DNA from: Armatimonadetes bacterium Uphvl-Ar2
GTDB lineage: Bacteria > Armatimonadota > Fimbriimonadia > Fimbriimonadales > Fimbriimonadaceae
Assembly (NCBI GenBank): GCA_002162095.1
Contig: CP021424.1
Span: 2,480,001-2,544,000 of the forward strand
Direction of reading: 5' to 3'
DNA length: 64,000 nt
Part shown: in pieces, positions 1 through 64,000 of the stretch
Layout: every line of letters begins with the position of its first letter
How positions within the stretch are numbered: position 1 is the stretch's first letter
The notes under the pieces: model-generated
Databases searched by the model: none
The model's input: the letters and a program-made list of their open reading frames with translations, nothing else
Told to the model about the DNA's origin: nothing
Position numbers and translations under genes: made by a program

Positions 1-1803
1 ATGGAGGCGGGTTCATCTCGCGATTTCCGCATTATCGCGCTAGTCGATCGCATTGAATTGAATCCCTTGATGGGCGTGGACCACGCTTCCAAGTTGGGTG
101 GCCTCGACAATTGGACCGGCGCAAAGCTGGTGGAAGTCGAAAAGGGCAAGCTGAAGGAACTCGCCGACTGGGGCGAGGTTGACATGGGCGACCCGGCCAC
201 GCTGAATCGCTTTATCGATGAGGGGCTCAAGATCGCTCCGGCCAAGCGAGTGAACCTACAGATGAGTGACCACGGCGGCGGCTGGATGCCGGGTTGGGTG
301 GACATGACCGAAGAAACCCACCTGACTCTGGATGAGATTCAAACCTCGCTCGAAACGGCATCCAAGAAGCACGGAAAGTTTGAACTATTAACCTTCGACG
401 CCTGCCTGATGGCGACTGTTGAAGTCGCTGCCGCTTTATCCGACAGCGTGAAGTACATGATCGCCAGCGAAGAGCTGGTGCCGGGACTGGGTTTTTACTA
501 CGGTTCGACATTGGCCGCCCTGCGTGAGAACCCGCGCATGTCAACCGAGATGTTCGCCAAGCAATTCATCCAAGGCTCGTACGATTTCTATGCCAAGAGC
601 GATGATGAGGATCTCCAAGGTATCGGCACGACCTTTACCTGCGGACTGCTTAAGCTGGACCGGGCGCGCGCCCTTCATTTGGCCACCAGCCATCTGGGGA
701 TTGGGCTCCAAGCTTCCTTTGACCTCAATGTGAATGCCCGTCAGACGATCCTACGAGCTCAACGGGACGCCTTCACGTTCGGTGAAGACTTCAGCGAAAC
801 TGCCCCGGCCCTGGTGGACCTGGCCGACATCCCGGACCGGATGGGCCAGAATGCGCCGGTGGTCACCTATGGTCTCGGGGCCAATGACGTCCGAAATCTC
901 ATGAAGCAGATCGTGCTGTTTGCCGTGAAGGGCGATGCCATTGAGCGAGCAGATGGGATTAGCGTCTTCTGGCCGCGCTATGACACTTATCTTCAAGGCT
1001 TGGAGGATTACGATTATCGCACCCTCCGAGTGAATGCCGGCGAAGTGAAATGGCCTCAGTTCATCACTCGGTTCATTGAAGAACTAGCCAAAGACACCAA
1101 ACCGCCCACGATTAAGGAAGAGGGCAAAGGGAAGAAGCGAAATCTGGCTGCTCAGGCCATGCCGAAAGTGACCTGGTCTTATGATCCCAAGGACACCGCC
1201 GAGATCTGGTCGTTTTTGGGTGTCCCGACGGATAACGAAGATGTCCTTCTGATCGGGATGCTGCCCGCTCCACTAGATGGCTCCGGCAAGCTAGAGCTCA
1301 CGTGGACGGGCACCTGGCCCGCACTGTTTGATAGTGAAGGGAGCCAGCTGGCGCCCATCCTCGGCGCGGAATACGGCGAGAAGGGGATGACCGCCTACCT
1401 ACGCGGACAGCTGGAACTGGCGGGCGGCCAGAAGAGCGAAGCAGTGCTGACCTTCTTCGGAGACTACAAGCAAGAGCCGATGGAACTCGTACGCATTGCC
1501 CTGGTCGAGGGGTCTCAACTCCGGACTATCGTGCCGGAGCCGACCATGATCTTCCGCCCGGAATATCCCGTGATTAACTTCGAAACGGGCGCAACGAGCA
1601 CCTATATCAACGAAGAGTCGGAACCCTTCCGGTTTGGCGAAAAGGGGCTGTGGCTGCAGCAAGTGGTGCTCCCCGCGCAGCCTTATCGCTGGGGGGTTTA
1701 CATCGAGGACTTCGCGGGGAACTCCGCCGGAGCGTATCGAGAGCTGACCTTCCCGGCGGGTAGCGCTCTGCAACAGGATAATAGGTTACGTGCCGTCCGC
1801 TAA
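1..1803 (+). CDS. Clostripain-family (C11) cysteine protease, N-terminus outside window
   Basis: Cysteine peptidase of family C11, probably secreted. The catalytic His lies in DHGGGW (H91) and the catalytic Cys in FDACLMA (C135), with the usual spacing of about 44 residues. The family normally has 50 or more residues before the motif that here begins at the first codon (MEAGSS), so the ATG at base 1 is probably an internal Met and the signal peptide lies to the left. About 200 residues after the protease core form a beta-rich region without a recognised domain. The last 14 bases overlap the next gene, which suggests translational coupling. The family call is firm; the substrate is unknown. 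Confidence 0.85.
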
Positions 1804-2464
1804 GTCTCGCGCGTTCACACTCATTGAGTTACTAGTGGTCATTGCGATCATCGCGATCCTTGCCGCCATCCTGTTCCCGGTGTTCAGCCGGGCGAAGGCG
1901 GCCGGGAAGGCCACGGCCTGCACCAGCAACCTCAAGAACCTGGGTCTCAGCTTCCACCTCTACAGCGCGGACTACGACGACCGGCTACCCCCAGCCGCTT
2001 ACGGCACGTCCACCAGCTTCGTGCTGTGGCACGATGTAATTGACCCCTACCTGAAGAACAAGCAGGTGTGGCACTGCCCGGGCAGTGAGGTGAGCGAGAA
2101 AGACCTGAGCGGGGCCATCACCAGCCACTTTGGCTACAACGTGCAGCCGCTCACGGGTATCGCGCTGGACTTTTCGAACCTGGATACGCAGTCTCCAGTG
2201 AGCTTCACGCAACCGGAATCCACCAGTGAAACCGTGATGCTGACTAGCGCCAAGGCGAGCGTGGAGAACAGCTTCTGCGGTGATGATGGCAAGTTCTTGC
2301 TGCTGCCCAGCCAGAACTTTGACGCCGACTGCTGGGGTCGCCCGGACCCGGCCGCCCTCGAAAAAGTGGTGATCTTCTGGATGGACGGCCACGTCAAGCG
2401 GCAGGCTCTGGGCAGCTTTTACACTGACCAAACCCCAGCGGACAAGTACTTCGATTTGGAGTAG
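1790..2464 (+). CDS. Prepilin-like protein with type II/IV pilin methylation signal (H-X9-DG/DUF1559-like)
   Basis: 224 residues from a GTG start that lies inside the end of the protease gene. Residues 9-17 read FTLIELLVV followed by a hydrophobic helix, the class III signal peptide cut by a prepilin peptidase. The residue before the cleavage site is Ala rather than the usual Gly, and Glu at mature position 5 (E13) is kept. The C-terminal part ends in FWMDGHVK, the DG motif of the H-X9-DG group common in Planctomycetota and Armatimonadota. Such proteins are exported pseudopilin-like surface proteins of unknown function. Coupling to the protease suggests joint export. Confidence 0.85.
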
Positions 2465-2488
2465 TTGCCCGCCTGGCTTGGCCTGAGT

Positions 2489-3706
2489 TCAGTCTTTGTA
2501 CGGGTCGAACTCGTCCGAGCCCGCCATACAAACGATGAGCGGGGTGAGAGTGGTCGTCACCTGGATCGTCCCCGCGTGGTGCTGCAGCACTGTGGGCAGG
2601 TTCTTGTAGACCTCTGGTGCTTCGTCGGCCCCGGCCCCCTTCAGCACAATGCCTCGGCGCGCTAGATCTTCGCGCACGGCGGGCATGTTCACCACCCCTT
2701 CCGAAATCTGCACGGCCTGGCGGCGGCCAGCTTCATCCTTCACCCAGCGCTTCTTACCCGCCGCGGCGGTGCGCGACATTACGCGCCCGGCGCCGTGTAC
2801 GGTCGAGCACAAGGCTTGGCGCAATGCGGGTGAGTCGGTGCCCCTCAGGATCACCGAAACATCCCCCATCGATCCGCCTACGAACCCACGCTGACCGGGG
2901 AAGGCGGGCGTGGCGCCCTTGCGTACCACCCAGTACGTCTGGCCGTGGTGCTCCTCTTGCCAAGCGAAGTTGTGGTGGTTGTGCACGCTCTCCTCGATGC
3001 TGCCACCGAGAATCGTGGCCACATGCTCGCACACCCAGTCGCGCCCGGCGTAGGCGTATTCGCCCGCCAGGTGCATCGCCGCGATGTATTCCTGCCCTAC
3101 CTCGCTGTTCACCTCCAGCAGGGTCGGCGGGGAGTCCATGTTGCCGTTCGGCTTGGCCCCGCTGGCCTCGATGAAGTACGAGGCAATGCGGTGGCCCAAG
3201 CCCCGGCTGCCAAAGTGGCATCCCACCCAGACATTGCCGGTGTCTTGGTCCTCGAAAACGTCCACGTAGTGGTTGCCGGAGCCGATGGTGCCGAGCTGAC
3301 TCCGCGCGGAGGCGAAAAGGCTCTGGTTGGTCCGCAAAAAGGGCACCTTCTTCCAGGTCGGCGAATCGAAAACGGGGTGGTCAATCTTTGTCTGATTCAC
3401 TCGCCCAACGCCAAAGGAAAGAGAGGCAAAAATCTGCTCGGCTAACTCGTTCAGCCGAGGTCGAATCTCGGAGGCTTTGAGGTCGAGCCGCACAGCTTTG
3501 TTGCCACAGGCAATATCAAATCCGACACCTGCCGGAGAGATGTGCTCCGGGTAAGCCAGCACGGCCCCGATGGGCACGTTGTAGCCCTTGTGGCCGTCGG
3601 CGCACAGCACGCCGTAGGCGCATTCATCCGCCGCCACGGCCTGGCGCATCTGCTTCAGGGTGCCTTCATCATGCTCCCCTAAGATATGTAATTTGTTCCG
3701 ATCCAT
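2489..3706 (-). CDS. rtcB: RtcB family RNA ligase
   Basis: RtcB joins RNA 2',3'-cyclic phosphate or 3'-phosphate ends to 5'-OH ends using GTP and Mn2+, in RNA repair or tRNA splicing. The 405 residues contain ADGHKGYNVPIG (37-48), the metal-binding VGFDIACGNK with D64 and C67, GSGNHYVDV, and VHGAGRVMSRTAA, matching the family SHGAGR motif. The length is typical of the shorter bacterial branch. It is convergent with the prepilin-like gene (24 bases apart). No RtcA, archease or RtcR is nearby, so a housekeeping or stress repair role is inferred. Confidence 0.92.
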   Translation of the reverse strand: MDRNKLHILGEHDEGTLKQMRQAVAADECAYGVLCADGHKGYNVPIGAVLAYPEHISPAGVGFDIACGNKAVRLDLKASEIRPRLNELAEQIFASLSFGVGRVNQTKIDHPVFDSPTWKKVPFLRTNQSLFASARSQLGTIGSGNHYVDVFEDQDTGNVWVGCHFGSRGLGHRIASYFIEASGAKPNGNMDSPPTLLEVNSEVGQEYIAAMHLAGEYAYAGRDWVCEHVATILGGSIEESVHNHHNFAWQEEHHGQTYWVVRKGATPAFPGQRGFVGGSMGDVSVILRGTDSPALRQALCSTVHGAGRVMSRTAAAGKKRWVKDEAGRRQAVQISEGVVNMPAVREDLARRGIVLKGAGADEAPEVYKNLPTVLQHHAGTIQVTTTLTPLIVCMAGSDEFDPYKD

Positions 3707-3735
3707 GGGTTCTTCACCCCCATTGCCAAGGAACG

Positions 3736-5079
3736 CTAATGCTCGTCGCCGTGGAGTTGTCCTGCGGTTTCCGGCAAATACTTCAATGCAATAAGGAAGG
3801 TCATTGTGGCGATGGCTAAGGGATAGAATAGGCCGCTTAGCTTATTGCCAGTGTTGGCCACCACTGCCGAACTGATGAGCGGCACCAAACCCCCGAACAC
3901 GCCGTTGCCAATGTGATAGGGCAACGACATGCTGGTGTAGCGGATGCGGGTGGGGAAGAGTTCCACCAAGAACGCCGCCACCGGCCCGTACACCATCGTC
4001 ACAAACACGACCTGAATGAACACCAACGCGCCTAGCAGCACCCATTGGGGTTGCTCGGGGTTGGCCCCGGCGAGGGTCATAAGGTGGAAAAGCGGCAGAT
4101 AGAGCAAGATCGCCAGCCCCATGCCGGTGAGCATCACCTTCTTGCGTCCGATGCGGTCGCTGAGGCGACCGAAGACGATGAAGAGCGGGGTCGCCAACAG
4201 CAGGGCGGCCCCCACCGTCATCCACACACCGTCGCGGGGGAGCTTGAGGATCTTTTCCATGAACGACATGGCGTAGAACTGCCCCGTGTACCAAATGACG
4301 CCCTGGCCGGCGGTGGCCCCAAAGAGCGCCAGCAAAACCAGGCGGCGATTCTCGGGGTTGACGAAGCTCTCACGGAGAGGGTTCGTCGAGGTCGTCCCTT
4401 CGCTCTTCAGCTTGGCAAAGAGGGGGCTCTCGCTCATCTTGAGCCGGATGGTGATGCTGACAATCAGCAGCACCGCCGAGAGCAAGAACGGGATGCGCCA
4501 GCCGCCGCCATCGAAGGCTTCTTTGCCCATGATGCGCTCGGTGCTGAGCAGCACGAGTAGCGATACGAAGAGGCCGAGCGTAGCGGTGGTCTGGATGAAC
4601 GAGGTGTAGAACCCGCGCTGGTTGGGCGGGCTGTGCTCGGCCACGTAGGTGGCGGCCCCGCCGTATTCGCCGCCCAGCGCCAGGCCCTGCAATGCGCGCA
4701 GCAGCACCAGCAGGGTTGGGGCAATCACTCCAATCTGCGCGTACGTAGGCACCAGGCCAATGAGCACCGTACTGATACCCATCAGGCTGAGGGTGACGAG
4801 GAACGTGTGCTTGCGCCCTACGATGTCACCCAGACGCCCAAAGACGAGGGCCCCGAATGGGCGCACCAAGAACCCCACGGCAAACGTGGCGAGAGCGGAA
4901 AGGAACCCCACTACCTCGTTCCCCGGCGGGAAGAATTCGCGGCCAATGATGGTGGCCAGCGCCCCAAATAGATAAAAGTCGTACCACTCGATGAGCGTGC
5001 CGACGGAAGACGCCGTAATGACACGGCGTAAGGTGTGCGGGTCGTCAACCTGGGCGTTGGCAACGGGGGTGGCAGACAT
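3736..5079 (-). CDS. MFS transporter, metabolite:H+ symporter (MHS) family
   Basis: Inner-membrane proton symporter of 447 residues with about 12 hydrophobic helices. The N-terminus SSVGTLIEWYDFYLFG is the hallmark of the MHS group (KgtP, ProP, ShiA relatives). Both MFS loop motifs are present: GRLGDIVGRK between helices 2 and 3, and GRLSDRIGRK between helices 8 and 9. The substrate, such as an organic acid, osmolyte or shikimate-like compound, cannot be told from sequence. It precedes rtcB on the same strand by 29 bases, and a terminator separates it from the upstream gene. Confidence 0.9.
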   Translation of the reverse strand: MSATPVANAQVDDPHTLRRVITASSVGTLIEWYDFYLFGALATIIGREFFPPGNEVVGFLSALATFAVGFLVRPFGALVFGRLGDIVGRKHTFLVTLSLMGISTVLIGLVPTYAQIGVIAPTLLVLLRALQGLALGGEYGGAATYVAEHSPPNQRGFYTSFIQTTATLGLFVSLLVLLSTERIMGKEAFDGGGWRIPFLLSAVLLIVSITIRLKMSESPLFAKLKSEGTTSTNPLRESFVNPENRRLVLLALFGATAGQGVIWYTGQFYAMSFMEKILKLPRDGVWMTVGAALLLATPLFIVFGRLSDRIGRKKVMLTGMGLAILLYLPLFHLMTLAGANPEQPQWVLLGALVFIQVVFVTMVYGPVAAFLVELFPTRIRYTSMSLPYHIGNGVFGGLVPLISSAVVANTGNKLSGLFYPLAIATMTFLIALKYLPETAGQLHGDEH

Positions 5080-5082
5080 AAG

Positions 5083-5120
5083 GCAAAAGCAAGGGCCGGG
5101 GCTCCATGCTCCCGACCCTT
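5083..5120 (-). terminator. Rho-independent terminator after the PA14/DUF1080 gene
   Basis: Read on the minus strand, AAGGGTCGGG (5120-5111) pairs with CCCGGCCCTT (5100-5091) across a 10-base loop, ten pairs with one G-T wobble. It is followed by GCTTTTGCC. It sits between the large upstream gene and the transporter gene. Confidence 0.75.
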
Positions 5121-5144
5121 GTGACCTTACCGCCTACGTAGCGA

Positions 5145-8100
5145 TCAATCCAACGGCTTGATGCGGATCGAACGGTAGGCCACCACGTCGCCGTGGTCTT
5201 GGACGGCAATGTAGCCGCGTGCCCGCTTGCCGAAGTCCTTCCAATCACGGAACTTGCTTCCGGCAATGAGGTTCGCCCACTCCATGCTGCTCAGGTCGAT
5301 GCGCGCGACGAGGTGATTGTTGAGGTAGTGCTCCACAATCGGACCGCGCGCCACGATGCGGACATCGTTCCAGTCGCCCACGTTGCGCGTGATGCCCGGA
5401 GGGGCCGCGTAGAGGCCGTAGACCGAGCCCGCCGAGGTGAGCGCGTTGGTGCCGTCGTTGTGGCGGTCGTTGTCCAGGACCTGCATCTCGATGCCGGTCA
5501 TGTAGGGCACGTTGTACTCCTCGGTGCATCGGTAGAAGATGCCGCTATTGCCGCCCCGGCTGATCTTCCACTGCATGCGTAGCTCGAAGTCGCCGTATTC
5601 GTCCAGCGTGCGAAGATCGCCGCCTTCCTTGCCCGGGGTGAAGGTGAGTTCGCCATTCTGGACGGACCAACCCGCCGGGACGTGGGGTTTGCGGAACCCG
5701 ATCCACCCGGCCAGCGACTCGCCATTGAACAGGAGCTTGAACCCGCTGGCCGCTTCCTCAGCGGAGAGCGTGTTGGGCGGGGTCGGCAGCGTCGGGTTCA
5801 CCGTGCCTTGTCGGTTCGGCATCTTGTTGAGCGTGTACCAGGCTTCGGTGCTCCACAGGGCGCGGTCTTCCTTGCTCTTGAGAGCGGGGTGGATACGCAC
5901 GTAGAACACGTGATCTTCTTTGAGCCCATCAACTTCCAAGAAGATGCGGCGTCCGCCTTCCGTAACTGTCACGGACTTGGCCACCAGGCGACCTTCGTCC
6001 ACCTTCGGTCCGCCGTAAGCTTCGTTCGGCTCGTAGCGCCACTGGCTGATGTCGTAGATGTTGAGGTCCGACGCCTGCTCGATGTTGGCGGGTTCGGTGA
6101 ACTCAATCTCGATTCCATTTTGCATGGGGCGCACGGTCTTCATTTCGAACACGTGGTCGCCGTTGTATGTGATCTTTTGCAGGCCGTACCACTTCTTGCC
6201 GGTCTGCGCCCAGTTGCCGGTGGAGCCGATGCCCCCCACGAAGATGGAGCCATCGGGACCGACCATGACGCGGTTGATGCCCGCCATCATGCCTTGGGTG
6301 AAGCGGAACACGCAGCCTTGCAGCACGCCGTCCACTTCCTCCACGAAGACTCTCTTAAGGCCACCGTGGGTCACGTCACCGTGCATCATCTGGCCCGCGA
6401 AGGGGCCCTTGGTGAAGCGAGCCGGTTGGCTCGGGGAATTGCCGATCTCGTTTTGCGGGAGCCACACCACCGGGGGCGTGACGGGACCGCTGGTGAGCGA
6501 CTCGGGGCCAACCGAAGCGTTGCCGTAATAGGCGCCTTCCTCAAGTGGAATGACTTTCGAAGAGGGGAGCCAGTCGCCTTGGTTGTCCGTGATGTAGAAA
6601 CGACCACCCCAGCCGACGCCGATGCCGTTGGGCGTGCGCAGCCCGTTGGCGACCTTGCGGTACTCGCCGGTTTTGTCGTTAATGGCAACCACCCAGCCTC
6701 GATCCTCGTTTTGCGGGCGCGTACTGCGTCCGCCCGGATCGATCGCGGTGGCGAGGGCGGCGTAGAACGTGTTGCCTCGGTGCACCAGGCCAAACGCGAA
6801 CTCGTGGAAGTTCGCCGTAACGCCCCAGCCGTTGGCCAGTGCGTAGTAGCGGTCGGTAACTTCGTCCCCATCCAGGTCCACGAGCTTGGTCAGTTCTTGC
6901 TTCTGCAAGACGTAGATTTCACCATTGACGACCTTGAGGCCAAGGGGTTCGGCAAGGCCGGCGGCGATGCGCTTGACCGTTGGTTTGCGCACCGTGCCCC
7001 AGACGTTGTCCACGATGTAAACGCCTCCGACTTCATCCCACGTGCAGACGACCATGCGCCCGTCGGGGAGGAAGTCAATGCCGCCCACGCGGGGCTCAAA
7101 GCCCGGGACGTCAATGGTTTGCAGAGTCCAGGCCGGGTGCACGCCTTCCAGCGGGCTGCGGTCGCCAGGGCGGTTGCTTTGCCCGTTCAGGAGGACGCGC
7201 TTGGTGCCGGGGGCCGTCACGCGGACTTCGCCGCCCTGGGCGGTGAGAACTTCCGTCGGAACGATGCTCCATTCGGCATCGCCCGGCTCCTTCCATTCCA
7301 GGCGGAGGGCCGCGTCGGCTTGGTTCTCAAAGAACTCGATGAAGAGCGGGATTTCGCCGGGGCTGAGGTCCAGGTAGCCCGTTTTGGGTTCGCTGGCGCC
7401 ATGCAGGCCGTCGTGGTCAATCACGAGTTCATCGCCTAGGAAGAACTTGGAGCCGTCATCGCTCGCCAGCCGGAATTGGTGGCGGCCCGCCTTGCGGACA
7501 TTGAGGAAGCCGGAGAAGTGACCCAAGAAGCGTTCTTTGAGGTCGCCGAAGTCGTCGTTGCCGAGGTCGAGCTTAGGCACCACCACGCTGTAGTTGGGGG
7601 TTTGCCCGCCGACCAGACGCGGCACACGCTCCAGGTCAATGCCGACATCGTAAAGGCGCATCGCGATGCCCGGCACGCGCACCTGGCTGCTTTCTTGGGC
7701 CATGGTGGGCTCGGGCTTCAGGCTGGCCATCAGGCCCTGGCCAGTGGCGGATGCGGCGGCCGCCGGATCGACGGGGGCGCCATAGCGGGTGGAAAGCACG
7801 TTCGTCCCGTTGCGCAGTTCAACTTCCGTGGGCGTGAGCATCGGGTAGGCGCGCCGGGAATCCGGAGCCACGAACTTCGTCGCCACATCGAGGAAGAGAC
7901 GCTCGCCACGGGCCAGACCGCTCACATTGAAGCGGCGCTCGAGCCCGACTCGGCCAAGGCGCAAGGGTAGGGCCTCGGGAATCTCATTCACGGTCACAAA
8001 CTTCGAGCCCAGCGGGATTTCGTAGTTGAACTCCACCTGGCCGCCCTTCATGGTGTAGCCACGGAAGCGGGGCTTGACTTCGGTCACTTCGCCGCGCGCG

Positions 8101-8411
8101 TTGGCCACCGACCAGATCGCGCGGTCAATGGTGTCCTGTTCATAAACCTTTCCGACGGAGGTCGGTTGGGGGCCATGCTCGGCGGTGTAGACGGCACCTT
8201 GGAACTTGACCGTGCCTTCCCAAGCCTTGTAGAAGCCGCAGTTGGTGGCATCGTAGGCGATGATGAGGTGCTCCGATAACTCGACCGTCACCATGCGGGC
8301 TTGCTTATCGAGAACGCTACGGAACACCCACGGATCGCGCGGGCGGGTGGGTAGCTCGGCGGTTGCGGGGCTCACTGCCGTGAGGGTGAGCCCGAGGACC
8401 AACGAAACCAT
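5145..8411 (-). CDS. Large secreted protein: N-terminal DUF6797-like region, PA14, beta-propeller, DUF1080 (3-keto-disaccharide hydrolase-like)
   Basis: 1088 residues, secreted. Rough order: hydrophobic signal-like start (1-18), a DUF6797-like region (20-165), a PA14 carbohydrate-binding domain (295-390, with FRLASDDGSKFFLGDE), a sorbosone-dehydrogenase-like propeller (420-760, with GGIDFLPDGRMVV), and a C-terminal DUF1080 lectin-like fold (885-1088, LFNGESLAGW to NGISGIFYR-type core). DUF1080 proteins act on oxidised glycosides (3-keto-sugars) in Planctomycetota and relatives. The frame is open to 8492, but that overlaps the divergent gene. ATG at 8411 has GGAGG four bases upstream and is preferred; 8423 is an alternative. 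The signal peptide lacks a basic n-region, so export is inferred. Confidence 0.8.
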   Translation of the reverse strand: MVSLVLGLTLTAVSPATAELPTRPRDPWVFRSVLDKQARMVTVELSEHLIIAYDATNCGFYKAWEGTVKFQGAVYTAEHGPQPTSVGKVYEQDTIDRAIWSVANARGEVTEVKPRFRGYTMKGGQVEFNYEIPLGSKFVTVNEIPEALPLRLGRVGLERRFNVSGLARGERLFLDVATKFVAPDSRRAYPMLTPTEVELRNGTNVLSTRYGAPVDPAAAASATGQGLMASLKPEPTMAQESSQVRVPGIAMRLYDVGIDLERVPRLVGGQTPNYSVVVPKLDLGNDDFGDLKERFLGHFSGFLNVRKAGRHQFRLASDDGSKFFLGDELVIDHDGLHGASEPKTGYLDLSPGEIPLFIEFFENQADAALRLEWKEPGDAEWSIVPTEVLTAQGGEVRVTAPGTKRVLLNGQSNRPGDRSPLEGVHPAWTLQTIDVPGFEPRVGGIDFLPDGRMVVCTWDEVGGVYIVDNVWGTVRKPTVKRIAAGLAEPLGLKVVNGEIYVLQKQELTKLVDLDGDEVTDRYYALANGWGVTANFHEFAFGLVHRGNTFYAALATAIDPGGRSTRPQNEDRGWVVAINDKTGEYRKVANGLRTPNGIGVGWGGRFYITDNQGDWLPSSKVIPLEEGAYYGNASVGPESLTSGPVTPPVVWLPQNEIGNSPSQPARFTKGPFAGQMMHGDVTHGGLKRVFVEEVDGVLQGCVFRFTQGMMAGINRVMVGPDGSIFVGGIGSTGNWAQTGKKWYGLQKITYNGDHVFEMKTVRPMQNGIEIEFTEPANIEQASDLNIYDISQWRYEPNEAYGGPKVDEGRLVAKSVTVTEGGRRIFLEVDGLKEDHVFYVRIHPALKSKEDRALWSTEAWYTLNKMPNRQGTVNPTLPTPPNTLSAEEAASGFKLLFNGESLAGWIGFRKPHVPAGWSVQNGELTFTPGKEGGDLRTLDEYGDFELRMQWKISRGGNSGIFYRCTEEYNVPYMTGIEMQVLDNDRHNDGTNALTSAGSVYGLYAAPPGITRNVGDWNDVRIVARGPIVEHYLNNHLVARIDLSSMEWANLIAGSKFRDWKDFGKRARGYIAVQDHGDVVAYRSIRIKPLD

Positions 8412-8485
8412 GACGCCTCCCATTATCTCACCAAGTTGAACGCAATGGGCGAAGGTTTGGCCAAATTCTGAGTAGGATGCACCGT

Positions 8486-11119
8486 ATGGCACAGAAGCGG
8501 TCGGTGGTGGATACCGATATCAAGCGATTGAACTGGCGCAGTGTGGGTCCGGGCACCATGGGTGGCCGCGTGAGCGAAGTGGTCTTTGCCCCGGGCGAGA
8601 GTAAGGTTTTCTACGTCGGTTTGGCCTCGGGGGGCCTCTTTAGAACCAAGAACCACGGCACGACCATGGAGTCTCTGTTTGACAAGGAAGAAACCACCAG
8701 CGTGGGCAGCATCGCGGTGTGCGATTTGCCTGCCAACTTTGATCACCCGGCCGAGGCCAAAGCCGGCAAGAGCAAGAAGGAACTAAAGGAACTCGGACGT
8801 AACCAGATGATCTGGCTGGGCACGGGCGAAGGCAACGGCCGCAACTCCAGCTCGTGGGGGAACGGGGTTTATCGCTCCACCGACGCCGGGGCGACCTGGC
8901 AGCACATGGGCCTGGCCGATTCGCACGATATTCCGGCCATCGTGGTGGACCCGCGCAATCCGGATGTGTGCTACGTGGCCGCACTGGGTCACCTGTGGGG
9001 GGCCAATGAGGAGCGCGGCCTCTACAAGACCACCGACGGCGGCAAAACCTGGGCGAAGGTGCTGGCGGTGAAGGATCACGGGTGCTGCGATGTGCGGCTG
9101 GACCCCCGCAACCCGGACGTCGTCTTTGCGGCCATGTACTATCGCCGCCGCAAGGCGCACAAGTTTGATAGCGGCAGCACCGAGGGTGGCCTCTTCCGCA
9201 GCCAAGACGGCGGCAAATCTTGGAAGAAGATCAAGGGCGGTCTGCCCGCCCACACCGGTCGCATCGGCATTGACCTCTATGCCGAGAACCCGGACATCAT
9301 GTACGCGGTCATCGAAAGTGGCCAAGGCGGTACCAACAGCATCCGCGACGACCGCAGCAAGTCGGGCGGCCTGTTCCGCAGCGAAGACGGCGGCAACACC
9401 TGGACCCGCATGAGCGTGCGCGCGCCGCGGGCGTTCTACTTCTGTAAGGTGCGCATCCACCCCAAGAACGACCAGAAGATCTACATGCTGGGTTGGGAAG
9501 TGGAAGTCAGCGAGGACGGCGGGCGTACGTTCCGAGGCGGCTTCGGCGACAAGATGCACGTGGACATGCACTCCATCGCCTTCGACCCCAACGATCCGGA
9601 CCACATCGTGGTGGGGAACGACGGCGGCATTTACCAAACCTTTGATGGGGGCGCGAAGTGGCAGTTCCTCAACCAAATTGCCATCGGGCAGTTCTATAAC
9701 ATCGCGCTGGATATGAGTGAGCCGTACCGCATTGCGGGCGGCTTGCAAGACAACGGCTCGTGGGTTGGCCCCAGCAGCACGCTGGTGGAGACGGAGAAGT
9801 ACGAAGACGGCACGCCGCAAACGGGCATCACCAATTCAGATTGGAAGTACGTTTGTTGGGGCGACGGTTTCCACGTGGCGTTCGACCCCGAAGATCCGGA
9901 CGTGATCTACGCCGAATGGCAAGGCGGCAACCTGACCAAGGCCAACCTCAAGACCGGGCGACGCTGGCACCTGCAACCGCAACAGCGAGAAGGGGGAGCG
10001 GCCTATCGGTTCAACTGGAATGCGCCCTTCTTCGTGTCTCCTCACAACCCGAGTGTGCTGTACCTGGGCGGGAACATGGTGTTCCGCCTGAGCGATCGGG
10101 GCGAAACGTGGGAGCGCATCAGTGGCGACCTGACCACCAACGACGTGGACAAGATCACGACCGAAGGTTCCGCGGCCGAAACCTTCTGCACCGTGACCTC
10201 GCTGGTCGAGTCTCCGCTTACCGAAGGTCTGCTGTGGGCGGGCACCGACGACGGCCGCGTGCATGTGTGCGTGGATGGCGAATGGAAGGATGTAACGCCG
10301 AAGGGCAACGACTGGTATGTCAGCCGGATTGACGCTTCGGCGCACGGGGCGGGCCGCGCCACGATGAGCCTGGACGGCCACCGAGACGACCAGTACGACC
10401 CGCGCATTTTGCAAACCACCGACTTTGGCAAGACCTGGAACGACATCACGGGCGACCTGCCGAAGCACCGCAGCGTGAAGGTGGTGCGCGAGGACCCCAA
10501 GAACCCGAACGTGATCTATTGCGGGACGGAGAACGGGGTGTTTGTGACCCTCAACGGGGGCAAGGCGTGGCTACGCCTGAACGGCAAGAACCTGCCGCAC
10601 TGCCCGGTGGATGACATCCAGATTCACCCGCGCGAGCATGACGTGGTGCTGGGCACCCACGGCCGGAGCATCTGGATTCTGGACGACGCCCGCTTCCTCT
10701 CCGAAAGCACCGAAGCCGTGCTGGGCGAGGCGCTCCATGTGTTCACACCCCGAAACTGCCGCCCGATTGAGCGGTTGTTCTTGCAAGGGCTGTGGGCGGA
10801 TGACGAATTCCGGGGGACGAACCCGCCGAAGTTCGCGCCCATCACGTACTGGTTGAAGGAAGCCGCCACGGAAGAAGTGAGCGTGACCGTGACCGACGAA
10901 AAGGGGCGGGAAATCGCCAGCATGTCGGGGACGGGATTTGCCGGTTACAACCGCGTGGTGTGGGATGCTCAGCCCAAAGAGATCTACCGCCTGCCCGATG
11001 CTGGCCAAGAACCGTGGTGGACGTATTTTGTGGCGCCGGGGACCTACAAGATCCAGGTCAAATGCGGAAAGTTGAAGTCAGAGACTTCGCTGGAAGTGCT
11101 GCCCGTGCTGAATTGTTAA
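8486..11119 (+). CDS. BNR/VPS10-type sialidase-fold beta-propeller protein
   Basis: 877 residues built of repeated propeller blades with Asp-box/BNR motifs such as STDAGATW, TTDGGKTW, SQDGGKSW, SEDGGNTW and TDFGKTW. The opening WRSVGPGTMGGRV is typical of the VPS10/sortilin-like glycosyl hydrolase group found with many environmental bacteria. The C-terminal 150 residues form a separate beta domain. ATG at 8486 is preferred over 8477 because AGG stands nine bases before it and abuts 8477. No signal peptide is visible at either start, unusual for this group. It is divergent from the PA14/DUF1080 gene. Enzyme activity is unproven; it may be a binding or scaffold protein. Confidence 0.8.
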   Translation: MAQKRSVVDTDIKRLNWRSVGPGTMGGRVSEVVFAPGESKVFYVGLASGGLFRTKNHGTTMESLFDKEETTSVGSIAVCDLPANFDHPAEAKAGKSKKELKELGRNQMIWLGTGEGNGRNSSSWGNGVYRSTDAGATWQHMGLADSHDIPAIVVDPRNPDVCYVAALGHLWGANEERGLYKTTDGGKTWAKVLAVKDHGCCDVRLDPRNPDVVFAAMYYRRRKAHKFDSGSTEGGLFRSQDGGKSWKKIKGGLPAHTGRIGIDLYAENPDIMYAVIESGQGGTNSIRDDRSKSGGLFRSEDGGNTWTRMSVRAPRAFYFCKVRIHPKNDQKIYMLGWEVEVSEDGGRTFRGGFGDKMHVDMHSIAFDPNDPDHIVVGNDGGIYQTFDGGAKWQFLNQIAIGQFYNIALDMSEPYRIAGGLQDNGSWVGPSSTLVETEKYEDGTPQTGITNSDWKYVCWGDGFHVAFDPEDPDVIYAEWQGGNLTKANLKTGRRWHLQPQQREGGAAYRFNWNAPFFVSPHNPSVLYLGGNMVFRLSDRGETWERISGDLTTNDVDKITTEGSAAETFCTVTSLVESPLTEGLLWAGTDDGRVHVCVDGEWKDVTPKGNDWYVSRIDASAHGAGRATMSLDGHRDDQYDPRILQTTDFGKTWNDITGDLPKHRSVKVVREDPKNPNVIYCGTENGVFVTLNGGKAWLRLNGKNLPHCPVDDIQIHPREHDVVLGTHGRSIWILDDARFLSESTEAVLGEALHVFTPRNCRPIERLFLQGLWADDEFRGTNPPKFAPITYWLKEAATEEVSVTVTDEKGREIASMSGTGFAGYNRVVWDAQPKEIYRLPDAGQEPWWTYFVAPGTYKIQVKCGKLKSETSLEVLPVLNC

Positions 11120-11146
11120 GAAAAATTCCCCACTTCGGCATCGTTT

Positions 11147-11180
11147 GGGCCTTTCCTTGCGTCTGTTAAAGGATAGGCCC
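11147..11180 (+). promoter_or_regulatory. Hairpin sequestering the phoU ribosome binding site
   Basis: GGGCCTTTCCTT (11147-11158) pairs with AAGGATAGGCCC (11169-11180), eleven pairs with one T-T mismatch and a ten-base loop. The 3' arm contains AAGGA, the only good Shine-Dalgarno sequence before the phoU ATG at 11183. No T-run follows, so it is not a normal terminator. A role in translational control is inferred. Confidence 0.6.
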
Positions 11181-11182
11181 CC

Positions 11183-11878
11183 ATGACTCGCCGCGAATTT
11201 GACGAACAGATTGATGAAATCCGTGCCTTAGTGCTGCGGATGGCGGACTGTGTCGTCGAAATGCTGGAGCTGGGTGTGCGGTGCGCCATGGAAGGGGAAG
11301 AAAGCCTCTACCAACGCGTGAAGTCGCTGGACGACGTGATTGACGAGAGCGAGAAGCTCGCGGTCGGCATTGCCGTGGACTGCTTGCTGAAGCAAGCGCC
11401 AGTGGCCAACGACCTTCGTTTGCTAACGAGCACTCTGAGCATCATCGGGGAGTTAGAAAAGGCTGGGGACGACGCCGAGAAGATGGCGAGCCGCGCCCGG
11501 CGGCTTTCCGGGCAGTTCCCGGATGAGCTCAAGTCGGCCTTATACGATCTACAAGCCGAGGCGGCCAAGGTGATTCGGTCGGCCACCGCGCTCTACCTCA
11601 AGTACGACGAGGAAGTAGCGAGCGAGGCTTTGCTGATGGACGACACGGTAGATGCTTCATATAAGGCCGCGCGCCGTCGCTTTATGGAACTCATCGTCGA
11701 GCGGCCGGAATCTGTGCGCGACCTTTTGCGTGGGATCAACACGTTCCACGCCATTGAGCACGCCGCCGACCGAGGGGTCGAGATTGTGAAGCGTCTTCGC
11801 CTGCACCACAACAACTTTGAAGATCGTATGAAGCCCGAGGAGCCGGTAGAAAGCGGCCCGACGGAAGCCACCCCTTAA
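11183..11878 (+). CDS. phoU: PhoU-family phosphate/transport regulator
   Basis: 231 residues, all helical, with two PhoU repeats (about 10-100 and 115-205). They contain conserved acidic/basic motifs including LDDVIDESEKLAVG, ANDLRLLTSTLSIIGELEKAGDDAEKMA and INTFHAIEHAADRGVEI. PhoU is a cytosolic metal-binding protein that links the PstSCAB phosphate transporter to the PhoR kinase, or dampens other transport. No pst genes or response regulator are adjacent; a PhoR-like kinase lies 35 kb away. Its ribosome binding site is inside a strong hairpin directly upstream. Confidence 0.88.
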   Translation: MTRREFDEQIDEIRALVLRMADCVVEMLELGVRCAMEGEESLYQRVKSLDDVIDESEKLAVGIAVDCLLKQAPVANDLRLLTSTLSIIGELEKAGDDAEKMASRARRLSGQFPDELKSALYDLQAEAAKVIRSATALYLKYDEEVASEALLMDDTVDASYKAARRRFMELIVERPESVRDLLRGINTFHAIEHAADRGVEIVKRLRLHHNNFEDRMKPEEPVESGPTEATP

Positions 11879-11983
11879 TCCAGTTTTTATTGGATTTCGG
11901 AACGGGATTCCGGGCCTGGGCGTCAAGAATCCTGTTAGAACTACCGATAGAACCACTGGAAGCATTGGCTTTCGTGAAGGACT

Positions 11984-14900
11984 ATGTCAAACCAAGGCTC
12001 TCACCCGACCGACAAGACCGATTTGAGCTCGAATGTGCCGAACTCAGATTGGGCCAAGTACGGCAAAGTCAGCCAAGAGTGGATGCTAGCCAAGAGCCCG
12101 GAAGAATTGAAGGAAGCAGCATTCCGGTGGAGCTTGAGCGCGGATGCGCATGTGCGAACCCTGGGCCGATCCCTTTTGAGCGCCATTGAAGCCGAAGGCG
12201 GGGAAGCTCAGCGACAGATTCGAGATTGCTTGCCTTGGACCGTGGCCCTGAGTCACCGCTTGGTGCCCGTGAGTCTCCACGAGCCGTTTGTGGTGGTGCT
12301 GCACGCCGGTGAGGTGACCGTGGAGGCGCTGAACCTGGTGATGGCCTATGCCAAGCGCCCGGTGCAATGGGTGCATGGCACCGACGCTGAGGTGGCCCGC
12401 GAGCTTCTGAGCTGCTACGGCAGCGAGATCCCGACTTCCTTACTTGAACGTTTTGTGAACGACCCGGCCGTGGCCTGGTCGGGGAACCCGAATCCGGTGC
12501 TCATGGTGCCGGAGGCGGCATCAGCCCCTGTGGCCGATGAGCCGGAGATTGAAGAGGTCTTCGAAGAAGCTCCTGAAGCTGAAAATGAGTCGAATTGGTC
12601 CGGTTTGCCGGATGGAGATGACCTCGATGCCCCGGCGACAGTTGCTGCGACCGAGTTTCCGGTCGAAGTTCTTCGCGACCTGCGGGCCGTGCCGATGGGT
12701 GAAGACGAATCGGGCATTGAATTCCTGGTGGCGAGCCCCGCCGAAAATGAGACTCTTCGGGCCTTGAGCGAACTCAGCCAAGGGGCGGCGCGGTTCCGGA
12801 TTGCCGATTTTGAAGAGGTGGCCGCGGCCTGGACGGCCCGCTACGGCGATGAACTTTCGCCGCTCTTCCTCGCCCCGAATCAAGTGACCTCTGCGGAGGC
12901 TTTTGGCGATGAAGTGACCGAGGCACCGATCGTTGCCGAGGAAATCTTGGTCATCGAAGAGTCCTTCATTGAAGAGATCACAATTGAAGAAGTCGCCGAA
13001 AGTGAATCTGTAGAGACCGAAATTGCCGAGAATCTGACCCCCTGGCAGATCGCCGAATCGCGAACACCGGAAGATGGCCTCGACTCGGTTGAATTGGAAG
13101 CCTTGGTATCGCAATACGAAGTTTCCACGGTTGTCGAAGAAGAAACGGCCCCGGTGATTGCGGTCAGCGAAGATGATGCCGAAGCCGATTGGGACAGCCT
13201 GCTGGCCGAAGCGGAAGAGGAAAGCCTTACCGCTGAAGAAGAAAATTCCGTGCCGGAGGTCACTTTTGACCCCTTGGCGTGGGCCAAGTGTGTTGAGAAG
13301 GCCGAAGTGCCGCCCACTGCTGAACCGGAGGTCGAAGCTCCGGCAGCAGAAATCGCTGAGGAAGTGCCTGCGGTGGCCGAGGTCGCCAGTTTTGAACCGG
13401 TTGAACCTCATGTCGATGCCGTGAATCTGGTGCCGGCGAGCCTGGCGTGGTTTGCCCGGGCCTGCCCGATGGAACTGCGGGGCGAAGAACTTGTTTGCTG
13501 GGCAATGGAGCCCTTTGATGAGTCTCTGCTGACCGCGATTGAACGGCGGGCCGAGCGACGACTGATCGTAGAACCGCGCCCGCAGGAAGAGGTTTTGGCT
13601 GCCCTCCAGGCCGCCTATCCGACAGATTTCGCTGGCGTTGCCGCTCCGGTGGCAGAAGTAGCCGCGGCTCCCGTGGCTGCCCCCGTGATTGAGACCGCTG
13701 AACCTGACCTGGCGGCAGATTTGAGTGCGGAAGTCGAGTCCGCGTTGGCCGAGCCCGTGGAGACCAGTGACTGGGATCAACCGGCTGCCATTGCCGAACC
13801 GGAAGCTGACGTCGCCGACGAATGGGCGACCGACGAAGACGCAGCGCCCGAGGCCGAATGGGAAGCCGCCGAAGATAGCCGCGAGTGCATCCCGATGCCC
13901 CCGCCGCTGTCGCTGGATGACTTCAAAGTCGCGCTGAAGGACCAGGTGGAAATCGCGCCGGTCGCAGCGACCCCCGAGGAAACGTCGGCACCGACGCCGG
14001 AACCCAAACCGACGCCAACTCAGAATACGGGTAGCCCCGCTTTGGATGACTTGCTGGCTCGGATTGGCATCGCCCGGGGCGATGTGAGTGCCCCGCCGGT
14101 CGCCGCTCCGGTAGTTGATCCGGTGGCCGAAGCTTTTGCCCAAGTGACAGAGCTTGAGCCGGAGGCAGAAAGCGAGGTGGCCGAGGTCGCGATTCCTGAG
14201 CCCTCCGTAGTTCCGGAACCGCCGCAGGCCGAAGACTTCGCTACCCCGGTTGAAGAAACTCCCGCGCTGACGCCGGCTGAAGCTGAAGTCGTTTCGTTCG
14301 ATAGTGCTCCCGTTGCGCCTCCGGCGGAGAAAACGGAAGATGGGTTCACGCTCAGTGCGACGGGAGAAGCCCGCGCGGCGTGGCTGGAGTTCATGAGCGG
14401 CGAGAATCAGCCGACGGCACAGCCGCGTAGCGACACGACGCCGATCATGATCGAGCAGATGCTGGACCGGATGAATCGAGAAATCGAGGTCGAGCGAGCC
14501 GCCGCGAGGGCGATTCCTTCGGCGGACTTTAAGGAAGAGGATGACGATGGCCGCGCCAGTAGCGACGCCGGCTTCTTGACTGAGGAAGAAGCGGAAGAGA
14601 GTCGCATTGCCCTGGAGCATGCGTCCGCGATTCAGCGCCTGATGGGCCAATCTCTGGTGCCCAAGCCCGAAATCCTCGCTCGATTCAGCCGTGACACGGC
14701 AATCCGACTGCGAACCCTGCCGGTGACGATTGAAGGGGGCACCCTGCATGTAATGGGGGCGTCCGCGCTGAGCGAAGAGTCGGTGCAGATGCTCTCGGAT
14801 GAGTCTGGTTTGCCGATCCAGCTTCACCTCGCCCCGGCGGATCACCTCCAGCGCATGCTGGACAAGGCGTATCCGGACCCGGATCGCGATCTGGAGCAGC

Positions 14901-14992
14901 ACACGAAGGTGGCCGAGCTGCGCCGCCAGCAAGAAATGGACGATAAGGGCTGGCTGAGCAAGCTGATGAACCGCGTCAATCGCGGTGCCTAA
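11984..14992 (+). CDS. Acidic protein with four degenerate MshEN/GspE-N-like modules
   Basis: 1002 residues, very rich in Glu, Ala, Pro and Val, with no signal peptide or membrane helix. Four segments of 60-80 residues follow the MshEN pattern (hydrophobic-P start, L-x-V-x strand, helix, strand, helix ending in YG/YP): about 86-146, 226-300, 480-547 (LVPASLAWFARACPMELRGE) and 885-965 (LVPKPEILARFSRDTAIRL). Long acidic linkers join them. MshEN domains normally precede the ATPase of type II secretion/type IV pilus motors and may bind c-di-GMP, but there is no ATPase here. A role in pilus or secretion regulation is inferred. ATG at 11984 is used. Confidence 0.7.
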   Translation: MSNQGSHPTDKTDLSSNVPNSDWAKYGKVSQEWMLAKSPEELKEAAFRWSLSADAHVRTLGRSLLSAIEAEGGEAQRQIRDCLPWTVALSHRLVPVSLHEPFVVVLHAGEVTVEALNLVMAYAKRPVQWVHGTDAEVARELLSCYGSEIPTSLLERFVNDPAVAWSGNPNPVLMVPEAASAPVADEPEIEEVFEEAPEAENESNWSGLPDGDDLDAPATVAATEFPVEVLRDLRAVPMGEDESGIEFLVASPAENETLRALSELSQGAARFRIADFEEVAAAWTARYGDELSPLFLAPNQVTSAEAFGDEVTEAPIVAEEILVIEESFIEEITIEEVAESESVETEIAENLTPWQIAESRTPEDGLDSVELEALVSQYEVSTVVEEETAPVIAVSEDDAEADWDSLLAEAEEESLTAEEENSVPEVTFDPLAWAKCVEKAEVPPTAEPEVEAPAAEIAEEVPAVAEVASFEPVEPHVDAVNLVPASLAWFARACPMELRGEELVCWAMEPFDESLLTAIERRAERRLIVEPRPQEEVLAALQAAYPTDFAGVAAPVAEVAAAPVAAPVIETAEPDLAADLSAEVESALAEPVETSDWDQPAAIAEPEADVADEWATDEDAAPEAEWEAAEDSRECIPMPPPLSLDDFKVALKDQVEIAPVAATPEETSAPTPEPKPTPTQNTGSPALDDLLARIGIARGDVSAPPVAAPVVDPVAEAFAQVTELEPEAESEVAEVAIPEPSVVPEPPQAEDFATPVEETPALTPAEAEVVSFDSAPVAPPAEKTEDGFTLSATGEARAAWLEFMSGENQPTAQPRSDTTPIMIEQMLDRMNREIEVERAAARAIPSADFKEEDDDGRASSDAGFLTEEEAEESRIALEHASAIQRLMGQSLVPKPEILARFSRDTAIRLRTLPVTIEGGTLHVMGASALSEESVQMLSDESGLPIQLHLAPADHLQRMLDKAYPDPDRDLEQHTKVAELRRQQEMDDKGWLSKLMNRVNRGA

Positions 14993-15010
14993 GTTGCCTG
15001 TAGCAAAAAG

Positions 15011-15048
15011 AATCCCTCTCAACCTCATTGGAGGCGGAGAGGGATTTT
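15011..15048. terminator. Bidirectional terminator between MshEN-like gene and mutL-like gene
   Basis: AATCCCTCTC (15011-15020) pairs perfectly with GAGAGGGATT (15037-15046), and CCTC/GAGG in the loop can extend it. It is flanked by A-rich sequence on the left and TTTT on the right, so it can stop both convergent genes. Confidence 0.8.
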
Positions 15049-15070
15049 GTGTTCCGGCTACGGACTGAAG

Positions 15071-16912
15071 TTACGGGAGGGGAAGGCCCATGGCTTCCAG
15101 CCACTCGCGGTTCTTGCCGACTCGCTCCTTCACATCCGGGCTGAGGTTGAGCGGGCGACCTCGGGCATCAATGATGATGCCGACGGTGCCACCCTCGAAC
15201 TTCTGCGTGACCGCCTTGCCCTTGCCCGCGCCAATGTCGAGGCCGCGCGAGGGAGTTACTGTGAGTTCGCGGAACTCGCCGCGACCGGCCGGGATGACCT
15301 TGATTTCGCCCACCTTCACCGATTCGCTCACGCCATCGCCGGAAACCGTGATGGCGACTTCGCCCGGCTTGGCTTGGCCCACCGGCGCAATGCAGTGGCC
15401 GCACTTGACGATACAGTCGTATTCAAACACCTGCCGCGCAGCATCAAAGAAGTGCTCGCTCAGCACGCCGAGGTGCGGCATCATAAAGATGCTGTCCACG
15501 GTGAGCATGGTGATGCCCTCCGGTTCGTAGGCGTCCATCATCATGAGCGCAGATTGTGCGCGCTTGGGCGCGTGGCTCAGCACCCCGCCGGACCCGATGA
15601 TCATGTCGAGGTCCATCATCTTGATGAGGGTTTCACCGCCGCCGGCCTGCTCAAAGATCTGGCCCACGTCGCGCTGTTGCTGCGTCCCCTTGAGGCTACG
15701 AGCGAGCGACTTGTGGTGGTAGAAGGCCAAGCGCAGGGCTTCGCGGCTTACCGCTTGCTCAATGAGCAGGTCTTCGTAAGTCTGCGGGATGGTCGTCGGG
15801 CGGATCATCTTGTTGCGCAGTCGGTTGCGCATTTCGAACGGATCCATCTCAAACGGCAGCCAACGCCCGATGTTGTCCGTGCCGGATTCCTTCAGCACGT
15901 TACAAATCGAATAGCTCATGCCCAGGTTGGCCGAAACCGTGCGGTTATAGGTGCCGCCAAACACCGAGAACACGTCGGTGGTCGCCCCGCCGATGTCCAC
16001 GCCCAGGATGTTGATGCCTTCCTGGTCGGCGTAGTTCTTCATCAGTTTGCCCACCGCGTTGGGGGTGGCCATGACTTCTTCGCTGGCCCATTCCAGGAGC
16101 TTGTTGTAGCCCGGGGCCTGCTGCATCACGTGCTCCAAGAAGAGCTCGTGGATTTCGTCGCGGGCCGGGTCGAGGTTTTCATTTTCCAGGGAAGGACGGA
16201 GGTTGTCCACTTCCTTCAGGGACACGCCTCCACCAAGGACCTCCTTCACCGCGCCGCGCGCTTCCACGTTGCCGGCGAAAATGACCGGGAGTTTCATGTC
16301 ACCAAAGCGGGGCTTGGGGTCGGCGCGGCGGATGACTTCAGCCATGTCGGCGAGGTGAGAGACAGTTCCCCCGTCGGTACCACCGGACATCAGGATGATG
16401 TCGGGGCGAAGTTGGCGGAGCCGTTCCACCTTCTCAAAATCTTTGCGGCCGTCGTCCACGGCCAAGGTGTCCATCAGGATGGCCCCGGCGCCCAGAGCGG
16501 CCCGCTCGGCGCTTTCTGCGCTCATGGATTTCACCACGCCCGCCACCATCATCTGCAGACCGCCGCCGGCGCTGGAGGTGGAAACATAGAGGTCAGCCCC
16601 TTCAAACGGCGTGCTCCGGGTCATGTCACTTTGTCCGTTCTTGAGCAAGCGCCACACGCGCCCATCCTTGATCAAAGAGCGTCGACCGACTTCGTAGCCC
16701 TCAGGCATCACTTCACCGGTGATTTCCTCCAGCTCGGTCATGGCGTTCAACACGCCAACCGTCACGTCCTCAAACGGCTTCTCCACCGTGGTGGGGGCTT
16801 CGCCGCGGGCCACCAAGCGGTATTGGCCTTCGGAGTTGCGTTCGATGAGAATGGCTTTGGTCGTTGTCGAGCCGCAGTCAGTTGCCACGATGCGCTCGAT
16901 GTTTCCGGACAT
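15071..16912 (-). CDS. MutL/GlmL-type ASKHA ATPase (glutamate mutase accessory-like)
   Basis: 613 residues. ASKHA-fold phosphate motifs are VATDCGSTTTKAI near the N-terminus and ILGVDIGGATTDVFS near residue 300. The protein matches the GlmL/MutL group that accompanies B12-dependent glutamate mutase, where it is thought to act as a reactivation chaperone. Conserved STSSAGGGLQMMVAG and MSGGTDGGT also fit. No mutase subunit is in the window, so the partner is unknown. The frame is open to 17089, but MSGNIERIV at 16912 gives a normal start and leaves room for the divergent promoter. The group call is firm, the function is inferred. Confidence 0.78.
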   Translation of the reverse strand: MSGNIERIVATDCGSTTTKAILIERNSEGQYRLVARGEAPTTVEKPFEDVTVGVLNAMTELEEITGEVMPEGYEVGRRSLIKDGRVWRLLKNGQSDMTRSTPFEGADLYVSTSSAGGGLQMMVAGVVKSMSAESAERAALGAGAILMDTLAVDDGRKDFEKVERLRQLRPDIILMSGGTDGGTVSHLADMAEVIRRADPKPRFGDMKLPVIFAGNVEARGAVKEVLGGGVSLKEVDNLRPSLENENLDPARDEIHELFLEHVMQQAPGYNKLLEWASEEVMATPNAVGKLMKNYADQEGINILGVDIGGATTDVFSVFGGTYNRTVSANLGMSYSICNVLKESGTDNIGRWLPFEMDPFEMRNRLRNKMIRPTTIPQTYEDLLIEQAVSREALRLAFYHHKSLARSLKGTQQQRDVGQIFEQAGGGETLIKMMDLDMIIGSGGVLSHAPKRAQSALMMMDAYEPEGITMLTVDSIFMMPHLGVLSEHFFDAARQVFEYDCIVKCGHCIAPVGQAKPGEVAITVSGDGVSESVKVGEIKVIPAGRGEFRELTVTPSRGLDIGAGKGKAVTQKFEGGTVGIIIDARGRPLNLSPDVKERVGKNREWLEAMGLPLP

Positions 16913-17002
16913 GGGCGCATTATGAACGGAAAGAGGCCTCTCTTGCCTTACCTGCGGGCAAAGATTTGCGCGAACCTGCGGTTTGTTTCGCCGAACCTGG
17001 GG

Positions 17003-17055
17003 GTATCCGCTCCGTAACGAATCGGATACGAGCCTGAGGCCAGGTTGGATATAAT
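17003..17055 (+). promoter_or_regulatory. Candidate promoter with overlapping 7-base inverted repeat before the ABC ATPase gene
   Basis: TATAAT stands at 17050-17055, 49 bases before the start. No good -35 is present at the expected place. GTATCCG (17003-17009) and CGGATAC (17023-17029) form a perfect inverted repeat with a 13-base spacer that overlaps the expected -35, a place suited to an operator. The direct repeat CGAACCTG also occurs twice just upstream (16971 and 16992). Confidence 0.4.
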
Positions 17056-17103
17056 GCGGCACAAGCACGCGCAACGGTGGGTGTGCCACTTGGGTGATTC
17101 ACA

Positions 17104-18240
<1,137 letters not shown>

Positions 18241-18265
18241 GTACCCGCAGAAAAACGTACGATCT

Positions 18266-19777
18266 CTACTCGAGTTGTTGTTGGACTTGGTTTAGCACGA
18301 TCGCCAACTTTTCGTTGTCGATGATGAAGGCATCCAGTAGCCACTCAATGTTTTGGAGTGACTTGGAGAGTTCTGCGTTCACCAGGCTTTCGCGTTTGTC
18401 CACCCCGATTAGTGCCGGTAGCGTCTCGAGAAGTTCTTTACTCTCGGTGAAGCTACCGTAAAGTCTTTGAACTGCAGCCTTGAGTTCAGCCGGTTCGGGG
18501 AGGATATCGATCAGGCTGAGCAGAAGTGCCCCTCCTGCATTCAAGGTCTTGGCGCCGTCTTCGGAAGGGCGGTGCCACATCAAGAGACCAAAACGAAACA
18601 CGGCTTCGGACTGGAAGTAGTTCATCCAATCCTTCCCGATGCCAATTTCAGATTCAGTCCTTACGTGCTGTACCGTAAGGAGATAGGACGCGATGTCGAG
18701 CACCCCACTGGGGTCGACTTTCATCTGAACTTTGTAGGAACTCACCTTCAGCAAGAGGGTATCCAAAAGCGAAACCGGATCTCGGGGCTGCCAGCCGCTG
18801 AAGCTGGGGTCCTGCTTCTGGATTGCTTCCAGAACCACCTCGTATCGCGACATCGATTCGCGTGCACACTCAAAAAGGAGTGCGCTCGCTCGCGTATCGT
18901 AGACAACATCGCCTAAGGCGTCTATCGAAGCTTCAAGACTAGGGAGGATCGTATTCTCGATCACGCCCGGATCGAGCATAAAGGGGAACCGACCGTTGAT
19001 TCCAATGGCTCTCAGCTCATCAAACTTTTCCTTAATCTCCTTGATTTGCAGAGCTTGCTTCAGGTCATTCTCTTTTAGGTCATTCAAGGAATCCAGGTTA
19101 ATGTCAAGGTGGATGTTGAGTAGCTCGAGAATCTCAAGGCGAATCGAATCATCCTTCTGCGATGCCAAAGAGGCTGTAAGCTCTGTAGAGCGGATGGTGA
19201 CAAAGAAGACATGGAGTCTCCGCGCAAGAGTAAAGATCTTGTCAAGCGAACTTGTGATCTCCTCGTTGAGAATGGCGTAGTCGTCCCGCTTCTTTTGGGA
19301 TTCTGCGAGTTTGTTCTGGCTGATGACAAGCTCGTTCTGCCTTGAGGCCAATGCGTTCTGTTGATGAGATGTGGTGAGCGCTTGGTTGGCGAGACGAATG
19401 ACAACGTAGGCCCCGGCGATCCCGGCTGCAACCCCGAATGTGCCGGCTACGAAGTCCGCCATCGCGCCCCAATCAGTGGGCTTCTGGACCAGACGGGTGA
19501 AAGAAGCAATGTACAGGACTGCGACCAAGCACAGGCCGACCACCAAGACCATTCGAATGAACTGCCATGCTTCGCGTTGGGCGGTTTTCTTGAAGTCGTC
19601 AGAATCCGAGCCACCTGCTTGATTAATGTCCTTAAACTCGAGCTTGTGGCCCCTCAATTGCCGAAGTTCGGTCTCAATCAGACGCAAGCGGGATTGAAGT
19701 TCAGCTTCTACGCGTGAAGATTTACTATCCGAATCAGCTGCTTCCTCTTTCGAGGTGTAATTCTGTTCCTGGCTCAT
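18266..19777 (-). CDS. Unknown membrane protein with coiled coil
   Basis: 503 residues; I do not recognise the family. It begins with a charged, probably coiled segment (1-60). Two membrane helices follow (about 72-93 and 106-130, the second Gly/Ala-rich), then a Gln-rich coiled coil (about 135-170), and 330 residues of mostly helical soluble sequence. Base composition looks lower in GC than its neighbours, and it interrupts a run of metabolic genes, which hints at acquisition by transfer. The layout resembles some putative abortive-infection membrane proteins, but no motif proves this. It is convergent with the ABC ATPase gene. Confidence 0.6.
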   Translation of the reverse strand: MSQEQNYTSKEEAADSDSKSSRVEAELQSRLRLIETELRQLRGHKLEFKDINQAGGSDSDDFKKTAQREAWQFIRMVLVVGLCLVAVLYIASFTRLVQKPTDWGAMADFVAGTFGVAAGIAGAYVVIRLANQALTTSHQQNALASRQNELVISQNKLAESQKKRDDYAILNEEITSSLDKIFTLARRLHVFFVTIRSTELTASLASQKDDSIRLEILELLNIHLDINLDSLNDLKENDLKQALQIKEIKEKFDELRAIGINGRFPFMLDPGVIENTILPSLEASIDALGDVVYDTRASALLFECARESMSRYEVVLEAIQKQDPSFSGWQPRDPVSLLDTLLLKVSSYKVQMKVDPSGVLDIASYLLTVQHVRTESEIGIGKDWMNYFQSEAVFRFGLLMWHRPSEDGAKTLNAGGALLLSLIDILPEPAELKAAVQRLYGSFTESKELLETLPALIGVDKRESLVNAELSKSLQNIEWLLDAFIIDNEKLAIVLNQVQQQLE

Positions 19778-19822
19778 CAGATTGACCCCAGAGCCGAGGC
19801 TACCAACGGATCATGTTTCATG

Positions 19823-21259
19823 TCAAGTATTCCTGCGCACCACGGCCAAGGGCTCGCTCATCTCCTCGTAGGCAGAGCGGACACCCTCGCGGCCGAAGCC
19901 GCTGCGCTTGACGCCGCCGTAGGGCATGGCATCAAACCTCACCGTCGGCACGTCGTTGATCACCACGCCCCCGACCTCAAGGTCTTCGATGTAGAGTTCG
20001 GCACGGTCCTTTGAGGCGGTAAAGACCCCGGCCTGCAGCCCAAACCGCCCGGCATTCACTTGACCCATCGCTTCGGCATCAGTGGCAAACGTGCTCAGAG
20101 TGAGCACCGGGCCAAACACCTCGTCGCAGGCCAGGGTGTGCCCCGCCGGGAGATCACAGATCAATGTGGGTGACACGAGGTTGCCTGTGCGCTGGCCCCC
20201 CGCCAGAATTTTTGCCCCGCCCGCCGCTGCGGAAGCCAGGGCCGCCTCGATCCGGTTCGCGGCGGACGAGTTGATCACCGGCCCCACCACCGTGCTTTCA
20301 AGGGCCGGGTCCCCACAACTAAGGTTCTCAATCATCGGCACTAGCCGAGCCACCACCTCATCCACCAGGGACTCATGCACGCGCAGGTGCTGGACGCTAA
20401 TGCAGATCTGCCCGGCGTAGGCAAATGCCCCGTTCAGCACCAGCGGCAGCGCATGGTCCAGGTCCGCATCCTGGCACAGCACCGCGCTGGCATCGCCACC
20501 GAGTTCAAGGGACACTTTCCGGTCCGGCACAAGTTCCTTCAGGCGCCAGCCCACGGCCTCGCTGCCCGTGAAGCTCACAAACTTCGCCCGGGGGTCGCGC
20601 ACGGCCTTTTCGGCAATGGCATTGGGGCTAGCGATGGCATTCACAACCCCCGCCGGGCATCCGCATTCGTGGATCAAGCGGGCCAAAGTGAGGGTGCACA
20701 GGGCGGCTGCTGTGCTGGGCTTCAGGATCACCGGGCACCCCGCCAGCAGGGCCGGGGCGATCTTGTGGGCAGCGAGGTTGTACGGCCAATTCCAGGGCAC
20801 AATCGCCAGCACCGGCCCCACCGGGCGGCGGCGCACTTCACCGCGATAGTTGGCTCCGCGCGGGTCGTAGCTCAGATCAACGGTATCGGGTTCCAGGTTC
20901 CGGGCGAGGTCAGCGGCCAGCCTAAAAGTGAGGGCAGTCCGTTTCACTTCGGCGCGGGCGGCAGTGATGGGTTTGCCGACCTCCTGCACCAGGAGTTCGG
21001 TCAGTTCTTCCTCGCGCTGCGTCACTGCCTCGCCGATGCGCTGCAACAGCTCGCCGCGCTCGGCCATCGTCGTTTTGCGATAGGTATCAACGGCCTGCGT
21101 GGCGCAGTCCAGGGCCGCATCCATCTCCGCCCAACCGCCTTCTGCAAACGTGCCGATGCGGCGGCCATCCCAGGGGCTCACCGCAATCTCCTTCCCAATG
21201 CCCTGGTCGCAAGGGCCGCCGAGGAAAACCCCGTTCAAAAGGAGCTCGCGGTGAATCAT
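19823..21259 (-). CDS. NAD(P)-dependent aldehyde dehydrogenase
   Basis: 478 residues oxidising an aldehyde to the acid with NAD(P)+, cytosolic. Visible landmarks: PWNWPYNLAAHKIAPALLAG (cofactor site), the KPS lysine, FTGSEAVG, the general-base Glu in LELGGD (about 250), the catalytic Cys in YAGQICISVQ (about 283) and EVFGPVL. The sequence is closest to the succinate-semialdehyde/glyceraldehyde-3-phosphate (non-phosphorylating) type, but the substrate cannot be fixed. It is divergent from pyrF with 39 bases between them. Confidence 0.9.
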   Translation of the reverse strand: MIHRELLLNGVFLGGPCDQGIGKEIAVSPWDGRRIGTFAEGGWAEMDAALDCATQAVDTYRKTTMAERGELLQRIGEAVTQREEELTELLVQEVGKPITAARAEVKRTALTFRLAADLARNLEPDTVDLSYDPRGANYRGEVRRRPVGPVLAIVPWNWPYNLAAHKIAPALLAGCPVILKPSTAAALCTLTLARLIHECGCPAGVVNAIASPNAIAEKAVRDPRAKFVSFTGSEAVGWRLKELVPDRKVSLELGGDASAVLCQDADLDHALPLVLNGAFAYAGQICISVQHLRVHESLVDEVVARLVPMIENLSCGDPALESTVVGPVINSSAANRIEAALASAAAGGAKILAGGQRTGNLVSPTLICDLPAGHTLACDEVFGPVLTLSTFATDAEAMGQVNAGRFGLQAGVFTASKDRAELYIEDLEVGGVVINDVPTVRFDAMPYGGVKRSGFGREGVRSAYEEMSEPLAVVRRNT

Positions 21260-21298
21260 TTGTTCATTTCACCCGGTAGTCGCGGTTACACTAAGGGT

Positions 21299-22003
21299 AT
21301 GGACCGTCGAATTATTTGCGCCCTAGATACAGGTGACTTGGATGAAGCCATTGCCTTGGTCCATCGCTTTGCGCCCTATGTCGGGGCGTTCAAGATTGGC
21401 CACGGCCTGACGATGCCCAACGGCCTGCGTGTGGTGGACATCTTGCGCGAACACGGGGCCGAGCGCATCTTCCTCGATCTCAAGTTCCACGATATTCCGA
21501 ACTCCGTGGCACTCGCGGTGCGCGAAGCCGCCAAGCACGGGGTGTGGATGCTCACTTTGCACCTGAGTGGTGGCCCCGCGATGATCTCGGCGGCGGTGGA
21601 AGAAGCCGCTATGTACCCCGAGGAGCAGAGCCCCCTCTTGGTGGGCGTTTCCGTGCTGACTTCACTCGACGAAGCTACGCTCCAGGGCTTCATGGGCGTC
21701 AATCGCACCTTGCCCGAGCAGATGGCACACCTCTCCCAGCGTGGGGTGGAGCTTGGCTTGGATGGCGTGGTCTGTTCCGCCCACGAACTCAAAGTGCTCC
21801 GTCCGATTGTGGGGAACAAGGTGTTGGTGACGCCGGGCATCCGGGGAAGCGTCGGGGACGTGCATGACCAAGTGCGGGTGGGCGATGCGCAGACGGCCTT
21901 GGCGGACTCGGCCGATTATCTAGTGATTGGCCGGGCATTGACCTCAAAGTCCGATCCGGTCGCCGCTCTCCAGCAACTCGGCCTCGATCCTGTCGGTGCA
22001 TAA
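21299..22003 (+). CDS. pyrF: Orotidine-5'-phosphate decarboxylase
   Basis: Last step of UMP synthesis: decarboxylation of OMP. 234 residues with the catalytic motif DLKFHDIPN (D60, K62, D65), LTLHLSGG, and the phosphate-binding TPGIRG and YLVIGRALT. The length fits the short bacterial PyrF. The frame is open far upstream, but ATG at 21299 starts the domain exactly (MDRRIICALD). It overlaps mutY by eight bases. Confidence 0.95.
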   Translation: MDRRIICALDTGDLDEAIALVHRFAPYVGAFKIGHGLTMPNGLRVVDILREHGAERIFLDLKFHDIPNSVALAVREAAKHGVWMLTLHLSGGPAMISAAVEEAAMYPEEQSPLLVGVSVLTSLDEATLQGFMGVNRTLPEQMAHLSQRGVELGLDGVVCSAHELKVLRPIVGNKVLVTPGIRGSVGDVHDQVRVGDAQTALADSADYLVIGRALTSKSDPVAALQQLGLDPVGA

Positions 22004-22973
22004 GGAGCTTCTGGACTGGTACGACCAGCACAAGCGGGATTTGCCCTGGCGCGAATCCCGCGAACCCTATCGCGTGCTGGTGAGTGAACTGATGCTCCAG
22101 CAAACCGTTGTGGCCTCGGTGATTGAGCCGTACCGCCGCTGGATGGAACGGTTTCCCACCATCGAAGCCCTGGCGGCCGCCGACCTCGATGACGTGCTCC
22201 ACGCCTGGCAGGGTTTGGGCTACTACCGGCGGGCGCGATTGCTGCACCAAGCGGCCGAGGAGATTGCGCTGAACGGCTGGCCCCAAGACCGGAAGGGGAT
22301 GCGGGCGGTTCCGGGCATCGGCCCTTACACGGCGGGAGCCGTGCTTTCCATCGCCTTCGACCTGCCCGAACCGCTAGTGGACGGCAACGTGGAGCGAGTT
22401 TATGCGCGACTGATGGCCGATCTCACTCCGCCGCCAGCCCTTACCAAGCGGGCCTGGGCTTGGGCCGAGGCCTGCGTCTCCCAGGAGCGCCCGGGGGATT
22501 GGAACCAGGCGCTCATGGAACTCGGGGCGACTGTGTGCCGCCCGCGCACGCCGCTCTGCCATCTTTGCCCTTGGCAAGAGATCTGCCGGGGTACACAGGG
22601 CGAAGTGAGTCTCTACCCTGCGCCCAAAGTGAGGCCGGAAATGCGAGACATGGATCTGCCCTTGGCGGTCTGCGAGCAAGCGGGCCGGTATGCGTTGATC
22701 CGGTATCCGGAAGGCGGCTGGTGGGCCGGACTCTATGGGTTTCCGCCTGCCCCTGCCGTTTCAGGCCAGGAGATGGGAAGGTTTCCGTTTGTGGTCACTC
22801 GCCACCGGCTTACCGTTCGGGTTCTCCAAGTGAGCAGAGTGGATGGGGAAGTCGAGTGGTTCACACCGGAGCAGTTTGCGGACCTGGCCCTACCGGCTCT
22901 CCACCGGCGGGCGTGGGATATCGTCCGGGCGCGGCAGACGCAGCCAACCCTCACTGTCTCCCCACAGGAATAG
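21996..22973 (+). CDS. mutY: A/G-specific adenine DNA glycosylase
   Basis: Base-excision repair enzyme that removes adenine opposite 8-oxoguanine. 325 residues from a GTG start inside the end of pyrF. It has the catalytic Glu region SELMLQQT, helix-hairpin-helix VPGIGPYTAGAV, catalytic Asp in VDGNVERVYARL, and the [4Fe-4S] cysteines C181, C188, C191 and C197. A shortened NUDIX-like MutT-homology region follows (240-310). The last 84 bases overlap an opposite-strand gene. Confidence 0.94.
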   Translation: MHKELLDWYDQHKRDLPWRESREPYRVLVSELMLQQTVVASVIEPYRRWMERFPTIEALAAADLDDVLHAWQGLGYYRRARLLHQAAEEIALNGWPQDRKGMRAVPGIGPYTAGAVLSIAFDLPEPLVDGNVERVYARLMADLTPPPALTKRAWAWAEACVSQERPGDWNQALMELGATVCRPRTPLCHLCPWQEICRGTQGEVSLYPAPKVRPEMRDMDLPLAVCEQAGRYALIRYPEGGWWAGLYGFPPAPAVSGQEMGRFPFVVTRHRLTVRVLQVSRVDGEVEWFTPEQFADLALPALHRRAWDIVRARQTQPTLTVSPQE

Positions 22974-23201
22974 CGCCAGCAGAGCCTGAAAGACGATCGC
23001 CACCATGGCGATGAAGATGACGGCGTGCAAGATACGCAACCCATAGCGGCGGGCAAATTGCTCTTGGCGACGGAAGTGTTCGCGCGTGCGCGGGTTCAGG
23101 TGACTGGCACGACGCTGGAGCTTATGCACCCCGGGGCGGCGCATAAACCGCAACATATGCCACCACAAGCAGCGACTGAGGGTGCGCGACCAACCCAGCA
23201 C
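22890..23201 (-). CDS. Small basic single-pass membrane protein
   Basis: 103 residues, unrecognised. An Arg-rich N-terminal half (1-55) precedes one membrane helix (about 57-80, LHAVIFIAMVAIVFQALLAL) and a short Pro-rich tail. The GTG start follows the TAA of the upstream gene directly, so it is probably translationally coupled to the ADP-ribosylglycohydrolase-like gene. The 3' end overlaps mutY on the other strand by 84 bases. Adjacency and a clean membrane helix support it; there is no domain. Confidence 0.55.
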   Translation of the reverse strand: MLGWSRTLSRCLWWHMLRFMRRPGVHKLQRRASHLNPRTREHFRRQEQFARRYGLRILHAVIFIAMVAIVFQALLALFLWGDSEGWLRLPRPDDIPRPPVESR

Positions 23202-24923
23202 TTAGCTTTCTACGTCGTCGGTGGGCGCAAGTCGTGCAGGGCGCACAAGATGACCTTCTTGGTCGAAAAAGGCGACGAGCACGGGGGCCATGTCTTCCTT
23301 TTGTCGCCCGACCTTGAGCATCAGGCGGAAGGGACCGTGCCCCGCGAGAGCGATTTCGCAGGGGTGGTCCGGGGCGACCTCTTGCGCGGCCTGGTCATCG
23401 AGCCAAATCCGGGCCGGCACCGGGGATTCGATGCGCAATCGATATTGGCGGCCCGCCGGCATGGTCGCTTGGGAGAAGACGTACATAACGCCCGGCGCAC
23501 TGCGGAACAAAGACTCAAGGTTGAGTTCGGGTCCATCCGGAGAAAACGCCTGCCATGCGACGGGGAGCTCCGCGCGGCCCGTGTCCTTCAAGTTGGGGTC
23601 AAAGCCTTGTTCGGGGGCAAACGACTGGCTCATGCCCGCGTCATTTTGGTTGGGGTACGGCCCAATGACCGACCAGGTGCCCGTGGCCAGAACCGGGAGG
23701 CTTAGGCGTAGGCCCTCGGTGCGGAGTTCAATCACTTGGTCGCTCGATACTCCTTGCGGGGCCACGATCTTCGCCTTAGTGCTCCAGGCCGCTCCCGGGG
23801 GGATGGTTTCGGGCTTCGCCTCCGAAGATACTTCGAGGCCCGCTCCGACCACCCACTCCGGGGATATCCGCATTGGGTTGGACTCTCGGTTGATGAGGGT
23901 CAGATCGACTTCGGCGTGGCGGCCTTCCTGGAAAATCGGGCCTTGCGGGTAATGGACGTGGAGTTGGAACGGGCCGACCTCGGCGTAAGCGGAGTGCTTG
24001 TGGAGATCGAGGGCAGTGGCCTCGGGCAGGTCGCCGTCAAACAGTTCGGCATAGGCCGTCAGGGTCGCCGGGGGGTCAATATCCTGAAGGAAGCCCGTGG
24101 CGACGTAGGTTTGCCCCAGGGGGCCGGTCCACTCGGGCTCCAGCGGGCCGTAGAGGCCGGCCCCGAGCGCGGCAGCAATGGCGGCCGTGTCACTGGCGGC
24201 ATGCCCAAGGCTGGCGGCCAGGATCATGGCGCGAGAGGCTTGTTCCTGGCAGCCGGAGAGCGCTGCGAGGATGTGGAGGAAGGCGCGGCTGGCCGGGTTG
24301 AAATATTCCGGAATTGCGCTGGAAACACTGGCGGGCTGCGTGATGCCCGCCCCAAGGATCTCGGGCACCTTGGCCAGCGCGGGATGCCCCGCCGGGACGT
24401 ACTTGGGAATGAGGCCGAGGAGCGCGCCCCAACTTCCGTTCTCACTCGCAGCAGTGGCGGTGGCGGCGGCCACCCAGCCGGCAACCCACAGGGCATCGTG
24501 GGCGTGGTCAACACTCATATCGGTGGCGGCCCATACGCTGGCGAGTTCGGGCTTGCCGGCCCCGCGAATTCCCCAAAACAACGCTCGGGCCAGGCTGGTG
24601 GCGCGGCGGCTGGCAGGATTGCCAAACTGCCCGCTGAGGGGCAAGCCTAACCCCGCGGCCAAGTTGGCGAGGGCGTAGGCGTCCCCGCGTTCGGCGGAAT
24701 TCCAGTGGGCGCGGTAAGTACCGCTGAGGTTGGTATGAGGCCGAGACTGGCGGAGGTGATAGGCCCAGACGACGGCTAAATCTTGGTGGCCCGCCGGGGC
24801 CATACGGAAGGGGACGGGTTCGTAGCCGGTGAGCGGGGCAAAATCTCGGCGCCGAACGTGCGGGGCTCCCATTGTGGCCCCCGCAAGGGAAGCCATGACC
24901 ATGGTCACTCGACGTTCGCTCAT
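23202..24923 (-). CDS. ADP-ribosylglycohydrolase-like protein with C-terminal beta domain
   Basis: 573 residues. The N-terminal 300 residues follow the DraG/ADP-ribosylglycohydrolase pattern, with YALANLAAGLGLPLSGQF and a helix resembling the family ADASLTHPHPxAWDAAAA helix (AATDMSVDHAHDALWVAGW). They continue with SDTAAIAAALGAGLYG in place of DTDTNAAIAGALAGA. The metal-binding DTD is reduced, so catalysis is uncertain. Residues about 310-573 are beta-rich (carbohydrate-binding-like, with WSVIGPYPN). Start MSERRVTMVMASLAGA may be a weak signal peptide. It heads a two-gene unit with the small membrane protein. Confidence 0.62.
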   Translation of the reverse strand: MSERRVTMVMASLAGATMGAPHVRRRDFAPLTGYEPVPFRMAPAGHQDLAVVWAYHLRQSRPHTNLSGTYRAHWNSAERGDAYALANLAAGLGLPLSGQFGNPASRRATSLARALFWGIRGAGKPELASVWAATDMSVDHAHDALWVAGWVAAATATAASENGSWGALLGLIPKYVPAGHPALAKVPEILGAGITQPASVSSAIPEYFNPASRAFLHILAALSGCQEQASRAMILAASLGHAASDTAAIAAALGAGLYGPLEPEWTGPLGQTYVATGFLQDIDPPATLTAYAELFDGDLPEATALDLHKHSAYAEVGPFQLHVHYPQGPIFQEGRHAEVDLTLINRESNPMRISPEWVVGAGLEVSSEAKPETIPPGAAWSTKAKIVAPQGVSSDQVIELRTEGLRLSLPVLATGTWSVIGPYPNQNDAGMSQSFAPEQGFDPNLKDTGRAELPVAWQAFSPDGPELNLESLFRSAPGVMYVFSQATMPAGRQYRLRIESPVPARIWLDDQAAQEVAPDHPCEIALAGHGPFRLMLKVGRQKEDMAPVLVAFFDQEGHLVRPARLAPTDDVES

Positions 24924-24968
24924 CAGAGGGTCGGGTTTACCTGAAACGGCACTGGTACTCTATTGGCA

Positions 24969-25574
24969 ATGGGCATTGACCAAATGATCTTTCGGTGGGT
25001 CAACCATTGGCCATCAGAGTGGGAGCCATTTTTCTGGTTTTTTAGCGAAGGGAACAAGCAATGGGCGGTGCGCGGGCTGTTCTTGGCGCTGGCCATCTAC
25101 CTCATTTGGAATAAGACCACGCGCGTGGCTACGGTGCGCGGTTTAGTGGCCTTTCCGGTGACGAATGCCCTCACCGATGCGATCAAATTTGGGTTTCCGA
25201 TGGATCGCCCTTGTGCCGTGGTCGCGCGGGCGCTGGACGGAGGAATGGCCCGTGACCTGGCCATGAAACTTGACCCCGAGCTGATCTTGCGGGTGCCGCA
25301 TACGGCGAGTTCCGGCACGGCCAGCGCGCACGCCGCCAACACCATGGCGGTGGCTGTGAGTTTGCTCTACGCCAAATCGCCATGGGGGTGGCTGTGGCTG
25401 GGGGTGAGTTTCTTCACCGGGACAAGCCGCATTTACAACGGCGTCCACTATCCGAGTCAGGTTTTGCTCGGTTGGATTTGTGGGGCCTACGTGGCATGGG
25501 TGGTGAGCACCACCCATGCGCACTGGGTAAGGGTCAGGACTTCTCGACGGGTTGAGGCGAGCTCAGATCAATAG
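24969..25574 (+). CDS. PAP2-family membrane phosphatase
   Basis: 201 residues with about five membrane helices. The family (undecaprenyl-diphosphate or phosphatidate phosphatases) uses three motifs. Here motif 1 is KFGFPMDRP (intact), motif 2 is SGTASAHAAN (His kept), and motif 3 is SRIYNGVHYPSQ, with the nucleophilic-site His kept but the usual final Asp replaced by Gln. Lipid carrier recycling for cell-wall synthesis is the likely role, inferred from the family and the nearby amidase. ATG at 24969 is chosen; a TTG two codons upstream is possible. Its end overlaps the GerMN gene by 41 bases on the other strand. Confidence 0.82.
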   Translation: MGIDQMIFRWVNHWPSEWEPFFWFFSEGNKQWAVRGLFLALAIYLIWNKTTRVATVRGLVAFPVTNALTDAIKFGFPMDRPCAVVARALDGGMARDLAMKLDPELILRVPHTASSGTASAHAANTMAVAVSLLYAKSPWGWLWLGVSFFTGTSRIYNGVHYPSQVLLGWICGAYVAWVVSTTHAHWVRVRTSRRVEASSDQ

Positions 25575-26088
25575 CGCCGAGTGAATCGAGCGGTTGCCCC
25601 TCGGTAGTGAAGAGCACGCTCTTGACCTCAGGGAATTGCGCCATAACGCGGAGGAGGCCCCGAACGATGATCTGCTCGTCCTCGGTTCCGTAGCCCGCGT
25701 AGATCTCTTCGTTGAAGTCAATCGTCGCAATGCCTTCCTTCACGGTGACGGTCTTCACGTTGGCGTCCTTGGGCACGGCCGGAACCTTGTCTAAGTAGTC
25801 ATTCAGTGCAAAGACCATGGGGTCTTGGCCCTTAGGAGACTCCTTGGTGTCGGGCTTGGTGCCGAACTGACCCCCGTCGTAATTGGGGGTGAGCGTTGTC
25901 ACATCCTGCTGCTTTGGCACATCGACTTCGTCCGTCGGTGCGTTGCTGGTCACCGCCGGGTCCGTGTTCGCCATCGGCACGGCCGGTCGGCTGGAGACAT
26001 ACCAAGCTAGAGCCCCAAAGCACGCCACGGCCAGACCCAAGACAAAGATCGGTGCCTTCTTGGAGGCAGAATTTTTCGTTTCGCTCAT
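25534..26088 (-). CDS. GerMN-domain protein, membrane anchored
   Basis: 184 residues. An N-terminal membrane anchor (about 14-31) is followed by a linker rich in Pro/Thr and a GerMN domain (about 85-175), seen in VKTVTVKEGIATIDFNEE and EDEQIIVRGLLRVMAQFPEVKSV. GerMN domains occur in the spore protein GerM and in envelope proteins of non-sporulating bacteria, often beside peptidoglycan hydrolases. The start codon overlaps the stop of the amidase gene (ATGA), so the two are probably co-translated and act together at the cell wall. No spore genes are seen here. Confidence 0.8.
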   Translation of the reverse strand: MSETKNSASKKAPIFVLGLAVACFGALAWYVSSRPAVPMANTDPAVTSNAPTDEVDVPKQQDVTTLTPNYDGGQFGTKPDTKESPKGQDPMVFALNDYLDKVPAVPKDANVKTVTVKEGIATIDFNEEIYAGYGTEDEQIIVRGLLRVMAQFPEVKSVLFTTEGQPLDSLGAIDLSSPQPVEKS

Positions 26089-27698
26089 TGCTGGTAGTAC
26101 CTCTTAACGGCTTGGGTGATGGCTTTCGCCACGGAGGAGTGATACTCCGCTTCTTGAATACGAGCCCGATCCCGGCTGTGGTTGATGAAGCCCATCTCCA
26201 AGAGCACGGCGGGCATTTGCGAGTTTCTCAAAACGGCAAACCCAGACTCGTAAATGGTGCGGTCACTTCGCACCCCCATCGAAGGCAACTCGCTCACCTT
26301 AACGATCTCTTCGGACAAGAGATTCCCCAAGAGAATCCCGAGGGGACTCTGCTTGTGGTGGAACATGATGCTCCCTGAGCGACTATTGGCCACGGTGTTG
26401 CTATTGATATGGATGCTCAAGAACAAGTCTGCCTTGCTTCGATTCGCAATGTCTGATCTCTCGCCAAGGGGGATGAAGCGGTCGTCGTTCCGGGTAAGGA
26501 TGACGCTGGCGCCTGCTTCCGTTAACGCCTTGGCAGTTTGTTGGGCGATGGCGAGAGCAATCTTCTTTTCCTGAACGCCACTGTTAGTGGCACCTGGATC
26601 GCGTCCACCGTGCCCGGCATCCAAGACAATCACCTTTCCGGCCAGAGTTCCGTTGGAGCCGTTTGGCTTGATCAGCCGCAGCGTTACGGTTTGGCCGTTC
26701 ACGCTAGCGGAGAACGCGAATGCCCGCTTAGTGGCCAAGATTACATTTACAAAACCATTGCCCGCGTTCTGCATGGAATAGCGACTGACGTACTCGCCGC
26801 CGCCGAGGTCACCTTCACGGCTCACTACGGTCTGCGCCTTCGCGATCTGCAATTGGATCGTGTTCGCGTTTACGTACGACACAGCCGGAGCACTATCGAT
26901 GGTTTTGGAAAGTTGGAAAGTGTAAACCGCGTCGGTTTCCGTTTCGCGCACCACCTTGGGCTCGCTCACAATCACAGGGTCCACCACCGGCGTTTGGTTG
27001 GGCGGCGGGGTCGTGACTGGCGGTGCCACCGGCGCGGGTTTGATCGCGATTTGACTCGTGCCCACGTGGACAAGGTCCACTTCAAACTTGCGGCTGGGAA
27101 GCAGAGAAGGAATCGGCTGCTCGGCCATGCGCGGGGTCTCCACCACAATGCGCACGACGTCCGGAGCAAACTGCCCCACGCGCACTTGGTTGGGCAGTTC
27201 TTCGTTCACTCGCGAATTGAGCTTCGCGCCAAAGAGGTCTACCACCAAACGCTCGGGAGCGGCGAGGCGGAAGGCGCGCATGCGCACCATCATCGTGCCG
27301 TCAATCCGGAAGCCTTCGGCGGTGGTTTCCACGTTGCGGATCTCACTGAGAACGCGGAAAGTGTTGCCCTCCCACATCGTGTGGCCACCGAGGGTCTCGG
27401 TGATCGTGCCGAGGTCAACGGTCGGTTTGGCGGCGATCGTGCGGGTTTCCAGCCGGATTTCCCGGCCCTCCGCCTTAACGATCGTTTCGTTGCCGCGAAC
27501 GTTGACGTCCCAGCCCCAACGACGCATCATGTCGGCCGGGATGAAGCAGTTGTTGCCGACACGATAGCCATCGTGCGGCGACACGCCTTGGAAAGTGTAA
27601 TTCACCCGGACGGCCGTAGGCGTCGCGGGCGCTTGTTGCGCGTATCCCTGTGTTAGCGCCATCCCTAGCGCCAAGCAGGTACCAAAAATCCTCCTCAT
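26085..27698 (-). CDS. N-acetylmuramoyl-L-alanine amidase with AMIN-like region
   Basis: 537 residues. Signal peptide (1-21, ending GYAQ), a copper-amine-oxidase-N-like/AMIN-like beta region (25-300) and a Pro-rich linker around 215-235. The C-terminal Amidase_3 domain (about 350-535) has the zinc ligands in DAGHGGRDPGA, the Glu in VQEKKIALA, the His in LSIHINSN and the catalytic Glu in LLEMGFINH. It cleaves the amide bond between MurNAc and the stem peptide in the periplasm, as AmiA/B/C do in cell separation. An extended -10 and GGGGG ribosome site precede it. Confidence 0.92.
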   Translation of the reverse strand: MRRIFGTCLALGMALTQGYAQQAPATPTAVRVNYTFQGVSPHDGYRVGNNCFIPADMMRRWGWDVNVRGNETIVKAEGREIRLETRTIAAKPTVDLGTITETLGGHTMWEGNTFRVLSEIRNVETTAEGFRIDGTMMVRMRAFRLAAPERLVVDLFGAKLNSRVNEELPNQVRVGQFAPDVVRIVVETPRMAEQPIPSLLPSRKFEVDLVHVGTSQIAIKPAPVAPPVTTPPPNQTPVVDPVIVSEPKVVRETETDAVYTFQLSKTIDSAPAVSYVNANTIQLQIAKAQTVVSREGDLGGGEYVSRYSMQNAGNGFVNVILATKRAFAFSASVNGQTVTLRLIKPNGSNGTLAGKVIVLDAGHGGRDPGATNSGVQEKKIALAIAQQTAKALTEAGASVILTRNDDRFIPLGERSDIANRSKADLFLSIHINSNTVANSRSGSIMFHHKQSPLGILLGNLLSEEIVKVSELPSMGVRSDRTIYESGFAVLRNSQMPAVLLEMGFINHSRDRARIQEAEYHSSVAKAITQAVKRYYQQ

Positions 27699-27710
27699 GA
27701 GGTCCCCCTG

Positions 27711-27719
27711 ATAATACCA
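27711..27719 (-). promoter_or_regulatory. Extended -10 promoter element of the amidase operon
   Basis: On the minus strand TGGTATTAT (TGn plus TATTAT) lies 12 bases before the amidase start; the leader between contains AGGGGGACC as ribosome site. No -35 of note is present, as expected for extended -10 promoters. The very short leader is a weak point. Confidence 0.35.
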
Positions 27720-27782
27720 GAACGTTCAAGATTTAGTGCCGGTTACGTACTTGGCACGGTTTTTGCGCTTCACATTCGCATC

Positions 27783-29108
27783 GTGCGGTTATCGGCGCTG
27801 TTGGTAGTTGTGGGTGCGGCTCTGGCCTTAAGTGGGCAGGCCAAAGCGGATGCAATCCTGGATTGGAATGCCGAAGCGCTCCAGGCCATTCGCACCGCCA
27901 AGTCCGCTCCCCCCATGGCCGCGCGCAATCTGGCCATCGTTTCCGGGGCGGCCTTTGATGCCGTGAACTCGATTTCGAATTCCGGTTACCGCAACGTTTT
28001 CTATTCGGGCGCCGGCAATGCCAGTGCTAGCAAGGAAGCCGCTGCCATCCAGGCGCAATACGACACCCTGCGGGCGCTCTATCCCACTCAGGCAGGGCGA
28101 TTTAAGACGCTTTACGACAACCAGATGAGCCAGATTGCTCCGGGCGCCGCCCGAGATGCCGGGATGGCCCTGGGGGCCAAGACCGCCGCTGCCGCCCTGG
28201 CCAATCGCAGCAATGATGGGTCCGCTACGGCCGGGTCGGTACCCGATGGGCGGAGCAACGATTTGGGCAAATGGCGCCCCACCCCCAGCAACTTTGCCTC
28301 GGGGGCGTTGCCGGGTTGGTCGCAGGTGCGGCCGTTCACGCTCAATTCATCGGATCAGTACCGCTCGGAAGTTATGCCCGCTTTGGACACCGAAGAGTAC
28401 GCCGCCGCCTACAACGAGGTGAAGGCACTGGGCGGCCTGACCAGCCTGGCCCGCACCGCGGACCAGACGGAAATTGCCATGTTCTGGATTGGTGGCGCGG
28501 GGACGGCGACCCCGCCGGGCCACTGGAACGTCATCGCGGCCGGGGTCTCTCAAGATCGAAACCTGAGCCTAGAGGACAACGCCCGCATGTTCTTGCTGCT
28601 CAACTTCTCGCTGGCGGATGCCGGCGTGAGCGCCTGGGACACCAAGTACACCTACCAGTGCTGGCGGCCCATCACGGCCATCCATCAGGGCGACCTGGAC
28701 GGCAACGTGACGACGGACGGGGACCCGAACTGGAGCCCGCTCATCCCGACCCCGAACCACCCCAGCTACGTGAGCGGCCACTCCACCTTTAGTGGGGCGG
28801 CGGCCGCGGCCCTGGCGGGATTCTTTGGCACGGACGACATCAGTTTCAGCGCGGAGAGCGAAGATATCACGGCTACCCGCCACTTCAACTCCTTTAGCCA
28901 GGCGGCAGCCGAAGCCGGCAAGAGCCGCATCTACGGCGGGATTCACTTCGAGTTCGACAATGCGGCCGGCCTGCTCATGGGGCGGAATGTGGCGCAGTGG
29001 ACGCTCGATTCACTGAACTCCCCGGTGCCGGAGCCGGTGACCCTGCTGGCGATGGGTGCGGGTCTGGCGGCCCTGGTGCGACGGCGACGGCGCGCCGCCA
29101 GCGAGTAG
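27783..29108 (+). CDS. Vanadium-haloperoxidase/PAP2-like secreted protein with PEP-CTERM tail
   Basis: 441 residues from GTG at 27783. Signal peptide (ending SGQAKA), helical core, then vanadate/phosphate-site motifs: KYTYQCWRPITAI (Lys/Arg motif), HPSYVSGHSTFSGAAAAAL (PSGH-like) and KSRIYGGIHFEFDNAAG (SRxxxGxHxxxD). This fits vanadium-dependent chloro/bromoperoxidases or acid phosphatases. The end PVPEPVTLLAMGAGLAALVRRRRR is a PEP-CTERM signal: PEP, helix, Arg cluster, normally cut by an exosortase. Halogenating activity is inferred only. Confidence 0.85.
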   Translation: MRLSALLVVVGAALALSGQAKADAILDWNAEALQAIRTAKSAPPMAARNLAIVSGAAFDAVNSISNSGYRNVFYSGAGNASASKEAAAIQAQYDTLRALYPTQAGRFKTLYDNQMSQIAPGAARDAGMALGAKTAAAALANRSNDGSATAGSVPDGRSNDLGKWRPTPSNFASGALPGWSQVRPFTLNSSDQYRSEVMPALDTEEYAAAYNEVKALGGLTSLARTADQTEIAMFWIGGAGTATPPGHWNVIAAGVSQDRNLSLEDNARMFLLLNFSLADAGVSAWDTKYTYQCWRPITAIHQGDLDGNVTTDGDPNWSPLIPTPNHPSYVSGHSTFSGAAAAALAGFFGTDDISFSAESEDITATRHFNSFSQAAAEAGKSRIYGGIHFEFDNAAGLLMGRNVAQWTLDSLNSPVPEPVTLLAMGAGLAALVRRRRRAASE

Positions 29109-29122
29109 AATCACAGCCTCGC

Positions 29123-29198
29123 GGGCGATTAACTCAGTTGGTAGAGTGGCTCCTTTACACGGAGTAAGTCGGGGGTTCGAGTCCCTCATCGCCCACCA
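29123..29198 (+). tRNA. tRNA-Val (anticodon TAC)
   Basis: Full cloverleaf of 76 bases with encoded CCA: acceptor GGGCGAT/ATCGCCC, D stem ACTC/GAGT, anticodon stem GCTCC/GGAGT with loop TTTACAC (anticodon TAC), T stem GGGGG/CCCTC with loop TTCGAGT, and discriminator A. Confidence 0.97.
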
Positions 29199-29244
29199 TC
29201 CCCTCACTCGCTCCTTGGCCTCTTAGGCATACTAAGAGCCATCT

Positions 29245-30684
29245 ATGAGCGACGCCAAGAAGCCGGACGAAAAGCCGACCGCGATGACCTTTGAAGAAGA
29301 GGCGCCGGTTACCTCCAGCCTCAGCATCCCAGGCCTCGAATTTGAAGCCACCACCGGCCGGATGCCGTTGAAGAACGACCAGGGCGAGATCCTGGCCCAG
29401 GTGTTCTATGTCGCCTACACCAAGAAGGGCTGCGAACCGGGCGAGCGACCGGTGACCTTCACCTTCAATGGCGGCCCGGGATCGCCCAGCATCTGGCTGC
29501 ACATGGGGGCGGTGGGGCCGTTCCGCGCGCCGATGACCCCGGAAGGCCAGTTGCCGCCCGCGCCCTACCAGGTGGAACCGAACCTGGAAACCTGGCTCCA
29601 CTTCACCGACCTCGTGTTCATTGACCCGGTGGGCACCGGCTACAGCCGCGCCAAGGACAAGGAGACCGCCGAAACCTATTGGGGCGTGGAGGGCGATATC
29701 AAGAGCGTGAGCGAGTTCTGCCGGATGTGGTTAAACCGAAACGCCCGCTGGCGTTCGCCGCTCTACCTGGTGGGCGAGAGTTATGGCACCACCCGTGCGG
29801 CGGGCATGGCGGGCCACATGATTGACCAAGGGATTGCCCTCAACGGGGTGATTCTGGTTTCGGCCATTCTCAACTTCCAAACCGGTTACCAGCAGTACGG
29901 CAACGATGTTTCGTTCAAGTTGTATTTCCCGACCTACACTGCCACGGCGTGGTACCACGGCAAGCTGCCCTGGGCCGCGAGCCTCGAAGACGCCCTGCGC
30001 CAATCGGAAGCCTTTGTGCAAGGCGAGTACGCCCGGGCCCTGCTATTGGGCGATGATCTCGTGGGCGAGGCTCGCCAGGCCGTGGTCAACGAGTACGCGC
30101 GCCTCTCAGGTCTGAGTCCGGAGTACGTGGACCGCGCGGACCTCCGCGTGACGCAGGGTGCCTTCTGCAAAGAACTCTTGCGCAGTGACCGCCGCACAGT
30201 GGGACGCTTGGACAGCCGCATCAAAGGTATTGATGACTACCGCCGGGGCGAAGGCGAGCACCTGACCAGCGACCCCAGCATGTCCATGCTGATGCCGCCC
30301 TACACGGCGACCTTTAACGACTTTGTCCGCACGCAACTCAAGTACGAATCCGACCTCAAGTACGAGATCTTCAGCGGAATTGGCGAGTGGAACTGGGGCA
30401 CCAAGGGACGCCAGGGCTACCCGGACACCAGCGAGGCCCTGCGCAATGCCATGCACAAAAACCCCTACATGAAGGTGTTTGTGGCCAGCGGCTATTACGA
30501 CCTCGCCACGCCCTACTTTGCTACGGAATACACCTACCGGCACATGGGGCTGGACCCCGAAGTGCGCGGCAACTTCTCGTTTGGCTATTACGAAGCCGGG
30601 CACATGATGTACGTGCACACGGGCTGCCTCACCACGCTATTCCAAGACGTGAAGGCGTTTGTGGAAGGCACGCAGCGAGGCTGA
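29245..30684 (+). CDS. Serine carboxypeptidase, S10 family
   Basis: 479 residues. Alpha/beta hydrolase fold with the S10 signatures FNGGPGSPSIW (oxyanion hole), VGESYGTTRAAG (nucleophile Ser), ASGYYDLATPYFATEY (Asp) and YEAGHMMYVH (His). These enzymes remove C-terminal residues at acid pH. There is no obvious signal peptide (MSDAKKPDEKPTAMTFEEEAP), unlike most members, so location is uncertain. It begins 47 bases after tRNA-Val and ends one base before a convergent gene. Confidence 0.9.
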   Translation: MSDAKKPDEKPTAMTFEEEAPVTSSLSIPGLEFEATTGRMPLKNDQGEILAQVFYVAYTKKGCEPGERPVTFTFNGGPGSPSIWLHMGAVGPFRAPMTPEGQLPPAPYQVEPNLETWLHFTDLVFIDPVGTGYSRAKDKETAETYWGVEGDIKSVSEFCRMWLNRNARWRSPLYLVGESYGTTRAAGMAGHMIDQGIALNGVILVSAILNFQTGYQQYGNDVSFKLYFPTYTATAWYHGKLPWAASLEDALRQSEAFVQGEYARALLLGDDLVGEARQAVVNEYARLSGLSPEYVDRADLRVTQGAFCKELLRSDRRTVGRLDSRIKGIDDYRRGEGEHLTSDPSMSMLMPPYTATFNDFVRTQLKYESDLKYEIFSGIGEWNWGTKGRQGYPDTSEALRNAMHKNPYMKVFVASGYYDLATPYFATEYTYRHMGLDPEVRGNFSFGYYEAGHMMYVHTGCLTTLFQDVKAFVEGTQRG

Positions 30685-32172
30685 TTACGCGTTGGCCGGC
30701 GCCCACCCGGGCACGGCCGCGCGGAAACCCTGATACAGGGCCAGCATCGCGTAGGTATCCAGTTGGCAATAGGCGCGCAGGTCATCAACGATGGCCGCGC
30801 GCTTTTCGTCGCTGGTGGTTGGGTCGAGGTATTCCTCGTAGACTTGCACCGCAACAGCGCCGTTTTGGACGTTGAGGCTCTTGTAGCTGATAGCCGGGTT
30901 CACAGCGGGGAGCACATTTTTGATGCTGTACGACCCGTTGAAGCTGGTCCAATAGGTTTTGCCCTTGATCGCCTTATAAAGATCGTAGCCAACGGTTTTG
31001 AACTTGTTGTACAGCTCTTGGCCGTAAGGGACGCCTGCATCTTTAAGCATCTTGAGCGTGGCGACCTCGTAATCGGAATAGAAAACCAGGCTGGCGCAGT
31101 CTTGCACGGCTTCCCACAGGGTGGCCGCAAAGGCCACGCGCGGGTCTTGGTTCACATCGGTGTGCAGGTAATCGCGCCACTCGGGCTCCTGGGACGAATC
31201 CGCATCGGGGATGACGTGCAACGACCACTGGAACGGCACCCGCTCGTAGGGGTGGTGGCCCACAAACTTGGGTAGGGCAGGGTCGATGGCCTCGAAGTCC
31301 ACAAAGCCGATCGGGCCGGGCAGGCGTTCCAGCTGCTTGATGAGGTCCGGATCGGTGAAATCCTGTTGACCAGAGATCACTCGGTAAGCGAGGCGGTTGG
31401 AGGGGCTGAGCTGCTCGGCGGTGGTGACATCGTCGATCACGCGGAGCCCCTGGGAGGCCAATTTGCGGACGGAGTTCACGTTGATGCCGGGAAGCTTCCA
31501 CAGCCCACCCTCCGGCAGGTTGGCGTGGCAGTTCTCGCGGAAATCGCAGTCCCGGCAGTACGTATTGGGTTCAAAGGCAGGCGCTTCCTCCTGGTGGAGC
31601 ATAGCGCGCACGGGTTCGAGATCGGCCGTGAGGCGAGGGATCATCTCCATCACAAGGCCGGTGATGTCCGCCGAGGTAAAGAGCGTGGCCGCGTCATAGG
31701 GGCCGCCATCGTGGGTGTAATCACGGTCCACGTGCATCAGGCGGTAATCCCGGATGCGAATTCCCGCCGCCCGAAGGACAATGGCCTGGAAGGCGACGTC
31801 TTCGATATGATCGGGCTCCTTCACCCGCACCCCGGACTTGACCTCAATCAGCGTCCAGGTGCCATCGGCGTTGCGCTCGAGGATGTCACAGCGGGTGACC
31901 AACTCCTCGGCCGCGAAGGTGGCTTCGAACAGCACCGGCGCATCGCCCTCCACGGCCACGGCGGTGTGGGCGAGTGCCATTTCTTGCGGGCCTGTGGGCA
32001 ACAAAACACCGGTAGGGAAGTTCTGCCGCGCAAGCTCACCGATGGCTTGGCCGATCTTCATGTACGCCAGTTGGTCGGGGCTGAGCTTCTTGGCCAAGTC
32101 AGGCCGGTGGGTGGCGTACCAAAACCTCTTCGCGCACGGGCGAAATTGCTGGAAGAGGCTTTTTGTGATCAC
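30685..32172 (-). CDS. DUF2779 protein: PD-(D/E)XK-like nuclease plus RNase H-like part
   Basis: 495 residues. The N-terminus ITKSLFQQFRPCAKRFWY and a later TYCRDCDFRENC cluster resemble the cysteine pattern of Cas4/AddB-type FeS nucleases. LIEVKSGVRVKE fits the ExK of a PD-(D/E)XK site. The C-terminal half has GFVDFEAIDPALPKF and SDYEVATLK, typical of the DUF2779 RNase H-like domain. It is a predicted DNA-processing enzyme of unknown pathway. No CRISPR or restriction genes are near. Start ATG at 32172. Confidence 0.78.
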   Translation of the reverse strand: MITKSLFQQFRPCAKRFWYATHRPDLAKKLSPDQLAYMKIGQAIGELARQNFPTGVLLPTGPQEMALAHTAVAVEGDAPVLFEATFAAEELVTRCDILERNADGTWTLIEVKSGVRVKEPDHIEDVAFQAIVLRAAGIRIRDYRLMHVDRDYTHDGGPYDAATLFTSADITGLVMEMIPRLTADLEPVRAMLHQEEAPAFEPNTYCRDCDFRENCHANLPEGGLWKLPGINVNSVRKLASQGLRVIDDVTTAEQLSPSNRLAYRVISGQQDFTDPDLIKQLERLPGPIGFVDFEAIDPALPKFVGHHPYERVPFQWSLHVIPDADSSQEPEWRDYLHTDVNQDPRVAFAATLWEAVQDCASLVFYSDYEVATLKMLKDAGVPYGQELYNKFKTVGYDLYKAIKGKTYWTSFNGSYSIKNVLPAVNPAISYKSLNVQNGAVAVQVYEEYLDPTTSDEKRAAIVDDLRAYCQLDTYAMLALYQGFRAAVPGWAPANA

Positions 32173-32224
32173 AGAGTCGCAAGGCTACCCTTCGGGGCCG
32201 CCGGTTGGGGGTAGGATTTTGCGC

Positions 32225-32824
32225 ATGGCGACCCCCTTGGCCGACCGCTTGAGCGCTGTGATTGAGTGCTACGATCTGCTTCAACATCCGTTCTATCAGG
32301 CTTGGAGTGCGGGCACTCTGCCGGTAGACGCCTTGAAGACTTACGCTTCTGAATACGGAGCCTTCATCAACCGCGTGGCCGCCGGCTGGGCTGCCCACGG
32401 TGACGAAGAAATCGCCGCCGAAGAGCGCGAGCACGCCGACCTGTGGGCCGAATTTGCCGGCGCGCTGGGCACGGAAGTGAAGGGCGCCTCGCTGCCGGCC
32501 GTGACCGACATGGCCAACCGCGTGGATGCGGCCTTTGGCGATGCGGTGACCTCGCTCGGTGGGCTCTACGCCTTCGAGTGCCAGCAGCCGAACACCAGTA
32601 AGAGCAAGCTCGAAGGTCTGGATACGCACTACGTCGGCCTGCCGGAAGCCGCGCGCACCTACTTCGAGATTCACTTGAACGACATTCACGAGCCCGCCCT
32701 GCTTCTGCAACGCATGGAAGCGCTCTCGGCCGAGGATCAAGATCGCGCCGTGGCCGCCTGCGAAAGCGTGGCCGAAGGCCTGTGGAACGCCCTCACGGAC
32801 ATCCACAAGGTTCACTGCGCCTAA
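32225..32824 (+). CDS. Heme-oxygenase-fold protein (TenA/PqqC/CADD-like)
   Basis: 199 residues, all helical. LLQHPFYQAWSAGTLPVDALKTYASEYGAF is the N-terminal signature of the PqqC/CADD-type iron-containing oxidase group (residues about 18-47, in short blocks HPFYQAW and YASEYGAF). Candidate metal ligands are the Glu/His in EEREHADLW, Glu in FECQQP, and the cluster EIHLNDIHEP. The last differs in spacing from the usual H-x3-D-x2-H. Members include the Chlamydia folate enzyme CADD, which makes p-aminobenzoate from its own tyrosine. That role here is speculation. Confidence 0.7.
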   Translation: MATPLADRLSAVIECYDLLQHPFYQAWSAGTLPVDALKTYASEYGAFINRVAAGWAAHGDEEIAAEEREHADLWAEFAGALGTEVKGASLPAVTDMANRVDAAFGDAVTSLGGLYAFECQQPNTSKSKLEGLDTHYVGLPEAARTYFEIHLNDIHEPALLLQRMEALSAEDQDRAVAACESVAEGLWNALTDIHKVHCA

Positions 32825-32845
32825 GCCAGACTTCGGCTTAAGTTC

Positions 32846-32885
32846 ATGGCCCCTGAGGTGAATGCCTCGGGGGTCATTGCTTTTT
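32846..32885 (+). terminator. Rho-independent terminator after the heme-oxygenase-fold gene
   Basis: ATGGCCCCTGAGG pairs with CCTCGGGGGTCAT across TGAATG, with small mismatches, followed by TGCTTTTT. Confidence 0.8.
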
Positions 32886-32944
32886 ATGACGCCTTCCGCG
32901 ATGCTAGACAGGAGCGCGGAGGGGTAAGTATTCTCCTGGCTGAT

Positions 32945-33349
32945 ATGGCGAAGATTGCGGACATTGAGGGTATCGGCCCGAAGTATGCGGCGGCCCTGAA
33001 GGACCACGGCATCGACACGACGGACGAACTGCTGGCGGCGGGCGCGAGCACGAAGGGCCGGGCGGACCTGGCCGAGAAGACCGGCCTGAGCGAGAAGCTG
33101 GTGCTGGAGTGGGTGAACCGCGCCGACCTGATGCGCATCAAGGGCATTGGTTCGCAGTATTCCGACCTGCTGGAGCATGCGGGTGTGGATAGCGTGCCGG
33201 AACTGGCGCAGCGCAATGGCGCGAACCTGGCCGCCAAGATGGCCGAGATCAACGAGGCCAAGAACCTGACCAACCGCGCGCCGAGCGAGAAGGAAGTCGA
33301 GGATTGGGTGGAACAGGCCAAGGGTCTGGACCGCGTCGTCACGCACTGA
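32945..33349 (+). CDS. DUF4332 helix-hairpin-helix protein
   Basis: 134 residues with two helix-hairpin-helix repeats: IEGIGPKYAAALKDHGI (about 6-22) and IKGIGSQYSDLLEHAGV (about 60-76), each followed by a helical segment. DUF4332 proteins are small cytosolic proteins of unknown function, thought to bind nucleic acid through the GIG loops. ATG at 32945 begins the first repeat closely; the frame is open upstream into the preceding terminator, which rules out the longer form. Terminators lie on both sides, so it is a single-gene unit. Confidence 0.85.
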   Translation: MAKIADIEGIGPKYAAALKDHGIDTTDELLAAGASTKGRADLAEKTGLSEKLVLEWVNRADLMRIKGIGSQYSDLLEHAGVDSVPELAQRNGANLAAKMAEINEAKNLTNRAPSEKEVEDWVEQAKGLDRVVTH

Positions 33350-33370
33350 TTTTCCTTTGTCTTGAAATAT

Positions 33371-33403
33371 AGCCTCGCTGCCCAATTGAGGGGCGGCGAG
33401 GCT
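33371..33403 (+). terminator. Terminator after the DUF4332 gene
   Basis: AGCCTCGC (33371-33378) pairs with GCGAGGCT (33396-33403), extended by CTGCCC/GGGCGG in the loop; CTTT follows. Confidence 0.65.
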
Positions 33404-33442
33404 CTTTGCATCCCAAGGCGCGGGTGCAGTAAAGTCCGAGGC

Positions 33443-35872
33443 ATGAACGGACGAGGCGCGGCCCGGGCCGCCACACTGGGATTGAGCTTGATGGTGAGCC
33501 TGGGGGCCGCCCAGGGCACCCGCGACATCACCAGCCAGGCCGAAGAGCGCTACGATGCCCGCATCCCCGCCCCCGAGGCGGTCCTCGGCGCCCCGCTTGC
33601 CAGCCGCTACGCCCGCGCCCACGAACTGACCGAGTACATTCGCCTGCTTGACACCGCCAGCCCACGTGTGGTGAGCGTGAACCTGGGCCGCACCTATCAG
33701 GGCCGGGAGATCACCGCCGCGATCATCACGTCCCCTGAGAACCACGCGCGGATCAAGGAGATTCAAGCCCAAAACCGGCGAATCGTCTTCGATTCGGCCA
33801 GCGTTACCGACGAAGAAATCAAGGCCATGCCGACCGTGATGTGGATGGGCTACGGCGTGCACGGCAACGAGGCCAGCACCTCCGAAGCCGCCCTGGCCAC
33901 CCTCTATCACCTCGCGGCGGGGACCGGCAAGGTGCCCGCGCTGCTGAAGGACATGGTCATCATCCTGATGCCCTCGCTGAACCCCGACGGGCGCGACCGC
34001 TTTGCCAACCACGCCAACGGATTTAGAGGCCTTACCCCCACCCCCGACCGGCAAGACCGCGAGCACGACCAGCCCTGGCCCGGCGGGCGCACCAACCACT
34101 TTTGGTTCGACCTGAACCGTGACTGGATGCCGCTGACCCAGGTGGAGAGCCAGGTGCGGCACCGCCTCTACACCGCGTGGCGGCCGCAGGTGACGCTGGA
34201 CTTCCACGAGCAGGGTTTGGGGCTCAACTACTTCTTCCAGCCCGGCGAACCCCTGCGCGTGAATGCCCTGACGCCCAGGGAGAACCAGGCGATCACCGCC
34301 GATTTTGCGCAGTATCACGCCAAGGCCCTCGAGGAGCTGAACGAACGTTACTTCACCGAAGAGCGGTTCGACGACTTCTACATTGGTAAGGGCAGCACCT
34401 ACCCGGACGTCATTGGCTCGATTGGCATCCTCTTCGAGCAGGCCAGTACCGGGGCCATCCAGAGCGAGCTGCGCGGGCGCCTTTACACCTTTGCCGATTC
34501 GGTGCGCAACCAGTTTGCGACCTCGATGAGTTCGCTCGAAGCGGCGCAGGCCAACCGCGTGCGGCTCCTCACTTACCAGCGCAACTTCTTTAGAGATGAT
34601 GTGCAACTGGCGGGGGGCGTGGGCACCGAGATGGAGGCCACCACCATCGGCTGGCAGTGGCCGGTGGACGACCGGGGCCGCGAACTGGCGAACCTGCTGC
34701 GGGCGCACGAGATCCGAGTGGACGAAGCCGACGGCTGGATGGAAGTGCGGCTGAACCAGCCCCTGCACCGCCTGGCGCGGGCGATGATTGCCCCGCCCAA
34801 CATCTTCGAAGACATCTCGTTCTACGACATCAGCACCTGGGGGCTGGCGTACGGCTCACTGGCCAAGGTGTCGCCCATCACTGGCACGCGGGGGCGGCCG
34901 TTTACCCGGCCGGAAGGGCCGACGTTCCGGCGGGCGGAGAACCCCGTCGGGCTCATCATCCACCGGGGCCGCGCGGACTTCCACGATGTGGTGCGGCAGG
35001 CCCTGCGCTTGCGGCTCCGCGTGTTCTTTGTGAAGGAGGCGATCGGCGAGGCGCAACCGGGGGATGTGTTCATCGCGGCGGATGGCGCGCAGGATGTCGA
35101 AAAGTGGCGAGGGGCCTGGGAGGTCTCCAAGCTGCGTATTGATATGCAAGAGGTGGCCGGGCAAACCGGGGCCGTGGTGAGCTGGGGTGGCCGTCGCCTG
35201 GTGGAACTAGGCAACAAGCGCATCGCCCTGATTGCCGATGCCACCACCAGCAGCAACCGCGCGGGTGAACTGTGGTACCGGCTGCCGGATGTCTCGGTGG
35301 TGCCGGCCAGCGCGAACCTGGCGAACTACGACGTGGTGATCTACCCTGGTGGGGGCGGGGCGGAATTCATGACCCGCCTGGGCACCTTTGTGAGCGGCGG
35401 GGGCCACTTGGTGGCGGTGGGCGATGGCGCCCTCGCGGTGGCCAATTCGGACATCTGGCGGGTGCCGGCGAGCTCGTATTCCGCGAATGTGGCGGGGCTC
35501 AAGTTCGGTGAGATTGCCGACGAGCGGGCGCGGCACCAGGTTCCGGGGACGATCCTGCGGGTGCGCTACGACGACACCCACCCCCTGACCTACGGGATGA
35601 GCGAAGGTTACGCGTTCCGGGATGAGAGCGTGTTCCTGAACGCGCCCACCGAGCCGGGGACGGCTGTGGGGGTTTATACGGATGAACCGGTGGCGGCGGG
35701 CTACCTGACGCCGGAGGTGACCAAGCTGGTGCCGGGCAAGCTCTCGGTGGCGGCGCGGCGCGTGGGGTCCGGGAGGGTGGCGCTATTCGCGGACTCGCCG
35801 AACTTCCGGGGGTTCTTCCGGGCGCAAGAGGAGATTTTCCTGAATGCGGTGCTGTTCGGGGAGGCGTGGTAG
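33443..35872 (+). CDS. M14-family zinc carboxypeptidase, secreted
   Basis: 809 residues. Signal peptide (MNGRGAARAATLGLSLMVSLGAAQG). The peptidase domain (about 35-330) has the zinc ligands H140 and E143 in HGNEAS, LMPSLNPDGRDR, FDLNRDW and a third ligand in LDFHEQGLG. A catalytic Glu candidate is in GILFEQAS. The C-terminal 450 residues include a glutamine-amidotransferase-like segment (YPGGGGAEFMTRLGTFVSGGGHLVAVG). It removes C-terminal amino acids from peptides. The frame is open to 33362, but ATG at 33443 gives the signal peptide. Its TAG overlaps the GTG of the next gene. Confidence 0.88.
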   Translation: MNGRGAARAATLGLSLMVSLGAAQGTRDITSQAEERYDARIPAPEAVLGAPLASRYARAHELTEYIRLLDTASPRVVSVNLGRTYQGREITAAIITSPENHARIKEIQAQNRRIVFDSASVTDEEIKAMPTVMWMGYGVHGNEASTSEAALATLYHLAAGTGKVPALLKDMVIILMPSLNPDGRDRFANHANGFRGLTPTPDRQDREHDQPWPGGRTNHFWFDLNRDWMPLTQVESQVRHRLYTAWRPQVTLDFHEQGLGLNYFFQPGEPLRVNALTPRENQAITADFAQYHAKALEELNERYFTEERFDDFYIGKGSTYPDVIGSIGILFEQASTGAIQSELRGRLYTFADSVRNQFATSMSSLEAAQANRVRLLTYQRNFFRDDVQLAGGVGTEMEATTIGWQWPVDDRGRELANLLRAHEIRVDEADGWMEVRLNQPLHRLARAMIAPPNIFEDISFYDISTWGLAYGSLAKVSPITGTRGRPFTRPEGPTFRRAENPVGLIIHRGRADFHDVVRQALRLRLRVFFVKEAIGEAQPGDVFIAADGAQDVEKWRGAWEVSKLRIDMQEVAGQTGAVVSWGGRRLVELGNKRIALIADATTSSNRAGELWYRLPDVSVVPASANLANYDVVIYPGGGGAEFMTRLGTFVSGGGHLVAVGDGALAVANSDIWRVPASSYSANVAGLKFGEIADERARHQVPGTILRVRYDDTHPLTYGMSEGYAFRDESVFLNAPTEPGTAVGVYTDEPVAAGYLTPEVTKLVPGKLSVAARRVGSGRVALFADSPNFRGFFRAQEEIFLNAVLFGEAW

Positions 35873-36411
35873 TGAACTATCAGGACTGGCTGAATGCCGT
35901 AGATAAGCTGCTAGCTGAGGGGGACGCGGGTTACTCCACTACCCAAATCGAAAAAGAGGACCTGCGCGGCGCGCACCAGCAAGGGGTCTCGCCGGTGGAC
36001 TATGTGGCGCAGGGCGATCACCCGTTGGTGGCCATCAAACCGGCTCCGGCTTTGCCCCTGCCTTTGCCTCCCATCTCCCTGGACCAGGCGAAGTTCTTGG
36101 TCCGTACCCTGGATCAAGCGGGTTTGGCATTGATCATTCTTGGGATCCTTGTGCTCGGATTTGGTTTCTTCCAAATCTTTGGGAGTTTTGGAGAAATGTT
36201 GAATCTCCAACGCGATTTGGAGATGAAAACTTATGGGCCCACTCGAGGTCAAATGGGCTTAGCGATCGCAATTCGAATCGTTGATGTGATGGCCAGGGCA
36301 GGCCTGACGGCCACCGTCGGCATCATCGCTTGGTCCGTCTCGGGGATGCTACGCGCCACCTATCCAGGCTCTTCTTCCCGCGATGCGAGTAGGGAAGGCG
36401 CTGAAAACTAG
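35872..36411 (+). CDS. Two-helix membrane protein, paralogue A of a tandem pair
   Basis: 179 residues from GTG at 35872, which shares its G with the stop of the M14 gene. An N-terminal soluble domain of about 55 residues (NYQDWLNAVDKLLAEG, TQIEKEDLRGAHQQGVSP) is followed by a Pro-rich linker, QAKFLVRTL, one strong membrane helix (about 82-103), a short loop and a second Gly/Ala-rich hydrophobic stretch (about 138-158). I do not recognise the family. Comparison with the next gene defines the conserved parts. The soluble domain is probably cytosolic. Confidence 0.65.
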   Translation: MNYQDWLNAVDKLLAEGDAGYSTTQIEKEDLRGAHQQGVSPVDYVAQGDHPLVAIKPAPALPLPLPPISLDQAKFLVRTLDQAGLALIILGILVLGFGFFQIFGSFGEMLNLQRDLEMKTYGPTRGQMGLAIAIRIVDVMARAGLTATVGIIAWSVSGMLRATYPGSSSRDASREGAEN

Positions 36412-36420
36412 CGGGTGAAT

Positions 36421-36918
36421 ATGAACTATCAAGAATGGCTGAATGCCATCGACAAGCTATTCCAGGAAAGCGGCGCCAAATTTACATGCACTCAGATTGA
36501 AGAGGAACTCCTACGCACCGCGCATCAACAAGGCGTTTCGCCGGATGACTTTGTGGGTCGCGGCAAACATCTGACTCAAGAAGGTTCGCTCGTCGGTCCG
36601 TTGGTGCCAATTTCAATGGCTCAGGCGAAGTTCTTGGTGCGCATCTTGGGTCTTGTTGGCGTCATTCTCATTCTGTTGGGCCTTGTCTACTTCGTATTCG
36701 GCGCATACAAGTTGATTGTTAGTTACGATGATATAACCACCTTTGCCTCTGGCGCAAATGATGGGTATGCGGAAACCTACAGAAAGGATGTGTTGTGGTT
36801 CACGTATTCATTGTTTGTGGATGACATGCTCAAGGCAGTAGGGGCTGCAGGACTTGGTTTTATCTCGAAAGCAACCGCAGGAATCTTGCGAGCCACCTAC
36901 CAGGTGCCCCGCACCTAA
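36421..36918 (+). CDS. Two-helix membrane protein, paralogue B of a tandem pair
   Basis: 165 residues; same layout as the preceding gene. NYQEWLNAIDKLFQES and TQIEEELLRTAHQQGVSPDDFVGRG match it closely, then MAQAKFLVRILG, a membrane helix (about 75-97) and a weaker hydrophobic segment before ILRATYQ, which matches MLRATYP in the first copy. ATG at 36421 is chosen because it aligns the two N-termini; GTG at 36415 is possible. Base composition is visibly richer in A/T than the M14 gene upstream. Function unknown. Confidence 0.65.
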   Translation: MNYQEWLNAIDKLFQESGAKFTCTQIEEELLRTAHQQGVSPDDFVGRGKHLTQEGSLVGPLVPISMAQAKFLVRILGLVGVILILLGLVYFVFGAYKLIVSYDDITTFASGANDGYAETYRKDVLWFTYSLFVDDMLKAVGAAGLGFISKATAGILRATYQVPRT

Positions 36919-36921
36919 ACC

Positions 36922-37890
36922 CTAGCCCGCCACCGTCACGGACTCGATAAACCCCTCCGCCGCCGCCAAGATCCGGTCGCGGCGCGTGGGCTCCAGCCGC
37001 TCGTAGCCCCGCACGGCCTGGCTCATGCGCTGGTTCTGGGCAAAGAACTCCCGGTTCCGGGCAATCGTCCGCCAATACAGACCGTCCCACACATCGCACC
37101 ACGGCCCGGCGGGCTCCCCGGACATCCGCCGGATGTACGCCGACCCGGAGAAGTACGGCTTGGTGGCAAACGCCCCCGCCGACGCGCACTGCGACATCCC
37201 GAACACGTTCGGCCCCATCACCCACTCGCTGGCGTCCACAAACATCTCCATGAAGTAGCGGTAGACCTCCTCGGGGTCCACCTCGCACATAAACATCACC
37301 GCGCCGATGACCATCAGCCGCTCAATGTGGTGGCACCAGCCGTGGTCGCGGGCGCGGGCCAAACTCCGGTCCAGCGGGGGGAGGCCGGTGGTGGCGTTCT
37401 CCCACGCCGGGGTGAGGCGACGATGATGCGGGAAGGTGCGCTGCACGGCCGGCTCTTCGCGGGCGATGCCCCGCACGAACTCACGCCACCCGATGATCTG
37501 GCGGATGAACCCTTCCAGCGAATTGAGCGGCACCGGGCGGCGGGCGTGCCGCGCCAGGGTGGCCTCGATGACCCGCGCCGGGGTGAGCAGGCCGATGTTG
37601 AGCATGGGGGTGAGCAGGCTGTGGAACACCGTGCGCTCCTGCGGGGGGAGGGCGTCTTCGTAATCGCCGAAGAGGTCGAGGCGGTGTTCCAGGAAGTCGA
37701 CCAGCCAGTCTTCGGCCTGGGCCGGGGTGACGGGGAAGGCGAAGCTGGCGGGGTCCCCGGCGGCCTCGGGGAAGTGGTTCTTGACCAGCGCGATGACTTC
37801 GCGGGTGATGGGGGTGAGGGCCGGGGCATCACGGCCGGGGGCTGGAGATGCTTGGGCAGCGGCTTGCGGTTCTCGGTGTCGTAGCTCCAC
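36922..37890 (-). CDS. FeS cryptochrome/photolyase (DPRP family), C-terminal part, frameshifted
   Basis: This frame carries the C-terminal about 300 residues of a deoxyribodipyrimidine photolyase-related protein: ALTPITREVIALVKNHFPEA, the FAD-binding helical region, and four Cys of the FeS cluster (in HGWCHHIERL, MFMCEVDP, GMSQCASA, GPWCDVWDG). The family repairs (6-4) photoproducts with blue light. The N-terminal half lies in another frame upstream. Adding one base to the four-base C run at 37823-37826 (minus strand CCCC) joins them cleanly as QPPAVMPPALTPITR. The joined protein would be about 487 residues, the normal length. Confidence 0.85.
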   Translation of the reverse strand: MELRHREPQAAAQASPAPGRDAPALTPITREVIALVKNHFPEAAGDPASFAFPVTPAQAEDWLVDFLEHRLDLFGDYEDALPPQERTVFHSLLTPMLNIGLLTPARVIEATLARHARRPVPLNSLEGFIRQIIGWREFVRGIAREEPAVQRTFPHHRRLTPAWENATTGLPPLDRSLARARDHGWCHHIERLMVIGAVMFMCEVDPEEVYRYFMEMFVDASEWVMGPNVFGMSQCASAGAFATKPYFSGSAYIRRMSGEPAGPWCDVWDGLYWRTIARNREFFAQNQRMSQAVRGYERLEPTRRDRILAAAEGFIESVTVAG

Positions 37891-38384
37891 TGGCCGCCCA
37901 GGGGTTCTTGGTGATCATCCAGCAGGATGCCCAGGCGCCGGCGCTGGCGCTTGTAGAAGTCGGCCATCAGCAGGCGTTTGTGGTGGGCGCGGTAGTTCTG
38001 CCACTCCTCGGCGGGGGTCAGGAACATCGGGTTGGGATGCTCTCGGAGCGTGATGCCCTGGGTTTGCGCCCAGGTGCGAAGCTGGCGGGCGAAGAAGGCG
38101 TCGGCGGGCTCGTAGGTGTGGACTTCTGTGGCTTGGCTGGTTTGGAGGGTTTGGGCGAGGGCCTGGGGGATAGAGGTGCGGGCCTCGAGCGGGAAGTAGT
38201 GCACGCGGCCCGGGTGGCGGGCGGCGAATTCGCGCATCGCGGCGAAGGTGAGGACGAGCTTGTGGGCGTGGTAGCGGTAGTGGCGGGCGAGGTAGAGGTC
38301 TTCCACCATCACCACTGGGCCGGGGGGCAGCGCCGAGATATCGGCAAAAAGCTGATCGCCCAGGATGAGGTTCACGGCACCCAC
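37314..38384 (-). CDS. FeS cryptochrome/photolyase (DPRP family), N-terminal part, frameshifted
   Basis: Start GTG at 38384 (MGAVNLILGDQLF). The first about 187 residues are the antenna/Rossmann domain typical of DPRP photolyases, with VVMVEDLYLARHY, HAHKLVLTFAAMREFA and FYKRQRRRLG. They end in RKPLPKHLQPPAV, close to 37825. Beyond this the frame continues to 37314 but reads as Pro/Arg/Ser-rich nonsense, while the true continuation is in the frame of the neighbouring entry. This may be a real mutation or a homopolymer sequencing indel. The promoter region upstream is extremely G-rich. Confidence 0.8.
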   Translation of the reverse strand: MGAVNLILGDQLFADISALPPGPVVMVEDLYLARHYRYHAHKLVLTFAAMREFAARHPGRVHYFPLEARTSIPQALAQTLQTSQATEVHTYEPADAFFARQLRTWAQTQGITLREHPNPMFLTPAEEWQNYRAHHKRLLMADFYKRQRRRLGILLDDHQEPLGGQWSYDTENRKPLPKHLQPPAVMPRPSPPSPAKSSRWSRTTSPRPPGTPPASPSPSPRPRPKTGWSTSWNTASTSSAITKTPSPRRSARCSTACSPPCSTSACSPRRGSSRPPWRGTPAARCRSIRWKGSSARSSGGVSSCGASPAKSRPCSAPSRIIVASPRRGRTPPPASPRWTGVWPAPATTAGATTLSG

Positions 38385-38388
38385 GCCT

Positions 38389-38434
38389 GGGGTCTACGGG
38401 ACGGGGGGTGGGGGCGTCGCGGGGGGCGCGGGGG
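38389..38434. other. G-quadruplex-type sequence in a divergent promoter region
   Basis: Six runs of three to six G (38389-38392, 38398-38400, 38403-38408, 38410-38414, 38421-38426, 38430-38434) with short loops fit the G3+N1-7 rule several times over. The element fills most of the 68 bases between the photolyase start and the lipoprotein operon. Confidence 0.6.
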
Positions 38435-38452
38435 TTTAGGTAGCCTTTGGGG

Positions 38453-38989
38453 ATGGTGGGTCGGTGCGTTGTAGGGCTGGCTTTGTTGGGCTTGTTCGGG
38501 GCGGGCTGTGCACCTGCCGCGAAGCGAGAACCACCGCTCGAAGAGTCGATTAGCAGTCAAAGCACTGTCCCTCCAGCACTCAAAGCGAACCTCTCGACAA
38601 TCCTAAGGGAAGGAACTGAATTGGAGCTGGTTTCGCTCCATCAGGGAATTCTTAAATGCGCAACAGGGCTTGAACACTTTCGTGAGTTTTGGCAGCTTGA
38701 CTCGACCAAAGTGACCGACGAAAAAGTTCGAGAAGAACTCGTGAGTGCCTTGGAGCGAGCTGCCACTGATCCGACTATTGCATCAAAGTGCTTTGAGCCA
38801 CGCCATGCGATTCGGGTGAATCACGAGGGTGCAACATATGATTTGGCGATTTCTTTTGAGTGCGAAAAGGTCCGAGCCTACAAAGGCAAGGACTTGATCT
38901 CCGAATTCCTGATCGGCAATCGTCATCAGCCTCCCTTTGACAAGGTGCTGACGGAAGCCCGCGTGAAACTGGCGGAGAAACCGAAATGA
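38453..38989 (+). CDS. Lipoprotein, tandem family member 1
   Basis: 178 residues from ATG at 38453. Lipoprotein signal with lipobox GAGC (Cys about residue 19). The mature part has the family pattern: TILREGTELELVSL, CFEPRHAIRVNHEG, ISFECEKVRAYKGKDLI, and FDKVLTEARVKLA. No known domain is recognised. It is first of four tandem paralogues with ATGA overlaps, so they form one operon. The last 40 codons are nearly identical in DNA to those of member 2. Envelope location is inferred from the lipobox. Confidence 0.72.
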   Translation: MVGRCVVGLALLGLFGAGCAPAAKREPPLEESISSQSTVPPALKANLSTILREGTELELVSLHQGILKCATGLEHFREFWQLDSTKVTDEKVREELVSALERAATDPTIASKCFEPRHAIRVNHEGATYDLAISFECEKVRAYKGKDLISEFLIGNRHQPPFDKVLTEARVKLAEKPK

Positions 38990-39000
38990 ACCGCCGTTGG
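38869..39000 (+). repeat. Direct repeat copy 1 (132 bases) within the lipoprotein array
   Basis: Same sequence as 39363-39494 except four single-base differences. It covers the 3' end of member 1, the ATGA junction and the first codons of member 2. Confidence 0.9.
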
Positions 39001-39483
39001 GTCGTGCTGGGTGTCGTCCTTGTCGCAGGCGTTGCGCTTGGCTGGTATCTCACAAAGCCCGCACCCTTGCCCGATTCGCTCTCTACCGTGCTGCGCGAGA
39101 GCGCCGAGTTTGAGTTGTTCTCAATCGAACCTCACCCGTTGCCGGAGCTGGAGGAGACAAGCCCCAACTCATTCCGGCGGCGTGAAGTCCTTGGTTCCAC
39201 GAAGGTTGTGGATTTAGGAGTGAGGAACCACCTCGTAACAACGCTTGAGCGGGCACGCCCAGAAGGAGAGGCGGGCATCAAGTGCTTCAGCCCGCGCCAC
39301 GCCATTCGCGCAACCTACAATGCCGAGGTTTATGAATTTCTCATTTGTTTCGAATGTGAACAGGTCCGAGCCTACAAAGGTAAGGACTTGATCTCCGAAT
39401 TCCTGGTCGGCAATCGTCATCAGCCTCCCTTTGACAAGGTGCTGACGGATGCCCGCGTGAAACTGGCGGAGAAGCCGAAATGA
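38986..39483 (+). CDS. Tandem family member 2 (signal-anchored)
   Basis: 165 residues. The N-terminus MNRRWVVLGVVLVAGVALGWYL is a signal or anchor without a lipobox Cys, unlike its neighbours. The family pattern follows: TVLRESAEFELFSIEP, KCFSPRHAIRATYN, LICFECEQVRAYKGKDLI, FDKVLTDARVKLA. ATG overlaps the preceding stop by four bases. Its end is near-identical to the end of member 1. Function unknown; probably anchored facing the periplasm. Confidence 0.7.
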   Translation: MNRRWVVLGVVLVAGVALGWYLTKPAPLPDSLSTVLRESAEFELFSIEPHPLPELEETSPNSFRRREVLGSTKVVDLGVRNHLVTTLERARPEGEAGIKCFSPRHAIRATYNAEVYEFLICFECEQVRAYKGKDLISEFLVGNRHQPPFDKVLTDARVKLAEKPK

Positions 39484-39494
39484 ACCGCCGTTGG
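39363..39494 (+). repeat. Direct repeat copy 2 (132 bases) within the lipoprotein array
   Basis: Second copy, 4 mismatches to 38869-39000; covers the end of member 2, the ATGA junction and the first codons of member 3 (MNRRW). Confidence 0.9.
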
Positions 39495-39968
39495 CTAGGG
39501 GTGATCCTGATCGCTTTGATTGGTCTAGGGTTGCAAGGGTGCAAGCGAACGGCCTTGCCCGAAGAACTGTCCCAAGCCTTACGCAAGGGAACGGAGTTTG
39601 AGCTGATATCGATTGAGCCTAAAGACAACCAAGAGATCGACTCGCCCGATCGTATTGATGGGAACCTGATTCTTGGTCGCACGGCCGTGACGAACAAGGA
39701 AACTCGAGATGCCCTTGTTCGCGCGATTGAGGAATCTGCGATCCCGATGGACGGGGCCGTGGCTTGCCACATCAAGCCCCGACACGTCGTGCGAGTGAAG
39801 CACAACGGAGAGGTCTGTGACTTTATCATCTGTTTTCAATGTAAGATCATGCAACTCTGGAAGGGAGGCAAGTTTGATTCAGAGTTCGTGTTTGATCGAA
39901 AGCACAAGGACCTCTTCAACAAGGTGCTGACCGACGCGAATGTGAAGCTGGCAGATCCATCCAAATGA
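39480..39968 (+). CDS. Lipoprotein, tandem family member 3
   Basis: 162 residues. Signal peptide with lipobox LQGC (Cys about 20), then KRTALPEELSQALRKGTEFELISIEP, here in blocks ALPEELSQAL and GTEFELISI, then CHIKPRHVVRVKHNG, IICFQCKIMQLWKGG, and FNKVLTDANVKLA. It shares its first 13 bases of coding start with member 2 through the repeat, while the rest is closer to member 4. ATGA overlaps link it to both neighbours. Function unknown. Confidence 0.72.
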   Translation: MNRRWLGVILIALIGLGLQGCKRTALPEELSQALRKGTEFELISIEPKDNQEIDSPDRIDGNLILGRTAVTNKETRDALVRAIEESAIPMDGAVACHIKPRHVVRVKHNGEVCDFIICFQCKIMQLWKGGKFDSEFVFDRKHKDLFNKVLTDANVKLADPSK

Positions 39969-40447
39969 AGACTTGCTGGCCTCAAGCGATATTGATTGCA
40001 CTGATTAGCTTAGGGTTGCAAGGGTGCAAACGAACGGCCTTGCCTGGAGAGTTGTCCCAGGCCTTGCGTGAGGGTACGGAATTTGAGTTGATTTCGCTTG
40101 ATCCCATGGACAACAAGGACTCCACCGCTCCGGATCGATTGAGTACATTCCTCATTCTCGGCCGGACCACGATGGTGGACAAGGAAACGAGAGACGCCCT
40201 CGTCCGGTCAATTGAACATTCCACCTTGCCTAGAACTGTGTTCTTGGCCTGCATTTTCGAGCCTCGCCATGTGGTGAGGGTGAAGCAAAAGGGGGAAAGT
40301 TTTGACTTCTTGATCTGCTTCGCTTGCGGAGAACTGTACGTCAACAAAGGAGGCAAGCGTGCGGGTGAGTTCCTCTTCGACCGCAAAGATAAGAACCTCT
40401 TCAACAAGGTGTTTACCGATGCGGGATTAAAGCTCGCTCCCCAATAG
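39965..40447 (+). CDS. Lipoprotein, tandem family member 4
   Basis: 160 residues. Lipobox LQGC, ALPGELSQALREGTEFELISL, CIFEPRHVVRVKQKG, LICFACGELYVNKGG and FNKVFTDAGLKLA. It is closest to member 3, with long shared DNA in the signal peptide region. It is the last gene of the four-gene unit; a hairpin follows at 40461. A/T content appears higher than in flanking core genes. Function unknown. Confidence 0.72.
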   Translation: MKTCWPQAILIALISLGLQGCKRTALPGELSQALREGTEFELISLDPMDNKDSTAPDRLSTFLILGRTTMVDKETRDALVRSIEHSTLPRTVFLACIFEPRHVVRVKQKGESFDFLICFACGELYVNKGGKRAGEFLFDRKDKNLFNKVFTDAGLKLAPQ

Positions 40448-40460
40448 GGAGTCTTTGGCG

Positions 40461-40477
40461 ACCAGCAAAAGGCTGGT
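40461..40477 (+). terminator. Hairpin after the lipoprotein operon, possible terminator
   Basis: ACCAGC (40461-40466) pairs with GCTGGT (40472-40477) over AAAAG; outer AGGGA/TCCCT can add to it. The following sequence is only mildly T-rich (CCCTCTTAT), so termination is uncertain. Confidence 0.45.
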
Positions 40478-40506
40478 ATCCCTCTTATGGGTAGGCGAGC
40501 CGCCAA

Positions 40507-40968
40507 CTAGTTCATCTCCGAGCGCAAAGCCCGCAACCGCGCAAAAGCCGCCGGGAACGAACCCCGCTTGAACTCCGCGCCGATGTGCCCGTCACAAAAC
40601 TTCTCGCCGCGCGTGCACAGCACCAGGTAGCGGCGCACCTGGTTCAGCGTGGCCCGGGGGAAGTAGTCCGGCGGAAACTCCGCCACCATCGGCTGGAACG
40701 GTCGCCCGTCCACCTCAGGGTCCTCGGGCAGGGTTCCGTAAGGGTCAATGTACGCCGAGCTTTCGTACAGCATTTGCACGATCAGCCCGACCACGGGGTT
40801 GTATTCCGGGTACGGCATTTGCACAATGCGCGTGCCGTTCTCTTCGAGGTCCGGCAAGTCCGGCCAGGTCATGATCTCGAAGTTCGGCGATTCCATCACC
40901 CGCGCCAGGTCCAGCAGGGCATCAATGTCGGCGGGCTTCCAATTCTTGGTCGGCTTCTCAAGGCTCAT
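40507..40968 (-). CDS. DUF6508-like protein
   Basis: 153 residues, cytosolic. The C-terminal LNQVRRYLVLCTRGEKFCDGHIGAEFKRGSF resembles the DUF6508 ending (GERFCDGHWG...ERG), seen in small bacterial proteins of unknown function. The middle contains many aromatic and Pro residues (YPEYNPVVG, EFPPDYFPRA). It sits 27 bases downstream of the TIR gene on the same strand, so the two may be cotranscribed. A defence link is only suggested by this position. Confidence 0.6.
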   Translation of the reverse strand: MSLEKPTKNWKPADIDALLDLARVMESPNFEIMTWPDLPDLEENGTRIVQMPYPEYNPVVGLIVQMLYESSAYIDPYGTLPEDPEVDGRPFQPMVAEFPPDYFPRATLNQVRRYLVLCTRGEKFCDGHIGAEFKRGSFPAAFARLRALRSEMN

Positions 40969-40995
40969 GGCCGCTCAAAAGGTTCTCCGGCAACT

Positions 40996-42051
40996 TCAGT
41001 CAGATTCGAATGGGTCGAAATCGTCGCTGAATGGGTCGGAATCGTCATCGGTAGTTCGACGCTCTTCACGCACTACTCCATGCTTTGACAGAAGCTCCGA
41101 AATATCCTGCATGATTTCCTCATGCTCAGACAGTTTTGGCGGGAAAGTAGCCATTTGAAGTCTCTTCAAGATGTCCTTGTCCAAGGCCTTAACGTAATTC
41201 AAGAACTCCAAAGCATAAATTGCCTTGCCTGCTGTGTCAGCATCCAAAAGGACTTGCACAAGTGGAATCCTGAGCGCCGGCTCCGTGCGATCCTCCTTAG
41301 CAAGCATTGTAAGGAGCTCTCGGCGCACAGTGGGGAGATCATGGCGTGCAGATTTCCAACCTTGTAGTGGGCTGGCGAAGCCAACCGGATCATATTTAAG
41401 CTTATAGGAAGTTACGAATACGCCTCTACCAAGGGCCCATCCTACTTCTTGCTGGCACCAAACCGATGTATTGGCTTTGGGTGACGCTAGGTAAAGAAGT
41501 GCATGGCAACTGGACAGCGCAAGCTTTATCTCGTTCTGCCATTCAAGATTTGGTTCAATGTCCTCGTGTGCCACGAAGACATTAATATTGACTGGGCTGA
41601 GAGCATCTTTCAATCTCGTGGCAAATGACTTATCAGAAGAACTGTGGCTTAGAAATAATCTAAAACATCCTTCACCCCAAAGTCTTGTCGTCTCGTCCAT
41701 ACTTGCGTTGATCGGACGCGCAATTCCGCCTCTCCATGAATCGTCCGAAATTGGTAGAGAGGTTATCTCAGTGGAGCGAAAGTGAGGGGAGCCAGCAGTA
41801 GCTTGGTTTGCAAGCTTTGTAACGGTTTCTTCAAACTTGAAGCATGATTTGTCTGAAGACACTTGTCGATGCGTCCGGGGCGGTAGAGCAACTCGTACGA
41901 CCAGGAAGCTTTCTTGCCATTGATCGGTACGCTCCACCGGTTCAACCTCAGCCTGCTGATAAATATGCAAGAATTTATTAAGGCCTTGTTCCTTGAATGC
42001 GCAACCAATGTAATCTCTAATATGCTCGAAAGAAAAGGGAGTTATTGACAT
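40996..42051 (-). CDS. TIR-domain protein, putative NADase
   Basis: 351 residues. The TIR domain spans about 129-265: FRLFLSHSSSDKSFATRL, VNINVFVAHEDIEP, LLYLASPKANTSVWCQQEVGWAL. The Glu of WCQQE (E202) is at the position of the catalytic NAD-cleaving Glu in active TIR domains. Residues 1-125 and 270-351 show no known domain; the C-terminus is very acidic (DDDSDPFSDDFDPFESD). Bacterial TIR proteins deplete NAD+ in antiphage defence, usually with a sensor partner. The gene looks A/T-rich and ends near tRNA-Leu, a common island site. Antiphage role is inferred. Confidence 0.8.
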   Translation of the reverse strand: MSITPFSFEHIRDYIGCAFKEQGLNKFLHIYQQAEVEPVERTDQWQESFLVVRVALPPRTHRQVSSDKSCFKFEETVTKLANQATAGSPHFRSTEITSLPISDDSWRGGIARPINASMDETTRLWGEGCFRLFLSHSSSDKSFATRLKDALSPVNINVFVAHEDIEPNLEWQNEIKLALSSCHALLYLASPKANTSVWCQQEVGWALGRGVFVTSYKLKYDPVGFASPLQGWKSARHDLPTVRRELLTMLAKEDRTEPALRIPLVQVLLDADTAGKAIYALEFLNYVKALDKDILKRLQMATFPPKLSEHEEIMQDISELLSKHGVVREERRTTDDDSDPFSDDFDPFESD

Positions 42052-42135
42052 TTGCTTGTAAGGGATTACGTCTTTTGAAAATATCTAGCCGACTTTAGAA
42101 ACCGCACAGCCTATCTTCAAGTCAATGGGATGCTT

Positions 42136-42220
<85 letters not shown>

Positions 42221-42256
42221 GTGGCTTCCAATTTACCCGGGGGTAAGGTCTGGGCC

Positions 42257-43243
42257 ATGGTCTTGGTGGTGGGCGGTGCCGGGTACATCGGGTCGGCGTT
42301 TGCGCGGCAGCTCAAGGCCGCCGGCACCCCGCACGTCATCTACGACAACCTGGAAGCGGGCCACCCGGAATCCGTCCCCTACACCCGCGTCATCCCCGGC
42401 GACACCCGCGACCCCGGCCGCCTGCAGCGCGTGATGCGGGAGCACAACGTGACCACGGTGGCGCACTTTGCCGCCCACATCGAGGTCGGCGAGGGCGAAC
42501 GCGACCCCGCCCGGTTCTACGACAACAACACCTACGGCACCCTTTGCCTGCTGCAGGCCATGCGCGAGGTGGGGGTGGGGCAGCTCATTTTCAGCAGCAC
42601 GGCGGCGGTCTATGGCGAACCCGAAACCGTCCCCATCCCGGAAGACCACCCGCTCCGCCCCACCAGCGTGTACGGCCGGACCAAGTTGGCCAGCGAGCAG
42701 ATGATTCGCGATTTCACGCGGGCTTACGGCCTGCGGCACGTCATCTTTCGGTACTTCAATGCCGCCGGGGCCGATGCCAATGGCCGCCACGGCGAGGCAC
42801 ATCAGCCGGAATCTCACCTTATCCCGCTGTGCATCCAGGCGGCACTGGGTCAGCGGCCGGCACTCAAGGTGTTTGGGGATGATTTCCCGACCCCCGATGG
42901 CACCTGCGTGCGCGACTACCTGCACACCGCCGACCTGGCCAGCGCGCACATCCGGGCGGTGGCACACCTGCAAGAAGGCGGGGAATCAGCGACCTACAAC
43001 CTCGGCACGGGCCGGGGCCATAGCGTCCGCGAGGTGATTGCCACGGTGGGCGAAATGATGGGCACCCCCGTGCCCCACGAAGCCGCCCCGCGCCGCGCGG
43101 GCGACCCCGCCCAACTGGTGGCCAGCAGTGCGGCGATCCAGGCAGATTGGGGATGGACCCCCGCCCACAGCGATCTCACGGAGATCGTGAAATCAGCGGC
43201 CAAGTGGCACCGCACCCACCCTGCGGGATACAAAGTAGGTTAG
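42257..43243 (+). CDS. galE: UDP-glucose 4-epimerase
   Basis: 328 residues. Extended short-chain dehydrogenase fold: NAD-binding GGAGYIGSAFARQL at the start, catalytic Ser region STAAVYGE, YGRTK (Tyr and Lys of the YxxxK pair) and FRYFNAAGAD. It interconverts UDP-glucose and UDP-galactose for surface polysaccharides. ATG at 42257 places the Gly-rich loop directly at the N-terminus; a longer frame would run into tRNA-Leu. It converges with the next gene, with a four-base overlap of ends. Confidence 0.92.
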   Translation: MVLVVGGAGYIGSAFARQLKAAGTPHVIYDNLEAGHPESVPYTRVIPGDTRDPGRLQRVMREHNVTTVAHFAAHIEVGEGERDPARFYDNNTYGTLCLLQAMREVGVGQLIFSSTAAVYGEPETVPIPEDHPLRPTSVYGRTKLASEQMIRDFTRAYGLRHVIFRYFNAAGADANGRHGEAHQPESHLIPLCIQAALGQRPALKVFGDDFPTPDGTCVRDYLHTADLASAHIRAVAHLQEGGESATYNLGTGRGHSVREVIATVGEMMGTPVPHEAAPRRAGDPAQLVASSAAIQADWGWTPAHSDLTEIVKSAAKWHRTHPAGYKVG

Positions 43244-43761
43244 GCGGGCGCGTAGGCCAGGCCGTGCACCCAAATGGCTTGGTCGCGCACTTCCACGCGC
43301 TCGATGCGCATGGGGACGGGGAAGTCCTTCACGTCAAAAATCGGGTTGATGCGGTCCAGTTGTCCCTCCACCAGCTTGCGGGCGTCAGCGCCCTTCACTT
43401 CGGCGCTCTGCAGCACCACCATCAGCCGCCGCTCGTCTTCCACCACCAGGGTCAGTTCGGCTTCCACCGCCACTTCAAAGAGAATCTTGGCGATGGCGTT
43501 AATGCGGATGACTTCATCTGCGCAGGCCACGGTAAAGCCCTTCAGGCCGCCGGGGGCCAGCTGATTGAGGTACTCGGCCACGCTGGTCTCTTCGATAATG
43601 GCCAGGATGCGGCCGGGCTGATCGAGGAATAAGCGGAAAGGATCGGTTTCGGCGCGCGCGGGGCCTGAGGTCAGCCGGACTTCGTCCACACGCAGTCCCA
43701 TAGGCAAAATAATCCCGAAGGCTTTGGCTTCGAGGCTTTGAAGGCGTACTTCGTCCGGCAT
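43240..43761 (-). CDS. LmeA-like (DUF2993) lipid-binding protein
   Basis: 173 residues. The pattern DEVRLTSGPARAETDPF, ETSVAEYLNQLAPGGLKGF, LDRINPIFDVKDFPVPMRIERVEVRDQAIWVHG fits the DUF2993 fold, which in actinobacterial LmeA binds phospholipid. No signal peptide is visible from ATG at 43761 (MPDEVRLQSLEAK), so it would be cytosolic or peripheral. A longer frame reaches 43908 but overlaps the divergent hydrolase gene and lacks support. The family call is moderate. Confidence 0.6.
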   Translation of the reverse strand: MPDEVRLQSLEAKAFGIILPMGLRVDEVRLTSGPARAETDPFRLFLDQPGRILAIIEETSVAEYLNQLAPGGLKGFTVACADEVIRINAIAKILFEVAVEAELTLVVEDERRLMVVLQSAEVKGADARKLVEGQLDRINPIFDVKDFPVPMRIERVEVRDQAIWVHGLAYAPA

Positions 43762-43780
43762 TTTCGGTACCCTGTATTTG

Positions 43781-45244
43781 ATGATGACGGCCCTCGCTCT
43801 CGCCTCAGTGCTGACAGCCCTACCATCCACCGGTAGCACCAGCTCTAGCATAAACCCCGTTTTGCCCCGCGAGTTCCGCGCGGCGTGGGTGGCCACGGTC
43901 GCCAACATCGACTACCCGAGCAAGCCCGGCCTGCCGACGGACCAGCAACAAGCCGAACTCAAGCGGATTGTGGACGCGAGCAAGAACATCGGTCTCAACG
44001 CCATCGTGTTCCAGATCCGGCCGCACGGCGATGCCTTCTACAAGAGCCCGCACGAACCCTGGAGCTACTATCTCACCGGTCAGCAGGGGCGCGCGCCCAG
44101 CCCGGCGTGGGATCCGCTCTCGTGGCTGGTCGAATACGCCCACAAGCAGGGGATCGAGGTCCACGTGTGGTTCAACCCCTACCGCGCCAACCACAGCGCG
44201 CAGAAAGGCGCACAATCGAGCAATCACGTCTCCCAGACGATGAAGCCGTATGTTTACAAGTACGGCACCTTCGAGTGGATGGACCCGGGGGCCAAGCAAG
44301 TGCAAGACCACTCGTTCAAAGTCTTTATGGACGTGGTGGAGCGGTATGACGTGGACGGCATCCACATTGACGACTATTTCTATCCCTACCCGGTGCGGGA
44401 GAACGGCCAGGAAGTGCCGTTCCCGGATGCGGCCACCTACGCGGCCTACCAGCGCTCCGGCGGGCGGATGTCGCGCAGCGACTGGCGGCGGCACAACGTG
44501 GACACGTTCATCGAGCGGGTCTACAAGGGCATCAAGCAACGCAAACCGTGGGTCAAGTTCGGCATCAGCCCGTTTGGCATCTATCGGCCGGGCACACCCG
44601 CCGGGATTCAGGCCGGGATTGACCAATACGAAGCCCTGAGCGCGGACGCCCTGAAGTGGTTCCAAGAAGGCTGGTGCGACTACTACACGCCTCAACTGTA
44701 CTGGCCGATTGAGCAGACCCCGCAGAGCTTCCCGGTGCTTTTGAGCTGGTGGAACTCGGTGAATACCAAGAAGCGCCACCTGTGGCCGGGGCTCTACACC
44801 AGCCGCACCAACCCCGCCGATGGCAACTGGAAGGCCAGCCAGGTGGAGCGGCAGATTGGCCTCATCCGTGCCAAGGGCGAGAACATGGGCCACGTTCACT
44901 TCAGCATGAAGTCGCTGCTCAACGACTGGAACGGCGTGCGCAAGGCGATGCAAGAGAACGTTTACCTGGAGCCGGCCGCGCCGCCGGCCTCGCCGTGGCT
45001 GGATGCGACGCCCCCGGCGGTGCCCACCGTGACGCGCTCGGGATCTACCTATCGCATGCGTTCTTCGGATCGCGACATTCGCTGGTACGCGGTGATGACG
45101 AAGGTGAACGACGACTGGCGCGTGGTTTATATGGGCTCCCAGCCGACGTTTGATGCTTCACGTGTGGCCAGTGGGACGCCGATGGCGTTCTTCGCCCTCG
45201 ACCGCACCTACAACAGCAGCAAGCCGGCGATCATCAATCGCTGA
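43781..45244 (+). CDS. Secreted glycosyl-hydrolase-like GHL10 (YddW-type) protein
   Basis: 487 residues. A short signal peptide precedes a TIM-barrel domain of the GHL10 family: REFRAAWVATVANIDYPSK, AIVFQIRPHGDAFY, EVHVWFNPYRANHS, DGIHIDDYFYPYP (acidic catalytic-site candidates) and FGISPFGIYRP. Members are thought to cleave glycosidic bonds in peptidoglycan or related glycans. A C-terminal beta domain (about 400-487) may bind substrate. ATG at 43781 is used; an in-frame TTG precedes and another ATG follows. It is divergent from the LmeA-like gene with 19 bases between. Confidence 0.85.
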   Translation: MMTALALASVLTALPSTGSTSSSINPVLPREFRAAWVATVANIDYPSKPGLPTDQQQAELKRIVDASKNIGLNAIVFQIRPHGDAFYKSPHEPWSYYLTGQQGRAPSPAWDPLSWLVEYAHKQGIEVHVWFNPYRANHSAQKGAQSSNHVSQTMKPYVYKYGTFEWMDPGAKQVQDHSFKVFMDVVERYDVDGIHIDDYFYPYPVRENGQEVPFPDAATYAAYQRSGGRMSRSDWRRHNVDTFIERVYKGIKQRKPWVKFGISPFGIYRPGTPAGIQAGIDQYEALSADALKWFQEGWCDYYTPQLYWPIEQTPQSFPVLLSWWNSVNTKKRHLWPGLYTSRTNPADGNWKASQVERQIGLIRAKGENMGHVHFSMKSLLNDWNGVRKAMQENVYLEPAAPPASPWLDATPPAVPTVTRSGSTYRMRSSDRDIRWYAVMTKVNDDWRVVYMGSQPTFDASRVASGTPMAFFALDRTYNSSKPAIINR

Positions 45245-46484
45245 GCGGCTGGAACGGGAAGAGCCGAGGGAGATTCACCGTGAAGGTCGTCCCTCGGCCT
45301 TCTTCGCTCGTGACCTGGATGGAACCCTGGTGGCTCTCCACAATGTGGCGCACGATGGCGAGCCCCAGCCCGGTGCCGCCGGTGGCGCGGCTGCGGCCCT
45401 TGTCCACACGGTAGAAGCGTTCAAAGATGCGGTCGAGGTGCTCGGCGGGGATGCCCATGCCGGTGTCGGTGACGGAGAGGGTGACTTCCTGCGGGCTTTC
45501 CTCCACCCGCACCACCACTTCGCCTTCGCTGGTGTAGTTCACGGCGTTGTCCACCAGGTTGTAGATCACCTGGGTGAGCTGCGCCTCATTGCCCAGGGTT
45601 GACCCTTGGGGCACCGTCTCCAGGCGGATCGCGAGGTTCTTGGCGGCGGCTTTGGTTTGGAGTTGCTGCACGGTCTGCTGGCAAAGCTCGGAAAGGTCCA
45701 CCCGGCCAAGGTTGGGCTCCTGGCTCTCCGCCTTGGCGAGGGTGAGGAGGTCATCCGAGATGGCGGTAAGGCGATCCACTTCGCTCACGATGCGCCCCAG
45801 GAAGCGGGTGCGCACTTCCACGTCGTCGGGGTCGTCGGCGATGGTCTCCGTCATCGTTCGGATGGTGGTGAGAGGGGTGCGGAGCTCGTGCGAGACGTTG
45901 GCGACGAAGTCGCGCCGGATGCGCTCCAGGCGGCGGAGTTCGGTGACGTCCTCCAGGATGAGATAGGTGCGGTGAGAGTCGTCCTGGGCTTCTTGCCAAG
46001 TGCGGGCCAAGACTGTGCGGGCGCGGGGGTGATCGAGCGAGAATTCATCGTCGAGGGGCACGCCTTCCTGAGGCGCCTCGCTCACAAATTGGATGAGGTC
46101 AGGGCTTTGCACCACGTCGGCGAGGTTTCGACCGACAGCCCCGTACGACTGGAACATGCCTTCGGCGCGCGGGTTGGCGAAGACGATCAGCCCACCCTCC
46201 GTAACCTCGAAAATCGCAAGATCGAGACCGTCGGCGAGCCCCGCGTACTCCCGGTCCACTTGCAGAGCGCGCTCACGCAAATCGAGATCGGCCACCGGAG
46301 CGGGGCGCCTGCGGGCTTGGGCGGTGAAGGCGATACCCGCTCCGGCGAGGAGACCGGCTCCTAACCAGAGGGGCGCTTGAGCGGCGGGAACGAAGGCCCC
46401 GAGGGCACCCAGCACGACCCCACACCCGATACCGCCGAGCCCCCAGGGTTTTGGCACCGAATTGGTCTTGGCCCGCTTGCGCAC
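45234..46484 (-). CDS. Membrane sensor histidine kinase, PhoR-like
   Basis: 416 residues from GTG at 46484. Two membrane helices (about 14-32 and 36-54), a PAS domain (about 75-170), HisKA with the phosphorylated His in VSHELRTPL (about 197), and the ATPase boxes N (YNLVDNAVNY), G1 (DTGMGIPAE), F and G2 (GGTGLGLAIV). The order matches PhoR of the phosphate response. No response regulator gene is beside it, so it is an orphan kinase here. Starts further upstream would overlap the divergent P-II gene; no ATG lies in the right place. Confidence 0.88.
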   Translation of the reverse strand: MRKRAKTNSVPKPWGLGGIGCGVVLGALGAFVPAAQAPLWLGAGLLAGAGIAFTAQARRRPAPVADLDLRERALQVDREYAGLADGLDLAIFEVTEGGLIVFANPRAEGMFQSYGAVGRNLADVVQSPDLIQFVSEAPQEGVPLDDEFSLDHPRARTVLARTWQEAQDDSHRTYLILEDVTELRRLERIRRDFVANVSHELRTPLTTIRTMTETIADDPDDVEVRTRFLGRIVSEVDRLTAISDDLLTLAKAESQEPNLGRVDLSELCQQTVQQLQTKAAAKNLAIRLETVPQGSTLGNEAQLTQVIYNLVDNAVNYTSEGEVVVRVEESPQEVTLSVTDTGMGIPAEHLDRIFERFYRVDKGRSRATGGTGLGLAIVRHIVESHQGSIQVTSEEGRGTTFTVNLPRLFPFQPLSD

Positions 46485-46511
46485 GGTGGGAGTGTAATCT
46501 ATGGGGCGCTC

Positions 46512-46850
46512 ATGAAGAGGATCCAGGCCCTGATTCGCACCAACCAGCTGGAGGATGTGCTGCTGGCACTGGAAGACGTAGGGCAACTGGGCGTGAGTGT
46601 GGAGAGCACGCGCGGCTACGGGCGGCAGCAGGGGCAGAACGAGACCTTGCGGGGATCGACCTATGCCCTGAATCTGGTGCCCAAGACCTGCCTGGAGATT
46701 GTCACGACGGACGAGAAGGCCCCGGATGTGATTGAAGCGATTCAATCGGCGGCGCGGACCGGCGAACTGGGTGACGGCAAGATCTTTGTGAGTGAAGTGT
46801 TGACGGCGATACGGATTCGCACCGGCGAGCAAGGCGACGACGCGCTCTAA
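46512..46850 (+). CDS. P-II family nitrogen regulator
   Basis: 112 residues, a cytosolic trimer that binds ATP/ADP and 2-oxoglutarate. The T-loop is GRQQGQNETLRGSTYALNL, with Tyr at the place of the uridylylated Y51. The B-loop TGELGDGKIFV and C-loop IRIRTGEQG are as in GlnB/GlnK. No ammonium transporter or glutamine synthetase gene is adjacent. ATG at 46512 fits the family start (MKRIQALIR). Only 27 bases separate it from the kinase start, so promoters must overlap coding sequence. Confidence 0.93.
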   Translation: MKRIQALIRTNQLEDVLLALEDVGQLGVSVESTRGYGRQQGQNETLRGSTYALNLVPKTCLEIVTTDEKAPDVIEAIQSAARTGELGDGKIFVSEVLTAIRIRTGEQGDDAL

Positions 46851-46854
46851 AGGG

Positions 46855-47391
46855 CTACTGTCCCACGGGGGTGCCCTTGGGGCCGCCCAGCGTGCTCAAA
46901 CGGATTGCCGAAACGTGCAGGCTGGGGTGAGCGCGCCAGGCTTCGGCAGCGGCAAGCAGGTCGGGCACGATTTGCACCTCCACCCCTTCCTCGCGGAGGG
47001 CTTGCGGCAAGTTGGTGATCCATCGGCCCGCCGTGGGAGTTTGAGAAACCTCACTAGTCCAGCACCCGTGGTCGCCGGTGTCTTGCCAGCCTTTGTCTCC
47101 TTCGAATGTATATTCGTAGATGTGGCCCGAATGCCACAACTCGGCCTGGGAGGCATCTACCAGAATTAGCATCCGGCTTGTGGTGCTCGCGGCATACGCG
47201 GCCTGGTCCGCAGGGTCGGTGTGGGGCGTACACCACACCCCCACCCGCGCGCAATCGCGAGGGAAGAAGTACAGCCCCCGGTGCGCGGCATCTATGCTGT
47301 ATACGCGGGGCGGAGAATCTGGGTGGCGCAAGGGTGCCCGAGGGTGAAACACCTCAATGGCGTCATTCTCGCTGTAGTGGTATCGCAACAT
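46855..47391 (-). CDS. DUF6886 family protein
   Basis: 178 residues. LRYHYSENDAIEVFHPRAP at the N-terminus, VYSIDAAHRGLYFFPRDCARVGVW, and LHVSAIRLSTLGG at the C-terminus match DUF6886, a family of uncharacterised cytosolic bacterial proteins. The frame is open to 47418, but the family begins at the MLRYHYSE Met (47391), which has GGGGCGGG upstream. It converges with the P-II gene (4 bases apart) and is divergent from the RAYT-like gene. Confidence 0.75.
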   Translation of the reverse strand: MLRYHYSENDAIEVFHPRAPLRHPDSPPRVYSIDAAHRGLYFFPRDCARVGVWCTPHTDPADQAAYAASTTSRMLILVDASQAELWHSGHIYEYTFEGDKGWQDTGDHGCWTSEVSQTPTAGRWITNLPQALREEGVEVQIVPDLLAAAEAWRAHPSLHVSAIRLSTLGGPKGTPVGQ

Positions 47392-47432
47392 GCCCGCCCG
47401 CCCCTGAGATGAAACCACAATAGGAGCGGCCC

Positions 47433-47921
47433 ATGGCGCGATTCAAGAACTTTAGCCAATGGAAGGGGCGGTGGCCGCACTGGCGGGCCGACGGCGAGAC
47501 GTACTACGTCAGCTTTCGGCATCGTCGGCCGCTGGAACCGGAAGAGCAGCAGATCTTGTTCCGCGCCTTGCTCATCGGCACCCGGCGGCTCGAGGTGGTG
47601 GTGCTGGCGGTGTTTCCCGACCGGACTGAATGCTTGGGGAGACCAATCGCCGACGACGAGGGTTACGAAGCGGAGCTCAGCGACGAAATCGAGAAGGCTA
47701 AGCGGCGGGCCGCCAAGGCCATCGTCAAGCGGAGTGGGGAGCGGTTCCCGCCCTTCGGTTCCGAGTCGTTTGACCGCATCATGCGTGACGAAATGGAGCT
47801 TCAAACCTACTTTGATGCGATCATCGAGCGGCCCGAACGGGAGGGCTGGACCACCGATGCCGAAGAATACGAGTGGCTTTTTGTGGCTGACAGTCCCGAT
47901 TCCGCCCCCGAACGCAACTGA
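47433..47921 (+). CDS. RAYT-like (Y1 transposase-derived) protein without HUH motif
   Basis: 162 residues. It follows the REP-associated tyrosine transposase (RAYT) pattern: WPHWRADGETYYVSFR at the N-terminus (family HWxxxxxxxFVTFR), the strand leading to the HUH site, and the C-terminal FGSESFDRIMRDEMELQTYFDAIIERP (family WQ-EYFDRxIRDExEL-xYxxYIxxNP). Where RAYTs have PNHVH, this has PDRTE (62-66), so the metal-binding His pair is lost. The C-terminal Tyr (Y126) remains. It is probably a domesticated, catalytically dead relative, possibly a DNA-binding protein. It lies 65 bases before dnaK. Confidence 0.68.
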   Translation: MARFKNFSQWKGRWPHWRADGETYYVSFRHRRPLEPEEQQILFRALLIGTRRLEVVVLAVFPDRTECLGRPIADDEGYEAELSDEIEKAKRRAAKAIVKRSGERFPPFGSESFDRIMRDEMELQTYFDAIIERPEREGWTTDAEEYEWLFVADSPDSAPERN

Positions 47922-47954
47922 TTTCCTTCAAAATACGTCTACTTGACTGTAAGA

Positions 47955-47973
47955 CACTCAAGACACTTGAGTG
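47955..47973 (+). promoter_or_regulatory. CIRCE-like HrcA operator before dnaK
   Basis: CACTC-AAGACACTT-GAGTG has the exact core and 9-base spacer of CIRCE (TTAGCACTC-N9-GAGTGCTAA), with outer bases less conserved. A TTGACT (47943-47948) stands just upstream and the ribosome site AAGGAAG just downstream. HrcA is encoded at 61447-62472. Confidence 0.75.
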
Positions 47974-47986
47974 AGAGAAGGAAGAT

Positions 47987-49885
47987 ATGGCACGACTAGT
48001 AGGAATCGACCTCGGCACCACCAACTCGGTGGTTGCCATCATGGAAGGCGGGGAACCCCGCGTGATTGCCAGCGCCGAAGGGAATCGCACGATTCCGAGC
48101 GTCGTGGCTTTCAAGGCCAATGGTGAGCGCCTCGTCGGCGTCACGGCCAAGCGCCAAGCCGTCACCAACCCGGCGAATACCGTGGGCAGCATCAAGCGCT
48201 TTATGGGTCACCGGCTGGAGGAAGTGAAGCAAGAGACCGGCCGCGTGAGCTACAAGGTGGTGGCCGACAGCAAGGGCATGGCGGCGGTGCATATCCCGGC
48301 GGTGGACAAGAAGTTCACGCCGGAAGAGATCAGCGCGATGATCTTGCAAAAGTTGAAGGCGGACGCCGAGGCGTACCTGGGCGAGCCGGTGACCAAGGCG
48401 GTCATCACCGTCCCGGCCTACTTCAACGATAGTCAGCGCACTGCCACCAAGAATGCGGGCGAGATCGCGGGCCTGGAAGTTCTGCGCATCATTAACGAAC
48501 CGACGGCCGCCTCGCTAGCCTACGGCCTCGATAAGAAGGCCAACGAAACCATCCTGGTCTTCGACCTGGGTGGCGGTACGTTTGACGTCTCGATTCTGGA
48601 TGTGGGTGAAGGCGTGTTCGAAGTGAAGTCCACCAGCGGCGACAGCCACCTGGGTGGGGACGACTTTGACCAGAAGATCGTGGACTGGCTCGGCAACGAG
48701 TTCATGAAGGAGCACGGTATTGACCTGCGCAAGGACCAGAAGGCGCTACAGCGACTGCGCGAAGCCGCCGAAAAGGCCAAGATCGAGCTGAGCGGCCAAG
48801 TCAGCACGGACATCAACCTGCCGTTCATCACGGCGGTGGACAACGAACCGGTACACCTGGAAACCAACCTCACCCGCGCCAAGTTCGAAGACCTGTGCAG
48901 CGACCTCCTGAAGCGCATCGAAGGCCCGGTGAACCAGGCCGTCGCCGACGCCAAGGTGCCGCTCTCGAGCATTGACGAAGTGATCCTGGTGGGTGGCTCC
49001 AGCCGCATGCCGATGGTTCAAGACCTGGTGAAGCGACTGACCGGCAAGGAGCCGAACAAGAGCGTGAACCCGGACGAGGTGGTGGCCGTGGGCGCCGCGA
49101 TTCAGGCTGGCGTACTAGCTGGCGACGTGCGCGACATGGTGCTGCTGGACGTGACCCCGCTGAGCCTGGGCGTGGAAACGCAGGGCGGCATCTTCGACAA
49201 GGTCATTGACCGCAACACGACGATCCCGACCAAGCGCAGCCGCGTTTACACCACGGCGGGCGACAACCAGCCGGAAGTGACGATCCACATCCTGCAGGGT
49301 GAGCGCCCGATGGCGAAGGACAACAAGAGCCTCGGCCAGTTCAACCTCAGCGGGATTCCGCCTGCCCCGGCCCGCGTCCCGCAGATCGAGGTGACTTTCG
49401 ATATCGACGCCAACGGCATCCTGAATGTCAGCGCCAAGGAGAAGGCCAGTGGCAGCGAGCAGCGGATCACGATTACCGGTTCGGGCAGCCTCGACCGCAG
49501 TGAGATTGACCGCATGATGGCCGAGGCCGAAGCCAACGCCGAGCGGGATGCCGAACTGCGCGAACTGCAAGAAGTCCGCAACGACGCCGAGCGCCTGATT
49601 GCGAGCGTGGAGCGCACCCTGCGCGACCAAGCCGACAAGGTGGACGAGCCGACGCGCGGACGACTGGAAGAGAAGATCACGGCCCTGAAGGGTGCGCTGG
49701 AACAGAACGACCTGGAAGCCACGCGATCGGCCTTCAAGGAACTGGAAGCTGAAAGCCACGAAATGACCAAGCGGCTCTATGAGCAGAGCGGGGCCACGCC
49801 GGAAGGCGAAACCGTGGGCGCGGCGGCCGGGGCGAGCAGTGCCGGCGACGATGTCATCGACGCGGACTTCAAGGAAGACAAGTAA
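47987..49885 (+). CDS. dnaK: Chaperone DnaK (Hsp70)
   Basis: 632 residues. ATP-driven folding chaperone of the cytosol. N-terminal ATPase: [63 protein letters not shown]. The substrate-binding domain has [11 protein letters not shown], and the C-terminal helical lid ends in [11 protein letters not shown]. The length is normal. grpE and dnaJ are not next to it. A CIRCE-like operator lies just upstream, so heat-shock control by HrcA is expected. Confidence 0.98.
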
Positions 49886-49903
49886 CCTCGCTCGGCGTAA
49901 AGC

Positions 49904-49938
49904 AAAACTCCCTCCGGCCATCAGCCGGGAGGGAGTTT
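49904..49938. terminator. Bidirectional terminator between dnaK and dnaN
   Basis: AAACTCCCTCCGGC pairs with GCCGGGAGGGAGTTT (one bulged G) around CATCA; A-run on the left, TTTCTTTGTTT on the right, serving both convergent genes. Confidence 0.88.
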
Positions 49939-49961
49939 CTTTGTTTCAGCCCTAAGTGGAC

Positions 49962-51062
49962 TTAGCCGAGAGCCATCGGCATGACCACGCAGAAGCGGTC
50001 TTCACCACCTTCCACGGGCCGGATGACGGCGGAGCGGCTGGCTTCGGTCATCTCCGTGCGCACGCCTTCGCTGTCGAAGGAGCCGAGGGCGTCCATGATG
50101 AACTTGACATTGAAGGCAATATCGATGTCGCCGTTCTGGGAAATCATCAGCACTTCCTCCTTGGCCGTGCCGCGCTCGTCGCTGCGGGCACTGATCACAA
50201 CCTTGTCGCCTTGTCCGCTGAGGGTCACGCGGTTTGAGTTATCGCGGGCCAAGATCGCGGCGCGCTTGAGGTTATCAAAGAATTCCTTGCGGTCCATTGT
50301 CCACTGGCGGGTGAACTCGCTGGGAACCACGCGTTGCCAGTTGGGGTAGTTGCCATCCAAGAGTTGCGAGACGACTTGGGCGGTGCCCACGTCCACGCTC
50401 ATGCGGACCCCGTCAAAGCGAATGGTGATGTCTTCATCGCCCGGCACCGGCAGGCTGCGAATGGTTTTGAGCGCCTTTTCCGGCACGATGTAATTTAGGT
50501 CACTGCCTACGCCTTCGCGGTGCACGCGGTTTACGGCCAGGCGGTGGGTGTCGGTGGCCACCAGGGTCAGGGTGCGGCCATCGTAATTCATCAGCACGCC
50601 GGTCAGCACCCCGCGGGTGGTGTCGCTGCTCACGGCGTAGGTCACGGCATCCAGGCTGTCTTGCAGCAAGCCCATGGGCAGGCTGAGTTCGCCGGTGCTC
50701 GGTACGTCGGGGATGCCCGGGAAGAGGTCCGCCGGGGTGGCAAACAGCTTCCATTCGGATTGGCCGCCTTCGATGACCAAACTGGTACCGCTGAGCTGGA
50801 GGGTGACTTGCTCATCCGGCAAGGCACCCACCACTTCGGTCAAGAAGCGGGTCTGCACGCAAATCTCACCTTCCACCTCGATGCTGGCCGGGAGATAGGC
50901 CTGCGCCCACATTTCCCCGTCGCATCCCAGGAGCGTCAGCTTGCCATCGGCCAGCGTCATGCGAATGGACATGAGCGCCGGTTGCGTAGACCGAGCTGAG
51001 CTAGCCGACGCCGCGATGCTGAGGGCGTCGTTGAGTTCTTTGCGAGAGACCGTCGCTTTCAT
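49962..51062 (-). CDS. dnaN: DNA polymerase III beta subunit (sliding clamp)
   Basis: 366 residues in three clamp-fold domains, forming the ring that holds polymerase on DNA. Landmarks are VLTGVLMNYDGRTLTLVATDTHRLA (in domain 2), LLDGNYPNWQRVVP and the C-terminal VMPMAL that is typical of clamps. It is not beside dnaA or recF, but last in an operon behind an ECF sigma gene and a small gene, overlapping the latter by ATGA. Whether it is the only clamp gene cannot be seen here. Confidence 0.96.
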   Translation of the reverse strand: MKATVSRKELNDALSIAASASSARSTQPALMSIRMTLADGKLTLLGCDGEMWAQAYLPASIEVEGEICVQTRFLTEVVGALPDEQVTLQLSGTSLVIEGGQSEWKLFATPADLFPGIPDVPSTGELSLPMGLLQDSLDAVTYAVSSDTTRGVLTGVLMNYDGRTLTLVATDTHRLAVNRVHREGVGSDLNYIVPEKALKTIRSLPVPGDEDITIRFDGVRMSVDVGTAQVVSQLLDGNYPNWQRVVPSEFTRQWTMDRKEFFDNLKRAAILARDNSNRVTLSGQGDKVVISARSDERGTAKEEVLMISQNGDIDIAFNVKFIMDALGSFDSEGVRTEMTEASRSAVIRPVEGGEDRFCVVMPMALG

Positions 51063-51358
51063 AGTGATTGATCGTTATCCTTCGAGAGGGAATTGATACT
51101 GCCAGTAGGCAGGCTGGGGGCCTCGGTGCGGGGTTCAACTCCGCTCTGAATGAGGCGTTGCAAAATACGCTCGTACCCGGCCTCGCCCAATTGGGGTCGG
51201 TCAATCGACTGGATCGCCTCAACAGTTCGCGCAAGCGTGAGCATGTCGTGGGCCAGTTCCGGGTCTCCAAACGCTTCAGCTTCGAGTGCCTCCCTGGCTT
51301 CCGAATCCAGTTCATTGCTCGCGTAGAGGTCAATGAGCTGTCGCTGTAGTTCCGTCAT
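51059..51358 (-). CDS. Small acidic protein between sigma factor and dnaN, possible anti-sigma factor
   Basis: 99 residues, soluble, no Cys/His zinc motif and no membrane helix. The N-terminal part (LIDLYASNELDSEAREALEAEAFGDPELAHDM) has the helix pattern of anti-sigma N-terminal domains, here split as LIDLYASNELD and REALEAEAF. Position directly behind an ECF sigma gene with ATGA overlaps on both sides supports a partner role. No firm family. Confidence 0.6.
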   Translation of the reverse strand: MTELQRQLIDLYASNELDSEAREALEAEAFGDPELAHDMLTLARTVEAIQSIDRPQLGEAGYERILQRLIQSGVEPRTEAPSLPTGSINSLSKDNDQSL

Positions 51359-51942
51359 TTGATGTTCTCCTTAACTTTCGGTTGGTTTGGTTGTTTTTCT
51401 GTGAGTCGGTCGCGCAGGGCTCGTCGGCCTCGGTAGAGGCGCGATTTGAGCGCGGGCACGCTGATTTCCAGAATGTCGGCGGCTTCTTTGGCGGGCAGTT
51501 CCTCCAGATCGCAGAGAATCAGCGGCTCGCGGTATTCCACCGGGAGTTGATCCAGCGCCTGGTGAACCATCACCTTGAGGGCCGTCTTTTCTTCGGGACC
51601 TGCGTAATGCGCGTCGGAAGGCAGTTCAAGCAGTTTGTGCTGCCGCATCTTGTCCACGCAGAGGTTGCGTGCAATGCGGAACACCCACGTTTTGAACGCG
51701 CCATCGGCACGCAAATCGCGCGAATATCTCAGCACCCGCAAAAAGGTTTCGGCGGTGGCATCCTCCGCATCCGTCCGATTGCCGAGCATTCGGTAGGTAA
51801 AGCGGAAGATCTTGTCGCTATACAGTTCATATAGCCCACCAATCGCCGAGTGGTCGCCATTGGCAAGAGCCGTTAGCCACCGCTTTTCTGCGACCGAGTC
51901 ATCCGTTTGGTTTCCCGACATATCAAGACGAAGAACACCCAT
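51355..51942 (-). CDS. ECF-type RNA polymerase sigma factor
   Basis: 195 residues. Sigma region 2 (LYELYSDKIFRFTYRMLGN, DAEDATAETFLRVLR, FKTWVFRIARNLCVDKMR) and region 4 (LDQLPVEYREPLILCDLEEL, AADILEISVPALKSRLYRGRRAL) are complete. It is typical of the sigma-70 ECF group that controls stress or envelope regulons. ATG at 51942 is used; the Met of MSGNQTDD at 51921 is possible. The operon continues into a small gene and dnaN. Two hairpins occupy the leader. Confidence 0.9.
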   Translation of the reverse strand: MGVLRLDMSGNQTDDSVAEKRWLTALANGDHSAIGGLYELYSDKIFRFTYRMLGNRTDAEDATAETFLRVLRYSRDLRADGAFKTWVFRIARNLCVDKMRQHKLLELPSDAHYAGPEEKTALKVMVHQALDQLPVEYREPLILCDLEELPAKEAADILEISVPALKSRLYRGRRALRDRLTEKQPNQPKVKENIK

Positions 51943-51953
51943 GAAAGGGCGCA

Positions 51954-51991
51954 GGTAGGTTCTACCCGATAGGTCCGGGGGAAACTCCCCG
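51954..51991 (-). other. Two hairpins in the leader of the sigma-dnaN operon
   Basis: CGGGG-loop-CCCCG (51976-51991) and GGTAG-GTT-CTACC (51954-51966) are perfect five-pair hairpins in the 62 bases before the sigma gene. No T-run follows either. They could be a weak terminator for the preceding lipoprotein gene or a leader structure. Confidence 0.4.
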
Positions 51992-52004
51992 TGCCACCAA
52001 AAGC

Positions 52005-52754
52005 CTAAAGGGTGTTGAGGCGAATGAAGGTGATCTGCGGTCCCTCGGCGGGAGTGGCCGCGCCTTCGGTGCCCGAAAGGAGGGCGAGATAGATGCCGCC
52101 GGTGAGGTTCACCGTCGCGGTGCCGTACACCGACTCCCCGTCACTGCGCTTGATCTGCCACGTGTTGGTGCCCGCCGCGATGTCCAGCGTGCCGGTTTCA
52201 CCGAAGGCGAGGTCGCGGATGGCGTAGGTCGGGTTGTCACCCGGGGTCTGGAGCGTGACGTTCGGCGTGAACAAACCGGCTTGGCGGTTGAATCCTTGGA
52301 GGGCGATGATGCGCACCGTGCTACCACCCAGCGCGTTACGATCGACCGGAATCAGCACTTGGCGGAGACGCTTGATCTCTTCGCCAGCGGCAAAGTTGCG
52401 TTGCCCAATGGCGGCCACGATGGTGTGCGTGTTGCGGGCGAATTCTTGCTCTTCGGCATCGAACTGCTCGCTCAGGTCATCCGAGGAGGTGACGACATCG
52501 TAGGCTTCGTCGGCCGTCGAAATGAACTCCGTGGGCTTGAAATCGGCCATCGCGGCCCCAGGAGCCACGGCCCCGGAGAAATCTTCGTTATTGAGCAGAA
52601 GCCGCAGGTTGCCGGCGTCGCGCGAGCCGTTGATGAAGAGCACGGTCGGGTCCGGCAACAGGGACGTTGTGGTGTTGCCACCGCATCCGGCCAGCATCAT
52701 GGCGGTCAAAAGTGCCCCGGCCATGCCAAATCCCTGCGCGCGATGCTTCATCAT
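52005..52754 (-). CDS. DUF4397 lipoprotein
   Basis: 249 residues. Lipoprotein signal with lipobox LAGC (Cys about 24), then a DUF4397 beta-domain opening PTVLFINGSRDAGNLRLLLN and a second similar unit after about residue 130. DUF4397 is an uncharacterised secreted domain. Probably anchored in the envelope. It lies upstream of the sigma operon on the same strand and 8 bases after a zinc-ribbon gene, so read-through is possible. Confidence 0.8.
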   Translation of the reverse strand: MMKHRAQGFGMAGALLTAMMLAGCGGNTTTSLLPDPTVLFINGSRDAGNLRLLLNNEDFSGAVAPGAAMADFKPTEFISTADEAYDVVTSSDDLSEQFDAEEQEFARNTHTIVAAIGQRNFAAGEEIKRLRQVLIPVDRNALGGSTVRIIALQGFNRQAGLFTPNVTLQTPGDNPTYAIRDLAFGETGTLDIAAGTNTWQIKRSDGESVYGTATVNLTGGIYLALLSGTEGAATPAEGPQITFIRLNTL

Positions 52755-52761
52755 CTCCGGC

Positions 52762-52962
52762 TCAAGATACCTGATGGGAGTTCTCGGTAGGACTCGTAAG
52801 GGGGCCGGGTTCCTTCACCACCGCGTGAGTAGGCAGGGAAGGTGAAGCCTCAGATTTGACCTTGCGTTCATCAAACGCTACGTAGCACTCGGAGCAACCC
52901 AGGAGTCCGGTGCGTTCGAACTCTTGGGTTGTCCAGTGGCAGTGCGGGCAGGTGCGTCGCAA
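52762..52962 (-). CDS. Small zinc-ribbon protein (McsA N-terminus-like)
   Basis: 66 residues. TCPHCHWTTQEFERTGLLGCSECYVAF has the CxxC...CxxC ribbon and the spacing of McsA-type arginine-kinase activators and UvrB-like partners; the rest is a short Pro/Ser-rich tail. The start is TTG at 52962, three bases after the ilvE stop, so it is likely translated with ilvE. McsB/McsC genes are not seen here. Confidence 0.65.
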   Translation of the reverse strand: MRRTCPHCHWTTQEFERTGLLGCSECYVAFDERKVKSEASPSLPTHAVVKEPGPLTSPTENSHQVS

Positions 52963-52965
52963 GGC

Positions 52966-53856
52966 TTAGGCGGTGGTGCCGACAAGGTACGGGGTACCCA
53001 GCTTGATTTCTTCGCGGAAGGCGACCACGAGTTGCTTCGTGATCGGTCCCGCACTGCCCGTCCCCAGCACGCGGCCGTCCAAGGACCGCATCGGGATGAC
53101 TTCCGCAGCGGTACCGGTGAGGAAGGCTTCATCCGCTGACGTGATGTCGTAGATGGTGAGGAATTCTTCTCGCACTTCAATGCCCGCGCGCTTGGCGAGT
53201 TCAATGACCGTGTCGCGCGTAATGCCCTGCAAGATGCCGCACGAGGGGTGCGGAGTGCGCAGCACGCCGTCTCGAACGATGAAAATGTTGTCCCCGGTGC
53301 ATTCGGCCACATAGCCTTGTTGATTCAGCATCAGGCCTTCACCCGCGTTCTGCATGTTGGCTTCGCGCTTGGCCATGATGTTGGCGGCGTAGCGGCCGAT
53401 GCACTTGAGGCGCGGATCGAGGCTGTCCGCTTGGATGACGCGCCAAGAGGTGGTGACGACATCGAGGCCCGCTTCGTGCTGCTCAGGCGTATAAAGCGCC
53501 AGCGTGTTGATCATGATCATCACGTTCGGCAGCGTCTTGACAGCGCGGGGGTCGAGGCCGAGGCCAGTGCCGCGCGTGACGTTCAGGCGGATGTAGCCAT
53601 CGCCGAGATCAGCCTGGGCACAGGTGTCGATGACGGTCTGACGCATGGCGTCATAGGTCATCGGCTCTTCAAATCCCAAGAACCGCATGCCGTCATAAAG
53701 GCGGCGGAGGTGCTCATCCAGCTTGAAAATCCGGCTGTTATAGAAGCGGATACCTTCAAAAAGACCATCGCCGTAGAGGTGAGCGTGGTCAGCCGCAGGA
53801 ACCTGCGCGGATTCGAGGGGCGAAATCGTGCCGTTGAACCAGACGAGCTTGGGCAT
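52966..53856 (-). CDS. ilvE: Branched-chain amino acid aminotransferase
   Basis: 296 residues, PLP fold type IV. Transfers the amino group between glutamate and the keto acids of Leu, Ile and Val. Motifs: HAHLYGDGLFEGIRFY, the PLP Lys in LDPRLKCIG (K151), GYVAECTGDNIF, GITRDTVIELA and SADEAFLTGTAAEV. The length is normal. It is first of a run with the zinc-ribbon gene on the minus strand. Confidence 0.93.
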   Translation of the reverse strand: MPKLVWFNGTISPLESAQVPAADHAHLYGDGLFEGIRFYNSRIFKLDEHLRRLYDGMRFLGFEEPMTYDAMRQTVIDTCAQADLGDGYIRLNVTRGTGLGLDPRAVKTLPNVMIMINTLALYTPEQHEAGLDVVTTSWRVIQADSLDPRLKCIGRYAANIMAKREANMQNAGEGLMLNQQGYVAECTGDNIFIVRDGVLRTPHPSCGILQGITRDTVIELAKRAGIEVREEFLTIYDITSADEAFLTGTAAEVIPMRSLDGRVLGTGSAGPITKQLVVAFREEIKLGTPYLVGTTA

Positions 53857-53969
53857 ATAGTTAGTCTACCGATCTAAACGGAAAGAGGCAGAAATGGGCT
53901 CATTCCTGGGAACAAATAGGATCAAACCGGGGTCATAAAGTGTCAGAATAAGGGGGAAGGTTCGCAAGG

Positions 53970-55415
53970 ATGCAACAGAACACGAAGGGCAAAGGCAAGG
54001 CCGCGCCGAAGCGAAGGAACGGTTCGCCGTCCAAGATGGGCATGGCGCTCGGCTTGCTGTGTTTGGGTGGTGCTGGAGTCGCGGCTTACGAATTCGTTGG
54101 CCCGCCGACGATCGCCCGCGGCGTGAGCGTGTTTGGAACTGACCTGAGTGGCCTGACCCCGAGCGAGGCTGAGAAGCGCCTCGAAGCCGAATGGGCAAAG
54201 CTCGGCGCCCAAGAAATCAAGGTTGAGCTGAAAGAATTTGAAATTGGCGACCGTACTTTGACGCCCGCTGAGGCCGGCGTAAAGTTCGACGCGACGGCGA
54301 TGATCAAGGCCCTGCCCGTTGAACGCCCGGTGACAGCATCCGTCGCCCAGATGCAAGGTCCGGCAGTGCCCAAGGCCGTAACCCCGGTCTTTGTTTACAA
54401 TAATGTCGACGGCAACTTGCTGAAGAAGTGGGTGGAAGAAGCTCGCCCCGCCAACCAACCGGCGCGGGCCCAGTGGGCCGGTGGCCGCGTGAAGTTGACG
54501 CAAGAGATTCCGACCTGGGAGCTCGACCAAACGCGGCTAAGCACCGCGTGGGCGGATGCGCTTGCGAACAACACCGCCTTGGTCGTGCCGTTGAAGGCCG
54601 AAGACCTGAAGATCAAGCCGGAACAGCTGGAATCCATCCGCACCATTGTCAGTGAGTTCAACACCAAATTCTCCTCCGGGCAAGTCGCACGAAGCAAAAA
54701 CATCAAGCGGGCGGCGGAACTCATTGACGGCACGATTTTGATGCCGGGTGAGGTTTTTGACTTCAACGGCGTTGTAGGGCAACGCACCTCGGCTCGGGGC
54801 TTCCATGTGGCGGGCGTGTACGTCTCTGGTCGTCACGATTTTGACTTTGGCGGAGGCATCTGCCAAGTCAGTACCACGCTTTATAACGCCGTTCTCCTCG
54901 GCGAACTGAAAGTGAATGCTCGCAGCCCGCACTCCCTGCCGGTGCCGTACGTTCCGCTAGGCCGCGATGCGGCCGTGAGCTGGCCGAATCTTGACTTCAA
55001 GTTCACCAACGACACCAAGTCGCCCTTGGCGGTGGCGGCCGAATACCGACCGGGGCAACTGACGTTCCGAATTCTCGGCGAGGCCAAGCACCCGCACGAT
55101 GTCTCCTTCGAGACGAAGTTCTTGGGCTCGTGGGATAACGGCGTGAAGTACGAAACGGATTCCTCCCTCGGCTACGGTGTGGAGCGCGTGGTGGACCGCG
55201 GTGGTGCGGGACGCCGGGTGCGCACCTATCGCATCATCAAGAATGGTGATCAGGTGGTGCGCCGTGACGACCTCGGTGAGAGCATCTATCGGGGCGGGCC
55301 GCGCATCGTGGCGCGTAACCCGAACGCAAAGCCGCCTCAAGCTACGGCGCCGGCGGATTCCAGCGCACCAGCCGGTACTGTTGCGTCTCCAGTATCAGCT
55401 CCGACGGAAGGCTGA
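53970..55415 (+). CDS. VanW-family protein with peptidoglycan-binding-type domain
   Basis: 481 residues. Basic N-terminus and one membrane helix (about 22-42), a PG_binding_4-like region (GVSVFGTDLSGLTPSEAEKRL), and a VanW domain (about 240-400) with RAAELIDGTILMPGEVFDFN, FDFGGGICQVSTTLYNAVL and SWPNLDFKFTND. VanW proteins occur beside cell-wall genes; their role is unknown but envelope-linked. The signal anchor puts the bulk outside the cytosol. Start ATG 53970 with AAGG just before. Confidence 0.9.
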   Translation: MQQNTKGKGKAAPKRRNGSPSKMGMALGLLCLGGAGVAAYEFVGPPTIARGVSVFGTDLSGLTPSEAEKRLEAEWAKLGAQEIKVELKEFEIGDRTLTPAEAGVKFDATAMIKALPVERPVTASVAQMQGPAVPKAVTPVFVYNNVDGNLLKKWVEEARPANQPARAQWAGGRVKLTQEIPTWELDQTRLSTAWADALANNTALVVPLKAEDLKIKPEQLESIRTIVSEFNTKFSSGQVARSKNIKRAAELIDGTILMPGEVFDFNGVVGQRTSARGFHVAGVYVSGRHDFDFGGGICQVSTTLYNAVLLGELKVNARSPHSLPVPYVPLGRDAAVSWPNLDFKFTNDTKSPLAVAAEYRPGQLTFRILGEAKHPHDVSFETKFLGSWDNGVKYETDSSLGYGVERVVDRGGAGRRVRTYRIIKNGDQVVRRDDLGESIYRGGPRIVARNPNAKPPQATAPADSSAPAGTVASPVSAPTEG

Positions 55416-55421
55416 ACTCGT

Positions 55422-57200
55422 TCATTCGCACTTGCGGGAAAGTTTCCTGGCGCGGCAGAACCACGAATACGGGTTCGCCTTGCGCGGCTTGGGCAATGGC
55501 CTCGGCCCCTTGTGTCCCCCGCTGAGGATGAAAGCCGCAAGATTGTTGCGCCGGTTCCCATAATCCGGGGTCTCGCTCCAGTGCCCGGCGAAGCTCCGTG
55601 CGCCGCCCAAACCCACAAAGAACGGATTGAGGTCCGGCAGATACGGTTCGGCGTATTCGCCCGTGGGGAGCGGCATGGGAATGCCCGGGGCTGCCACCAC
55701 GATGGAGCGCGGCGGCAGGGTCTGTACCTTGGCCAGGATTTCGGTGGCACTGGCCGAGAGGCGTACGGGATGGACCGTGGTGGAACTGACGTTGTCCCGA
55801 GTCAAAGTCAGTTCTCGCCGGAGCCAGAACAAGCTAGAAACCCCGCAAAACAGCACCAGTACCAGGGTGATGAGCTGGCGACGCTGCACATCTCGAGAGG
55901 CTAGACGGGCCGTGAGAGCGTAGCCGGCCAGCAGACCCCAGGGAATGACCATGCCCATGCCGAGCTTGCGCTGGAAGAGCGCAGGGAAGTACATGGCCAC
56001 CAAGCCAACCAGCGCCCATGCCCAAATCATGTCGTCGTCGCGGTCTTGACGGCTGTAGATCAGGCCGGCCCCGATGCCCACCAGCACAATGCCGAAGCTC
56101 ACGGGGTTAAGGAAGTAGCCCTCCGGACTGTGGGTGCGCGAAAGGGTGAGGAGGATCACTACGAGTGCCCCGACGACGATTGTGGGTCGCCAGCGGTGCT
56201 CGGGTTCGGGGCGGAAGTAGCCCCACACGGCAATGACCACCAAAGCGGCAACGCCCCAGAACACGCTGGTGAAGTGGGGCGCGTAGGTGAGGGTGGCGGC
56301 GCGAGCCTGGAAGACCGCATCCTGCTGCAACACATAGCCTAGCCACGCGGCCGCCGGAATTGCACCCGCGGCAATGCCAACGCAGCGTAGCAGCCAGGTC
56401 TTTTCTAGCGTGTGACGGGCGTACTGCACCGCCGCGAAGGCAAGGAGAACCAGCCCGACCAAGAGCGCATCGTAGGAGTGGATGTTCGCTAGCACCCCAA
56501 ATGCTAAGGCCCCACGCCAGACGGCTTTGCCATCCGTGCGGGCATCGAGAACCGCCGCAAACACCACGACGATCAACCACAAACTGGCCATAAACAGGCC
56601 ATTGGCGAGGGCGGAGGGAAAGGCAAAGGCCTCGGTTTGCCAGACGTCAATGGGCAAACGACCGGCAAAAATAGATTGCAAAGCCACGCCCGGGTCTTTG
56701 ATGAGGAGGCCAAAGTTCTGCCACACCATCCAGCCCACGCCGGCCCCAAAACAGGCCATGACGCTGGCGGTCTTGATGGCCGCCGGCTTCCAGCCCAATC
56801 GCTCTTGCAGACGCACAAGGCCGAACACGAAAAGCGCGCTGAAGACCAGCCGACTGAGGAGCATCGCCCACGGGAAACCCACCAACTTAGCCATCCACCC
56901 CATCACCAAAAAGTAGAGGTGGAAAGTGAGGCCGGGCTGAGCGTCGAGCGTGAACCGGTTCTCAAACAGGAACCTGCCCTCGGCGGCCTGCCGCATCCAA
57001 GCGGCGTACACCATCTGGTCGTCCACGGCAATGGCAGTGCCGAGTGAAAGGGTCCCCGGCGCCGCGCCGGTGATGGCCGCAAACGCCGGCAGGACCGCCA
57101 GGCCGCCGAAAATACCCGCCAAGATCCACGCGAAGCGGCGCAGACCGGGGTCGGAGGACTGAACCTCGGGATTAACTTCCGGTGGGGACGGGTCGGCCAA
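55422..57200 (-). CDS. Polytopic membrane protein, glycosyltransferase-39-like
   Basis: 592 residues with about a dozen membrane helices and a periplasmic C-terminal segment of about 120 residues. The N-terminal loop after helix 1 has DDQMVYAAWMRQA, resembling the acidic loop of dolichyl-phosphate-mannose-type (GT-C) transferases, though the Asp-x-Asp is not seen. A lipid-linked sugar transferase is suggested. It is the last gene of the minus-strand operon, overlapping the TPR-like gene by 29 bases. Confidence 0.65.
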   Translation of the reverse strand: MADPSPPEVNPEVQSSDPGLRRFAWILAGIFGGLAVLPAFAAITGAAPGTLSLGTAIAVDDQMVYAAWMRQAAEGRFLFENRFTLDAQPGLTFHLYFLVMGWMAKLVGFPWAMLLSRLVFSALFVFGLVRLQERLGWKPAAIKTASVMACFGAGVGWMVWQNFGLLIKDPGVALQSIFAGRLPIDVWQTEAFAFPSALANGLFMASLWLIVVVFAAVLDARTDGKAVWRGALAFGVLANIHSYDALLVGLVLLAFAAVQYARHTLEKTWLLRCVGIAAGAIPAAAWLGYVLQQDAVFQARAATLTYAPHFTSVFWGVAALVVIAVWGYFRPEPEHRWRPTIVVGALVVILLTLSRTHSPEGYFLNPVSFGIVLVGIGAGLIYSRQDRDDDMIWAWALVGLVAMYFPALFQRKLGMGMVIPWGLLAGYALTARLASRDVQRRQLITLVLVLFCGVSSLFWLRRELTLTRDNVSSTTVHPVRLSASATEILAKVQTLPPRSIVVAAPGIPMPLPTGEYAEPYLPDLNPFFVGLGGARSFAGHWSETPDYGNRRNNLAAFILSGGHKGPRPLPKPRKANPYSWFCRARKLSRKCE

Positions 57201-57492
57201 GGCTTTCGTAGATTCCGATGATCATTTCTGAGTTCGCTTTGGCCTCGGGTTGATCGGGGTCAAGGCTCAGGGCAACACGGTAGAGGGCCAGAGCCTTGGG
57301 ATACTTATCCATGGGCTTGGCGGTGAGGTCGTTCATCACCGTGGTGCCAAAGGCGACCGTGGTGTCGATGTGGGCTTGTTTGGCCCAGGCACTCTGAGGA
57401 TGGACTTCCATCCGGCGCTGGGTGTCGGCTTGCAGAGCTTCCCACTGGGCGGGGCCAACCGGGAATGCGAGGGCAAGAAACGCCGCGACCAT
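57172..57492 (-). CDS. Small secreted TPR-like protein
   Basis: 106 residues. Short signal peptide (MVAAFLALAFPVGP) and helical repeats, with KYPKALALYRVALSLDPDQPEAKANSEMIIGI matching the tetratricopeptide pattern (blocks ALALYRVAL and DPDQPEAKA). It sits 16 bases after the DUF4350 gene and overlaps the membrane gene after it. Probable adaptor in the same envelope unit. Confidence 0.6.
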   Translation of the reverse strand: MVAAFLALAFPVGPAQWEALQADTQRRMEVHPQSAWAKQAHIDTTVAFGTTVMNDLTAKPMDKYPKALALYRVALSLDPDQPEAKANSEMIIGIYESLGRPVPTGS

Positions 57493-57508
57493 GCCTCAAT
57501 GTTACTGC

Positions 57509-58750
57509 CTAACGGCGGAATTCGGCGTCACGGCCCGACCGGACCTGAGACTCAAAGGCCTGCAATTCGCTTTCCAACGTGGCAATAAGTTGGAGGATCG
57601 CTGCCGTCTTCTTGCCCGGGAACGCGGCTTGAGCCTGCATCGCCTGGATGTGCTCGGCCAACGAAGGGGTGAGGATGGGGAGTAATTGAGTCCAATCTGA
57701 ACCCGGGGCCATGCCCATCGCTTTCTCAATGCGGGCTTTGGCCTGAATCAGTTCCCGCTCCATCACAAACCGGTTGTGATCTCCCCGGCTGAGGGCAGAG
57801 CCAAAGGCTTCCATGAGATGCTGGCTGGAGCGTTGGGGGATGCGGTCAAGAATCGGGCGGCCGAACATCATGCCGGAAGCATAGGCCACCACCGCCAGCA
57901 AAAGGATGAACTGCCAGCGGGCGGTATTGGCCCACGGGCCGATCGATTCGATCAGCCCCTTGGCCTGCACGTTGCCGAGCGCGCCTTCGTAGAAAACCAC
58001 CTCGCCGCCGGCTTTCTGCAGCTCGCGCACCCAACCGAGGGCAAAAGTGGCGTTATCGTGCTTATCGAGAGCGCGATTCTCCAGGACTTCCCCAGCTTGG
58101 ATGTAGACGATGCGGCCCCGGGCGGGGAAGGCCTCGCTGGCGATGATTTGATTGTTGTCCAGTCGCGACGCCCGGGCAATGCGCGGGAGACTGCCCATTA
58201 CCGGGACGAAATCCAGATAGTCACCACTACGCGCGGTCACTTCCAGGCGCGTGCCATCCCACAGGGAAATCTTCGAGGGTTCGGGCACGCGGCGCACGCC
58301 GCCCCCTTCATGCTCGATCACCAACACATGGCCGCCTTGGCGAAGGTGCTGAAGCACGGCCTCCCGCCAGAATTCGCGGGTTGGGCGGCGCCTTGGTTCC
58401 GTACCCTCCTCGCCTTCACCTTCAGGCGCGGTTTCGGAATCGTCGTTACCCTTGTCACTGGCATCCTCGGCCTCCTCGTTCAGTTCGTCAAGGAACTCAG
58501 CCCAGCCGGGTTGGGTGGCAATGGTGGGCAATACCATCAGGGCGTCGGCGGGGAGTTTGGGTCGAACTTCGCGTTCTAACCTGACTTGGTAGCCATCGCG
58601 GCGGATCAACTCAGCAAAGGCCGAGGTCCCGGCCGCGCCGAAGTCTTGGACACTCGGAGACGTCGAGTTTGCGCCCCGCCCGGTGATGAGGAAGACCGAG
58701 GCCAGCCCCAATACGGCCAGGCCGATGGTGACCAGAACCTTGGTCTTCAT
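57509..58750 (-). CDS. DUF4350 membrane protein
   Basis: 413 residues. N-terminal anchor (about 7-24), a periplasmic domain with the DUF4350 features SAFAELIRRDGYQVRLE and LRQGGHVLVIEHEGGG, an acidic Glu-rich insert (about 90-118), a second helix (about 285-305), and a C-terminal cytosolic tail with RIPQRSSQHLMEAFGSALSRGDHNRFV. These are found in MoxR/DUF58/DUF4129 clusters of unknown role. ATGA overlap with the DUF4129 gene. Confidence 0.85.
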   Translation of the reverse strand: MKTKVLVTIGLAVLGLASVFLITGRGANSTSPSVQDFGAAGTSAFAELIRRDGYQVRLEREVRPKLPADALMVLPTIATQPGWAEFLDELNEEAEDASDKGNDDSETAPEGEGEEGTEPRRRPTREFWREAVLQHLRQGGHVLVIEHEGGGVRRVPEPSKISLWDGTRLEVTARSGDYLDFVPVMGSLPRIARASRLDNNQIIASEAFPARGRIVYIQAGEVLENRALDKHDNATFALGWVRELQKAGGEVVFYEGALGNVQAKGLIESIGPWANTARWQFILLLAVVAYASGMMFGRPILDRIPQRSSQHLMEAFGSALSRGDHNRFVMERELIQAKARIEKAMGMAPGSDWTQLLPILTPSLAEHIQAMQAQAAFPGKKTAAILQLIATLESELQAFESQVRSGRDAEFRR

Positions 58751-59298
58751 GCCGACCTCCGTTGGCGGATGGCCTGCATGACCGATTCGTATTGGCTACG
58801 GAACCACGCGACATCTTCCATGCCCTTGGTGCGCTCGCCGTACCAAACCGTATCAAAGCGCGATGTGGCTTCTCGGAAGTTGAGGTCCGCCGGGCGGGTG
58901 CGGCTCTTGTCCAGGCGGCGAAGGTGCTCCCAGTTCGTCTCTTCGCGGCGCAAGGGGATGATGCCGTGCTCATCAAACCGCACCAGGCACGCGAGGTACA
59001 GACAACGAACCGCCTGGCGGTGTTGGCCTTCACGGGCGAGCTGATCGGCGCGCTTGAGCCACTCGTCCGCCGGGAGAGCGGCTTCTTCGTCGCTCAACAG
59101 GCCCTGCCCGATGGCGGCCGCTCGGCGGCGCACCTTGATGAAGCGCAGCGCGAAGATCACCAGTGCAATGGCCGCCAGGATCACGAGGAGTTGAACGAAA
59201 GGAATAACCCCGGCCAGAGCGCTACCCCCACGGCGGGGGCCCGAATCGCGGCATAAAGCGGGACAAGAACTCCTGAATACGGCGGAAGACTTCAGCAA
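58747..59298 (-). CDS. DUF4129 protein, C-terminal part (likely joined to 59299-59679)
   Basis: 183 residues in frame. Membrane helix (about 38-58, FVQLLVILAAIALVIFAL), then the DUF4129 domain (LPADEWLKRADQLAREG, AVRCLYLACLVRFDEHGIIPL, TNWEHLRRL, FDTVWYGE). The first 35 residues from the TTG start at 59298 read as unusual Cys/Ser/Arg-rich sequence. In another frame the same DNA gives EVIAEVFRRIQEFLSRFMPRFGPPP, a typical amphipathic linker. So this and the next entry are probably one gene of about 310 residues broken by two indels. Confidence 0.8.
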   Translation of the reverse strand: MLKSSAVFRSSCPALCRDSGPRRGGSALAGVIPFVQLLVILAAIALVIFALRFIKVRRRAAAIGQGLLSDEEAALPADEWLKRADQLAREGQHRQAVRCLYLACLVRFDEHGIIPLRREETNWEHLRRLDKSRTRPADLNFREATSRFDTVWYGERTKGMEDVAWFRSQYESVMQAIRQRRSA

Positions 59299-59679
59299 TC
59301 ACTTCCCCGAGCGGTTCAGGCCATCGGCCAGCCAGTTGTCCGTGCGTTCGGCGGGGTTGAGTTCACGCGGGCGGTATGCCGGGGGGACCAGGATCTTCTT
59401 CGCCTCGGCCCGGGCATCCTTCACCTTCGTGGCACCCGCCGCGTCACCCCATTTGCCATCTTTCAGAAAGTCGCGCAGGGTGCGTTGGCGGTCACTCAAG
59501 GTCAGCCGCATCAGGTCTTGGTCGCCCAGCAGGTTCCGTTCGCGTTGAGTCAAACCTTTCCAGATGGCCTGGAACTGTTGTTCGTTCGGGGCGGCCGCGA
59601 GGTTCCGGGCCGCAGGCACCTGGCCCAGCGCACCGGCCAGTAGGCTAACGCAGCAGACGAGTGCGACGAGTGCCCGCAC
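59299..59679 (-). CDS. Secreted N-terminal part of the DUF4129 protein
   Basis: 126 residues. Clear signal peptide (MRALVALVCCVSLLAGALG) followed by a helical region: FQAIWKGLTQRERNLLGDQ, DRQRTLRDFLKDG, NPAERTDNWLADGLNR. The stop is at a GGGG run near 59309; one more G there lets the protein continue as SGEVIAEVFRRIQEFLSRF into the DUF4129 part. Two-gene and one-gene readings are both possible; the one-gene reading explains the reading frames better. ATG at 59679 overlaps the preceding gene by 35 bases. Confidence 0.75.
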   Translation of the reverse strand: MRALVALVCCVSLLAGALGQVPAARNLAAAPNEQQFQAIWKGLTQRERNLLGDQDLMRLTLSDRQRTLRDFLKDGKWGDAAGATKVKDARAEAKKILVPPAYRPRELNPAERTDNWLADGLNRSGK

Positions 59680-60352
59680 GCAAATCCTCCGCCATCATTC
59701 GCACGTCGAGGAGTTCGAATCGAACTCGCCGATCAAAGTAGACCACGGTGCTGACAATGCCCCAGAGCGGCAGAACCAGCATGATGCCCCCCAGATAAGG
59801 CAAAGCGCTGACCACCTGGAAAAAGAGCGACACGCCCGGCCCGAGCTGACCTTGTAAACCGGTGGCGGCCGTAAGGGCCAGACTCAAAATCACCTGCAAT
59901 CCTACGCCCAGCACAATCAGGATGAGCAGGCAGGCAAAGAGAACTCCCACCATCGGCCCCACAACATTGGGTGAAAACGGGCGGTTGGAAATCAAGTATC
60001 GGGAGCGGGCCAAGGCGTTCTTGCCCCGGCTGCCTTCGAGGATCATCACTGGCCCCAGGAGCAGGGTTCGGCCTAAGAAAACCAGGAACACCACGACACT
60101 CGTGGCGAGAGCGAAGGCGCCTACGGTGGTGAGAAACACGGCGAGGGCATCTTCCTGCGTGGTGCCTTCCCCGACCCGACTGGACCCGAAGAACGCGAGG
60201 AGGCTAACCACGGGCGGCAGGATGATGAGGTGGAGGTGCGCGATGTATGACCGAACGAAGGCGGCGAGGTCGGCCGAACCTGTTTCCTCCTCCGGGCTGC
60301 CCATGATGACCCGCGTGGCCGCCTTAACGCAGTGGTACGTGGCGGTGGCCAT
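59645..60352 (-). CDS. Polytopic membrane protein, main part (likely continuous with 60378-60665)
   Basis: 235 residues from ATG at 60352. Four membrane helices: about 42-60 (LIILPPVVSLLAF), 75-98, 130-160 and 195-215; and a basic C-terminus. The frame is open further upstream to 60496, where it reads as Pro/Ser/Arg-rich sequence without helix. The preceding small gene (60665-60378) ends in LIALGLGC, and dropping one G from its TTGGGG would join it as LIALGSGVSLHPHGRGGMATATYH. No family recognised. Confidence 0.65.
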   Translation of the reverse strand: MATATYHCVKAATRVIMGSPEEETGSADLAAFVRSYIAHLHLIILPPVVSLLAFFGSSRVGEGTTQEDALAVFLTTVGAFALATSVVVFLVFLGRTLLLGPVMILEGSRGKNALARSRYLISNRPFSPNVVGPMVGVLFACLLILIVLGVGLQVILSLALTAATGLQGQLGPGVSLFFQVVSALPYLGGIMLVLPLWGIVSTVVYFDRRVRFELLDVRMMAEDLRAGTRRTRLLR

Positions 60353-60377
60353 GCCCCCACGGCCATGGGGGTGCAGA

Positions 60378-60665
60378 CTAACACCCGAGCCCCAACGCAA
60401 TGAGCACCTCGGCGGTTTGCTGAGTCTCGCTGGCCCCGGCGGTGGATTGAAACAGTCCGGGAAAGATGAACGTGAAGAGGAACACGACCGAGGCAAAAAT
60501 CAGCAGGCTTGGCCCGAGCATCTTGGGCCAGAGTTCGCCCAGTAGCCGCCGGTAGAGGTCGGTGGTGAGGTCCACGATTTCGCCGTCTTCATAAGGGCGC
60601 AACAACGGACGGGGGTCGGCGAGGCGGCGTCGCTCTAATCGATCCCGTGGATCCACGCCCGCCAT
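60378..60665 (-). CDS. Small membrane protein, N-terminal part of the following gene
   Basis: 95 residues: a basic/acidic N-terminus (MAGVDPRDRLERRRLADP, YEDGEIVDLTTDLYRRLLG), one membrane helix (about 53-72, LLIFASVVFLFTFIFPGLF) and a short tail. It begins the minus-strand envelope operon. Separately it lacks a family; as a head of the next gene it would supply the first helix. The join is at a G run near 60394. Confidence 0.6.
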   Translation of the reverse strand: MAGVDPRDRLERRRLADPRPLLRPYEDGEIVDLTTDLYRRLLGELWPKMLGPSLLIFASVVFLFTFIFPGLFQSTAGASETQQTAEVLIALGLGC

Positions 60666-60721
60666 AGGCGTATCGTACCGCCCGCGCGGAACGTTTTTGA
60701 CCTCAGAACGTCTAGACCCAT

Positions 60722-61450
60722 GTGAAGATTCTTGCGACCCTGGCGATCGGGCTGGCAGCTGGTGCCGCCCTGGCCCAACCCTCGATCTCCAGCCTAACTC
60801 AGCCGGGGCTGAAGGACTTGTCCTTTACCTGGGTGGTGGAATCCGCCAACCAAGCCGAACTGGCCAAGATCAACCGCGACTTTGCCCAGTCCATGCGCAT
60901 TAAGCGTTCGACCGTCGAGATGAAGGAGCCGTTTATGCTTCGCATGGAATCCACGGTGGAAGACAGCCAGGTCATCTTCATCGTCAATGGCGGCAAGAAG
61001 GTCACGCGCATCCCCCGCAGCGGCCTGGTGGCCCGCGATGACGTCAGCCGAGCCCCGGGCAAGCGCCAAACGTGGTTCGATTTCGGAATTCTCACGCCGT
61101 CGCTATTCAGCAACTACTTTTCGGCGAAGTTCTTGCGCACCGAGGCCCGCGGCGACCTCAACGGTACGCACGTGTTTGACATCACCTACGTGGCCAGCCT
61201 GAACGACAAGACCCGCCACCGCATTTGGGTGGACCCGACCCGCAAGATTGTGCGCAAGCGCGAGTGGTACGGCCAAGACGGCACTCTGCGAGCGGTGTTT
61301 AGCTACCAATCGCCGATTCAATCGAACGGCCAGTGGGTCCCCAGTCGCCTGGTGGTGACCAATGCTTCCGGGCGCCAGGCTGGGGTCAGCGTGTTCCAGA
61401 ACATTCGCGCCAACGGGGGCATTGCCGCCTCCCGATTTGCCACCAACTAA
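60722..61450 (+). CDS. Secreted LolA-like (outer-membrane lipoprotein-sorting type) protein
   Basis: 242 residues from GTG at 60722. Signal peptide (MKILATLAIGLAAGAALA|Q). The mature part has the LolA/LolB-type half-barrel strands: FMLRMESTVEDSQVIFIVNGGK, HVFDITYVASLND and HRIWVDPTRKIVRKREWY. LolA carries lipoproteins through the periplasm; this branch is uncharacterised. It converges with hrcA, whose end overlaps its own by four bases. Confidence 0.72.
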   Translation: MKILATLAIGLAAGAALAQPSISSLTQPGLKDLSFTWVVESANQAELAKINRDFAQSMRIKRSTVEMKEPFMLRMESTVEDSQVIFIVNGGKKVTRIPRSGLVARDDVSRAPGKRQTWFDFGILTPSLFSNYFSAKFLRTEARGDLNGTHVFDITYVASLNDKTRHRIWVDPTRKIVRKREWYGQDGTLRAVFSYQSPIQSNGQWVPSRLVVTNASGRQAGVSVFQNIRANGGIAASRFATN

Positions 61451-62472
61451 GCGCGTAGCGCGTTGGTAACCGCCATGCTGAGTTGCTCCGCCGCCAAGCG
61501 GAGCAGCATGCGGTTGCGCTCGTAATCGAGGCGCGTGGGGCCAACTATGGCCAGAGTGCCGGCCTCGTCCGTCCCCACGAAGAAGACTTCTCGCAGGATG
61601 CTGAGCGAGTGAAGGGGCGCGGAGTCGTGTTCCGAGCCAATGGTGACGTGGCCTTGCTTGGTGTCCGCCACCGCTTGGTGCAGGTCCGTCCCTTGTTCCA
61701 GGGCTTGCAGCACCATCGCCATGGCGTCGGTATCGCGTTGGAATTCGGGCTGGGCTAGGATGAACTCTTCGCCATCCGAAACCACTTGCAGGCGGGTCAA
61801 TTCTTCCGCCAATTCGCGTATCGCTTGCCACACGCCGGTCACCACTTGCGAGACCAAGGGGTTCGGCACCGTGGGCATCTCGTGGACCAGCAGGGTGCGG
61901 AGGTTCTTGCCCGTGATGTGGTCGGCCAGGATTTGGTTGGCATCGCCGATGTGTTCGATGGTCGCGGTAGCGGGGATACCGAGGAAGCGGTTTTCGGCCA
62001 GTCCGTTCTCCAGCACCATCACCAAAAGGGCGCGCCCGGGGCCGAGACCAGAGATCAGCACCTGGCGCACCCTCACATCGCCATTGCGCACCAAAGCCGC
62101 CGTGCAAAGCAGGTGCGTGAGACGGCTGAGGGTCTTGGTAGTGGACTTGAGGAGTTCACGGAGGGGCTCGTCTTCGTCAATGGCGTTGCGAATGGACTGA
62201 CGATCGGATGAGCGCGGGTCCACGCTCGAAGTGAGATTGTCGACAAAGAAGCGGTAGCCCTGGTCGCTGGGCACGCGTCCGGCACTCTTATGCGGCTGAG
62301 AAAGGAACCCAATCTCGGTGATTTCCTTGACTTCGTTGCGGATGGTGGCCGACCGCACGCCCAGGCCGTATTTGGAGGCGATGAGCTCACTGGGGACGGG
62401 TTCGGCCCCGACCACATACTCAAGCACGATGGCCCGCAGAATCTGCCGCTGACGATCGGAAAGCTCACTCAT
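61447..62472 (-). CDS. hrcA: Heat-inducible transcription repressor HrcA
   Basis: 341 residues. N-terminal winged helix (SDRQRQILRAIVLEYV, GVRSATIRNEVKEI) followed by the GAF-like and dimerisation domain with PHKSAGRVPSDQGYRFFVDNL and ending VGPTRLDYERNRMLLRLAAEQL. HrcA binds CIRCE and represses dnaK/groE type genes until heat shock. A CIRCE-like site is present upstream of dnaK in this window, not upstream of hrcA. Divergent from pafA. Confidence 0.95.
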   Translation of the reverse strand: MSELSDRQRQILRAIVLEYVVGAEPVPSELIASKYGLGVRSATIRNEVKEITEIGFLSQPHKSAGRVPSDQGYRFFVDNLTSSVDPRSSDRQSIRNAIDEDEPLRELLKSTTKTLSRLTHLLCTAALVRNGDVRVRQVLISGLGPGRALLVMVLENGLAENRFLGIPATATIEHIGDANQILADHITGKNLRTLLVHEMPTVPNPLVSQVVTGVWQAIRELAEELTRLQVVSDGEEFILAQPEFQRDTDAMAMVLQALEQGTDLHQAVADTKQGHVTIGSEHDSAPLHSLSILREVFFVGTDEAGTLAIVGPTRLDYERNRMLLRLAAEQLSMAVTNALRA

Positions 62473-62571
62473 ACCTGGATGTCGTCAAGTATTCCAAATT
62501 GAAGGCTACTATTGATGGGATTGACTGGCTTTCGGCTGGCTTTTGGGGCGGGGAAGGCGTAGAGTATAAGC

Positions 62572-64000
62572 ATGAGTGCCAGCCCGCGCGACCGAATCAT
62601 GGGCGTCGAGACGGAGTTCGGGTGCTTCGTGGTGCCCGAGTTCGGGCGGCCCGAAGGCGCGGTGGAGGCCATCAAGAACCATGTGTTCCTTGACGCCCGG
62701 ATGGGGGTCCTAGACCGCCACGCCCGCGATGAAGTCTTTGAGCCCGCCGAAAGCGGGGGCTTCTTGCGAAACGGGGGGCGCCTTTACATTGATGCGGTGG
62801 GCAGCCACCTGGAGTACGCCACGGCCGAATGCCGCACTCTGCGCGATCTCATCGCCCAAGACCGAGCGGGCCAACGGATGATCGTGCAGGCGATGCGCGA
62901 TATGGGCATTGACGAGGTGGTAGATGTGTATTCGAACTCGGTGGACCACTTTGGGGGGCATACCTTTGGCTGCCACGAGAACTACCTCGTCAAGATGGAC
63001 GAGGACTTTTTTAGTTCGCAGGCGCCCCAGCTCTATCCATTTTTGGTGACGCGGCAGATCTTTGCGGGGGTGGGGCGAGTAGGAGGCCACGAACTGGTGG
63101 AGGGCGGCCCGCCGGCTTACGAGGAACTAGCGGCGAACCCCATTGATTACATTTGGGTGTCCAACGTCTACCGGGTGCATCCTGACCCGACGGTGACGTA
63201 CCAGATCAGCCAGCGGGCCGACCACATCCTGCGCACGATGGCGTCGCGGGTGCGATTCAACCGGGCAATGATCAACCCGAAATGGGAAACGTTTTATGCC
63301 AATGAGGGACGCCACCGCTTGCATGTGCTGTTTGGCGAGGCCAACCAAAGCCGCTACGCTTACGCGCTGAAGGTGGGCACCACGCACTTGGTGCTGCGCT
63401 TGCTGGAAGAAGGCGTCCTGAAGGGACGGCCGCGCCTGCTTCATCCTATCCATGCCCTGCAAGACATCAGCCGCGACCCCACCTACAAGTGGATGGTGGA
63501 CTGTGAACACGGCTCTATGAGCGCGGTGGAGATCCAGCGCGAGCACCTGGAATGGGCGCAACGGTACCAGGGAGAGTCGGAGGAAACGGACTGGGTGTTA
63601 CGCGAGTGGGAGCGCACCCTTGATGACCTTTCTCTCGACCCGATGCGAACCGCTGACCGCCTGGACTGGACGGCCAAGAAGATGATGCTGGCGCGCTACC
63701 TGGAAGATTCGGGCGGTGAGTGGAGCGACGATGCTCTGCATTCCATTGACCTGGAGTATCACAATATCGACCCTGAGAAGAGCTTGTTCCACGCGCTTGG
63801 TTTGCAGGGTTTTGGGGATGACCTGGACGACCTGGATGCCATGACGATCCCGCCGACCAACACCCGGGCGCACGGCCGCGGGAAGCTGGTGAAGCACCTG
63901 CTGGACGGGCCACGACGCCGGGCGGCCATCATTGACTGGAGTGGGGCGGCCGTGGGGCGCGACACCTACCTCGACTTCAGCGACCCCTTTGAACCCGGTG
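62572..64000 (+). CDS. pafA: Pup--protein ligase PafA, C-terminus outside window
   Basis: 476 residues are read before the right edge, no stop. The Mg/ATP motif MGVETEFG (E13, E15), NGGRLYIDAVGSHLEYATAEC with the catalytic Asp D74, HENYLVKMDE, YPFLVTRQI, QISQRADHI and LHVLFGEANQS match PafA. The DVGSHPEYATAE-like motif distinguishes it from the depupylase Dop (DHAHPEYS). PafA couples Pup to lysines of proteins for the bacterial proteasome. ATG at 62572 is the start. Its place beside hrcA links protein quality-control genes. Confidence 0.88.
   Translation, partial: MSASPRDRIMGVETEFGCFVVPEFGRPEGAVEAIKNHVFLDARMGVLDRHARDEVFEPAESGGFLRNGGRLYIDAVGSHLEYATAECRTLRDLIAQDRAGQRMIVQAMRDMGIDEVVDVYSNSVDHFGGHTFGCHENYLVKMDEDFFSSQAPQLYPFLVTRQIFAGVGRVGGHELVEGGPPAYEELAANPIDYIWVSNVYRVHPDPTVTYQISQRADHILRTMASRVRFNRAMINPKWETFYANEGRHRLHVLFGEANQSRYAYALKVGTTHLVLRLLEEGVLKGRPRLLHPIHALQDISRDPTYKWMVDCEHGSMSAVEIQREHLEWAQRYQGESEETDWVLREWERTLDDLSLDPMRTADRLDWTAKKMMLARYLEDSGGEWSDDALHSIDLEYHNIDPEKSLFHALGLQGFGDDLDDLDAMTIPPTNTRAHGRGKLVKHLLDGPRRRAAIIDWSGAAVGRDTYLDFSDPFEPG

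Follow-up and report, generated by a model that had tools for sequence, protein, structure and literature searches.

An acidic protein with four MshEN_C modules and no motor domain, found in one small genus of Armatimonadota, as a possible membrane-tethered docking scaffold

MshEN-type docking domains normally stand in front of the motors of pili and of protein secretion, and the C-terminal half of the domain, MshEN_C or ND1, is usually taken to belong to a motor or a c-di-GMP receptor. The helical half, MshEN_N, holds the c-di-GMP site with its tandem RLGxx(L/V/I)(L/V/I)xxG..L..L..Q motifs, and the nucleotide-binding residues of MshE are residues 1-62 (PMC5013675). ND1 (also N1E) binds a PilM-type cytoplasmic domain in the GspE-GspL and EpsE-EpsL crystals, and in PilB, for instance that of X. 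citri, a flexible acidic linker carries ND1 (PMC8389850, PMC6882859). Several domains of the family can occur in one chain: Thermus thermophilus PilF has, ahead of its ATPase, three full GSPII domains, and two of these bind c-di-GMP (PMC11731258). In flagellar systems, FlhG binds the N-terminus of FliM or FliY (PMC12826062, PMC12327844), FliM carries an EIDAL motif (PMC6946799), and the polar landmarks HubP and FimV act as flagellar landmark scaffolds (PMC12826062).

The protein described here is encoded in the window, a 64,000-nucleotide stretch of the genome of Armatimonadetes bacterium Uphvl-Ar2 (Fimbriimonadaceae), by an open reading frame (ORF) that runs from ATG to stop. It is acidic, as the initial annotation had stated (pI 4.07, net charge about -147 at pH 7), and its sole Pfam family above threshold is PF05157 (MshEN; E=9.7e-25, three stretches); neither an ATPase domain, whose absence had also been claimed, nor any other Pfam domain reaches threshold in the 1002 residues, and a sequence search of the full protein against the PDB gave no match. 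Its four modules belong to the same family as ND1 of GspE/EpsE and PilB, with the same fold predicted for module 1, and its acidic flexible linkers resemble that of X. citri PilB; unlike GspE and PilB, however, it has no N2 (ND2) and ATPase domains above the Pfam threshold, strings four ND1 copies on one chain and ends in an amphipathic tail. It shares with PilF the presence of several MshEN-family domains per chain, but has C-halves only and no ATPase. Any likeness to HubP and FimV would lie in role only, the comparison having been made through Pfam, which found no such domain. The parts of the protein are as follows.

11984-14992 (+): acidic multi-MshEN_C protein, whole ORF, 1002 residues; PF05157 matches, orthologues in two congeneric genomes
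12041-12229 (+): N-terminal helical region 5' of module 1, residues 20-82; helices in AlphaFold2 (AF2) models, no RLG motifs
12230-12427 (+): MshEN_C module 1, residues 83-148, divergent; local HMM, profile-profile comparison, AF2 fold, PDB structure match
12641-12859 (+): MshEN_C module 2, residues 220-292; Pfam 33.4 bits, local HMM, whole-protein model, profile-profile comparison
12860-13402 (+): acidic linker, residues 293-473, predicted mostly disordered, with one degenerate EIDAL-like motif; composition, AF2 model
13091-13111 (+): that motif, ELEALVS, residues 370-376; motif scan
13403-13627 (+): MshEN_C module 3, residues 474-548; Pfam 25.6 bits, local HMM, whole-protein model, profile-profile comparison; groups with FlhG-partner MshEN domains
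13628-14344 (+): Ala/Glu/Pro-rich linker, residues 549-787, predicted mostly disordered, with a conserved LDxLL at about residue 687; composition, AF2 model
14345-14650 (+): conserved helical stretch, residues 788-889, with an EARxAWxEF motif in 3/3 orthologues; orthologue comparison, AF2 model
14657-14884 (+): MshEN_C module 4, residues 892-967; Pfam 45.1 bits, local HMM, profile-profile comparison; AF2 confidence low
14891-14989 (+): C-terminal helix ending in the amphipathic basic tail GWLSKLMNRVNRGA; hydrophobic moment, AF2 helix, conservation in the genus

All four segments are modules of the PF05157/MshEN family, modules 2-4 as judged from Pfam and module 1 from profile-profile comparison and its predicted fold, and each is only the C-terminal alpha/beta half of the domain. 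The initial annotation had recognized four MshEN-like segments with limits close to the refined ones listed above, and that count stands; what has changed is that each holds only the MshEN_C half. Scored singly against PF05157, as had been proposed, segments 2, 3 and 4 pass the curated cut-off of 23.1 bits, and segment 1 falls below it. A local MshEN_C HMM whose seed lacked segment 1 detects this segment in each of the three orthologues, always at the same position (iE 0.011, 0.051 and 3.1e-5); segments 2-4 were in that seed, so their scores with it are inflated. A profile of segment 1, made from the three-sequence alignment, matches MshEN domains of non-scaffold proteins with a profile-profile probability of 95.6%, against 0.1-0.5% for twenty column-shuffled alignments of the same segment, and the values for segments 2, 3 and 4 against MshEN domains of other proteins are 94.9, 99.2 and 98.4%.

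An AF2 model of residues 16-165, built from three sequences, has a pLDDT of about 80 over segment 1 and predicts the element order helix-strand-strand-helix-strand-helix (a-b-b-a-b-a). Its top PDB matches are all N-domains of GspE, PilB or MshE, the best being 2bh1 chain X, the EpsE N-domain (ND1) solved in complex with EpsL (Z 8.9, rmsd 2.1 over 67 of 68 residues), and unrelated folds begin only at Z 5.9. The whole-protein model, likewise built from three sequences (mean pLDDT 45.5), shows the same element order for each of the four segments, with segment 4 the weakest (pLDDT about 35-50, despite the best Pfam score), and the elements it predicts for segments 2-4 are those of MshEN_C. Segment 3 has the expected order, but the structural matches listed for it are of KH-like and not MshEN type, and the MshEN assignment of segments 2-4 therefore rests on sequence. 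A whole-protein Foldseek search returned nothing below E 0.001, with pilus and GspE N-domains at the top of its list. Structure prediction thus bears out the MshEN fold for segment 1 and goes only part of the way for the others; segments 3 and 4, on whose fold the initial annotation had made its reading depend, mostly uphold it through their shared family, the model of segment 4 being of low confidence.

The family name and the helices ahead of module 1 might suggest a multivalent c-di-GMP receptor, and the initial annotation had noted that MshEN domains can bind this nucleotide. For the present protein this finds no support: both the strict and the relaxed 24-residue c-di-GMP motifs (PMC5013675) are absent from it and from both orthologues, and its best partial match, at 8 of 11 positions, does no better than shuffled sequence (mean 8.5), in a scan that recovered both motifs in two MshEN-kinase proteins of family f5 of the order. 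The structural match of module 1 covers MshE residues 75-145, that is MshEN_C, outside the nucleotide-binding residues 1-62. Residues 20-82 were considered as an MshEN_N ahead of module 1 and rejected, as they hold no RLG motif; in the segment 1 model the MshE and PilB chains listed align over their C-halves only and helical proteins of unrelated kinds match the N-terminal helices, although this does not prove MshEN_N absent. Because the helical half bearing the RLG...Q motifs is missing, c-di-GMP binding in the known mode is not supported by the sequence, and with MshEN_C halves only, when the binding site belongs to MshEN_N (PMC5013675), we consider a receptor role very unlikely.

Full-length orthologues occur in both other genomes of the genus (3/3 in total), at 70% and 36% identity. 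Between the two closest genomes the modules are 79-100% identical and the linkers 48-62%; dN/dS is 0.02-0.06 for modules 1-3 and 0.21-0.28 for the two computable linkers, and module 4 has no replacement at all (region limits in this calculation are offset by two residues from the module limits given above). These values point to strong purifying selection on the modules. The low complexity of the linkers and an 835-residue ORF on the opposite strand might be taken to mean that the ORF is spurious, decaying or an antisense-frame artefact, but the antisense ORF has no Pfam match and the orthologues stay open at such identities with their modules so constrained; that explanation is disfavoured, to the point of being almost certainly wrong, and the ORF is a real protein restricted to one small genus. 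With a three-row profile, no full-length relative was found outside the genus among 113 genomes of the order or 291 sampled genomes of the phylum. A PF05157 census of 61 genomes of the family, confined to strong matches, listed mostly ORFs of PilB length, and no ATPase-less protein with several MshEN_C domains was found in the literature searched, most subscription papers being outside its reach. The layout thus appears to be undescribed, as first proposed, and is a variant on a known kind of domain, not a new kind of system.

The search of other Armatimonadota and of the gene's neighbours that the initial annotation had suggested leads, within the genomes sampled, only to these three, in all of which the same gene lies upstream.

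11183-11878 (+): PhoU-domain gene, upstream neighbour kept in 3/3 genomes of the genus; PF01895

The neighbours in the window are phoU, a gene for a sortilin-type protein and a MutL-like gene, with no pil, gsp, fli or MinD/FlhG gene beside the ORF, and the stretch between phoU and the ORF yielded neither a promoter-like nor a terminator-like site, a result of little weight. The phoU locus was considered as an ancestral site and rejected, since no MshEN gene adjoins the PhoU orthologues of six other genera.

The linkers are acidic and flexible, and that of residues 549-787 is rich in Ala, Glu and Pro, as the initial annotation had seen. The degenerate EIDAL-like motif (ELEALVS or DLEALVS) is present in two of the three orthologues and absent from that of genome G002. 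EARxAWxEF (14345-14413) is invariant in the three orthologues and was not seen in the other loci scanned, and we regard it as a candidate short binding motif. The C-terminal tail (hydrophobic moment 0.63, net charge +3, helix pLDDT 74-85) is largely conserved within the genus; it resembles a membrane-targeting helix and would bind the membrane.

Acidic proteins with MshEN_C domains are found elsewhere in the family. Many Fimbriimonadaceae encode an acidic protein with a single MshEN_C at its C-terminus directly next to a MinD-family ATPase, and such a two-gene module is present in the genome of the window itself.

L037:8999-11259, C1 about 545000-547300 (-): two-gene module, acidic MshEN_C protein and MinD/FlhG-like ATPase, own genome
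L025:8470-9915 and L037:9826-11250: example partner proteins
L028:3756-4952, L029:12901-14139, L032:9763-10926, L068:5270-6433 and L074:6252-7415: MshEN_C-MinD/FlhG-like fusions
L030:9560-10906 and L031:2095-3420: MshEN-kinase proteins of family f5, the kinase-like domain shown by Pfam for L030

The two-gene module also occurs at L025, L061-L067, L070, L072 and L073; the MinD/FlhG-like ATPase of genome G001 is L072:4604-5425. A motif LSxxEIxALL is present in one to five copies in 13 of 14 partners, with about none expected in local shuffles, a contrast that is descriptive only since the regular expression was drawn from these partners and FliM; FliM of five genomes of the family starts ILSQxEIEALL. 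The nearest PDB chains to the neighbouring ATPase are FleN (E 9.5e-42) and FlhG (E 4.6e-36), but we call it MinD/FlhG-like because the FlhG enhancer motif DQAxxLR, of the N-terminal helix that activates FlhF, is absent from the MinD-like ORFs and no FlhF rose above the cut-off in the genomes searched of the window protein's family (f1). FlhF is above the cut-off only in G025, G027, G029 and G031 (four of 21 genomes), three of which have no strong match to the MinD/FlhG-like ATPase, and the two may tend to replace each other. In the fusions, MshEN_C occupies the N-terminus of the ATPase, the place of the enhancer helix in canonical FlhG. Family f5, which belongs to the same order, has beside the MinD/FlhG-like gene an MshEN-kinase protein that retains both c-di-GMP motifs. 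In the genome of the window, the MinD/FlhG-like gene (L037:8999-9856, - strand) and fliM (C1:1971952-1972517) are split by apparent frameshifts, which look like assembly indels rather than pseudogenes, both genes being open in congeners.

These partners share with the window protein an acidic layout, a C-terminal MshEN_C and then, in most of them, an amphipathic basic tail; the tail is absent from the FlhG partner of its own genus. The partners carry LSxxEIxALL motifs and adjoin the ATPase, whereas the window protein has four modules, the strict motif in none of its three orthologues, and a gene that neither adjoins nor is fused to a MinD/FlhG-like ATPase. Direct membership of the FlhG-partner group was rejected for lack of an ATPase neighbour and a motif array. 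In a tree of 86 MshEN_C columns, PilB domains form their own clade with the window modules outside; the four modules do not form one clade. Module 3 is placed inside the FlhG-partner clade, though only modestly supported (81/83), modules 2 and 4 join a protein of genome G015 that has two MshEN_C domains (80/78), and module 1 forms a long branch whose position is uncertain. The G015 protein (L026:8883-10067) likewise combines more than one MshEN_C on acidic linkers with an amphipathic tail, and has neither an ATPase domain nor a detected MinD-like neighbour; at less than half the size, with other gene neighbours and similarity confined to the modules, it is a possible smaller analogue. It also carries an LDALL motif. 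Because layout and tail are common to both, but the strict motif and the ATPase neighbour are missing, the window protein is probably related to, yet distinct from, the single-MshEN_C partners, and the nearest relatives found point to a MinD/FlhG-like system at least as much as to a pilus motor.

We tentatively propose, with somewhat less than even confidence in the reading as a whole, that the protein is a motor-less, membrane-tethered docking scaffold related to the MinD/FlhG-partner family, which would help to position or gate the machinery of pili or flagella. It would lie in the cytoplasm, anchored to the membrane through its C-terminal amphipathic helix, with four ND1-type docking modules spaced by acidic disordered linkers; the modules may bind PilM/GspL-like platform proteins or, alternatively, the MinD/FlhG-like ATPase found together with MshEN_C in this family, and the scaffold would bring together or fill several of these sites simultaneously and do no mechanical work. 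That it organises pilus or flagellar machinery is probable, as is its relation to the acidic partners. The layout shared with those partners, the constraint on the modules and the tail are consistent with this proposal, as are the PilM/GspL docking by ND1 and its acidic-linker tether in PilB (PMC8389850, PMC6882859) and the fold match to EpsE ND1 from the EpsL complex, the last being suggestive only; the genome of the window encodes four PilB-type ATPases, with a PilM-like gene, L035 ORF 4849-5991, near one of them as judged from ORF reading only. Against the proposal are the position of the gene beside phoU and away from pil, gsp, fli or MinD/FlhG genes, the missing FlhG-type motif array, the modest support for the placement of module 3 and the scatter of the four modules in the tree.

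Two narrower explanations fix the partner, and on present evidence the PilM/GspL-like and MinD/FlhG-like hypotheses are about equally likely. The modules might bind PilM/GspL specifically and, as decoys, compete with the ND1 of PilB or GspE, tuning pilus extension or secretion, much as the initial annotation had suggested for a multivalent binder that may regulate or compete with such motors: the documented ND1 dock (PMC8389850, PMC6882859), the predicted fold of module 1 and the four PilB-type ATPases would all fit, but the separate PilB clade and the lack of pil linkage speak against it, and we hold it unlikely. No more probable in our estimate is that the protein is a second, diverged partner of the MinD/FlhG-like ATPase, with a role in the number or placement of flagella. 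MshEN_C adjoins or is fused to that ATPase across the family, module 3 falls in the partner clade, the protein has the amphipathic tail that is missing from the genus's own FlhG partner, flagellar FliM is present and two of three orthologues keep the degenerate motif; the gene, however, has no adjoining ATPase, and the strict motif is missing from all three orthologues, as is the degenerate one from G002. A bolder extension of the scaffold proposal, which we consider rather doubtful, is that a flagellated and piliated lineage reuses the PilM/GspL dock as a free scaffold, multi-copy and membrane-tethered, and that single copies are paired with the MinD/FlhG-like ATPase via FliM-mimicking motifs, which would couple the placement of pili and flagella.

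A conserved protein that has four docking domains but lacks any recognisable enzyme domain suggests that this half of MshEN can serve as a scaffold part in its own right. For PF05157 matches in general, RLG motifs should be checked before a protein is called a c-di-GMP receptor. Part of the interest lies in the wider MinD/FlhG-linked family that the window protein has exposed, whose two-gene module is possibly more interesting than the window protein itself. Together with the single-copy partners, the protein offers a testable connection between docking modules of pilus type and flagellar positioning, in a phylum little studied for such biology.

Follow-up and report, generated by a model that had tools for sequence, protein, structure and literature searches.

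Gene order at the locus and in relatives

The window analysed here is a stretch of 64,000 nucleotides, positions 2480001-2544000 of the single-contig, 2.63 Mb genome of a member of the Fimbriimonadaceae (Armatimonadota). On its minus strand, an ECF sigma factor gene (51355..51921) is followed by a small gene (51059..51358) and then by dnaN (49962..51062), which encodes the DNA polymerase III beta sliding clamp. The dnaN product is a full-length bacterial clamp, as judged from its three DNA_pol3_beta domains (PF00712, PF02767 and PF02768, all over the cut-off) and from its score with the curated model TIGR00663 (258 bits, cut-off 137.65). This dnaN is the sole copy found in the 2.63 Mb genome; the first-pass annotation had proposed to check for a second one. 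The usual place of dnaN is beside dnaA. Here, the single dnaA match (1011383-1012687) lies more than 1.1 Mb from dnaN, measured the shorter way round on the assumption of a circular contig. Since dnaK (47987-49885, plus strand) converges on dnaN, the clamp gene is the last gene of the operon.

The sigma gene product carries Sigma70_r2 (at 37-103, E 2e-16) and Sigma70_r4_2 (at 125-176, E 9e-16) joined by a short linker, and also scores over the cut-off of TIGR02937, as expected for an ECF sigma factor. Its start had been placed at 51942. However, this ATG is an ACG in the close relative G001 and sits within the spacer of the putative promoter described below, and the alignment of the relatives sets the common start (MSGNQ, codon 8) at 51921. 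The sigma gene is closely preceded, on its own strand, by a lipoprotein-like gene (52005-52754) with a sub-threshold match to DUF4397.

The order ECF sigma gene, small gene, dnaN is conserved. Among 113 Fimbriimonadia genomes, dnaN was found in 102 and a strong match to the small gene in 83, which belong to the families labelled f1 and f5; in 83/83 of these genomes, the small gene immediately precedes dnaN, with both genes on one strand. Note that this count omits the dnaN rows of families f2 and f3, the second piece of a split dnaN (G021 and G069) and a dnaN piece at a contig edge (G100). An extra match to the small gene, G021:C46, is found at a contig end. The sigma gene was directly checked in 42 loci, after dropping eight duplicates (L001, L032, L035, L036, L062, L063, L065 and L066), and adjoins the small gene in all of them. 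In families f2 and f3, dnaN occurs in other surroundings, with neither the sigma gene nor the small gene. The f1 genomes with a dnaN match and no strong match to the small gene were G030, G092, G080, G086 and G100. Two of these, G030 and G092, are reduced genomes of 1.5 Mb from one f1 genus that have kept dnaN; in G030, no sigma match adjoins it.

A one-base deletion in the window copy of the small gene

In the first-pass annotation, the three genes were described as overlapping by ATGA at both junctions. The overlap of the sigma and small genes (51355-51358) is present in the letters and is a feature of the group, the same -4 offset being found in 39/42 loci (the exceptions are L025, L038 and L043). 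The overlap of the small gene and dnaN (51059-51062) is likewise present in the letters, but it did not survive comparison with G001, whose clamp is 99% identical. At the minus-strand site 51110..51124, the window has a run of five C where G001 has six: the window reads GAGGCCCCCAG and G001 reads GAGGCCCCCCAG. The small gene of G001 ends in ...QYQFPLEG* (PQPAYWQYQFPLEG*), 12 nt ahead of the dnaN start. Judged from this alignment, the second overlap is the product of a one-base deletion and no conserved feature. Similarly, the 99 residues ascribed to the small protein are a frameshifted length, with the C-terminus out of frame; the proteins of the relatives have 92-108 aa.

Two further genes of the source assembly, dnaE and another DnaE-like gene, are each split over two frames (G000:C1 2168857-2171933 and 578265-581284), and for this reason the frameshift in the window more probably stems from a sequencing or assembly error than from a mutation.

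The small protein is related to anti-sigma factors

An acidic partner of the sigma factor was implied in the first-pass annotation, which proposed a test of binding between the two proteins, and the family relationships of the small protein agree with this. Its match to the NCBIfam anti-sigma model NF052375 is weak for the window protein (E 0.014); at E <= 0.05, 19/32 members of the small family match this model, the best at 1.8e-5. Further evidence came from more distant homologues, longer ORFs that the model of the small family detects weakly (1e-3 to 1e-7). In 11/11 fetched loci, such an ORF (165 to 572 aa) has an ECF sigma gene as its neighbour on the same strand; of these ORFs, 7/7 scanned against NF052375 gave matches with E values of 1e-9 to 1e-12, which is under the full-length cut-off of that model. 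Thus, the N-terminal homology to anti-sigma factors is carried by the homologues, with a weak match of the family itself, and the position beside a cognate ECF sigma gene is seen both in the 42 loci and in the 11/11 distant homologues. On these grounds of homology and gene neighbourhood, we regard the small protein as a homologue of anti-sigma factors.

The standard zinc-finger anti-sigma (ZAS) type was rejected for this protein, as the HxxxCxxC motif is absent from the f1 and f5 rows. The AlphaFold model of the small protein, built from 5 sequences, is poor (pLDDT 57) and has four helices and a disordered tail. When the small family was searched by sequence against the PDB, the only matches were unconvincing ones to coiled-coil and repeat proteins.

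A clamp-binding motif in the C-terminal tail

Near the C-terminus, 61/63 distinct small proteins carry a short motif of the form Q-[YLFMW]-x-[LFI]-P-[LIMFW], QYHLQM or QYRLF, the typical tail being QYxLP[ILM]. Within this tail, Q and P never vary and L hardly does, unlike the variable linker ahead of it; in two proteins the P form has been replaced by QYRLF, which is the second known version of the motif. The two proteins that lack the motif are a contig-edge fragment and the frameshifted window copy, in which the motif is not in frame. Note that, as the letters and the motif census indicate, the window retains DNA for QYQFPL in the frame of the relative (51084..51101, minus strand).

The consensus for clamp binding is QLxLF or QLxLxL (PMC4564189). 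The motif QLSLPL of Hda is required for clamp binding (PMC3836487) and is described as a tight clamp binder (PMC12309361), and CrfC has QLALP (PMC6374313). The Fimbriimonadia tail resembles these two proteins in having Q-x-x-L-P-[LIM] in a terminal region and in a proposed regulatory use of the clamp; unlike them, it is borne by an anti-sigma-like protein and not by a DnaA-like regulator (Hda) or a dynamin-like protein (CrfC). In addition, a canonical clamp motif of the form Q-x-x-[LIM]-F, mostly QDSLF-like, is present in DnaE of 30/30 genomes examined, and therefore the clamps of these genomes very probably use the same, canonical motif code. The tail of the small protein, disordered in the low-confidence model, thus matches a beta-clamp-binding motif in its sequence, and we infer that it would bind DnaN through this motif.

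The tail outside the Fimbriimonadia

A phylum-wide search of 291 genomes gave matches at E <= 1e-6 in 96, of which 13 lie outside the class; all 13 were fetched. The four genomes of family f10 all have dnaN after the small gene (4/4), with a GNAT-like gene in between in G131, and the tails read QFTLPI or QYQLPI. A sigma match lies upstream in 3/4, with none within the fetched stretch of G121. In family f11 (one genome), the small gene also precedes dnaN and its tail has no clear motif. The remaining families, f12 and f13 (eight genomes: L366, L368, L370-L374 and L376), have the sigma gene paired with a small gene of the zinc type, and no dnaN was seen within the stretches fetched from these eight genomes. 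HxxxCxxC is kept in the f12 and f13 homologues and in one f10 homologue. The tails of f12 and f13 carry QW-x-LP[FL] in 7/8 and QRTLRL in L372. Since the tail is kept in families in which dnaN is not adjacent, it is independent of a neighbouring dnaN.

A putative promoter element shared with dnaE

A two-box element, GCNNC-N17-CGTC, precedes the sigma start. In the window it reads GCGCC-N17-CGTCT (51926..51952, minus strand), with the sigma ATG 4 nt downstream. CGTC is known as an ECF -10 box, and the conservation of the element at fixed spacing marks it as a putative autoregulatory ECF promoter. CGTC is found near the start in 31/34 f1 and 6/8 f5 rows and the element is missing before the sigma gene in 5/42 loci; among the rows with CGTC, G stands at -22 in 29/31 (f1) and 6/6 (f5), and C at -18 in 31/31 and 6/6. 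A sigma-70-type consensus scan of 49800-52100, with other promoter types outside its scope, found no promoter, which speaks weakly against a constitutive promoter of dnaN within the small gene. Hence neither of the two findings named in the first-pass annotation as contrary to it, a separate dnaN promoter and a gene order lost among relatives, was encountered.

Genome-wide, the pattern is modestly more frequent than its reversed control (30 vs 18 in G000; 37/16, 30/13, 36/24 and 33/27 in a scan of four genomes), and matches within a single genome were set aside as being close to the chance count. One such occurrence in the window, at 11138-11164, lies 19 nt before a PhoU-like gene (named by eye). 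All matches of G000, G008 and G011 were examined, and in G019 only the 7 with loci. Among the resulting 127 matching loci, there were matches just upstream of the starts of dnaE, smc, mutL and a recurrent LTD-like gene. The product of the latter (L219:1549-1917; relatives L334-L363) has about 120 aa, begins MIRIVGVQ... and matches Pfam LTD at E 0.013, under the cut-off.

The recurrence of the element was then counted across genomes with and without the sigma system, using a relaxed pattern at a distance of no more than 110 nt from the start and omitting G001, which is near-identical to G000. As background, other ORF starts carried the element in 10/298 cases in genomes with the system and in 0/39 in those without. 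The element precedes dnaE in 15/21 genomes with the system (p 7e-15 against the 10/298 background) and in 0/9 without it (p 3.5e-4), p values which, like the others given here, overstate the significance because related genomes are not fully independent. For the LTD-like gene, the figures are 20/27 with the system (p 5e-19) and 0/2 without; this gene was absent from 7/7 f2 genomes searched, and the same genomes lack the sigma system. Without the discovery genomes, the p values are 7e-14 for dnaE, 4e-17 for the LTD-like gene and 8e-8 for smc, subject to the same overstatement. The element before smc occurs in 11/25 genomes with the system (4/4 in f5, 7/21 in f1) and in 1/4 without, so that smc is possibly a target in f5 and in some f1 genomes and no general one. 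In contrast to these genes, mutL was rejected as a conserved target (3/21 with the system, 0/9 without). A stricter matrix, made from the dnaN-operon promoters only, placed 9/16 f1 and 2/5 f5 dnaE genes above the 3% background score, and no dnaE among the same 16 f1 and 5 f5 genes above the 1% background score.

A proposed sigma switch under control of the clamp

Outside a few model systems, it is to our knowledge still largely unexplained how bacteria adjust the production of replisome components to demand. Taking together the conserved gene order, the anti-sigma homology, the conserved motif and the recurrent promoter element, we think it probable, if far from certain, that the operon forms a switch in which the replication clamp controls an ECF sigma factor by way of an anti-sigma factor, with replicase genes as the targets. 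The first-pass annotation had offered two interpretations, a clamp level tied to a stress regulon and a sigma factor that became linked to replication; the order, the clamp motif on an anti-sigma-like protein and the element before dnaE favour the second, and the stress regulon found no such support.

In the proposed mechanism, the ECF sigma factor would act at GCNNC-N17-CGTC promoters to transcribe its own operon (sigma, anti-sigma and dnaN), dnaE and the LTD-like gene. The small protein would be a soluble anti-sigma factor whose N-terminal anti-sigma domain holds the sigma factor, and its flexible C-terminal tail with QYxLP[ILM], like QLSLPL of Hda, would dock in the DnaN cleft. If the tail docks there, the occupancy of the cleft would in turn set the amount of free sigma. 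Spare, unengaged clamp would bind the anti-sigma protein and favour the sigma-off state; when the clamps are taken by forks and polymerases, sigma would be freed and more clamp and Pol III would be made. The docking of the tail on DnaN, the binding of the small protein to sigma, the use of the element by sigma and the sign of control are the predicted parts of this circuit. The sequence is compatible with either sign, and we regard the homeostatic (negative) sign as likelier than a positive one like that of T4; a negative sign would give stable homeostasis and a positive one a coupling of the T4 late type.

The genome thus appears to encode a physical link: the docking motif of the clamp sits on the protein expected to restrain the sigma factor that would transcribe dnaN and dnaE. 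This arrangement suggests that the cell monitors its replication machinery and adjusts the activity of its replication genes accordingly. We know of no earlier sigma factor whose anti-sigma factor senses a replication protein. If the proposal is true, this would be the first such sigma factor, and a T4-like device for replication-coupled transcription would be placed in a bacterial phylum. A literature search limited to titles and the openings of abstracts turned up no paper that connects an ECF sigma factor and its anti-sigma partner with the clamp or with dnaN/dnaE.

Comparison with known systems and alternative readings

In its working, the nearest analogue appears to be the late transcription of phage T4, in which gp55 is the sigma factor, gp33 is a small protein with a C-terminal clamp motif that suppresses basal transcription without the clamp, and gp45 is the clamp (PMC7892883, PMC9690074). 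The two systems are alike, as far as these accounts of T4 go, in joining a sigma-family factor, a small partner with a C-terminal clamp motif on a linker and a clamp tied to transcription. These parallel parts allow the opposite sign to the homeostat: without the clamp the small protein would restrain sigma, and a DNA-loaded clamp on the tail would release or activate the sigma-polymerase, so that the replicase genes are transcribed only during replication. The tail motif kept without an adjacent dnaN fits this reading, since it makes the circuit more than an autoregulation of the operon. Against it, clamp-driven expression of dnaN would be a positive feedback, and an anti-sigma domain normally bars sigma from core polymerase; gp33 sits on the polymerase and is not known to be an anti-sigma domain protein. 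Moreover, T4 is a phage system in which gp55 itself has a clamp motif, and none was seen at the sigma C-termini of the 42 loci. The single operon with the clamp and the common element before dnaE are in turn specific to the system described here. We consider this positive sign rather unlikely. The wider idea of a cellular counterpart of T4 late transcription, in which DNA-loaded clamps would switch a dedicated ECF sigma factor via a clamp-docking anti-sigma protein and so couple transcription of dnaN, dnaE and, in some lineages, probably smc to the state of replication, is possible and can be held only tentatively. Because the sigma factor lacks a motif of the gp55 type, we do not file the system as a member of the T4 class; the likeness is drawn from working and not from homology.

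By family, the system belongs with the ECF sigma/anti-sigma pairs, to which it would add a new input. Pairs of this kind with an anti-sigma domain include the RseA, RsiW and ChrR types, which the Fimbriimonadia genes resemble in their overlap within one operon, the likely autoregulatory promoter and the homologous N-terminal domain. Unlike these types, the small protein, of about 95 aa, has no room for a sensor domain, lacks the zinc motif in f1 and f5, and has a clamp-binding tail and likely targets that include dnaN and dnaE. The pair could still be an ordinary one, with dnaN downstream for expression only and another role for the tail: sigma/anti-sigma operons are common, the 11/11 distant homologues are such pairs without a clamp context, and the clamp role of the tail is a prediction. 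We hold this to be improbable, as the tail fits the clamp motif in each of its two known versions, its conservation extends across families with or without an adjacent dnaN, and the promoter element is common to dnaE.

It is similarly doubtful that the small protein is mainly a clamp inhibitor under ECF control, a brake on replication comparable to SocB of Caulobacter, with its anti-sigma domain serving autoregulation only. The motif does resemble the tight binder QLSLPL (PMC12309361), and the toxin SocB also binds DnaN via the usual clamp motif (PMC9690074). The part of the latter source that deals with SocB mentions no anti-sigma domain or sigma partner for it. Here, however, the gene adjoins dnaN and its product would be made together with the clamp, and the sigma element also precedes dnaE, which fits a supply of replicase and not its inhibition.

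Finally, we give little weight to GCNNC-N17-CGTC being a leader hairpin or an operator and no promoter: a 6-pair hairpin at 51935-51952 of the window overlaps the putative sigma promoter at its -35 box and spacer, and a TATAMT-, TAAAMT- or TACAAT-like box lies 20-50 nt upstream in 25/31 f1 rows, but terminator-like sites in the region number 2 vs 2.1 expected, the spacing of the two short boxes is fixed, and the element recurs before dnaE and the LTD-like gene.
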